Of a stretch of DNA of 33,751 nt, positions 1 through 33,751 are shown piece by piece. The position numbers and the translations under genes are program-made. Numbering within the stretch: position 1 is the first letter of the stretch; each line of letters starts with the position of its first letter. Source of the stretch: a virus; IMG/VR virus record IMGVR_UViG_3300035199_000282, positions 1 to 33,751 of that record. One strand, written 5' to 3'. The notes beneath the pieces were generated by a model that had not been told where the DNA came from, made no database searches, and saw only the letters and a program-made list of their open reading frames with translations.

Positions 1-4
1 GAGA

Positions 5-2557
5 ATGGCAACAGACAACGTGAAAACCTACCTGATCGAACTGGAGGACAAGGTCTCCGCCGAGTTGAAGAAAACCGCGAAGCAGGCCGACGCCCTGGAA
101 GCGGAATTGAAGGATCTCCGAGAGGAACAGAAACGAGGAGCCAAAGCAGACCAGCGCCGAGCCGCGGCGATGGGGGCGCTGTCGACAGGTTTTGCCGCAA
201 CCGCCGCCGCCGCCGCCGCGGTCGGCGCCGCGTTCGCGGGTATGGGCGCCCACGCGATCGGAACGTCGGCGAACCTCGAAGGGTTTGAAACGCGTTTGGG
301 TGTCCTCCTGGGCGGCCTGGACAAAGGGAAGGCCAGGGTCCGGGAGTTGTTCGAGTTGTCAGCGTCCACGCCGTTTTCGATCCAGGGTCTGGTCGAGGCT
401 GACGCCACGCTGGAGGCATTCGGGGCCAACGCCGATCGGGTCCGCGGCGGGGTTATGGACCTCGCGGGCGCAACCGGTATGGATCTTGTCCAGGCCTCAA
501 ACGCTGTCGGGAAGGCCCTGGCGGGCGGCGCCGGCGCTGCTGACGTTCTCCGGGAAAAGGGCGTCCTGGCTATGGTCGAGGTGACGGCCGGGATGTCTAC
601 CGCCGAAATGACGACCGACCAGTTCCGCGAGGCGCTGATCGACACGCTGGAAACCAGCGACAAGATCGCCGGCGGGACGGCCCTTATGGCCCAGACCTTC
701 GACGGCCTGATGTCGACCCTTAAGGACCAGTTCACGATCTTTTCAAAAACGGTCGGAGACGCCGATCTGTTCAGTACGGCCAAGGCGACGCTGTCGACAG
801 TGCTGGATCTGATCAACGAAAACAAGGCAGCCGTCGCCAGCCTGGCACAGTGGGTCGGCGAGACTCTGACCGGCGCGATCCTGTCGGCCGTGGACGGCGT
901 TTTCAAGTTGGCGTTTCTGGTTCAGCGGGTCCGGGAAGGCTGGGCGACCGTCGGCCAGGTCGTGACGGCCGTTCAGATCATCATCAACGAAATGCACCGG
1001 GCCGCGCTGAATTTGGCGGTAGCCCTGGGCGTGATGACGGAGGCCCAGGCCGCAAGCGGGATCGCAGAGCAGACAGCCGACATAGCAGAACTGAACGCCG
1101 AGTTCGCCAAGAGCGCCGATCACGTCGACGACCTCCGCGACAGTCAGGACTTTCTGCTGACAAAAGGCGAGGCCACGGTCAACAAAATCCGCGAACTGGC
1201 CGACGAATACCAGCGAGCGGCGGACGCCTCGAAGGACATCGAACCGGCCGAGGGCGGCGGCGAGATAATGAAGATCGCAGGCATTGACACAAAGGCTGTA
1301 AAACAGGCCGCCGCCGCCGCCAAAAAAGCCCAAAAACAGATGGATACCTTTACGAAGTCTATGGGCAAAATGGGCGCGGATTTCACGAAACAAGCCGCCG
1401 CGACCCGTGAGCCTTTGAAAGAATCGGAAAAGCTGAACAACCAACTGCTGAAAATGGCCAGCGATTTCGGCGAGGCCAGCCAGAAGGCGTACGAACTCGG
1501 CCCGGCTGCAGTCGCTGCTTTCGATCAGGTCAAGGGCGGAATGATCGCGGCGATGAGTGAGATGTCCGAGGCGGTACCAAAGGCGCGAAGGGCGGAACAA
1601 ATGGCCGCCGTGGGCGCTGGAATGGACGCGGCTACCGACGTCATGTCAACGGGCGGCCTCGGCCTCCTGGGCGGCGCTGGACCCGTAGGAGCCGGCGCGG
1701 CGAGCATGATCGGCATGGGCCAACAGGGCGAAGCGGCGTACCAGGAAAAGGTCGAGGCGGGCGCGGAGGTGATCGCAGAGGACCGAGCGGCGGAACTGCA
1801 AAAACGCGCGGACAAAATGAAGCAGGCCGGAGCCAGCGAGGCCGCCCTGGAGGCTGCTGGCGTTGGCAAGGAACAGATCGCCGACGCGGCTGAGGTCACC
1901 GAAGCCGACAAAAAACAGGCTGCAACCGGGATCGACAGAGGGAAGGTCATGGCCGAACAGGTAAAGGCCGTCGTCCAGGGTGTGATCGACGGGATCTCGG
2001 CGCTCCTGGAGGGCCTGCCGGACATCCTTTCCACCCTGATCCCGCTGATCCTGGTGGATCTTCCGATGGCGCTAATCGAAGCGATCCCGGCGCTGATCGA
2101 GGAACTGATCCCGGTTCTGATTTTCGACCTCCCGAAAGGGATAATCACCATGCTGATCAAGGTGGTCCCTAAGATCCTGAAAATGCTATTCCTGGACCTG
2201 CCGGCGGCCATGATCCGCGGCCTCCTGGCGTTCTGGGGCAAGGTGGTCGGATTTTTCAAGGACCTGTTTTCGTTCGGAAAGTCAAAGCAGACAGGCGGAT
2301 ATGTCCCACAGACATCCCGCATGCTATTGCACCAGGGAGAACGAGTGATCCCAGCGTCAGGCGCTGGCAGCGGGACCGCGTCGCGGGGCCTGTCGGCGTT
2401 CGGTGTAGGTGGCGGGAAGTCGCTGACTGTGAACGCTCACGTCGTCCACCCGGACAGTATAAAAACCCTGTCCACCTTGATCGACGACGAAATGGGCGCA
2501 CACGGACGCGCTACGGTTCCGTTGTGGGGATCCTCGTCCATTCCACGGAGCATTTGA
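5..2557 (+). CDS. Tail tape measure protein
   Basis: Sets tail length and sits in the tail tube lumen. The 850-aa protein starts with a charged coiled-coil (residues 1-55), then an Ala/Gly-rich hydrophobic run (57-85), a region typical of tape measures with conserved FETRLGVLLGG and TPFSIQGLVEA stretches, long helical segments, and a strongly hydrophobic block (about 655-755) likely to insert in the membrane during DNA entry. Near the C-terminus, GGYVPQTSRMLLHQGERVIP (about 764-783) is the usual GG...GE.VIP ending. Length fits a tail of about 850 residues. Its ribosome site is missing here because the contig opens 4 bases before the ATG; the duplicated end shows AGGAGG at 33611-33616, six bases before the same ATG. 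It follows the frameshifted chaperone gene, the standard order. Confidence 0.95.
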   Translation: MATDNVKTYLIELEDKVSAELKKTAKQADALEAELKDLREEQKRGAKADQRRAAAMGALSTGFAATAAAAAAVGAAFAGMGAHAIGTSANLEGFETRLGVLLGGLDKGKARVRELFELSASTPFSIQGLVEADATLEAFGANADRVRGGVMDLAGATGMDLVQASNAVGKALAGGAGAADVLREKGVLAMVEVTAGMSTAEMTTDQFREALIDTLETSDKIAGGTALMAQTFDGLMSTLKDQFTIFSKTVGDADLFSTAKATLSTVLDLINENKAAVASLAQWVGETLTGAILSAVDGVFKLAFLVQRVREGWATVGQVVTAVQIIINEMHRAALNLAVALGVMTEAQAASGIAEQTADIAELNAEFAKSADHVDDLRDSQDFLLTKGEATVNKIRELADEYQRAADASKDIEPAEGGGEIMKIAGIDTKAVKQAAAAAKKAQKQMDTFTKSMGKMGADFTKQAAATREPLKESEKLNNQLLKMASDFGEASQKAYELGPAAVAAFDQVKGGMIAAMSEMSEAVPKARRAEQMAAVGAGMDAATDVMSTGGLGLLGGAGPVGAGAASMIGMGQQGEAAYQEKVEAGAEVIAEDRAAELQKRADKMKQAGASEAALEAAGVGKEQIADAAEVTEADKKQAATGIDRGKVMAEQVKAVVQGVIDGISALLEGLPDILSTLIPLILVDLPMALIEAIPALIEELIPVLIFDLPKGIITMLIKVVPKILKMLFLDLPAAMIRGLLAFWGKVVGFFKDLFSFGKSKQTGGYVPQTSRMLLHQGERVIPASGAGSGTASRGLSAFGVGGGKSLTVNAHVVHPDSIKTLSTLIDDEMGAHGRATVPLWGSSSIPRSI

Positions 2558-2561
2558 AACG

Positions 2562-3311
2562 ATGGGCTACCCGTTTTTTTCATGGAAACCGCACCAGGCC
2601 GGAGCCGGCCCGGCCCGAAACACCATCGATCTGACCGAGAGTCTGTCCGACCTCCAGGTCACACCACGCCGAGACGTGGCCGATTCGTTCGGTATTCATG
2701 GCGGGCGCTCGCGTGAACTGCTCCGGCCCTGGGTCGACGTCCGGATCGTCCTGGACCGGTTCAACGACCGGAAACTGTTCCGTCAGTTTTCGGCGATGAT
2801 CAACCACCTGGAGCGCGGCGGGTCGGTCGCATTTTGCAACGACTCGGACAAGGTGTTCCTGGCTCGAACCCTGGTCGAATACCCACAACACACCACGTCG
2901 ATCGAACTCGGACCGAAGGACGCGAGCGCCTACACGACTGTTCCGAACACCCTGGCGAACGGCGACGAGATCGTGATCGAGTCCGGGCCGCCAGCCGGAA
3001 AACGGGAGTACCACGTCGTCAACGCACACACAGAGTCCGTCAGCGGTTCGCTGACGGCTCCAACTACGATCACTCTCGGCGAGTCGCGGTCATTCCGGGA
3101 CGACTACCCGGCCGGGTCCGTTGTTCGGTATTCCGATTTCTACCCGGCGCTGATCCTGGGTCCTGGCCAGACGGGCGGATCAATTTTGACCCACGACCAC
3201 CGGATCACGTACACTTTCGACATTTTGCTGTCGACGATCCAGCCGCTACCGGACCCGGATTCACAGGGCGGAATTGGAAACGACGCCGACAAACCGGACT
3301 GGACGAACTGA
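2562..3311 (+). CDS. Minor tail / distal tail protein
   Basis: A 249-aa protein directly after the tape measure, the position of distal-tail or tail-tip proteins. It is beta-rich, without signal peptide or membrane segment, with aromatic-rich N-terminus (GYPFFSWKP) and an ending rich in Asp/Gly/Pro. No catalytic motif is visible. The ATG is 5 bases after the tape-measure stop, so the two are probably co-translated. I infer a structural role from position, size and composition; I do not recognise a specific Pfam family. Confidence 0.6.
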   Translation: MGYPFFSWKPHQAGAGPARNTIDLTESLSDLQVTPRRDVADSFGIHGGRSRELLRPWVDVRIVLDRFNDRKLFRQFSAMINHLERGGSVAFCNDSDKVFLARTLVEYPQHTTSIELGPKDASAYTTVPNTLANGDEIVIESGPPAGKREYHVVNAHTESVSGSLTAPTTITLGESRSFRDDYPAGSVVRYSDFYPALILGPGQTGGSILTHDHRITYTFDILLSTIQPLPDPDSQGGIGNDADKPDWTN

Positions 3312-3313
3312 TC

Positions 3314-5383
3314 GTGGAATGGAGCGCACAATTCAAGGGTGACCTGGCGAACCTTCGCGCCTACGCTCCAATGTTCCGTTTGCAGATCGGATCGTCTGTA
3401 ATGACGGCCCGCCATTTCGGAACCTGGGAGAACGAATCCGGCGCAAAGGTTCTCGAAATACTGTCGCACCCTGGGACCGCGACCTATCCCGACACGTCCG
3501 GCGGATCGACACAGCCAGACCTGTACGGAAAGGGATCGACGGATCTGGGCAACCCCTACGCCTATCTGGTCGGCTTGACTGGCAAGCTGTCGACCGGCGC
3601 TCAATCCGTCCAGGCCCGGACCTTCGCCTACACCGGCGCGACGCTGTCGGCGGGCGTTACACGGCTTGCTGCATCACACGCGGCCCGGATGCCTGGCGGC
3701 GTTCTGGCTCGACTGCAGATCAGGTTCGACCCGTCCACGACAGAGTCGCAGACCAGCGCCTGGGAGGACGTCTGGATCGGCCAGTTCCAGGGAATGAAAT
3801 GGAACGGATCGGACTACACGCTGTCGTTCGTGGATGCGCTCCAGGCCGTGAAGCAAAAACACACCGAAGCCGCGACGACGACCGCGCCAGAGGACTACTA
3901 CAAATGGTTTGCGGGATGCGGAAACCAGACGACCCTGACGGCCGGCTGGCCTGGCGGGACCGCGTTTACAACGGCGTCCGACCTTGAGCTGGTCGGAAGC
4001 GCCGCCACGATCGGCCGTGACAACTGGGGAAACACGGCCAAAAAGCATGATGGATTCGGTGGGACCGCCTACCACTACGCGACCGATCCCAGCGGGACCG
4101 GCGATTTGCTCCAGTGGGTGAAAGCATCGAACACCAGCGGATCGAGAACCTACCTGTCGTACAACATCGCCAACGTGGCCGGAACGACTCTGTCTCTTCA
4201 TCGTTGCAAGACATACGGCGGGGCCGAAGCGCTGCCAGGCTTCCACGGCGTCGGAGCAGACGACACAGCCGTGACCGGACTTGATGCCGGCTCGATCGTG
4301 ACGAACGTTTGCGTCATCCACGGATCGCCCGTGTCGGAACTTGTCAACACTGTGTACAACCAGGGGTACCCGGAGGAAATGGTCCCGGGCTTGTTCTCGT
4401 CAGATTGGGGCCGCGCTACCTCGCACCCTCGATCACCGATGAACCTGTCCGACATAGGCCGGACCGCCGGGCGCTTCGACGGGCTTTTCACCTCGGCGAC
4501 AGGGATTGTCGGATCGTTCGCTGCATCGCCGTTCCGCCATGTCGTGGCGAAGGAACAGGCCGACGGGCTGTCGTACATGCTCCGCCTGTTCGGAAAATGG
4601 GGAGTCTTTCCGCGATTCAAGGAAGGCGGATGGTCAGTCGGAGTCATACAGGCCGACCTTCCTGGGTACTCCTCGGCCGCGGAGGCCGTGATCTTTACAA
4701 ACGACATCGAGGGCGCCGACTTTGACACACGCGCCAGCGGTACGATCGGCGGGTTTCGGGAGTTGGCTGGCACCGAAAGCGACGAGGACGCGTCAGGCGT
4801 GACGCCTGCTCTGACGTTCACCGGGATCGACCTAACCGGCGGCCGTACATACTTCGGATCGCCGCAACTTGGACAACTAACGGTCGACACAAGCGACGTC
4901 GCCGCCGGGTCCTCGTCCGGTCAGCCGTTCGGACAGCGTTTTCTGACCTACTTTCGGGAGGTCCTGTACCCTCACTGGTACCAGGCGAACCGGGTGACCG
5001 CGACTCTACGTTTGCGGGGTCTGAAGTTCGCAGGCCTGGCGCCCGGCGACGAGGTCCACGTCTGTATTCCACGAGGAAAACAAGCAGAACCATGGGGCCC
5101 GCTGGAGCCGTTCGGGTCGTCTATGCGCCACGTACTGGACACGTCCAGCTTCGAGGGAACACACCAGCAGGCGCGGGAGAACGTGACGGTCGAAAGCCTG
5201 GTCAACTACAAGCCCTGGGTCGTCATGTCGTCACAGGTCGACTGGATCGGCGGGCGGGTGACTGTGACCGTGTCGAAGGTGTCGACGACAAAGGCGGCCA
5301 AGGACTGGTCGCTCTTCCCAGGAGGGCCGACAGACCAGACCGAGCAGCATGCCGTCGCCACGGTTCACCACAAGGACGATTGA
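3314..5383 (+). CDS. Tail tip / baseplate hub-like protein
   Basis: A large (689 aa) beta-rich protein lying downstream of the tape measure and distal-tail genes, where the tail hub or Tal-type protein is encoded. The reading frame is open further upstream, to 2834, but that part overlaps the preceding gene in another frame. I chose GTG 3314 (MEWSAQFKGDL...), two bases after the previous stop. The C-terminal region has a typical hub phrase with a conserved proline-glycine turn (LAPGDEVHVCIPRG), and ends in a beta-rich segment followed by a charged tail. No lysozyme or peptidase motif is evident. The function is inferred from position and size. Confidence 0.65.
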   Translation: MEWSAQFKGDLANLRAYAPMFRLQIGSSVMTARHFGTWENESGAKVLEILSHPGTATYPDTSGGSTQPDLYGKGSTDLGNPYAYLVGLTGKLSTGAQSVQARTFAYTGATLSAGVTRLAASHAARMPGGVLARLQIRFDPSTTESQTSAWEDVWIGQFQGMKWNGSDYTLSFVDALQAVKQKHTEAATTTAPEDYYKWFAGCGNQTTLTAGWPGGTAFTTASDLELVGSAATIGRDNWGNTAKKHDGFGGTAYHYATDPSGTGDLLQWVKASNTSGSRTYLSYNIANVAGTTLSLHRCKTYGGAEALPGFHGVGADDTAVTGLDAGSIVTNVCVIHGSPVSELVNTVYNQGYPEEMVPGLFSSDWGRATSHPRSPMNLSDIGRTAGRFDGLFTSATGIVGSFAASPFRHVVAKEQADGLSYMLRLFGKWGVFPRFKEGGWSVGVIQADLPGYSSAAEAVIFTNDIEGADFDTRASGTIGGFRELAGTESDEDASGVTPALTFTGIDLTGGRTYFGSPQLGQLTVDTSDVAAGSSSGQPFGQRFLTYFREVLYPHWYQANRVTATLRLRGLKFAGLAPGDEVHVCIPRGKQAEPWGPLEPFGSSMRHVLDTSSFEGTHQQARENVTVESLVNYKPWVVMSSQVDWIGGRVTVTVSKVSTTKAAKDWSLFPGGPTDQTEQHAVATVHHKDD

Positions 5384-5435
5384 TCGGCGGGTAGCTGACT
5401 GTTACTGTGATTTCACAACACGGAGGATCGAACTG

Positions 5436-5777
5436 ATGGCCATGACAGAGATCGACTTTTTACGGGACATTTGCCCAGACGTTCGCCGCTTCACGCTCGA
5501 CGGCGCCGACGCCGAAACGGCGGTCCAAGTGAACATTCCACACTGGGCGAAAAAAGTGACCGTCAGGCCAGAGGGTAAAAAGATCCGGATGTCGTTCACA
5601 ACTGCGGCCGATACCATCCACGACGACTACATCAAGCTGTCGGCCGACAGTTTCCACGAGTTCGAAACCTGGGACGGGTACAACACACCGAACGGGATCC
5701 AGGCGATCTACCTTGCCAACAAGGCCGGCACGGTTTCGACCGTGGTTTCCGTAATGATCGAAGGAACGTCCAAATGA
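5436..5777 (+). CDS. Small virion protein between hub and fibre genes
   Basis: A 113-aa soluble protein beginning MAMTEIDFLRD, predicted mostly beta, no membrane segment. ATG 5436 has GGAGG at 5422-5426; a second ATG at 5442 is possible. It overlaps the downstream fibre gene through ATGA at 5774-5777, so the two are likely translationally coupled. Such small beta proteins between hub and fibre genes are usually tail-tip or fibre-base components, but I do not recognise the family. Confidence 0.6.
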   Translation: MAMTEIDFLRDICPDVRRFTLDGADAETAVQVNIPHWAKKVTVRPEGKKIRMSFTTAADTIHDDYIKLSADSFHEFETWDGYNTPNGIQAIYLANKAGTVSTVVSVMIEGTSK

Positions 5778-7543
5778 ACAGTTCACCAAGCCAGGTCGTG
5801 ACGGAGATCACGAACGCCGCGAGCGATCGGATCCTCACTGTTGGAACCGTCGCAGACGAACAGCAGGACCTGAACGCGGAGGCGAACCTGTCGTTCGACG
5901 GGTCCACGCTGACCGTGACCGGGAACTTGACGGTCACCGGAACCACCACAACGATCAGCACGACCAACACATTGATCGCCGACAAACTGATCGAGGTGTC
6001 CAACGGGACGACAGGAACGCCCAGCGGAGACGCCGGGATCATCATCGAACGCGGATCCAGCAGCAACGCCGGGATCATCTGGGACGAAAGCCGCGACGAG
6101 TTCGTGGTCTGCACGACCAGTGCGACCGGAGCCAGCACCGGGGATCTGACGTTCACGCCGGCCAACATGAGCGTGGAACGCCTGGGCGCCGGGACCGAAC
6201 AGGCCGAAGCGGAGGTCCACGCCAAGCGGGACGCGTCCAGCGGCGGCACCTATTCGACCACAGCGCCGATCATCATCGAGGACGACGCCCGGCCCGCGAT
6301 CCAACTGGTCGGATCGGCCAGCAATATCGGCATGATCCAGTTCGGCGACAACGCCGCCGCCGCCGCCGGCCAGGTCTACTACGACCACGGGACCGATAAG
6401 TTGCGGATCGACTGCGGCGAGAATGGTGACCGGCTGACGGTCGACGCCTCTGGGAACGTGGCCGCCGCTGGCGTCGTCACGGCGACCGGTTTTACCATCG
6501 GAAGCGCCGCGATCACGGAAACCGAATTGGAGATCCTGGACGGCGCGACGCTTTCCACCACGGAACTCAACTACGTCGACGGCGTGAGCAGCGCGATCCA
6601 GACTCAACTGGACGCGAAGGGACCGGTAGCAGGTAGTAGCAGCATTGTGACGACCGGCGCCTTGGACAGCGGCTCAATAACCAGCGGTTTCGGAACCATC
6701 GATACCGGTAGCAGCACGATCACGACCACGGGAACAGTCAGCGCCGGGGACATTTCGGCAACGGGTGATCTCACGGTATCGGGTGGCGACGCTCTCCTGG
6801 GTACGGCTGGAAACACGACAGCCACGGCGATCACCACGGTGACCAATACCGGCACGACAGCCGGCAAATCACTAACGATCAGCGCGGGCTCGACGACGAC
6901 CGGCGCAAACGACATCAACGGCGGGGACTTGATTCTTGCCACGGGCGGCGGCGACGGAACCGGAACCGCTGCGATCGTGTTCAACACGAAAGTAAGCGGA
7001 GTGGATGCCGCTGCTGAGCGCATGCGCGTACATACGAACGGATACGTCGGGGTCGGTACAAGCGCACCACTCACGGCGATCGATGTGGTCCACGACTACC
7101 ACAACGCGACATTTGAAAACATCCTGTCCGACGGCCAGGGCGGCGGGGAGGTCCTACGGTACAGCCCAGGAGCCGACGATTCGCTTACCGCCGGACAATT
7201 GTATTTCCTTCACACTGACGGGACCTGGGACCAGACTGACGCCGACGCGGTAGCGACAGGCGGTACTCAAATGCTTGGGATCGGCCTTGGAAATGCTCGC
7301 ACCGTTGGCGTACTGATCAAGGGGTTCGCCCGCATACCCTCCACGGAGATTCTGAACGTACCCGGATCGGGTGCTGTGGACGGACTGCCGGTCTATATGT
7401 CCACAACCGCCGGACACCTGGACTTCACCGCGCCCTCTGGCAGCCAGGACATCGTTCGCGTGGTCGGATATGCGATCGACGATGATGGCGGCGACGTGTT
7501 GATCCGCTTCGATCCGGACTCCACTCACATTGTGATCGCCTGA
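5774..7543 (+). CDS. Tail fibre protein (trimeric-repeat type)
   Basis: A 589-aa low-complexity fibre rich in T, S, G, A and D. The N-terminal third carries phrases common in environmental phage fibres, such as LTVTGNLTVTGTTTTISTTN and the ETELEILDGATLSTTELNYV / SAIQTQLDAK stretch, which in related proteins form beta-strand stacks of a trimer. The last 150 residues look globular. It should attach to the tail tip and contribute to host recognition. It starts on an ATGA overlap with the previous gene and shares one base with the following gene (TGATG at 7541-7545). Confidence 0.8.
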   Translation: MNSSPSQVVTEITNAASDRILTVGTVADEQQDLNAEANLSFDGSTLTVTGNLTVTGTTTTISTTNTLIADKLIEVSNGTTGTPSGDAGIIIERGSSSNAGIIWDESRDEFVVCTTSATGASTGDLTFTPANMSVERLGAGTEQAEAEVHAKRDASSGGTYSTTAPIIIEDDARPAIQLVGSASNIGMIQFGDNAAAAAGQVYYDHGTDKLRIDCGENGDRLTVDASGNVAAAGVVTATGFTIGSAAITETELEILDGATLSTTELNYVDGVSSAIQTQLDAKGPVAGSSSIVTTGALDSGSITSGFGTIDTGSSTITTTGTVSAGDISATGDLTVSGGDALLGTAGNTTATAITTVTNTGTTAGKSLTISAGSTTTGANDINGGDLILATGGGDGTGTAAIVFNTKVSGVDAAAERMRVHTNGYVGVGTSAPLTAIDVVHDYHNATFENILSDGQGGGEVLRYSPGADDSLTAGQLYFLHTDGTWDQTDADAVATGGTQMLGIGLGNARTVGVLIKGFARIPSTEILNVPGSGAVDGLPVYMSTTAGHLDFTAPSGSQDIVRVVGYAIDDDGGDVLIRFDPDSTHIVIA

Positions 7544-8685
7544 TGCCAGATATCGGATCGCTCAATACCGTAGCTGTGGCCGACATTGGCAGCGTAAACA
7601 CGGTCGCCAAGGCCAGCATTGGGACGCTCCTGGGGTGTTCGGCCCCGGCGGCGGGCGCAACCGAATGGATCACAGCCTACGAGGACGGCGGCGTTGGCTA
7701 TGCGGCGAACAGCGATCTGTCATCGTGGACGACCTATTACAGCGGCGCCTCGAATGAGTCCGTCGACTGGCAGGAGGTCTGCTACGGCGCGGACAATAGT
7801 GGAAGCCTGGGCCGGTACGTGTTCGTCTGGACCCGTGCGAGTAGCCCCGGAGAGTTGCGATACACCGACGACATTACCAACACCAGCGGCTTCACCGGCG
7901 TTGACATATCCCCAGCCACGGGGATCTCCGCTGAACTGTACACGGTTGCATTTTGCAACGGAGCGTGGATCGCGGCGGGGAAAATGGACGGCAACCAGGG
8001 CGGCCATATCTACCGGTCAACGGATGGCGCCGCCACATGGAGCGGAATCAATGTGACTTCGCTTGCCGGGTTCGGCAGCACTGGCATCTACTCGATCGCC
8101 CACGATCAAAGTTCAAAGGTGATCGTCGTCCAGGACGAGGTCGTTTGGGGATCCACAGATTCGGGAGCGTCCTGGGCCGTCGTTTTGTCAGAACTGGCAG
8201 CCAGCGCCAAGGGCCTGTTCGTTTTGTATTCGAAAACAGAGGAAGTTTTTGTCTGCGGCTACCACAAAAACGGGCTCAAATTCAGGACCTGCGCTGCGTC
8301 GGACCTGACGACCTGGGCCGCCCAACAGGACGCCAACAACAACAGCAGCGGCAAGATCCCCCTGTCGAACAACCAGGCCCGGAAGGCGTTCGCCGTGGCG
8401 GGTTCTACTTTCGTCGTATGCAACGCCGACAGTCACCAGCGTTTCACCCTCAGCGGCCAGACCATCACATCGGACACCTTCACCGCGAACCAGCTACCGT
8501 ACGCGAACGTCAAGGATGTCGCGACGGATGGAACCACGTGGATCGCCGTGCATTCTGGCGGCGACATCAGTAAGAGCACCAACGACGGCGCCACCTGGAC
8601 AAGCGCCGCCGCCAACGTCGCAGTCGCAGGCGGGGCCGATGATGACATGAAGGCCGTTACCTGCAACGTACTGCAGCCTGTGTAG
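7543..8685 (+). CDS. Receptor-binding protein with Asp-box (BNR) repeats
   Basis: A 380-aa protein after the fibre gene. The N-terminus has short near-repeats (DIGSLNTVA, DIGSVNTVA, ASIGTLLG) suited to a trimer or attachment stalk. The body carries three Asp-box motifs of the S-x-D/N-x-G-x-T-W type: STDGAATW (about 158-165), STDSGASW (about 204-211) and STNDGATW (about 345-352). In sialidases and related folds these mark turns of a beta-propeller. I infer a glycan-binding propeller at the fibre tip; no sialidase catalytic residues can be assigned, so enzyme activity is not claimed. Confidence 0.7.
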   Translation: MPDIGSLNTVAVADIGSVNTVAKASIGTLLGCSAPAAGATEWITAYEDGGVGYAANSDLSSWTTYYSGASNESVDWQEVCYGADNSGSLGRYVFVWTRASSPGELRYTDDITNTSGFTGVDISPATGISAELYTVAFCNGAWIAAGKMDGNQGGHIYRSTDGAATWSGINVTSLAGFGSTGIYSIAHDQSSKVIVVQDEVVWGSTDSGASWAVVLSELAASAKGLFVLYSKTEEVFVCGYHKNGLKFRTCAASDLTTWAAQQDANNNSSGKIPLSNNQARKAFAVAGSTFVVCNADSHQRFTLSGQTITSDTFTANQLPYANVKDVATDGTTWIAVHSGGDISKSTNDGATWTSAAANVAVAGGADDDMKAVTCNVLQPV

Positions 8686-8693
8686 GGGTGACC

Positions 8694-9278
8694 ATGGAAC
8701 CGCCCGAGATACTGGATCGCGTGGCCGAATGTGGGCACGCCGTGTTCACCCGTGGAGCCTGGAACCTCAACGTGATCGGAGTTCGCACGCCCAGCCGCCA
8801 GGCCGGGAAGTTCGACGACCGGATCCACCTGGTGTTTCGGGACGGGTTCGGCCGCTGGGTCGACCTGTCGTTTCCATGTACGACGGACCCTGGGATCTAC
8901 TGGCTGAACCGGTCGACGTCCAGAGGGACGGCGATTTTGAAGGCGGGACAATATCGCGGAGCCTATCGCATGGGGCTCCACAAGAGCCGGTACCCGGCGC
9001 TGGTTCAGCGAAAACCCGTCACCGTATGGCGAGATCGGGACCGGGACGGATCGTTGGATTTCATCCCAGGAACCGAACGGACCGGGATGTACGGGATCAA
9101 TATTCACCACGCTGGAGTCGTGGACCGGGCCGGCCGGTCCGGCGATGACGTCGGGCCGTGGAGCGCCGGCTGTACCGTTCTTTCGTCCATCGATGACTGG
9201 TCCGTTTTCATGTCCGTTGTCCAGAGGTCCGCCGAACTCTATGGCGAGACCTTCACCTACACACTGATCGAGGAGTGA
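8694..9278 (+). CDS. Candidate cell-wall hydrolase (H...SAGC motif)
   Basis: A 194-aa protein opening the lysis cluster. It has the phrase TDPGIYWL, then ILKAGQYRGAYRMGLHK and, near the end, GINIHHAG (about 134-141) and WSAGC (about 156-160). A conserved His followed by S-x-G-C resembles the active site of L,D-transpeptidase-like (YkuD-type) domains and recurs in a phage family next to holins. I infer a peptidoglycan-active endolysin; the reaction is not proven by sequence. ATG 8694 is preferred over GTG 8688 because the AGGGGTG ribosome site overlaps the latter. The next gene encodes a holin candidate, which supports a lysis role. Confidence 0.6.
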   Translation: MEPPEILDRVAECGHAVFTRGAWNLNVIGVRTPSRQAGKFDDRIHLVFRDGFGRWVDLSFPCTTDPGIYWLNRSTSRGTAILKAGQYRGAYRMGLHKSRYPALVQRKPVTVWRDRDRDGSLDFIPGTERTGMYGINIHHAGVVDRAGRSGDDVGPWSAGCTVLSSIDDWSVFMSVVQRSAELYGETFTYTLIEE

Positions 9279-9283
9279 CCCCA

Positions 9284-9490
9284 ATGTTCGCAAAACTGAT
9301 CCCGCCCCGGCTCCGTAGCCGGAAACTGTGGATGGCTTTTCTCGGAGCCCTTCTACCTGTCCTGGCTCAATACCTCACCGACGCGGTCGACCTGGCCGAA
9401 TGTCTGCGCCTGTCTGCTGGCGTCTGTGTGACCTATTTGTTGGGACAGTCCTGGGTAGACGCCCGCGCCGCCGCTATCGACAAGGACTGA
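9284..9490 (+). CDS. Holin-like small membrane protein
   Basis: A 68-aa protein with a basic N-terminus (LIPPRLRSRK), then two hydrophobic segments (about 17-30 and 43-56) separated by an acidic hinge, and a charged tail. This is the size and topology of small class II holins, which open the membrane for the endolysin. AGGAG at 9271-9275 precedes ATG 9284 by 8 bases. Its place right after the hydrolase candidate supports the call. An upstream GTG (9275) would add three residues. Confidence 0.65.
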   Translation: MFAKLIPPRLRSRKLWMAFLGALLPVLAQYLTDAVDLAECLRLSAGVCVTYLLGQSWVDARAAAIDKD

Positions 9491-9493
9491 CGG

Positions 9494-9733
9494 GTGCTTG
9501 GACAGGCGATCGATCTGCTGGTCCTGGCGATGGCCGCGGCGCTTGCCGTGTTGGCCTACAAGCTGGGCACCAGTAGATCGGCCTCAAACGGCGCTGGACG
9601 CATGTTCGACACGGAGGCAAGGGAACGAACCGCGGAGAAGCTGAAAACGGACCAGGAAGCCATACAGGCCGCCGCGAGGGGCAAGGACCCAGCGTCGGCC
9701 CTGGCTGACCTGGGAAACAAGCGTCGAAAATGA
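9494..9733 (+). CDS. Small membrane protein of the lysis cluster
   Basis: A 79-aa protein with one N-terminal transmembrane segment (LLVLAMAAALAVLAYKL) and a charged helical cytoplasmic or periplasmic tail ending in NKRRK. Starts at GTG 9494, three bases after the holin-candidate stop, and overlaps the next gene by ATGA at 9730-9733. The single-span plus helix layout resembles inner-membrane spanins, but the tail is short. No family recognised. Confidence 0.55.
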   Translation: MLGQAIDLLVLAMAAALAVLAYKLGTSRSASNGAGRMFDTEARERTAEKLKTDQEAIQAAARGKDPASALADLGNKRRK

Positions 9734-10152
9734 TCGCTGGCTTGTTGCTGGTGTCCACAGTTGCGGCGGCAGTCACGACTGCACTACCACCGCGACCGAC
9801 AGCACCAGCTACGGCAACCGGCGAGTGTCAGCAGTCCGTCCCCCTGCGGGTCGGATCGCCCGTCCCTGTACCTCTCCTGGACGGCGCTGGACTCGTCGGT
9901 TGCTCAGCCGTTTGTGAACCGTTGAGCAGCTATGCACATTTGCTCCACCTGGAAAAACACGCCGACGCGGTCCGGGAGTTGTACGAGATCGACGTCGCCC
10001 GGCTCCAGGCGGACCGCGACTATTGGCGGGAAAAGGCCCAAACGGCTACGGCTGGTTCCTGGTATCGGTCGCCCTGGTTCGCAATTGTCACATCGGCAAC
10101 CCTGGTCGCGGCCTCTGTTGTGACGTATGATCAGTTGTACGGGGATCGGTGA
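9730..10152 (+). CDS. Membrane protein with signal-like N-terminus, lysis cluster
   Basis: 140 aa. The first 20 residues form a signal-like hydrophobic segment (MIAGLLLVSTVAAAV), followed by a Pro/Ala/Thr-rich stretch, a coiled-coil-like middle (LEKHADAVRELYEIDVARL) and a second hydrophobic segment near the C-terminus (FAIVTSATLVAASVV). This N- and C-anchored periplasmic helix could bridge membranes, as spanins do. No clear lipobox is visible. Overlaps both neighbours by a few bases, so it is co-translated with the lysis cluster. Confidence 0.5.
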   Translation: MIAGLLLVSTVAAAVTTALPPRPTAPATATGECQQSVPLRVGSPVPVPLLDGAGLVGCSAVCEPLSSYAHLLHLEKHADAVRELYEIDVARLQADRDYWREKAQTATAGSWYRSPWFAIVTSATLVAASVVTYDQLYGDR

Positions 10153-10154
10153 AA

Positions 10155-10463
10155 ATGAGCAGCGACGAGAAAAACACGAGCTGGCGCCAGTCCCTGATCG
10201 GCCCGATCGTGACTGTCGTTTTTCTGGCTGGCGGCGGGTGGGTGACTCTCGACGCTGTCGCCCAGGAGTCCGAGGATCTGACCGAGCGGATCGAGTTTGT
10301 CGAAACGAAAGTCGGACAGCAACAGGTGATCGAGATCAAAGTCGAGCAGGTCGAAAAACGACTGGAACGGCTCGAAACCTCGATCGAAAAACTGATCGAA
10401 ATCCAGCAGCAACAAGCCCTGTCAACGGCCCGGATCTGTACCGCAACCGGCGCCGATTGCTGA
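10155..10463 (+). CDS. Single-span coiled-coil membrane protein, lysis cluster
   Basis: 102 aa from ATG 10155 (GTG 10149 would add two residues). A hydrophobic segment near residues 16-35 (GPIVTVVFLAGGGWV) is followed by a long heptad-like acidic/basic helix (residues about 40-88), ending with TATGADC. This N-in, C-out single-span coiled coil is typical of phage proteins near holin and spanin genes. It is the last gene of the lysis cluster; beyond it lies the non-coding junction with repeat element A. Confidence 0.55.
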   Translation: MSSDEKNTSWRQSLIGPIVTVVFLAGGGWVTLDAVAQESEDLTERIEFVETKVGQQQVIEIKVEQVEKRLERLETSIEKLIEIQQQQALSTARICTATGADC

Positions 10464-10650
10464 ACGCAACGTCAAGTCCTGGAAGCCTTCGTAAACGCTG
10501 GACGGAAAGCCATTCTGCGTTTCGAGGTATGGGTGTTGTCAGCACACAGAGTCGAAATGAAAAAGCCTTGTGGACCCCTTAGCGGGCGATTACGGGCCTG
10601 TGTAGTTATTCCAGTTTTGACTTGGGTTTTCGCCAGGTCCGGGGGTTTTT
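10464..10650 (+). other. Non-coding junction with repeat element A
   Basis: 187 bases between the lysis and early modules. It contains the first copy of a 119-nt element (10502-10620); the rest has no convincing gene. The final 30 bases hold a G-run (10640-10645) that can serve as ribosome site for the GTG start of the Dam gene. Confidence 0.7.
10502..10620 (+). repeat. Repeat element A (partner 30712-30830)
   Basis: Aligns without gaps to element B at a constant offset of 20,210 bases: 100 of 119 positions match and 10507-10549 is 43 of 43. G+C is about half (64 of 130 over 10501-10630, hand count), well below the flanking genes. TTTCGA (10520-10525) can pair with TCGAAA (10552-10557), or its GCGTTTCGAGG surroundings can pair imperfectly with 10486-10498. 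Function unknown: a structured RNA, regulatory site or small mobile element are all possible. Confidence 0.85.
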
Positions 10651-11079
10651 GTGGCTGATCTTGCTGTTCATTTTTCTTCAAAATCCGACGCCTGGTCGAC
10701 GCCGATCGACCTGTTCCAACGGCTCGATCTGGTGTGGAATTTCACACTCGATGTCTGCGCCGATGAGTCCAACCACAAGGTCGATCGCTACTTCACCAGG
10801 GAGATCGACGGCCTGGCGCAGACCTGGTCCGGCGAGGTCTGCTGGATGAATCCACCCTACGGTCGGGAGATCGGCGCGTGGATGCGGAAGGCCCACGACG
10901 AGAGCCTGGCCGGCGCAACCGTGGTCTGTCTGGTACCGGCCAGGACCGACACGGCCTGGTGGCATGACTACGCGATGCGAGGCCGGATCGAGTTTCTACG
11001 CGGCCGGCTCCGGTTCGGGAACGCCAAAAACTCCGCGCCGTTTCCGTCGGCGGTCGTCGTGTTTCACCCGCTGCCATGA
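10651..11079 (+). CDS. dam: Phage DNA N-6-adenine methyltransferase (Dam family)
   Basis: 142 aa, GTG start, matching the short phage Dam family throughout. It begins with FSSKSDAWSTPIDLFQRLD, then FTLDVCADESNHKVDRYF, the motif IV active-site phrase MNPPYG (about 67-72), and later VCLVPARTDTAWWHD and GRLRF. It should transfer a methyl group from S-adenosylmethionine to adenine, with GATC the usual target of this family (established knowledge, not proven here). It stands alone between element A and the early promoter. GATC is strongly over-represented in this genome, so methylation could protect phage DNA or mark its age. Confidence 0.9.
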   Translation: MADLAVHFSSKSDAWSTPIDLFQRLDLVWNFTLDVCADESNHKVDRYFTREIDGLAQTWSGEVCWMNPPYGREIGAWMRKAHDESLAGATVVCLVPARTDTAWWHDYAMRGRIEFLRGRLRFGNAKNSAPFPSAVVVFHPLP

Positions 11080-11108
11080 CCTCCAGGGGTCCTCGTACGC
11101 GCACGCGG

Positions 11109-11132
11109 AATGAAATGACCAATGAAATGACC
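11109..11132 (+). repeat. Tandem 12-bp direct repeat upstream of early promoter
   Basis: AATGAAATGACC occurs twice back to back (11109-11120 and 11121-11132), ending 8 bases before the -35 box of the early promoter. Position and perfect repetition suggest an activator or repressor binding site; no protein can be assigned, though the winged-helix/RHH protein at 15268 is a candidate. Confidence 0.55.
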
Positions 11133-11140
11133 CATGGGTG

Positions 11141-11169
11141 TTGCACAGTTTTGCGCGGTGGAGTATAGT
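11141..11169 (+). promoter_or_regulatory. Early promoter P1 (sigma70-like)
   Basis: TTGCAC (11141-11146), 17 bases, then TATAGT (11164-11169), predicting a start near 11176, about 50 bases upstream of ATG 11225. It lies in the largest gap before the early gene array and points along it. The upstream-open frame of the 11225 gene would run through this promoter, which supports the internal ATG as the true start. Confidence 0.65.
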
Positions 11170-11224
11170 TCTGGTGTGGCCGGGAAATGAGCCGGCCCTT
11201 CACAACCAAAACCGGAGCCCCAAA

Positions 11225-11704
11225 ATGACGACCCTTATTTCTCCCCTCTGCCTCACCTGCTCGAACCCGATGACCTCCGTAGGATCCAGCCACCTGTCGA
11301 AACGGGTTCAACTCCCTGTCGTCGGTAGCTATCCTCTGAACCTCGTGTCCTGGCGATGTGTGAAGATCGAACAGGACGGCGACGAGGACACCGGCTGCGA
11401 CGGCGGCCTGGAGATCAGCGACAACGCCGACAGCATTTTTGCCGAGGACATCCACGGCCTGGTGTTCGACATGGACGGAAAGCAGATCGATCCCAAGACC
11501 TATGCGATCGACTTCTACAACATGACGCGAGGAACCGCCCGCGTCGTCGACTCTATGGACGTCCAGGCACACAGCTACGACGCCGCGAAGGCGAAGCTGC
11601 TGGCCTGGGCCGCCCAACTGGAATGGAGGCTTGAGATCATCAGTAGCCGCGAACTCGACGCGCCGCGCAGTCCGGACGGCTCCGTGTTCGTGGTGATCAA
11701 ATGA
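11225..11704 (+). CDS. Early orphan protein, paralogue of the next gene
   Basis: 159 aa from ATG 11225 with GGAG at 11214-11217. First gene after promoter P1 and therefore likely an early, host-takeover-type product. The N-terminus has Cys-rich CLTCSNPM; the C-terminal ~40 residues (YDAAKAKLLAWAAQL... EIISSRELDAPR) are nearly the same as those of the following protein, and the DNA is also alike there. I recognise no family. It ends in ATGA, overlapping an ATG that leads into the first AACC leader. Confidence 0.75.
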   Translation: MTTLISPLCLTCSNPMTSVGSSHLSKRVQLPVVGSYPLNLVSWRCVKIEQDGDEDTGCDGGLEISDNADSIFAEDIHGLVFDMDGKQIDPKTYAIDFYNMTRGTARVVDSMDVQAHSYDAAKAKLLAWAAQLEWRLEIISSRELDAPRSPDGSVFVVIK

Positions 11705-11778
11705 ACAACCAACCAACCAACCAACCCACAACCAACCAACCCACAACCAACCAACCAAACCAAACCAGGAGCCCCAAA
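11705..11778 (+). repeat. AACC-repeat leader, 5+3+3 units
   Basis: AACC units at 11707-11726 (5), 11730-11741 (3) and 11745-11756 (3), separated by CAC-type interruptions, then CCAGGAGCCCCAAA leading to ATG 11779. The leader is nearly free of G and of predicted pairing. An ATG at 11701 overlapping the previous stop is in frame with 11779, so a fused N-Q-P-T-rich form could also be made. Confidence 0.85.
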
Positions 11779-12234
11779 ATGGCCAACCCCCAAACGACGA
11801 CAGCCCCCACGATCACTCTCCGCCGGATCAGCGCCGGACACTACCAGACGCCCTGCGGCCGTTTCGACGTTTGCCGGGTCGATTACGACCGCAACTTTGG
11901 ATACGGCCTGTCAGGCTGGTACTGGTCGGAAAACGACGCTCCAGGAGCCGACGATCATTTCGGCACAATGAGAGCGGCCCGGACGGCTCTGGCCTTCCAT
12001 ATGGCCGCCGAGGACGCCCCGGATCTATCCACCTTCGCTATCGAGATTAGGGCCTGGCGATGCGCCCAATTGAGCAGCTATCCTCCCCGCGACTCCGTCG
12101 ACGTCCAGGCGATCAGCTACGAAGCCGCGAAGGCGAAGCTGCTGGCCTGGGCCGCCCAACTTGGATGGAACGTCGAGATCATCAGCGGCCGCCAGGTCGA
12201 CGCGCCACGGCCGGCTGGAGTGCTGGTCAAATGA
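11779..12234 (+). CDS. Early orphan protein, paralogue of the previous gene
   Basis: 151 aa. AGGAG at 11767-11771, seven bases before ATG 11779. The N-terminal half (TLRRISAGHYQTPCGRFDV... GYGLSGWYW) is a compact beta-type domain rich in aromatic residues. The C-terminal half (SVDVQAISYEAAKAKLLAWA... EIISGRQVDAPRP) duplicates the C-terminus of the gene before. No known family. If translation begins at ATG 11701, a 26-residue NQPT-rich extension is added. Confidence 0.75.
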   Translation: MANPQTTTAPTITLRRISAGHYQTPCGRFDVCRVDYDRNFGYGLSGWYWSENDAPGADDHFGTMRAARTALAFHMAAEDAPDLSTFAIEIRAWRCAQLSSYPPRDSVDVQAISYEAAKAKLLAWAAQLGWNVEIISGRQVDAPRPAGVLVK

Positions 12235-12283
12235 ACAACCAACCAACCAACCAACCAACCAACCCACGAACAGGATCCCTACC
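12235..12283 (+). repeat. AACC-repeat leader, 7 units
   Basis: Seven perfect AACC units (12237-12264) after the stop of the upstream gene, then CCACGAACAGGATCCCTACC before ATG 12284. The ribosome site is weak (AGGA). An ATG at 12231 overlapping the previous stop is not in frame with 12284 (53 bases apart), the only case of five where this is so; one more or one less repeat unit would change that relation. Confidence 0.85.
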
Positions 12284-12517
12284 ATGCCTCGATTCATCGC
12301 AGTTTTCGCCCGCTACCCAGACCACCACCACCGCGCCAAGGTCGCGCCAGGCTTCACGCCTTACGCCGGAACCGCTGTCGCCGTGGGTTCGCCACAGTGC
12401 GACCAGGTGATCTCCCAGCTTTCCAGACTTGCCAAGGCGGCCGGGTGCCAGGTCCGGATCCAGCATGTCCGACAGGCTGACCTGGACGGCCTCCGGATCG
12501 AAGGGGGTGACGCATGA
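12284..12517 (+). CDS. Small early orphan protein
   Basis: 77 aa, soluble, with a His cluster (YPDHHH) near residue 12 and a C-terminal half (ISQLSRLAKAAGCQVRIQHV RQAD) whose pattern L..A...G..V.I...RQ.D loosely resembles the shared ends of the two preceding proteins, so it may be a third diverged member. Ends in ATGA shared with the next gene, with GGGGGTGA just upstream acting as ribosome site. Confidence 0.65.
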   Translation: MPRFIAVFARYPDHHHRAKVAPGFTPYAGTAVAVGSPQCDQVISQLSRLAKAAGCQVRIQHVRQADLDGLRIEGGDA

Positions 12518-12876
12518 GCGGCGCAGTACCTGACGCCGTCCAGCGAGTCGTCGACGCTTGGAAAGCGAACGCGGCCGAGGCGGGGATGCCAGAGGACGCG
12601 TGCTGCGTCAGCCACGCGCCGAGCGAATCCCGCGCCCATTATGGGCCGTACTACCTCGACCCATGGGGAGCCCCTGACCGCGACATTCTCGACCAAGAGG
12701 AAGAACAGCCAGCCTGGATCGTGTGTTGCAACTACGAAAGAGCCGATCTGCACCTGACCTACTTTCCACAGGACGGCCGCTGGCTTTACTACGCGCGGAA
12801 CCGCGAGTCCTCCAACCTGATCAAAGGTGGAACGGCTGAGGCCGTCGCCAACGCCGAAATCGTCTACACGGGGTGA
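12514..12876 (+). CDS. Early orphan protein
   Basis: 120 aa, soluble, acidic, aromatic-rich (AHYGPYYLDPWG, HLTYFPQDGRWLYYARN). It starts on an ATGA overlap with the preceding gene (GGGGGTGACGC as ribosome site), so translation is coupled. A Cys pair (DACCVSH) and ICC-type pair (IVCCNYE) are visible but no recognised metal-binding motif. Function unknown. Confidence 0.7.
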   Translation: MSGAVPDAVQRVVDAWKANAAEAGMPEDACCVSHAPSESRAHYGPYYLDPWGAPDRDILDQEEEQPAWIVCCNYERADLHLTYFPQDGRWLYYARNRESSNLIKGGTAEAVANAEIVYTG

Positions 12877-12882
12877 CGCATG

Positions 12883-12945
12883 AGCCAAACCAACCAACCA
12901 ACCAACCAACCAACCAACAACCAACCCACGAACAGGAGGCCCAAA
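12883..12945 (+). repeat. AACC-repeat leader, 7+2 units
   Basis: Seven AACC units at 12888-12915, one AAC break, two more units to 12926, then CCACGAACAGGAGGCCCAAA and ATG 12946 (AGGAGG at 12934-12939). ATG 12880, just after the upstream stop, is in frame with 12946 (66 bases), giving a possible NQPT-extended form. Confidence 0.85.
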
Positions 12946-14289
12946 ATGGCCAACCTTGCCAAAGTCGAAAATGCAATGACAACTCTCCGGAGGATCGCCA
13001 GCCGCGACACCGCCCGCCGCCCAGGCTTCGAGCCTGACCGGGTCCTGGATCTCCACAGCCGCCAGGAGGTCGAACGGATGATCGGAAACCCAGGTCACGG
13101 CGGCGAGGAATGCGTCGGCTGTGTCCGCGACTGGATCGACAGAAACACCGTCGACGCCCAGACCGACCGGGCGAAGTTCGCCGGGATCCCTGACGCACGA
13201 CTGACCGGGCCTCTGTTCCGGGTCGTCACCGTCCAGGCCGACAGCCAGCGATGGACCGCCCGTTTGGTCCTGCTGGGCGACCGCTACGGCGCCTCGTCGA
13301 CTGCGGTAAGGGGTCGACACGACGTCGCCGCTGCTGGTGTCGTCTGGTATGACTCGGCCCACGAGTTCGATCCCGACGACGTGAGATCAGGACGTCCACA
13401 GACTGACGAACCGTTTGGCCCGTTCGCGTGCTACTCGACCCTGGACTCGCTGCTGTCGGCCTACTCGATCAAGACCGGGATCCGGCTCGAACGAGAGCGC
13501 GGCGACGCTGTGGACCTGGACGCGGACTCGCTCCGCCAGGTGGTCGAGATCCTGATCCTGTCCCAGGGCCTGGCGCCCAAATACATGATCTGTGAGGACG
13601 GGCGGTTCCGTACCGTGTCGGAACTGTGGACGAAGCAAATGAGATCCACGCCCGCCAGGCACGTCCCCTGGTTCCGGCCGAGCCTGGAGGCCCTGGAGGA
13701 GCGCCGGAAAGTACGGCGCCAGTTTCTGAACCTCTCACCCCTGGACGACCGCCTGGAGCAGGCCCTGGAGGTCCTGGGCAACTATACGGAAGGCGCCGAC
13801 CTGGACCGGGACGAGGCCTCCGCCGCCGGGACGGCGCTGGAACGCTGTGGCCTGGGATGGTTCGACGAGGTCACCGGCCTGATCCACCTGACGGTTCGCG
13901 GCGAACTGTGGAGGACTGGCACGGTTGGCTGTTCGTCGCTTAGCTGGGCGTCGACCAACGTTGGCGCGGCGCGGGCGGCCGTCCTGGACCTGATCGACAA
14001 CGAACACGTCCGACACCTGGACCGGACCTCACCAGACGAGGCGGCGGTCATATGCGCAGAGGTTCGGATCCCCTCGGCGGCTTCGACCGTGGACCCGCTG
14101 GAGGTCGTCCGCGACCTGGTCACGGCGGCGGATCGGGTGAAATGGAACCGTCACGAATCCGCATGGAAGCGACGCGCCGAGGCGCTACGCCAGGCGAAGC
14201 GGTTCCGCGCCCTGGTCAAATGGTCGACCCGCCGCCCTGTGGTCGGCGCCGTCGCCGGACGGAACGCGTCCGCCGGGGGTTCGAAATGA
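12946..14289 (+). CDS. Large early orphan protein
   Basis: 447 aa, the largest early gene product and unrecognised. The N-terminal part (to residue 60) is charged and helical with a CVGCVRDW motif; the middle (about 70-160) looks globular and beta-rich; residues about 230-300 form a charged helical stretch (EALEERRKVRRQFLNLSPLD); the end is basic (SAWKRRAEALRQAKRFRALV). The basic C-terminus would fit nucleic-acid contact. No enzyme motif found. Good ribosome site; ends in ATGA with the next gene. Confidence 0.75.
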   Translation: MANLAKVENAMTTLRRIASRDTARRPGFEPDRVLDLHSRQEVERMIGNPGHGGEECVGCVRDWIDRNTVDAQTDRAKFAGIPDARLTGPLFRVVTVQADSQRWTARLVLLGDRYGASSTAVRGRHDVAAAGVVWYDSAHEFDPDDVRSGRPQTDEPFGPFACYSTLDSLLSAYSIKTGIRLERERGDAVDLDADSLRQVVEILILSQGLAPKYMICEDGRFRTVSELWTKQMRSTPARHVPWFRPSLEALEERRKVRRQFLNLSPLDDRLEQALEVLGNYTEGADLDRDEASAAGTALERCGLGWFDEVTGLIHLTVRGELWRTGTVGCSSLSWASTNVGAARAAVLDLIDNEHVRHLDRTSPDEAAVICAEVRIPSAASTVDPLEVVRDLVTAADRVKWNRHESAWKRRAEALRQAKRFRALVKWSTRRPVVGAVAGRNASAGGSK

Positions 14290-15005
14290 CCCGGACCACC
14301 TGGGCGATCATCGTGACCGGGTGGATCGTGGTCGGCGCCGCCGCCTCCATGATCTGGCCGTTCGCGGCGCTGGGTTCGCTTCTGTCGGCCTTCACGATAT
14401 GTTTCATGTACCACCTGCTGGCCCTGGCCAGGGGTCGCCCACAACCAGCCAACCAACCAACCAACCAACCAACCAACCAACCAACCAACAGGGGGCCGAT
14501 CATGGCCACAACTCGAAAGGTCTGGCGCGTGACCTCCACCGCCATTGTCTCAACTCACGAAGGCGAAGGCGTCGCCGATCTCCACAACGGGATCGAAATG
14601 CTCTACCAGTGCGGGCCGATCCCGATCGAGGATCTGGAGGTCGTCCGGCTGGTTCCGGAGCCTATCCAGCCGGACTACACGGCGGCGATCATCGCCGCTC
14701 AACAGTACAGAACCGCCGAGGCCGAGGCCGACGCCCAGGCCGACGCCCAGGCCGACGCCCAGGGCGAGGACGACGGCGGCGCCGCGAGCGAGGCCAGGTG
14801 GATCGCCGGGTCAGCGTTCGGAAACCAGGGCCTGGCCGACCTGGGCGGCCTCGATGTCGAGGACGACGACGAGGACGACGACGAGGACGACGCCCAGGAG
14901 CACGAACACAACACAATGGATGGAGTGGTCGCGGCGCTGGGCTCCGCGTACCGGATCGCTGGGTTCGAGTCTGGAATGCTGGACCTCGAAGGGGGTGAAG
15001 AGTGA
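14286..15005 (+). CDS. Membrane segment fused through NQPT linker to acidic protein
   Basis: Full frame 239 aa. Residues 1-50 hold two hydrophobic segments (WAIIVTGWIVVGAAASMIW and FAALGSLLSAFTICFMYHLL). Residues about 55-70 are the NQPT linker encoded by ten CCAA units. From residue 73 (MATTRKVWR) a soluble domain follows, with three exact ADAQ repeats (14727-14762) and a run of 15 or so acidic residues (GGLDVEDDDEDDDEDDAQE). An internal ATG at 14502 with AGGGGG just upstream would yield a separate 167-aa soluble protein, so the locus may make two proteins or one fusion. The overlap with the previous stop (ATGA) favours use of 14286. Function unknown. Confidence 0.6.
   Translation: MTRTTWAIIVTGWIVVGAAASMIWPFAALGSLLSAFTICFMYHLLALARGRPQPANQPTNQPTNQPTNRGPIMATTRKVWRVTSTAIVSTHEGEGVADLHNGIEMLYQCGPIPIEDLEVVRLVPEPIQPDYTAAIIAAQQYRTAEAEADAQADAQADAQGEDDGGAASEARWIAGSAFGNQGLADLGGLDVEDDDEDDDEDDAQEHEHNTMDGVVAALGSAYRIAGFESGMLDLEGGEE
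14449..14501 (+). repeat. AACC-repeat tract, 10 units, with internal start site
   Basis: Ten perfect CCAA units (14449-14488), the longest tract here, followed by CAGGGGGCCGATC and ATG 14502. It lies inside an open frame from ATG 14286. A change of one unit would break the fusion but leave the internal ATG gene intact. Confidence 0.85.
14727..14762 (+). repeat. Three 12-bp coding repeats
   Basis: GCCGACGCCCAG three times in a row (14727, 14739, 14751), encoding ADAQ repeats in the acidic protein. In-frame unit, so copy-number change would lengthen or shorten the linker without frameshift. Confidence 0.85.
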
Positions 15006-15271
15006 TCGTCTTTGACCTTCCGGACCAGTCCTACGAAATCCACACAACCAGGATCCGGCGGGTCGTCGAGATCGTGGTCGACGTGAAGCGGATCCCAGGA
15101 ACCGCGCCGACCTGGCACCCGCCAGATCCTGGCGATCCGGACCAGTACGCGATCCTCGAAGCGAAGGGCCCAGGGGAGGGCGCCGGGTTCCGACAGCCGG
15201 TCGAGTTGACCGCCGCCGAACAGGAGCAGGCGATCTGCCAGGTGATCGAAGCCACGGAGGCGAAGCCATGA
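15002..15271 (+). CDS. Small early orphan protein
   Basis: 89 aa, soluble, starting at GTG 15002 in the GTGA overlap with the previous gene, with GGGGGTGAAG just upstream. Beta-strand rich N-terminus (IHTTRIRRVVEIVVDVKRI), then acidic and Pro-rich. It shares ATGA with the next gene. No family recognised. Confidence 0.65.
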   Translation: MIVFDLPDQSYEIHTTRIRRVVEIVVDVKRIPGTAPTWHPPDPGDPDQYAILEAKGPGEGAGFRQPVELTAAEQEQAICQVIEATEAKP

Positions 15272-15753
15272 TCCGCGACAGCCTGCCGTTCGCCAGGGGT
15301 AGCGACACAAGCGAGGCCGCCGCCGAATCCATGGTCGGCCACGCGCCGACAGTCCGGCGGCGGGTGTTCCAGTACATCCAGTCCCAGGGCGAACACGGAT
15401 CCACGGACGACGAGATCGAGCAGGCGCTGGACCTGTCACACCAGACAGCCAGCGCCAGGCGGAACCTGCTGGCGCGGGATGGCGCGATCCGTCGCATTGA
15501 CGCGAAGCGGAAAACCCGGTCCGGCCGCCAGGCTGGCGTCTGGGTCGCTGTGGACGGGTTCGACATTGACGCGAAGCGCCCAGGACGGCCCAGGAAATCG
15601 GACCAGGACCGCCGGGAGGTCAAGGTCACAGCCTACCTGGACAGGCCGCTTTACGCGGATCTGTGTTTGGCGGCTGCTGACGAGGGCCGCCCGGTTTCGC
15701 AGTTGATCCGGCGGGCCTGTGTCCGGTACCTGGCGGACAAGGGTGATACATGA
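15268..15753 (+). CDS. Winged-helix plus ribbon-helix-helix DNA-binding protein
   Basis: 161 aa. Residues about 25-95 form a winged helix pattern seen in phage regulators (VRRRVFQYIQSQGEHGSTDDEIEQALDLSHQTASARRNLLARDGAI, then the wing with RSGRQAGVWVAV). A GRPRK AT-hook-like linker follows, and residues about 118-160 resemble a ribbon-helix-helix (VKVTAYLDRPLYADLCLAAA... SQLIRRACVRYL). Likely a transcription regulator of the early operon or of its own promoter; the tandem repeat near P1 is a possible target (inference). Start ATG 15268 on the ATGA overlap. Confidence 0.75.
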   Translation: MIRDSLPFARGSDTSEAAAESMVGHAPTVRRRVFQYIQSQGEHGSTDDEIEQALDLSHQTASARRNLLARDGAIRRIDAKRKTRSGRQAGVWVAVDGFDIDAKRPGRPRKSDQDRREVKVTAYLDRPLYADLCLAAADEGRPVSQLIRRACVRYLADKGDT

Positions 15754-15794
15754 TCAACGAAAACAGGCCACGGTCGGCGCCTTTCGAGTTCGAC

Positions 15795-15824
15795 CAACTC
15801 AACCAACAACAACAGGAGGCCGCA
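15795..15824 (+). repeat. Short CA-rich leader (1-2 AACC units)
   Basis: A CAACTCAACCAACAACAAC stretch leads into AGGAGG (15814-15819) and ATG 15825. ATG 15750, overlapping the upstream stop, is in frame with 15825 (75 bases). This is a minimal version of the longer AACC leaders. Confidence 0.65.
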
Positions 15825-16364
15825 ATGGCCTTGACTCACGTTCGCAATTCTCTACTACTCCTGGCCGGCGTTCGCCGCGCCTACGGCGAGACAGAGCCCA
15901 CACCCGAACAACAGGAGCAGGCCGACCAGGCCGCCACAATCGTCCGGTTCGATTGGGAGCCCGGAAACGGCACCCTGTACCGGCTGACCTACACGATCCG
16001 ACAGTCCCCAGTGATCCCGGATGCCATCCCAGGCGGGCGCGAAGCTGCGGAGCGTGGCGACACGCTCCAGCCGTCGACGTTCTACTGTCTGATCTGGCAA
16101 GGCGCGATCCTGGAGGACGGGCGGCAACTCCCGCCGAGCGCCGGCCGGTCGTTTTCGTGGGACCAGTACAGCCACCTGAAAGGGCCGTGGTTCGCGTCCC
16201 AAATGGGGATCAACCACGCCGACGCCGACGGACTGCTCCTGCTCCTGGACGCCCTGGGACACTCGATCAGCTATTGCAACGACGATCCAACCAGGACGAT
16301 CCCGCAGCCACGGACGCCCGTTCTCGTCGAGGAAATGAAGGGGGCCGACAATGCCACCCGCTAA
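15825..16364 (+). CDS. Early orphan protein
   Basis: 179 aa from ATG 15825; starting at ATG 15750 would add 25 residues that include the translated leader. Sequence is soluble and aromatic-rich (YRLTYTIRQSPVIP, FSWDQYSHLKGPWF). Gln-rich acidic segment near residue 25-35 (TPEQQEQADQAA). No known family. It overlaps the ERF gene by 14 bases, which places it in the recombination cluster by position only. Confidence 0.7.
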   Translation: MALTHVRNSLLLLAGVRRAYGETEPTPEQQEQADQAATIVRFDWEPGNGTLYRLTYTIRQSPVIPDAIPGGREAAERGDTLQPSTFYCLIWQGAILEDGRQLPPSAGRSFSWDQYSHLKGPWFASQMGINHADADGLLLLLDALGHSISYCNDDPTRTIPQPRTPVLVEEMKGADNATR

Positions 16365-17154
16365 GAAACCAACAGGACACCCGAACGTCGCGGCCGCTAT
16401 TGCGGCGGCCCAGGCCAGAATGTCGAACGCCGCCAAGGACGCGACCAATTCGCATTTCAAAAAGCAGTACGCCAGCCTGGCGGCGATCCGGAATATCGTG
16501 ATCCCAGCCTTCGCCGCCGAGGGTGTCGCCGTTCTTCAACCCATAGAGGGCGAAGCCGGCGAGGCCAGGGTCCGGACGCTCCTCTTGTGGGGCGACCAGG
16601 TGATCGAATCTGGCAATTGCTCGATCCCGATCGGAGGCGGTCGAAACGCGGCCCAGGACGTGGGATCGATTGCCACGTATCTGCGCCGCTACCAACTGGC
16701 CGCAGTCGGAGGTATCGCCCAGGAGGACGACGACGCCGAGGGGATCGAGCCTCCACAGAAGAAACGCCGCCAGGAGGCTCCACAGCGCGTTCCGGCCGCC
16801 CAGGGGTACAACGACGCCCCGGCGCAGACAAAACCCGCGACAGCGCCAGCCAGGGACCGCGGCGGGGGTATTTCGTGGGCCATGACTCCCTGTCCCAGAT
16901 GTGGGGCGAAGGTGTACGACAACCGGAACGACTCCGGGCCTACCCTGTTCAAATGTGCGAGCGGCGCCGAGTGTCCAGGCGGAAAGGGCCGGTACGGCTG
17001 GGCCGAGTTCGACGATCCGACCTGGGACGACAAACAACAGGCCGGTCGGTCGGCCGATGCCAACGACGCCGCCGGATCACAAACGGCGAACGGCGATCCG
17101 ATGGCCGACGCCGAACGCCCGCCGGCTCCTGGCGAGGGTGAAATTCCATTCTGA
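16351..17154 (+). CDS. erf: ERF-family ssDNA annealing recombinase with zinc ribbon
   Basis: 267 aa. Residues about 11-125 match ERF-type annealing proteins (NAAKDATNSHFKKQYASLA, IVIPAFAAEGVAVLQPI, GRNAAQDVGSIATYLRRYQL). After a linker, a zinc ribbon has C181-x2-C184 ... C202-x5-C208 (CPRCGAKVYDNR). The last residues, GEGEIPF, resemble the conserved D-D-I-P-F tip of SSB proteins that binds repair partners. It should anneal complementary single strands during phage recombination, near Gp157 and RusA genes. No separate SSB gene is visible, so the tip may recruit host proteins. Ribosome site: GGGGG about 7 bases upstream. Confidence 0.85.
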   Translation: MPPAKKPTGHPNVAAAIAAAQARMSNAAKDATNSHFKKQYASLAAIRNIVIPAFAAEGVAVLQPIEGEAGEARVRTLLLWGDQVIESGNCSIPIGGGRNAAQDVGSIATYLRRYQLAAVGGIAQEDDDAEGIEPPQKKRRQEAPQRVPAAQGYNDAPAQTKPATAPARDRGGGISWAMTPCPRCGAKVYDNRNDSGPTLFKCASGAECPGGKGRYGWAEFDDPTWDDKQQAGRSADANDAAGSQTANGDPMADAERPPAPGEGEIPF

Positions 17155-17162
17155 TCCCCCGG

Positions 17163-17215
17163 CCTGGGCAAGCCGTGAAACTGCCCCCTCTTTCCGACCT
17201 GGGCAAGCCGTGAAA
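17163..17215 (+). repeat. Two 18-bp direct repeats, 35 bp apart
   Basis: CCTGGGCAAGCCGTGAAA at 17163-17180 and 17198-17215, in the short gap between the ERF and Gp157 genes. The start-to-start distance is 35 bp. Such direct repeats fit a regulatory operator or a replication iteron; the neighbourhood is a recombination/replication cluster. No protein can be assigned. Confidence 0.6.
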
Positions 17216-17224
17216 AGGCCCGCC

Positions 17225-17248
17225 ACAACCAACAACAGGAGGCCTACC
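17225..17248 (+). repeat. Short CA-rich leader with AGGAGG site
   Basis: ACAACCAACAACAGGAGGCC then TACC and ATG 17249. It is the minimal member of the recurrent leader family with a near-consensus ribosome site, and it decides the start of the Gp157-like gene, whose frame is open further upstream. Confidence 0.7.
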
Positions 17249-17884
17249 ATGGCCACAGAAACGAACGAAACCACAGCTGAAGCCAACCCGAACCCGAAAC
17301 CCAAACGGGTCCACGTTTCGCGGTCCTGGGAGTTGCTGTCGATCGCCTACGGAATCACGGGCGAACTGATGGAACGCGAGGGCGTCACGGACGACGACCT
17401 GGAGGCCAGGATCGACCAGTTCCTGGAGGACGCCGACAACAAACTGAACGCGCACCGATACATGCGAGCCTCCGCGGCGTCGACGTCCCGGATGATTCGC
17501 GACGAGGCCGCCCGCCTGGTCGCTGTGGCGCGGAAGCTGGACAAAGTCGCGGAGCGATGCAACCGCGGCGCCCAAATGGTCCTGGAGGCCAGGGTCGAGG
17601 CGACGTCCTGGGAAGAGGGCCGGAAGCTGGAAAGCGTCGACGGCGTCGTGTACCTGAGCAAACGCCAGGCCCTGGAGATCGACGACGACAGCGAACTGCT
17701 GGCGCTGCTGTCTGGGACCCACTTTGTCAAGGTGAAGGAAAGCCTGGACAAGACCGCGATCACAGCAGCCGTCAAAGCGAACGACAGGAAGTTCGCGGAA
17801 CTGGCGAACGGGCTGGCCCGTATGGTCGACAAGACTTCGATCACCTGGGCCGGGCCAAAGCAGACAGGGGAGGGTGACGCATGA
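17249..17884 (+). CDS. Siphovirus Gp157-like protein
   Basis: 211 aa. A long helical middle (residues about 58-110, with MIRDEAARLVAVARKLDKVA) and a C-terminal beta-type unit (VYLSKRQALEIDDDSELLAL, KESLDKTAITAAVKAN) follow the pattern of phage Gp157-family proteins, which usually lie next to single-strand annealing genes. The exact job of the family is unsettled; it is associated with recombination and resistance. Strong ribosome site at AGGAGG (17237-17242). Ends with ATGA overlap. Confidence 0.75.
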   Translation: MATETNETTAEANPNPKPKRVHVSRSWELLSIAYGITGELMEREGVTDDDLEARIDQFLEDADNKLNAHRYMRASAASTSRMIRDEAARLVAVARKLDKVAERCNRGAQMVLEARVEATSWEEGRKLESVDGVVYLSKRQALEIDDDSELLALLSGTHFVKVKESLDKTAITAAVKANDRKFAELANGLARMVDKTSITWAGPKQTGEGDA

Positions 17885-18198
17885 GCCCGAAACACACGGC
17901 CCGACCGGGCCTTTCTGGAGTTCAGCGACAGAACCACGACTGGATCCTGTCCTGTGGCTGTGGCTGTGGTGTCGAGTTCAGGACCCGGACCTCGAACTAC
18001 ACACAGCGAACGAACCCGGACACGGGCCGGACGAACCACGGATTCGACAAAGTCACCCGCGCCGACGCCTACGACTTGGCCAAGGCGACCGGCTGGGCGT
18101 TGCGGAAATACCGCCACGCCTGGCAGGAACGGAACCCGGCGGGCGCTGTGGTCGACCACACCGCGACCCGGGCCTGTCTGGTGTCTCCGACATGCTGA
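17881..18198 (+). CDS. Small Cys-rich early protein
   Basis: 105 aa, unrecognised. Contains a Cys cluster (SCGCGCGVEF near residues 24-33), and two more Cys near the end (ACLVSPTC), so it may bind metal. It lies between Gp157-like and RusA genes with 4-base and 7-base overlaps, so it is almost certainly translated with them. The Asn/Arg-rich middle (NYTQRTNPDTGRTNHGF) is unusual. Confidence 0.65.
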   Translation: MSPKHTARPGLSGVQRQNHDWILSCGCGCGVEFRTRTSNYTQRTNPDTGRTNHGFDKVTRADAYDLAKATGWALRKYRHAWQERNPAGAVVDHTATRACLVSPTC

Positions 18199-18821
18199 AA
18201 ACACGGAAGGAAAAACCCGGCGCCGGTATGACCTCCGACGCCGGGCACAACCAACAGGGGTCCAAACAGGGCGACCCAGGGGATCAAACGATCCAAGGTG
18301 AGGATATCACGGCCTGGACGCTTCGCCACGCTTTGACGGTTCCTGGTGAACCAGTCGGAAAGGCCAGGCCACGGTTCAACCGACGAACAGGCCAGCCATA
18401 CACGCCGCCAAAAACGGTCGAATTCGAACGCCGGATCGCGTGGCTCTGTCCGCTTCGCCCCGTGGAAGGTCCGGTCAGGGTCGAGATCCTGGCCGTGTTC
18501 ACCAGGCCGCAACGCCTGAACCGAAAGGCCGACCCGCCGGGCCTGCTCCCCTACGCGGGCCGGAACGACCTGGACAACGTGATCAAGGCGGCCAACGACG
18601 GCCTCCAGGGCCGGGCGTTCCACAACGATCGCCAGGTGGTCGACATAGTCGGCCGCGCCAGGTACGCGGAAAAGGGCGGAAAGCCGCGCCTGCAGATCGA
18701 GGTCTACGAACTGCAACCCACAACCAACCAACCAACCCACAAACAGGAAACAGAACCGAATGACACAGCCGACGATCTGGCATCCAGCGCCGCGGGGCCT
18801 GGTAATAGCCGCAGCAACTGA
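18192..18821 (+). CDS. rusA: RusA-family Holliday junction resolvase
   Basis: 209 aa from ATG 18192. The fold core starts near residue 42 (WTLRHALTVPGEPVGKARPRF), followed by TPPKT and the metal-binding acidic cluster NDLDN (about 125-129), and by HNDRQVVDI (about 144-152), with Asp 126, 128 and 146 as likely catalytic residues. It should cut Holliday junctions made by ERF-mediated annealing. The N-terminal 40 residues are not part of the family; internal starts at ATG 18228 or GTG 18299 would remove them. The C-terminus runs through an AACC tract and overlaps the next gene by 62 bases, about 35 residues longer than the family normally needs. Confidence 0.85.
   Translation: MLKTRKEKPGAGMTSDAGHNQQGSKQGDPGDQTIQGEDITAWTLRHALTVPGEPVGKARPRFNRRTGQPYTPPKTVEFERRIAWLCPLRPVEGPVRVEILAVFTRPQRLNRKADPPGLLPYAGRNDLDNVIKAANDGLQGRAFHNDRQVVDIVGRARYAEKGGKPRLQIEVYELQPTTNQPTHKQETEPNDTADDLASSAAGPGNSRSN
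18716..18759 (+). repeat. AACC-repeat leader, 4 units, inside the RusA coding end
   Basis: AACC units at 18722-18737 followed by CCACAAACAGGAAACAGAACCGA before ATG 18760. This leader overlaps the RusA C-terminus, which reads NQPT in frame. The ribosome site is weak (AGGAAA). Confidence 0.8.
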
Positions 18822-19212
18822 ACGATGGACCCGCGACCGCCCAGCGCCCGACCTGGTCGTGTACCTGTGGACCTGGTCACAGTACGACGACGGAGAACGG
18901 CCCACCCGCCGACAACTGGCCAGGCTGTTCGGGTGGACAGAACACCACGCCCGGACGCTCCTGGCTCGCGTCAGGGCCGACCACGCGGCCTGGCTCGAAG
19001 CGCACCCGCCCACGTTGAAACAGGGCCACCGCCCAAACAGTCCCTGGAACGACGAGGACTTACCGCCGCCCGCCGCCCAGATTCGCCCCGGATTCGCCGC
19101 GATCCGCCCGATCGCGGGCGCGTCCTCACAACACAACACACACACACGACAGGACCAGGTACCGGACCAGGTCCTGTCCGGAGGGGGTAGATCATGGCAT
19201 CCGAAGCCGTAG
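18760..19212 (+). CDS. Helix-turn-helix replication protein candidate
   Basis: 150 aa. Residues about 26-75 (PDLVVYLWTWSQYDDGERPTRRQLARLFGWTEHHARTLLARV) are a winged-helix/HTH unit as found in phage replication initiators or primosomal proteins (DnaD-like region). The rest is Pro- and Asn-rich and disordered. It precedes the helicase-loader-like gene, so a role in origin binding is an inference. It overlaps the RusA gene upstream (start inside) and the loader gene downstream (19 bases). Confidence 0.6.
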   Translation: MTQPTIWHPAPRGLVIAAATERWTRDRPAPDLVVYLWTWSQYDDGERPTRRQLARLFGWTEHHARTLLARVRADHAAWLEAHPPTLKQGHRPNSPWNDEDLPPPAAQIRPGFAAIRPIAGASSQHNTHTRQDQVPDQVLSGGGRSWHPKP

Positions 19213-19808
19213 TCCTGCGAACGCTCCAGGCAATTGCAAACATGTTCAATAAGGGATCCTGGTGGGTCCAGGACTCGACCAAAATGTGGATCCTCCAACT
19301 GGAGGACGTCGACGATCAGGAACTGATCCAGGGCACGAAGGACTGTCTACGGAAGGCGAAAAAGCTGCCAACTGTCGCGAACCTGCGGGAGATCATAGAG
19401 GCCAGACCAGGGGCCAGCCTGGGCCAGCCCCTGGACCGCGAGGGCTGTGACGCTTGCGGGCGTACAGGGTGTCGGGAAATGGCCCGCTGGTACATGAGCC
19501 GCGGAACGCTGGTCGCGTATTCTGCCGTCGCCGCCTGTGACTGTGTGAAGGGCCAGCGCCTGGCGACTGGAGCGTTCCACGACTGGCGCCGCGTCCTGGC
19601 AGCCTGGGAGGCTGACCCCTGGACCGCCAAGGACTCCGAGGACCGCCCGATCGTGTTCTACGGAACACACAAGGACCCGCGACTGTCTGACGCTCAGAAG
19701 CTGACACCGGACGCCCTGGCCGACCGCCAGGCCCGCCGGACAGCCGCCGAGGCCGCCGCCATCACGACCGGAACCTTTCGACGTGTCGGAAAACCCAGAC
19801 CACAGTAG
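19194..19808 (+). CDS. Helicase-loader-like protein (G39P-type N-terminus) with Cys cluster
   Basis: 204 aa. The first 70 residues (VQDSTKMWILQLEDVDDQEL, then LRKAKKLPTVANLREIIEA) match the pattern of helicase loader/inhibitor N-domains of the G39P family: W...L.D.D...L..A.......LPT....L..I. A Cys cluster (CDACGRTGC, about 85-93, and CDC about 118-120) may bind zinc. The C-terminus is charged and helical. It probably loads the host replicative helicase on phage DNA (inference). GGAGGGGG just upstream. Confidence 0.55.
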   Translation: MASEAVVLRTLQAIANMFNKGSWWVQDSTKMWILQLEDVDDQELIQGTKDCLRKAKKLPTVANLREIIEARPGASLGQPLDREGCDACGRTGCREMARWYMSRGTLVAYSAVAACDCVKGQRLATGAFHDWRRVLAAWEADPWTAKDSEDRPIVFYGTHKDPRLSDAQKLTPDALADRQARRTAAEAAAITTGTFRRVGKPRPQ

Positions 19809-19817
19809 GAACGATCC

Positions 19818-20018
19818 ATGCCCCTGTACGAGTACCGCTGTCCATCCTGTGGCCATGAATGCGAACGACTCCAGCGCCTGGACGCGCCGGCGCCTCCGTG
19901 TCCAAAATGCCCAACGGACACAGACCAGGAACCGGAAGCCATGATCCGCCGGATCTCCGTGTCGTCGTTCCAGTTGAAGGGCTCCGGCTGGGCCTTCGAC
20001 GGGTACAAATCAGGGTGA
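19818..20018 (+). CDS. FmdB-family zinc ribbon protein
   Basis: 66 aa. Matches the FmdB putative regulatory family: MPLYEYRCPSCGHE with C8-x2-C11, then a C28-x2-C31 pair, and the C-terminal phrase FQLKGSGW. FmdB proteins are small zinc ribbons found widely in bacteria, function poorly understood, possibly nucleic-acid or transcription related. Its presence at the end of the early region of a phage is notable. AGGA at 19807-19810; ATG 19818. Confidence 0.85.
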   Translation: MPLYEYRCPSCGHECERLQRLDAPAPPCPKCPTDTDQEPEAMIRRISVSSFQLKGSGWAFDGYKSG

Positions 20019-20109
20019 ACGCCTGTCCAGTGCGCAAACGCCAGGTCCAGCAAACCAGGCGCCGTACCCTGCACGGGTGTTCAGTGTTCCGCAGCTGTGA
20101 CTTTCCACG

Positions 20110-20134
20110 GACCCGGACAGAATAGGACCGGGTC
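20110..20134 (+). other. Perfect 7-bp stem-loop
   Basis: GACCCGG (20110-20116) and CCGGGTC (20128-20134) form a perfect stem with an 11-base loop. It is followed by no T-run, so a classical terminator is uncertain; it may be part of a processing or packaging site. Confidence 0.6.
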
Positions 20135-20146
20135 GAACCTCTCCGG

Positions 20147-20199
20147 CGTCCTGGTCATCACGCCCGCAGCATGGCGGGATCCCACCGATGACCAGGGCG
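20147..20199 (+). other. Nested 13-bp plus 5-bp stem-loop
   Basis: CGTCCTGGTCATC (20147-20159) pairs with GATGACCAGGGCG (20187-20199), 13 pairs with one G-U. Inside, CCCGC (20163-20167) pairs with GCGGG (20174-20178). No T-tract follows. Position directly before the small terminase gene fits a packaging (cos/pac) element; an early-region terminator is the alternative. Confidence 0.6.
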
Positions 20200-20210
20200 T
20201 TCGGCTGGGC

Positions 20211-20239
20211 TCGCCTGGACGGGTGGGAGTTGCTATATT
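20211..20239 (+). promoter_or_regulatory. Promoter P2, leaderless
   Basis: -10 box TATATT (20234-20239) lies six bases before ATG 20246, placing the predicted +1 on the A of the start codon. A weak -35 (TCGCCT, 20211-20216, spacing 17) is possible. No ribosome site lies at proper distance, so the small terminase mRNA may be leaderless. Confidence 0.55.
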
Positions 20240-20245
20240 CCCTGC

Positions 20246-20758
20246 ATGAGTAGCAACAGGTCAGGACGGAAACACAGCGCCGAACAGGTCCAGCAGCGGC
20301 GAGACGTGATCGAGGAGTGCTTGACCCGCGGGGACTGGACCCTTCGCCGACAGGCCCAGGTGGCCGCGTCGTACAACGTGACCGCCAGCCAGGTCCGGAA
20401 GGACGCCTGCCTGATCCGGCGGGCCTGGGCCAGCCAGGACCAGGAGCAGAGCCACGAGGAGATCCGGAGCGACTGGCGCCAGCGGGTCCACAAGGCGATC
20501 CGGGAGGCGTCTGAGTCGGGCCATACACACACCGTCGCGAAGCTGCTGGCCACGGAGGCCCGCGTCCTGGGCCTGGAGGCTCCACAGGTGGTCGAGGTGT
20601 CCCACACTGTCCACACAATACAGGACGCCCCACGGCTGGCCCTGGACGTCCTCCGGGCGCTCCCGATGGCCTGCGACCTTCTGGGCATCGAACCGGCCGA
20701 CCTACCGATCATTGACGTCGACACACTGGAGATCGAGCACCATGAAAACCACGAATGA
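20246..20758 (+). CDS. terS: Small terminase subunit
   Basis: 170 aa. N-terminal HTH (DVIEECLTRGDWTLRRQAQVAASYNVTASQVRKDACLI), then a helical oligomerisation region and an acidic C-terminal tail (DVDTLEIEHHENHE). Position before terminase genes and preceded by a structured junction supports a DNA-recognising small terminase, which selects the phage genome for packaging. The ATG follows promoter P2 directly. It overlaps the methyltransferase gene by 17 bases. Confidence 0.65.
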   Translation: MSSNRSGRKHSAEQVQQRRDVIEECLTRGDWTLRRQAQVAASYNVTASQVRKDACLIRRAWASQDQEQSHEEIRSDWRQRVHKAIREASESGHTHTVAKLLATEARVLGLEAPQVVEVSHTVHTIQDAPRLALDVLRALPMACDLLGIEPADLPIIDVDTLEIEHHENHE

Positions 20759-21953
20759 ACCCGCCGCCGTATGGATGGCCACCGACACCCTCCGGCCCTG
20801 GCGTGGCAACCCGCGCGACAACGACGACGCCGTGCCAGGTGTCGCCGACTCGATCAAGCGGTTCGGGTTCGCCGCGCCGATCATCGCTCGACCACAGGGC
20901 GACGGGTTCGAGGTCATCGCCGGACACACCCGGCTGAAGGCCGCCCAGCGCCTGGGCCTGGACCGTGTCCCGGTTCGGGTCATGGACCTCGACCCAGGGG
21001 ACGCGAAGCTGCTGGCCCTGGCCGACAACCGGGTAGGCGAGATCGCCACCTGGTCGGACGACCTGGGCGACCTGCTCCGGGAACTCGACGGCGATGGCCT
21101 GGACCTGGCTGGGCTGGGTTGGTCCGACGTCGAGTTGGCCGACCTGCTCGCGCCGCCCGTGTTCGAGCCGCTACCCGGCGACGACGACGCCCCGGACCTG
21201 GAGGACGAGGCCGACAGCGAGCGCGGCCAGGTCTACCAGTGCGGCCCGCATCTGGTGATCTGCGGCGACTCCATGGATCCGGACCTGTGGGCCGACCACC
21301 CGATCGACATCCTGCTGACTGACCCGCCCTACTGCTCCGGAGGCAAACAGGAGGCCGCCCGGACGATCGGATCTGTGGGCCGGTCGTCGCAGGGCTGGCG
21401 GGACGTCGAGCGGGACAACCTGACCAGCGACGGCCTGTCGGCGCTCCTGGGCCGTGTAGTGGGCAACGTGGCCGCCCGGCGGGTCGCTTACGTGTTTACG
21501 GACTGGCGGCAACTCCAGAACGTCCGGCGAACCGTCGAACCGCTGGGATACACCTACCGGTCGCTGGTCGTGTGGGACAAGCAGGGCGGCGGGATGGGCT
21601 GGCCATTCATGCACAGCTACGAACTGGTCTACTGCGGGATCCGTGAATGGAGCCAGAGCCGGGACGGCGGCGGGTGCCTTATGGACATCCAGCGGTATCC
21701 CAGGACCGGGAACAAACAGCACACGACCCAGAAGCCGGTCGAACTGATCCAGACCCTGATCGAAGCCACGCCCGGCGATGTCGTCGGCGACCCGTTCGGC
21801 GGGTCCGGGACCACCCTGATCGCCGCGGCCATGGCGAACCGCCGGGCCGTGATCTGTGAATACGATCCGCGGTACGTGGACGTCATCCGGCGCCGCTGGA
21901 CGACCTGGGCCAAGGGCCGAGGCCTGGAGCCTGGACCGGGCGGCCTGGAGTGA
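20742..21953 (+). CDS. ParB-domain plus DNA methyltransferase
   Basis: 403 aa from ATG 20742. The first 150 residues are a ParB-like nuclease domain (NDDAVPGVADSIKRFGF, AGHTRLKAAQRLGL at about 61-74). Then an N4-cytosine/N6-adenine methyltransferase with motif IV LTDPPYCSGG (about 191-200) and motif I GDPFGGSGTT (about 349-358), the order of class beta enzymes. It modifies phage DNA; the target site is unknown. Unusually, it lies between the terminase subunits, overlapping the small one by 17 bases and the large one by GTGA. Confidence 0.85.
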   Translation: MKTTNEPAAVWMATDTLRPWRGNPRDNDDAVPGVADSIKRFGFAAPIIARPQGDGFEVIAGHTRLKAAQRLGLDRVPVRVMDLDPGDAKLLALADNRVGEIATWSDDLGDLLRELDGDGLDLAGLGWSDVELADLLAPPVFEPLPGDDDAPDLEDEADSERGQVYQCGPHLVICGDSMDPDLWADHPIDILLTDPPYCSGGKQEAARTIGSVGRSSQGWRDVERDNLTSDGLSALLGRVVGNVAARRVAYVFTDWRQLQNVRRTVEPLGYTYRSLVVWDKQGGGMGWPFMHSYELVYCGIREWSQSRDGGGCLMDIQRYPRTGNKQHTTQKPVELIQTLIEATPGDVVGDPFGGSGTTLIAAAMANRRAVICEYDPRYVDVIRRRWTTWAKGRGLEPGPGGLE

Positions 21954-23314
21954 CCGCCGCCGCCCAGGAGCAGGCCGGATCCGGCGGCGCTCTGCTCGCC
22001 TTGCAACGGGACCACCCGCTGGCCTTCGCCAAGCTGTGGCACCGGGACGAGCCACGGACCAGCCAGCGCCGGGCGTTCCAGAACCTGGGCGACATTTTCA
22101 CGATCATTTGTGGCGGCAATCGGTCAGGCAAGACCGCCGGCTGTGGCCAGTACATTGCCGCCTGCATGCACGGCCGATCGCACCCTGACGCCCGCGCCTG
22201 GTGCCGGGCCAACGGCATCCCGCTGTCGGCGCTACCGGCCCGGCCTGGTGTCTGCTGGGCCGTGGCCCTGGACTCCAGCGACAGCCGCGAGTACCTACGG
22301 CCGGCGCTCGAGCAGTACCTCCCACCGTCGGCCAAGTGGCGCAACCGGTTTGGCTTCGGACAGGCAGAGGTCGAGATCCCTGGCCTGGGACGCTGTGTAT
22401 TCAAGGCCGTGTCGGAGGGCCGGGACGGGTTCCAAGGAACGGCGATCGACAGGTGCTGGTTCGACGAGGAGCCGCCCGATCGCAGCGTCGTAAATGAAGC
22501 GATCATGCGAACTGCCGACCGCCGTGGATCCGTCATTTTTTCACTCACACCACTACGCGGCAAAACCTGGATCTACGATCGCTGGATCGCCCAGCCGCCG
22601 GACGACACCCGCGTTCACTGGCTCCACGGCGAGGACAATCCACACGTCCCAGCCGACGCCCTGGCGGCCGTCCTGGCCCAGTACGGCCCACACGAACGGG
22701 CGGCCAGGGCTCGCGGAGAATGGACCGCCCTGGAGGGCCGGATCTACTCCGAGTTCAGCAGGGCGACACACGTGATCCCGACCGCCGAGATCGAGCCGGG
22801 ATCGCCTATCTGGATCGGCGTGGATTTCGGCACCCGGGCGCCGTTCGCCGCGGTCGTCTGCACGGTGACCGGGGACGACGTCCTGACCGTGATCGACGAG
22901 CATTACCAGGCGGGCGAAACGCTGGCAGTTCACGCGGCCAAGCTGAAACAGTTGATCGAGCGGTACGGCGAGCCAGAGTGGATCGTCTGCGACCCGGCCG
23001 ACCGCGGCGCCCGGCTGGCCCTGATGCGGGAGCACGGGATCCCGAACGTAGGGGCCAGGAAGGGGCCGTCGTCTGTCATGCGCGGGATCGGGGCGGTCGC
23101 GGAGCGTATGGCCTTCGATGTCGAGGGCCGGCCGCACCTGGTGATCATGGATCGCTGTCGGAACCTGATCGCCGAGATCGAGTCCTACACCTGGGACGCC
23201 CGCGGCCACGGCGAGCCACGCGATCGACCTGCCGATCGCCAACGCGACCACGCCTGCGACGCGCTCCGCTATTTGGTTTCAAAGTTGGCCGTCTCCACAA
23301 TGGCGATCGGCTGA
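21950..23314 (+). CDS. terL: Large terminase subunit (ATPase and nuclease)
   Basis: 454 aa, GTG start in a GTGA overlap. Walker A GGNRSGKT (55-62), Walker B-like RCWFDEEPP (about 167-175), and RNase H-like nuclease residues: IGVDFGTR (about 288-295), VCDPADRG (about 346), and RDHACDALRY (about 433). It pumps DNA into the prohead and cuts it. Length is slightly below average but contains all motifs. Confidence 0.93.
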   Translation: MTAAAQEQAGSGGALLALQRDHPLAFAKLWHRDEPRTSQRRAFQNLGDIFTIICGGNRSGKTAGCGQYIAACMHGRSHPDARAWCRANGIPLSALPARPGVCWAVALDSSDSREYLRPALEQYLPPSAKWRNRFGFGQAEVEIPGLGRCVFKAVSEGRDGFQGTAIDRCWFDEEPPDRSVVNEAIMRTADRRGSVIFSLTPLRGKTWIYDRWIAQPPDDTRVHWLHGEDNPHVPADALAAVLAQYGPHERAARARGEWTALEGRIYSEFSRATHVIPTAEIEPGSPIWIGVDFGTRAPFAAVVCTVTGDDVLTVIDEHYQAGETLAVHAAKLKQLIERYGEPEWIVCDPADRGARLALMREHGIPNVGARKGPSSVMRGIGAVAERMAFDVEGRPHLVIMDRCRNLIAEIESYTWDARGHGEPRDRPADRQRDHACDALRYLVSKLAVSTMAIG

Positions 23315-23351
23315 CGCGGGACCGGCGCTGGTTCCGTTCCTGGTAGGGGGA

Positions 23352-23380
23352 TTGCCGGGTGTCTCCTGGTGCGCTATCGT
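23352..23380 (+). promoter_or_regulatory. Promoter P3, leaderless
   Basis: TTGCCG (23352-23357), 17 bases, then TATCGT (23375-23380). The ATG at 23387 begins six bases after the -10 box, exactly where +1 is expected. The region GCTATNNTCC.T.CATG is shared with promoter P2 at the same spacing. No ribosome site precedes this ATG. Confidence 0.6.
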
Positions 23381-23386
23381 CCTTTC

Positions 23387-25792
23387 ATGGACTTTCCAGA
23401 ACCACGGCCCGGCCTCCTGGTTCGACTGCTCCGAGCGGTCGGACTGGTAAAGGTCGACGCCTCGACCGGAAAGGCCGACCATAGCGCCGGCGCGGAGTTC
23501 GTCCCGGATCTGGCGTACCGGTCCGGATACGACAATAGGGCGGCCCTGTCTGCCTTCGCCGCGTTCCCCTGGCCGTTTTCGTGCTGCGAGGCGATTTCCA
23601 GCGACCTCGCATCCTTGCCCCTGCGGGTCTACCGTGGCCACGGCGCGGCCGCCGAACCTGTGGATAACCACCCGGTCCTGGACCTCCTGAACCAGCCCAG
23701 CCTTCGCGTCGATCCTGGACTCTGGCGCCGCCAGCTTTACACGGATTTGGTTCTGTCTGGAAACGCGTTTCAACTGATGGCGGGAACGGGCGACACAGTC
23801 ACCAGCCTGATCCGGATGCACCCGGCGCGGGTCACTATCGCCGCCATGAATGACGGCCAGGTGGACCACTACCGACACGAAGCCGGGGGCGGTCATCCGG
23901 AGCGGTTCGAGTTCGACCAGGTCCTGCATTTTCGCGGGCCTTCCTGGTCCGACGACCCGTCGAACCTGTGGGGAACTGGAGCCGTCCAGCCTCTACACCA
24001 CGACCTCACGACCGAAAAGGCGCAAGCCGCGCTGGCTGCTCGCCAGGCCACGACCGGCCAGCCGTCCGGGATCCTGTCGCCGGCCGACGACCTCACGACC
24101 TGGAGCAAACAGCAGGTCCAGGATCTGCGCCGCCTGTACGAATCCCAAATGCAGGAGGGCGGATCCGGGATCCTGATCCTGGGCGGACAGGCATCCTTCG
24201 AGAAGCTGGCCTGGACGCCCCGCGAAATGGAATGGAGCCAGGTGCGGGACTTTGTCCGACAGAGCACCCTGGCCGCGTTTGGCGTGGTGCCGGTTCGGGT
24301 CGGTATCGAGTCGCAGAACTTTGCAACGGCCCAGAGTCAAATGCGTCTGTATTGGGGAGGCCTCCAGGGCCGCGCCGCCATCATTGACGCCGGCCTCACC
24401 AGGCTGGCCCGGACGTTCGATCCGGACCTGTCCGTTCGGCACGATTTCAGCGCCGTCGACGTCCTCCAGGAGAGCCGAACCGAACGCCTCCAGCGGGTCC
24501 AGGTCTGGTCGGCCATGGGCGTCCCACTGAGCGAGGCCGCCGCCTACGAAGGGTTCGACGATCTGCCGTTCACACCGGAGGACGACCAGGAGGCCGAGCA
24601 GCCGGACCAGGCCTCCGACCCGGACGCCCTGGCCGACGAGCCAGAGGACGGAACAGAGGACCAGGAAACGCCCGCCACGACCGGCGAACCACTGGCCGCG
24701 ACCGCCCTGAACGGCGCCCAGATCGCGAGCCTGCTAACCATCCTGTCCCAGGTGGCCGGCGGCGCCATCACGTTCGACGCGGCGCTGACCTTGATCGGCG
24801 TGGCGTTCCCAACGATCCCGGAGGCCGAGGCCGCCCGGATCCTGGCGGGCGCCCAGACAGCGCCGGAGGACGACGAGGCGGAAATGCAACGCCTTGTCAG
24901 AAGCATCGAACACCGGACCGCCCGCCCGCCTGGCGCGTCCTGGCTGGCCGAAGCGACCAAGGGCGAAGCCGACGCCGTCTGGCGGGCGTTCGTGGACGAT
25001 GTCCAGGGACCAAGCGAGAAGGCGATCAAACAGGCCGTCCGCGGCTACCTGCGAGGCCTCGCGGCCCGTATCGCTGAGCGGGTGCCGAACGTGCTGGCCG
25101 AACGTGCAGTCGGCGACGGCTCGATCGTGTTCCGGATCGAGGGCGACTGGCTCGCCGACCTGGTCGACGACCTGAACGAAGGCCGGATCATGGACGACGA
25201 TCTACGGGGTGCCATCGCCGACAGCTACGACCGGGCGACCCGCGCCGCCTTCGCCGCTATGCCGGGCGACCTGGCCGGCGACTTTCCGTACGACCCGGCC
25301 CGAATCGATCAAATGGTCGACGCCCACCTGGCCGACCTGGCAGGCCGACGGCCCGACGGAAAGGGCGGCTGGATCATCACGGACACCGGGATCAATGACG
25401 GAACACGGGCCGCGGTTCGGGACGTCGTCCAGACTGGCCTGGCCGAGGGCGCAACCGTCAACGAGATCCAGGCCGCGATCATGGCATCCACCCGGATCTC
25501 GTCGCCGATGCGGGCGCTACGAATCGCGAGAACGGAGAGCAACCGGTCGGTAAATGCGGGCGGCGTATCCGCCTGGGAACAGCAGGCCGAAGCCGCTGGC
25601 GTCGAGCTGGTCCTAACGTGGAGCGCCGCGCCGAACGCCAGGAACGAACACAAGGCCCTGAACGGGATCGAGCGGGGCAAGGACGGATACTGGCGAAGCG
25701 GAAACGCCAAGGCGGCCCACCCTGGCGGGTTCGGAGTCGCCGGCCTCGACATCAACTGCCGCTGTCACTACACACCAAGGATCATCCGATGA
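23387..25792 (+). CDS. Portal protein fused to MuF-type head morphogenesis protein
   Basis: 801 aa. Residues 1-400 match the HK97 portal family (WPFSCCEAISSDLASLPLRVYRG, DFVRQSTLAAFGVVPVRVGI, MRLYWGGLQGRAAIID). An acidic linker (about 400-440) follows. The last part has the MuF ending: LNGIERGKDGYWRSGN, HPGGFGV and INCRCHY. In most phages these are two neighbouring genes; here one polypeptide. The portal forms the ring through which DNA passes; MuF-like proteins are ejected or minor head proteins. GTG 23369 would add six residues, but the promoter geometry favours ATG 23387. Confidence 0.88.
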   Translation: MDFPEPRPGLLVRLLRAVGLVKVDASTGKADHSAGAEFVPDLAYRSGYDNRAALSAFAAFPWPFSCCEAISSDLASLPLRVYRGHGAAAEPVDNHPVLDLLNQPSLRVDPGLWRRQLYTDLVLSGNAFQLMAGTGDTVTSLIRMHPARVTIAAMNDGQVDHYRHEAGGGHPERFEFDQVLHFRGPSWSDDPSNLWGTGAVQPLHHDLTTEKAQAALAARQATTGQPSGILSPADDLTTWSKQQVQDLRRLYESQMQEGGSGILILGGQASFEKLAWTPREMEWSQVRDFVRQSTLAAFGVVPVRVGIESQNFATAQSQMRLYWGGLQGRAAIIDAGLTRLARTFDPDLSVRHDFSAVDVLQESRTERLQRVQVWSAMGVPLSEAAAYEGFDDLPFTPEDDQEAEQPDQASDPDALADEPEDGTEDQETPATTGEPLAATALNGAQIASLLTILSQVAGGAITFDAALTLIGVAFPTIPEAEAARILAGAQTAPEDDEAEMQRLVRSIEHRTARPPGASWLAEATKGEADAVWRAFVDDVQGPSEKAIKQAVRGYLRGLAARIAERVPNVLAERAVGDGSIVFRIEGDWLADLVDDLNEGRIMDDDLRGAIADSYDRATRAAFAAMPGDLAGDFPYDPARIDQMVDAHLADLAGRRPDGKGGWIITDTGINDGTRAAVRDVVQTGLAEGATVNEIQAAIMASTRISSPMRALRIARTESNRSVNAGGVSAWEQQAEAAGVELVLTWSAAPNARNEHKALNGIERGKDGYWRSGNAKAAHPGGFGVAGLDINCRCHYTPRIIR

Positions 25793-26733
25793 CCCAGATC
25801 ACGAAGCGATCGATCACGACCAAGACCAAGACCCGGAACAGCCGGACGACAGTGATCGCCAGCACGGCGACCCCTGACCGCTACAACGACATTGTCGCGG
25901 GCGGCGATGCCTGGGATCTGAAGTCCTACGAAGCGAACCCGGTGATCCAGTTCGCGCACCGGTACGACACCCTGCCGATCGGGCGGGCGACCAAGCTGAC
26001 AACCGACGAGGACGGGAGCCTGATCGCGACCATCGAATGGGACACCGCTAACGAACTCGGCCGCCAAGTGGCCGAAAGTTTCGACCGTGGTTTCATGTCG
26101 GCCGTTTCAGTCGGCTTTCAACCTTCGAACGCTACCGAGCGGCGCAAGCTGCCAACAGACCACCCCGCCCACGGAGACACAGGCATGTACTTTTCAGGAC
26201 CCAACAGACTACTCGAGATCAGCGCCGTCCCGGTACCCGCAAACGGAGAGGCGCTGGCGCTTCGATCCGCTGACGGAACCACGGCCCGGAGCGTCCTGAA
26301 CGTCGAGGAGACGGAGGACACCTACGTCGTCACATACGCCAAATACAAGCCCGACGAGGCCGACGAGGCCGACGACGAGGACGCCGAGGACGTCGAGGAA
26401 ATGGCCGTGGACGACGAGGACGCCGACCAGGACGACCAGGACGACGAGGCCGAAGGCTACGCCGACGACGAGGACGCCGAGGACGAAACCGAAGCGATCG
26501 GCGACGAGGACGAGGACGCCCCGCCACCCGCCGACGACGAGGACGACGACGAGGACGACGAGGACGACGAGGACGAGGACGCCGCGAAGGCGCTCCGCCC
26601 GCTGGTCCGACAGGTCCTGCTCGAACTGCTGGGCCATGATCCGGACATTCGCCGGGCCCTGTCCAGCCGCCCACGAACGAACACCAGACCACGCGCCGAG
26701 GCGCTGGCCAACCTGTTCGGCATTGACAACTGA
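25789..26733 (+). CDS. Prohead protease with polyacidic C-terminus
   Basis: 314 aa from ATG 25789 in an ATGA overlap with the portal gene. The first 170 residues match the HK97 prohead protease: ATPDRYNDIVAGG, FAHRYD (His about 57), and MSAVSVGF (Ser about 107), with LEISAVPVPAN. Residues about 190-266 are almost only Asp, Glu and Ala, encoded by GAC/GAG-rich DNA (26356-26585). It cleaves capsid precursors; the acidic part may be a scaffold (inference). A basic C-terminal tail follows. A TTGACA at 26723-26728 near its stop could belong to a weak promoter for the capsid gene. Confidence 0.85.
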   Translation: MTQITKRSITTKTKTRNSRTTVIASTATPDRYNDIVAGGDAWDLKSYEANPVIQFAHRYDTLPIGRATKLTTDEDGSLIATIEWDTANELGRQVAESFDRGFMSAVSVGFQPSNATERRKLPTDHPAHGDTGMYFSGPNRLLEISAVPVPANGEALALRSADGTTARSVLNVEETEDTYVVTYAKYKPDEADEADDEDAEDVEEMAVDDEDADQDDQDDEAEGYADDEDAEDETEAIGDEDEDAPPPADDEDDDEDDEDDEDEDAAKALRPLVRQVLLELLGHDPDIRRALSSRPRTNTRPRAEALANLFGIDN

Positions 26734-26786
26734 TTCCCTATCCACTACCACTGAACACACGTGCAGTCACACACGGAGATCCCGAC

Positions 26787-28247
26787 ATGGCAGACGCTAC
26801 CAATTCCCGACTCGACCTTTCCACGCCTGAAAAGGCACGGAAGGCCCTATACGACCTCCAGGCCGAACAGAAGCGCCTGAAGTCGTCCAACCGCGACCTG
26901 CTCCAGAACGTGGAACAAAAGGGGGCCGACCTGGCCGCCATCCAGAAGCGTTTGGTCGAGTTCGAGAACCGCGGCGGCCGGACCACCAGCAGCAACGCCG
27001 CAATGTCGAAGTACCAACGCCCGGACGGATCCGTTCGGGCTCGTGGCGAGGACACCCGCGAGCGGGCATGGATGCCTGGACTGCTGGAGGACGCGCCGGT
27101 CTGCGACTGGCAGGAAGAACTGCAAACAGCCGTCAACGACTACACCCTGGTCAAGTCGTTGAGCAGCAAGGGCCAAGCGCCGAAGTGTCTGGCCCGCGTT
27201 CGTGAGATCGCCCGGAAGGCACCCGCCGAAGTGTCCAAGATTTTCACCGATGGTGTCAGCGGATCCGGCGAGGAGTGGATCCCGGACGAAATGCTCCCGA
27301 CGCTGGAGCGGAACCTGACAGCAGAACGCCGCCTGGCTGGCCTGTTCCCCACGATGAACCTTCCACGACAGACCACCCTGCTCCCCTATTTGTCGGTCGG
27401 ATTTCGGCCCTACATCAAGGCCTCCGCCGCCGCCGATGACCCCGCGCAGTACACCGCGAGCAGCATGACGACCGAGCAACGGACGATCAGCGCGACCGGC
27501 TTTTCCTGCTACGCCCAGGTCGCCGACGACGCCGACGAGGACAGCGTGATCGCGGTCATGCCCACGGTACAGAGCGAACTACTGCAGGCTCTGTTGGACG
27601 GCGAGGAGGACGCGATCGTAAACGGCGACCTTGGAAGCCACCAGGACTCGGCCTTGGCCTCCTGGGACATCCGATCCCGTTGGGGTACCTCTGGCCTCGG
27701 AGGGTCAGCGGATCATCGCCGCGCCTGGCTTGGCCTTCGAGCCGCCGCGATGGACATCAGTGGAGCCAACACGGACATGAGTGGCTCGCTCACTACCGAC
27801 GAGATCCTGGCGAACCGCGCCAAGCTGGACAGCCCCCACGGAACGCAAGGATCGCTGATTTTGATCGTCAGTCCAGAGGTCTATTTCAAGAAAATCCTGG
27901 CCGCCGACGAGGTCCAGACCGTCGAAAAGATCGGGATCGATCGGGCTTCGATCCGGACCGGCAACCTTGGCGAAATCTACGGCATGCCGATCGTGGTGTC
28001 CGAGTTCATGTCGGCCGACCTTCCCACCACGGGGCTATACACCGCCGGCGGCGCGACATCGTCGGCGCTGATCGTCAACAAGGATCGCTGGAGGCTCGGC
28101 GTTCGCCGGGGATCTTCCGTTGAAATCGACAAGGACATTACCCGCGGCGTGCATCGCCTGGTCACGACTGTCCGGGAAACCTTCTTTACTGTTGACGCGT
28201 CAACGAAGAAGAACCTACACCTCGCCTTCAATATCACTGTCACTTGA
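26787..28247 (+). CDS. Major capsid protein (HK97 fold)
   Basis: 486 aa. Residues about 10-60 are a coiled-coil delta-type region (KARKALYDLQAEQKRLKSS), as in capsid precursors that are trimmed by the protease gene upstream. The mature region (SGEEWIPDEMLPTLERNL, TTLLPYLS, AGFSCYAQ-type strands, MPIVVSEF, RGSSVEIDKDI) matches HK97-type capsids. The ribosome site is CGGAG about 8 bases before ATG. A 53-base gap separates it from the protease gene, wide for this genome, consistent with high or separate expression. Confidence 0.92.
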   Translation: MADATNSRLDLSTPEKARKALYDLQAEQKRLKSSNRDLLQNVEQKGADLAAIQKRLVEFENRGGRTTSSNAAMSKYQRPDGSVRARGEDTRERAWMPGLLEDAPVCDWQEELQTAVNDYTLVKSLSSKGQAPKCLARVREIARKAPAEVSKIFTDGVSGSGEEWIPDEMLPTLERNLTAERRLAGLFPTMNLPRQTTLLPYLSVGFRPYIKASAAADDPAQYTASSMTTEQRTISATGFSCYAQVADDADEDSVIAVMPTVQSELLQALLDGEEDAIVNGDLGSHQDSALASWDIRSRWGTSGLGGSADHRRAWLGLRAAAMDISGANTDMSGSLTTDEILANRAKLDSPHGTQGSLILIVSPEVYFKKILAADEVQTVEKIGIDRASIRTGNLGEIYGMPIVVSEFMSADLPTTGLYTAGGATSSALIVNKDRWRLGVRRGSSVEIDKDITRGVHRLVTTVRETFFTVDASTKKNLHLAFNITVT

Positions 28248-28262
28248 TCCGGAGTTTCGATC

Positions 28263-28640
28263 ATGTCTGCACCTCAAAGTTTCACGACCTCTCACACGCC
28301 AGGCGAAAAGACCGGGACGACTACGTTCTACGTAGGCCACGGCCGAACAGGTGAATGGCTGCTGTCCGGGATCTCGTTTGTTCCACAGCAGGCGATCACC
28401 GCCGACGGCTCCCACAAGTTCGTGATCGCCATGACTGACGGAACCACCACGGTTGCCACGTCCTACGACACAAGCGCCACAGCGTTCGTCGCGGGTACTG
28501 GTGCCCAGGCGACGATGTCAGCCGCCGGAACCTCCCTGGAGTTCGGACCCACAGACAGCGTCAAGTTCGTCTGCACCAAAACGGGTACGGCTACGCTTGA
28601 GGCTGAGTTCCTCTGTCACTGGCGGAAGGCCCGCGTCTGA
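28263..28640 (+). CDS. Head decoration-like small beta protein
   Basis: 125 aa, rich in T, S, G and beta strands (GTTTFYVGHGRTGEWLLSG, GTATLEAEFLCHWRK). It follows the capsid gene and has a compact size typical of capsid-stabilising proteins. No certain family. Overlaps the next gene by one base (TGATG). Confidence 0.6.
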   Translation: MSAPQSFTTSHTPGEKTGTTTFYVGHGRTGEWLLSGISFVPQQAITADGSHKFVIAMTDGTTTVATSYDTSATAFVAGTGAQATMSAAGTSLEFGPTDSVKFVCTKTGTATLEAEFLCHWRKARV

Positions 28641-28912
28641 TGCCGAACCTGCAACACCTGTCGACCTCTCCCTGGCGTTTCTACCAGGGAACGGACCCGG
28701 ACACCGCCAGGCCCTGGCCTGTCGGCGAGGTCCGGGAGGTCGGCGGGGACGTTGCTTCCTACCTCCTGCGGGAGTACCCGGAAGCGTTCGCCCTGGCCGA
28801 CGAGGTCAAGGCGGCCGCGCCCGCCGAGCCGGACGTGGATCGGGCGATGAAACCGCCCGCGAAGCGGAAGGCGGCCAAGCGGAAACCCACGGCGAAAAAG
28901 GCGACTACATGA
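28640..28912 (+). CDS. Small head-region protein
   Basis: 90 aa. N-terminal half has a folded look (WRFYQGTDPDTARPWPVGEVREVGGDVASYLLREYPEAF), C-terminal half is Lys/Ala-rich (PAKRKAAKRKPTAKKATT) and probably disordered, suited to DNA contact. The pattern KVR/EVRE...L..YPEAF resembles small proteins found after capsid genes. Function unknown. Confidence 0.6.
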   Translation: MPNLQHLSTSPWRFYQGTDPDTARPWPVGEVREVGGDVASYLLREYPEAFALADEVKAAAPAEPDVDRAMKPPAKRKAAKRKPTAKKATT

Positions 28913-29100
28913 AGGTCCGAGCAACCGAAGCGAACAGTTACCCGCCCGGCGTCCGCTGGTCCGTGGGGAAGGTGCGAGACATCGAGATCCCAGACGGCGG
29001 CGCCCTGCCGGCCTGGCTGGTTCCAGTGAAGGCGGCCAAGGCCAAGAAGGCCAAGGCCTCCGAACCAGCAGACGAGCAACCAGCAGCCGATCGGGGGTGA
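28909..29100 (+). CDS. Small head-region protein
   Basis: 63 aa starting MKVRATEANSYPPGVRW, with the same tail type (Lys/Ala-rich AAKAKKAKASEPADEQPA) as the gene before it, suggesting tandem diverged copies or similar roles. Starts on ATGA. Position between capsid and connector genes suggests a head or neck accessory role. Confidence 0.6.
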   Translation: MKVRATEANSYPPGVRWSVGKVRDIEIPDGGALPAWLVPVKAAKAKKAKASEPADEQPAADRG

Positions 29101-29103
29101 CCC

Positions 29104-29712
29104 GTGGCTGTGATCACGACAGCAGAGGCCAAGGCATACATACCGACCTTGTCGGGCTCCACTGACGACACTTTGTTGACCACCCTTGCCGCCCGGTTCG
29201 ACCAGGTCGCGGCCGCCTACTGTGGATACATCCCGCAGAGTTCCGGCGCTATGTCCCTGGAGTCCGGAACCTACGTGGAGATCATGGACGGACCCGGCGG
29301 GCGTGAGCTGAACCTATCGGCGAAACCGGTGACCGCAGTTGCCTCGATCTACGACGATCCGGACCTGGACTACGAAGCCGCCGACCTGATCGCGGCGTCG
29401 GACTACACGGTCCACGGCCTGGAGGGACTGGTCGTTCTGGACTCCGTCGCCACGGCCGGCGGGTTCACCAAGGGCCGCCGGGCGATCAAGGCAACGTACA
29501 CGGCCGGGTACACGGGCGGAACGATGCCAAACGCCGTGAAGCACGCGGCCTGTCTCCAGGTCGCTCACTGGTACGCCGCCCGCGCCCATATCGGACGGAC
29601 GAACGTTTCAGGCGCCGGCCAGTCTGCATCCGTGGCCACGCTGGAACTCCTGCCGGAAACCCGCCAGGCCCTGAACCAGTACCGGCTCGCGACCGGCGGG
29701 TGGGTCGGCTGA
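29104..29712 (+). CDS. Head-tail connector protein (gp6-like)
   Basis: 202 aa, GTG start with GGGGGTGA upstream. ITTAEAKAYIPTLSGSTDDTLLTTLAARFDQVAAAYCGY resembles the N-terminal helices of gp6/adaptor-type connectors, and GGFTKGRRAIKATYTAGYTGGTMPNAVKHAACLQVAHWY is a typical connector phrase. It should sit under the portal. Confidence 0.8.
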   Translation: MAVITTAEAKAYIPTLSGSTDDTLLTTLAARFDQVAAAYCGYIPQSSGAMSLESGTYVEIMDGPGGRELNLSAKPVTAVASIYDDPDLDYEAADLIAASDYTVHGLEGLVVLDSVATAGGFTKGRRAIKATYTAGYTGGTMPNAVKHAACLQVAHWYAARAHIGRTNVSGAGQSASVATLELLPETRQALNQYRLATGGWVG

Positions 29713-30221
29713 TGGCAACGATCACCGTAGAGGAACTGTCCGAGCGCCTGAAGAAAACCAGCCGCGGCGCGTTCCTGGCGGCGCTCCACTCGCTCGCCCT
29801 GGACTACGCGGCCGAGGCCCAGACCCGCGCCTACGGCCGCGCCACGACGCTTCTGACGCGTCGGAGCGGCCGGCTGTCCGGAAGCATCGTCGGCCGCGTT
29901 CAGAAGCGCCCTGGCTACATCGCCGTCCGATTGTCAGCAGGTGGCGGCGGCGAGGACGTCAAGTACGCCGCGATCCACGAACACGGCGGGACGATCACAC
30001 CCAAAAAAGGAAAGTACCTACGCTTCCCCGTCAGTGACGACGCGTTCACACAGAACAACGATCCGAAAGGCGCGGGCGTTTCACGCGGCGCGGGCGGGTC
30101 AGTGTGGGCCAGCGTGCGGAGCGTGACGATCCCGGCCCGGCCGTATCTGAAACCGTCGATCGATGAAATCGAGGCCCGGATGATTCCAGAGGTCCGGCGC
30201 GTCCTGCGGGGGGTGCTCTGA
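29712..30221 (+). CDS. Neck/tail completion protein (HK97 gp10-like)
   Basis: 169 aa. The phrase YAAIHEHGGTITPKKGKYLRF followed by IPARPYLKPSIDEIEARMIPEV is typical of gp10-type virion morphogenesis proteins. It starts on a TGATG overlap and overlaps the next gene by one base. Confidence 0.75.
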   Translation: MATITVEELSERLKKTSRGAFLAALHSLALDYAAEAQTRAYGRATTLLTRRSGRLSGSIVGRVQKRPGYIAVRLSAGGGGEDVKYAAIHEHGGTITPKKGKYLRFPVSDDAFTQNNDPKGAGVSRGAGGSVWASVRSVTIPARPYLKPSIDEIEARMIPEVRRVLRGVL

Positions 30222-30691
30222 TGGGTTCCACCGAACGGACGATCCTCGAACGGATCCAGACGAACTGCCAGGCGATCGACGGGACCGGCTCCTACAATTT
30301 CGACTTTTCAGACTCTGACGCCGTGATCCTTGGAATGGAGCCAGCAGCGACCGCACCACGGGCACCAGGGATCTACATCTTCACTGTCAACTTGGACAGC
30401 CGCAGAATCAAGGGAACGACGCCCCTCAACAGCTTCACCCGTGTGTTCGTGCTCCAGGTGGATTGCTGGGTACCACGCGGATCCGGAACACCAGGGGACG
30501 CGATGCTTCGAGCCGTTGACGCGTCCAGCGACGTTATGCGGGCGCTCGAAAATGACCCTACCTGCGGAGGGGTCACACACGACCTGTCGGTCAACGCCTT
30601 GACCTATGACGGAGACGCGATCCAGATCCCCGGATACGGGGTCGCGAGCCTCCGTGTACAGTACGAATACAACGAAAAGAGGGGTGCCTGA
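30221..30691 (+). CDS. Tail terminator-like protein
   Basis: 156 aa beginning MGSTERTILERIQTNCQAI with an N-terminal helix, then beta strands (FTVNLDSRRIKGTT, FVLQVDCWVPRGS). The order connector, gp10-like, then this protein before the tube gene is that of the tail terminator. Family motifs are weak, so the call rests on position, length and strand pattern. Confidence 0.65.
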   Translation: MGSTERTILERIQTNCQAIDGTGSYNFDFSDSDAVILGMEPAATAPRAPGIYIFTVNLDSRRIKGTTPLNSFTRVFVLQVDCWVPRGSGTPGDAMLRAVDASSDVMRALENDPTCGGVTHDLSVNALTYDGDAIQIPGYGVASLRVQYEYNEKRGA

Positions 30692-30711
30692 TGGACGCCC
30701 GAAACCGTGAT

Positions 30712-30830
30712 ACGGGAAGCCATTCTGCGTTTCGAGGTATGGGTGTTGTCAGCACACAGGGTCGGACCGAAAACGCCTTGTGGACCCCTTACAAGGCGTT
30801 TGTGCGTCGGTTTGGTTATTGTAGTTTTGA
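30712..30830 (+). repeat. Repeat element B (partner 10502-10620)
   Basis: Second copy of the half-GC element (68 of 130 over 30711-30840 G+C, hand count). GCCTTGT (30775-30781) and ACAAGGC (30791-30797) form a perfect 7-bp stem with a 9-base loop, weaker in copy A. GTTTCG (30729-30734) can pair with CGAAAAC (30768-30774, one bulge) or with CGAAAC at 30700-30705. Confidence 0.85.
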
Positions 30831-30849
30831 ACCGGAAACGGGGGCGACA

Positions 30850-31011
30850 ATGCCAGGAAATAACACAGGAAAACACCAGCTCAACCGGCTGTTCCGACCT
30901 GGTCGGACGGACCTCCAGGGCGGCGAAAACTCGACCTCGATCCGGCCCGGCCAGAGTCTGGCAAGGTTGACATGCCAAGGCGCCGTAGGGGGTGACCGTG
31001 GGATGGTATGA
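30850..31011 (+). CDS. Possible small protein after element B
   Basis: 53 aa from ATG 30850 (MPGNNTGKHQLNRLFRPGR) with GGGGG five bases before. A longer frame begins on a TGATG overlap at 30691 and runs through element B, so element B may be inserted in the original start of this gene. Basic, Gly/Arg-rich; no family recognised. It overlaps the next start by about 14 bases. Confidence 0.35.
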   Translation: MPGNNTGKHQLNRLFRPGRTDLQGGENSTSIRPGQSLARLTCQGAVGGDRGMV

Positions 31012-31828
31012 CGCCGACTGGAAGTTTCGGATCCCGCTGACCGTCGCCAACCACAGCGGAGTCGCCGCGCCAGAGGGACAGATCACGATCCCGAAATCGC
31101 TGGGTAAGTTCTGGGAAAATGTTCAGGCCGACTTTGACGACGTGGTGGTCACGGCCGCCGACGGCGTCACGCTGCTCGATTGGGCGTTTCACGGGGGAAC
31201 GCCCAGCCAGGCGAACCGAACCGCCACGATCCAGATCGACGACTACGCCGTTTCGGACTTGTATGGAAATGACGCCGCGTCTGCGTCGGTCGGCGCATTC
31301 CTGTATTGGGGAAACGACGACGACCAATTGGCCAGCAGCGCCAACAACTCGATCAACATTACGACCACGCCAAAGACGGTCCACGTAGAGGTCGCCGATC
31401 CGCTGAGTTCGTCCACGGCGTTTGTGGTCCCTTGCAAGGGGATCGAGGTCGGCCAGGCATACAACCACGCCGAGTTCAGAAAACCCGCGAACGAAACGAC
31501 CCGGATCTACTGGGATCTGTCTGGCGTGGTCATGTCGCTCGCCAGGCCGAACCAGCGATCCCGACACAATGAGGAGATCGCCTACGTGAAGGCGATCATC
31601 TACGACGAGGACGGAGCGAACACAACCAGCGCGATGACCACCCTCAACAGCATCGCGATCGGCCCTGACTACGTCGTCCAAATGCCGATCACAGCGGGCG
31701 ACCACGAAAAGCGATACTCGATCCACCTGACGGCCGGCTTGGTCGACGAGGCCGGAGGCCTCCGGATCACCGATCAACGCGCTACCCTTCACGTCCGCAA
31801 CGTCGCCATTCACCCTGCCATTTCCTGA
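30998..31828 (+). CDS. DUF2341-like beta-sandwich virion protein
   Basis: 276 aa. Starts GTG 30998 after AGGGGG (GTG 30992 is the alternative and lies in the ribosome site). The N-terminus GWYDADWKFRIPLTVAN and the phrases DDVVVTAADGVTLLDW and FLYWGND follow the pattern of DUF2341-type beta sandwiches seen in surface proteins. The rest resembles a second beta domain. It lies between tail terminator and tail tube genes, an unusual position, so it may be a surface-exposed neck or tail decoration that binds sugar (inference). Confidence 0.55.
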   Translation: MGWYDADWKFRIPLTVANHSGVAAPEGQITIPKSLGKFWENVQADFDDVVVTAADGVTLLDWAFHGGTPSQANRTATIQIDDYAVSDLYGNDAASASVGAFLYWGNDDDQLASSANNSINITTTPKTVHVEVADPLSSSTAFVVPCKGIEVGQAYNHAEFRKPANETTRIYWDLSGVVMSLARPNQRSRHNEEIAYVKAIIYDEDGANTTSAMTTLNSIAIGPDYVVQMPITAGDHEKRYSIHLTAGLVDEAGGLRITDQRATLHVRNVAIHPAIS

Positions 31829-31843
31829 CCTGGAGAAACCCAA

Positions 31844-32869
31844 ATGCCTACCGCCAACTATTTCGGCCGCAACGCCTTCGTCGCCTTCGCTAAAGAGGCC
31901 GATGGATCCGTTTACGGAACCGCCAATACGTCCTGGGACGTTCGCCGCCCGTTCGTGTCCTGTTCCATGCTCCGCCAGATCGAGAAGGTGCCACGGGCGA
32001 ACCTGATGGTCGCTGGAGCGGCTGGCCTGCGAAAATCGCACTACTCGGCAAAGGACGCCGCCACAGGTTCGATCGAACTTGAGCAAACCTACGATGGCTG
32101 CGGCTACTTTTTGCACGAACTGTTCGGAGCGTCCTCGACGACAGACCCTGGCGGCGGAGCCCCTAAAGTCCACACCTACACGCTCGCCGACTTGCCAGCG
32201 GTCGGCGTGGGTTCATCGCTCCAGCGAGGGACGACCATGGGCCTCCAGCGAGGAACAGGACAGGTCGAGGTATTCGAGGGCGTGGTATTCACGGGCGGAT
32301 CGATGTCTGTGGCGTCTGGGGCTCACATGGCCCTGTCCATGGACATGATCGCGGAAACCAGTAGCGCCCGAACCACGGCGATCACGTTCTCCGAGCCGAC
32401 CAACGACAACCTGGTACTGCATCACGAAACCACAGCCGCCGGCCTGGCGTGGAACTCTCAGAATTTCGACCTCGTCGACTTTGAATTCAAGATCGAAAAC
32501 GGAATGGCCGAACGGATGCGCCTGGGATCCCTGGTGACAAAGCAGCCAGTCATCTCCGACTTTCGATCGATTTCGATGACCGTGACCTTTGAAACCGATG
32601 ACGTTCAGGGCTACGCCGAATACCTGGCCGACCAGGCTTCGGACGCTGTGGTCACATTCAACAACGGCGCCAGTTCTGGCGATGAGCGTGAAATTTCGTT
32701 CTCATTGAACGCAGCCTACATCGAAAGCTACACGGACGAGATCACGGAAACAGGCCTGGTCCTGGCTTCGGTGACCTTCCGCGCCGAGGGCGACGGCTCC
32801 AGCGGCCTTCCGCTGGGCGCGTCGATCTCCGTCAAAAATGAGGCACCGACGGCCGTTCACAACGGCTGA
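31844..32869 (+). CDS. Major tail tube protein
   Basis: 341 aa. N-terminal SCSMLRQIEKVPRANLMV and YSAKDAATGSIELEQTYDG, then GYFLHELFG, and a C-terminal domain (YIESYTDEITETGLVLASV TF) match phage tail tube proteins with an added domain. It lies just before the chaperone and tape-measure genes, the canonical order. Ribosome site GGAG precedes ATG 31844. Confidence 0.85.
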   Translation: MPTANYFGRNAFVAFAKEADGSVYGTANTSWDVRRPFVSCSMLRQIEKVPRANLMVAGAAGLRKSHYSAKDAATGSIELEQTYDGCGYFLHELFGASSTTDPGGGAPKVHTYTLADLPAVGVGSSLQRGTTMGLQRGTGQVEVFEGVVFTGGSMSVASGAHMALSMDMIAETSSARTTAITFSEPTNDNLVLHHETTAAGLAWNSQNFDLVDFEFKIENGMAERMRLGSLVTKQPVISDFRSISMTVTFETDDVQGYAEYLADQASDAVVTFNNGASSGDEREISFSLNAAYIESYTDEITETGLVLASVTFRAEGDGSSGLPLGASISVKNEAPTAVHNG

Positions 32870-32907
32870 TCCAAACACTACCGAAACCCCAACGTCAGGA
32901 GAGGCAA

Positions 32908-33459
32908 ATGGGACAACTACTCGAAGCTATCGAACAGAGCACGACCAAGGAAATCGAAGCCGGCGGTATGCTCTGGCGGGTGAAAAAGATCGCCAGTGCG
33001 GACCTCGCCAGAGTCGGCCATTGTGCGCTTGGGCTCGGCCAAGGCCTCCAGGCGCCGAAGCCAGCGAAGAAACGTCGCGGCAAAAAATCGGCGGAGGATG
33101 CGGAGCCGCAGGGGTTCGCGGAGTCCATGGCGAAACAGCCGGTCGAGGCCCTGGAAACCATGGCGAAACTCAAGGACGCTGTCGTAGCTGCTGGCCTGGT
33201 CGCAGTCGGCGACCCGGAAACCGACGAATGGGAGGACGTCCAGGGCGTCCTGGAGCGTGAAAAGTCCGACGCGAAGGCGGGCCGGTTGTGGGTAGGGTCG
33301 ATCCCAAACGAAATCGGCGACCTCATTTTCGAAGCCGTAATGGACGTCTCCACGAACTCCGGGGAGGACCTGGCGAACCTTCGCCGATTTCGAGGAGAAT
33401 CCGGAGATCCTGCTGCTGGTGGATCAGGTGGCCAGGCGCTACGGAAGGCTGCCAAGTGA
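32908..33459 (+). CDS. Tail assembly chaperone, short form (gpG-like)
   Basis: 183 aa, AGGAG just upstream of ATG 32908. The N-terminal half is MLWRVKKIASADL..., then a charged Lys-rich segment (KPAKKRRGKKSAEDAE). It is the short chaperone that binds the tape measure during tail assembly. The frame continues to 33459, but the family sequence shifts to the +1 (or -2) frame near 33388, so the last ~25 residues are seen only in the unshifted product. Confidence 0.75.
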   Translation: MGQLLEAIEQSTTKEIEAGGMLWRVKKIASADLARVGHCALGLGQGLQAPKPAKKRRGKKSAEDAEPQGFAESMAKQPVEALETMAKLKDAVVAAGLVAVGDPETDEWEDVQGVLEREKSDAKAGRLWVGSIPNEIGDLIFEAVMDVSTNSGEDLANLRRFRGESGDPAAGGSGGQALRKAAK

Positions 33460-33598
33460 GGTACTGGAATTGCCAATTTGGGACCTGTCGATCGCTGTGG
33501 CCTGCATGATGGAAGCCGACGCGGCGGCGGGCGCTCTGATGAAGCGGATCCAGGCCGATAATATGCCGGTCTTTCCAGTGGTCGTCCTTCGGTCTTGA
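33341..33598 (+). CDS. Tail assembly chaperone, frameshift extension (gpGT-like)
   Basis: This frame has no stop from 33341 to 33598 and encodes FEENPEILLLVDQVARRYGR followed by LPSEVLELPIWDLSIAVA and a helical end, characteristic of the downstream chaperone domain. It has no ribosome site for a separate start. It lies in the +1 (equivalently -2) frame relative to 32908. The likely shift site is TTT CGA at 33388-33393, where TTT can re-pair as TTC; GGGG at 33361-33364 is a second candidate. Confidence 0.75.
   Translation, partial: WTSPRTPGRTWRTFADFEENPEILLLVDQVARRYGRLPSEVLELPIWDLSIAVACMMEADAAAGALMKRIQADNMPVFPVVVLRS
33388..33393 (+). promoter_or_regulatory. Candidate +1 frameshift site
   Basis: TTT CGA in the chaperone frame; tRNA-Phe on TTT can slip forward to TTC and the next codon CGA is likely slow. 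After the slip the peptide continues EENPEILLL, matching the downstream domain. Unproven; -2 shifting is the alternative. Confidence 0.5.
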
Positions 33599-33618
33599 CC
33601 TGTCAACAGTAGGAGGTA

Positions 33619-33751
33619 GAGAATGGCAACAGACAACGTGAAAACCTACCTGATCGAACTGGAGGACAAGGTCTCCGCCGAGTTGAAGAAAACCGCGAAG
33701 CAGGCCGACGCCCTGGAAGCGGAATTGAAGGATCTCCGAGAGGACCAGAAA
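33619..33751 (+). repeat. Terminal direct repeat identical to contig start (1-133)
   Basis: 132 of 133 bases match 1-133; the only mismatch is 127 A against 33745 C, changing Glu to Asp in the tape measure. Indicates the contig closes on itself. It also shows the true ribosome site (AGGAGG 33611-33616) of the tape-measure gene. Confidence 0.95.
33623..33751 (+). CDS. Tape measure gene start (second copy, partial)
   Basis: The first 43 codons of the tape-measure gene repeated at the contig end, with E41 read as D41. It is the same gene as 5-2557 in the circular genome, not a second gene. Confidence 0.9.
   Translation, partial: MATDNVKTYLIELEDKVSAELKKTAKQADALEAELKDLREDQK

Follow-up and report, generated by a model that had tools for sequence, protein, structure and literature searches.

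A lineage-specific, duplicated non-coding element of 119 nucleotides in a siphophage genome and its possible role as a cis-regulatory leader

The window analyzed, the whole of virus record G000 (33,751 bases), is the genome of an unclassified siphophage with a G+C content of 63.6%. Its ends overlap by 133 bp in self-comparison (1-133 vs 33619-33751, 99% identity, one mismatch), which suggests, from sequence, a complete genome with either circular permutation or terminal redundancy. Every gene that was identified lies on the + strand and the phage genome is transcribed rightward; these genes encode terminase, portal, major head protein, head-tail adaptor, neck protein, tail protein and an endolysin-like protein, and also a Dam methyltransferase, RusA, a ParB/methyltransferase and an ERF-type protein. 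Named phages are only distant kin (terminase ~27% identity), and neither the tail protein nor the gene before copy 2 of the element described below matched any of them. Relatives in IMG/VR have tail proteins at 53-59% identity, and the nearer terminases are at 57-62%. Immediately 5′ of the major head protein gene is a long acidic (Asp/Glu) repeat-coding stretch (26352-26581), perhaps part of a scaffold protein.

The two copies of the element and their identical parts are as follows:

10502..10620, + strand: element copy 1, 119 nt, located 3′ of the lysis cassette and 5′ of dam
30712..30830, + strand: element copy 2, 119 nt, inside an insertion between a tail-completion-like gene and the next gene
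10507..10549, + strand: 43-nt core of copy 1, sequence AAGCCATTCTGCGTTTCGAGGTATGGGTGTTGTCAGCACACAG, 43/43 identical to its counterpart
30717..30759, + strand: 43-nt core of copy 2
10565..10581, + strand: second identical block, 17 nt, sequence GCCTTGTGGACCCCTTA, counterpart at 30775-30791

The copies align ungapped over 119 positions, 100 of which are identical, a similarity far above chance (self-BLAST E 1e-30). The window has no other full copy. Their G+C contents are 49.6% (copy 1) and 52.1% (copy 2), ~12 points below that of the window. Alignment thus confirmed the original prediction of a two-copy, 119-nt element of near half G+C with a fully identical 43-nt core, and the proposed concentration of identity at the left also held: with the 19 mismatches placed at random, an identical run of at least 43 had p = 0.0016. 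The right part had been described as merely diverging, but it contains the 17-nt identical block (p = 0.06 given the mismatches of the right part alone). Inside the core is a near-palindrome, GTGTTGTCAGCACAC. As to the proposal that the core is constrained, the concentration of identity is significant, but constraint is not thereby established; the left core is probably constrained, although gene conversion between the two copies is a possible source of its identity instead, and the two are inseparable because there are only two copies and no homologue elsewhere.

Homologues and known identities were sought in several collections. No known RNA family matched the window at the Rfam 15 gathering score, and with a permissive threshold nothing below E = 1 was found in either element region. 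Phage and plasmid records gave nothing significant, and the element was absent from relatives and from 872 kb of retrieved loci. The blastn matches to mycobacteriophage minor tail genes (20-26 nt, E 0.5-2) and to a single plasmid (E 5) were at chance level. Exact patterns of the core and the block had no match in IMG/VR, a 28-nt exact pattern of the core had none in GTDB genomes (85k genomes), and the one gapped match, in L042 (32% G+C), had in common with the element only the pattern's own letters. The earlier remark that no known RNA or insertion element is recognizable is in line with these scans. A diversity-generating retroelement (template and variable repeats) was rejected since the mismatches are not restricted to adenines of one copy; an attachment site, since a pattern-based search of GTDB genomes found no prophage relative and the window has no tRNA (or tmRNA); and a transposon, since there are no terminal repeats, the inverted repeats being an internal 11-bp hairpin and one 9-nt pair that are not at the ends.

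Copy 1 lies 38 nt 3′ of the last lysis-region gene, which ends at 10463, and 30 nt 5′ of dam, with the following features downstream:

10641..10653, + strand: GGGGG-TTTTT-GTG, Shine-Dalgarno-like run and dam start, read from sequence
10651..11079, + strand: gene for a Dam-type N6-adenine DNA methyltransferase (start GTG 10651; phrog_111, E = 1e-52)

Lysis-region genes up to this point are conserved in relatives, and the DNA beyond varies among them. Within the contig stretches compared, dam was absent from this site in relatives; this search had no positive control of its own, and a separate search with the Dam protein recovered dam from L001, the locus of the window itself. Among ~80 close dam genes, none carries the element nearby. 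In relative L035, a hairpin followed by a T run was read by eye at the position of copy 1. Another related phage, L049, has GAAATTAAGTTTTGGCTC-like repeats that form an AT-rich array in two separate places (10517-10875 and 18697-18965), one of them directly 3′ of the lysis cassette, where the window has copy 1.

At the site of copy 2, the features are:

30696..30997, + strand: lineage-specific insertion, ~302 bp, where relatives read ...TGATGGC(A/T)TGG... or similar without the insert
30771..30801, + strand: perfect 11-bp hairpin AAACGCCTTGT/ACAAGGCGTTT, in copy 2 only and largely broken in copy 1
30840..30852, + strand: GGGGG-CGACA-ATG, Shine-Dalgarno-like run and start of the 53-aa ORF, read from sequence
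30850-31011, + strand: possible 53-aa ORF after copy 2 (53 codons, start ATG 30850), no homologue

The insertion is flanked by the end of the head-tail connector genes and the start of the tail genes. The site is empty in about a dozen related phage contigs, namely those with both genes (L003, L005, L006, L007, L009, L010, L012, L014, L015, L016, L017 and duplicates), in which the tail-completion-like gene runs directly into, or overlaps, the gene after it (TGATGG): the homologue of 30221-30691 ends within a few bases of, or overlaps, the start of the homologue of 30998-31828. L012, for example, reads GGGGTGCCTGATGGCTTGGCTTGG, while the window has TGATGG at 30690-30695, then ~302 extra bases, then GTGGGATGG (30998). 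The insertion therefore parts the next gene from its ancestral start, TGATGG; that gene has thereby lost its overlapping start and gained a new Shine-Dalgarno sequence and start; the remainder of the insertion 3′ of the element is 30831-30997. Both copies had been placed at junctions after the end of a gene cluster, which is correct, with the amendment that copy 2 is located within inserted DNA, between two genes that touch or overlap in the relatives whose contigs cover both sides of the junction. Comparison with relatives lacking the element, proposed with the original prediction, places it in lineage-specific DNA. The element is genuine, lineage-specific, duplicated and non-coding.

That the element is a fragment of a protein-coding gene is most improbable. 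A + frame is open across the whole copy 2 insertion (106 codons, with an ATG overlapping the upstream stop), the resulting ORF, 30691-31011, spans the insert exactly, and in copy 1 the corresponding frame runs for 26 codons without a stop. However, a TAG at 10580 interrupts the frame in copy 1, the mismatches favor no codon position (6/7/6), an open stretch of that length arises in 6% of shuffles when this frame alone is counted and in 17% when any of the three frames counts, and there is no protein homologue.

The copy 2 hairpin (local z about -4) could also mark a terminator or attenuator at cluster ends, acting between head and tail genes in copy 2 and ending the late operon in copy 1. The perfect 11-bp stem and the L035 hairpin with its T run agree with such a role, but the hairpin is mostly broken in copy 1, no U-run directly follows it, and the most conserved part of the element is the core, not the hairpin; this explanation is very unlikely.

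A structured cis-acting RNA was considered as well. The put RNA of phage HK022 is a two-stem-loop of ~70 nt located downstream of an early promoter. An RNA of this kind in the window would form two adjacent hairpins on the 5′ side of the element; polymerase bound by them during elongation would then read through in late and dam transcription. The consensus fold consists of two abutting hairpins (columns 2-16 and 17-58), and 3/4 stem mismatches keep pairing, stem position 19/56 being broken. HK022 putL and putR are likewise antiterminator RNAs present as two similar copies per phage genome (PMC9378689), and two hairpins can be drawn for the element too. For the element, the fold is without statistical support and the Rfam search was empty. 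Alignments with shuffled columns folded as well as the real one (z -0.57 over the first 60 nt, +0.63 over the full length), single-copy folds had z-scores of -0.39 and -0.88, and there was no compensatory pair or covariation. A sigma70 consensus scan found no promoter just 5′ of either copy, in contrast to put, the early promoter-like site at 11135 being 3′ of copy 1. We consider an RNA of this type quite unlikely.

The same consensus scan found no sigma70-like promoter in either copy, the best -35 being TTGTCA with no -10. Two features beyond dam are:

11134..11169, + strand: early promoter-like site, TTGCAC-17-TATAGT, with ATGGGTGTTG...CACAG common to the element core
15268-15753: weakly ribbon-helix-helix-like phage protein

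The first, an early sigma70-like promoter at 11135-11169 that the scan gave as TGCACA-16-TATAGT, belongs to a set of four sigma70-like sites found on the + strand. The element core has ATGGGTGTTG, a 6-nt gap and CACAG, with a counterpart at 11134 in the intergenic stretch 5′ of the early genes. In the window, TGGGTGTTG occurs only three times, in both copies and in this early promoter; 0 of 100 shuffles reached three occurrences, two of the three being homologous by definition. The best gapped match of the core outside the copies is this early promoter region (p = 0.006 vs shuffles of the region). The similarity, noticed post hoc, is a lead to what may be a partial third match.

Five (CAAC)n tetranucleotide arrays (11706-11767, 12236-12263, 12891-12918, 14450-14489 and 18721-18736) each end ~10-40 nt 5′ of the Shine-Dalgarno sequence and ATG of an early-region gene. 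No array of at least 4 units was present in ten stretches of related contigs; the arrays could be unstructured translation leaders or slippage-prone repeats. In L049, five sigma70-like promoter-plus-leader modules of ~90 nt lie 5′ of early genes (11114-11206, 12000-12096, 12520-12640, 18005-18117 and 18297-18390), with the sequence TATTATATATGTATAGA(C/A)AGGGAG, also given as TATTATATATGTATAGACAGGGAG...ATG. These modules show that repeated leaders occur in this phage group.

The start-associated sequences (SAS) and extended SAS of cluster K mycobacteriophages, in which a 13-bp sequence, GGGATAGGAGCCC, is present at 11-19 copies per genome and is conserved across the cluster (PMC3203893), resemble the element as repeated intergenic phage sequences in the same orientation just 5′ of translation starts. 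Unlike SAS, the element is 119 nt long and is found as two copies in one genome; the SAS consensus had four matches in the window at 3 mismatches, fewer than the chance expectation.

The dam gene is a typical accessory gene. As with phage morons, the copy 2 DNA is an addition that separates two genes found side by side in relatives, and dam is absent from the copy 1 site in relatives. Morons carry their own promoter and terminator; for the inserted DNA the consensus scan showed no sigma70-like promoter, and the cargo of copy 2 is doubtful. The insertion is also like the mycobacteriophage mobile elements MPME1 and MPME2 in its small size, its location close to where a phage gene begins and its definition by the empty sites of relatives (PMC3029335). 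MPME1 has a length of 439 bp, does not vary from phage to phage and has inverted repeats at its borders (PMC3029335), unlike the insertion in the window, which is ~302 bp, has no terminal inverted repeats and has only its 119-nt part common to two sites.

The main rival of a regulatory leader is a non-functional fragment: the copies would be remnants of foreign or mobile DNA, or of one illegitimate duplication, with the core kept identical by recombination. The lineage specificity of the insertion, the G+C content ~12 points under that of the genome, and the lack of similar sequence elsewhere in the pattern scans and the loci compared all fit this account. Against it, a single conversion tract does not explain the second 17-nt identical block beyond the core, the copies are alike in orientation and in position relative to a Shine-Dalgarno sequence and start, and there are no terminal inverted repeats. 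We regard a non-functional fragment as unlikely, yet a serious contender.

Our tentative preference, to which we give somewhat less than an even chance, is a leader or operator with a cis-regulatory role, duplicated and specific to this lineage, that resides on "moron-like" inserted DNA. The element would be an upstream module, non-coding and richer in A+T, that reached two sites together with inserted DNA: ahead of dam, and ahead of the small ORF and tail genes. The 43-nt core would most likely work at the DNA level, bound by a transcription protein of the phage or the host, and we infer that it acts as an operator or promoter-upstream element through protein binding and control of transcription. 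Next in the 3′ direction come the other conserved block, a Shine-Dalgarno run and then a start codon. Both copies are indeed in the same orientation and are followed by GGGGG-N5-(G/A)TG, which is weak evidence for a leader because such runs of five G are common Shine-Dalgarno sequences in this phage. Confidence in the mechanism is moderate to low, with two copies and no relatives of the element to go by.

There is a slim chance that the element represents a new class of cis-acting control in phages, either a protein-free RNA antiterminator or an operator for a phage-coded switch protein, which moves within the lineage and puts acquired genes such as dam under phage control. If it is not functional, it is a lineage-specific duplicated fragment. 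If it is functional, the phage would bring genes that it has newly acquired under its control through the copying of a single leader module. The exactly defined empty site makes this a small, clean case that is testable either way.
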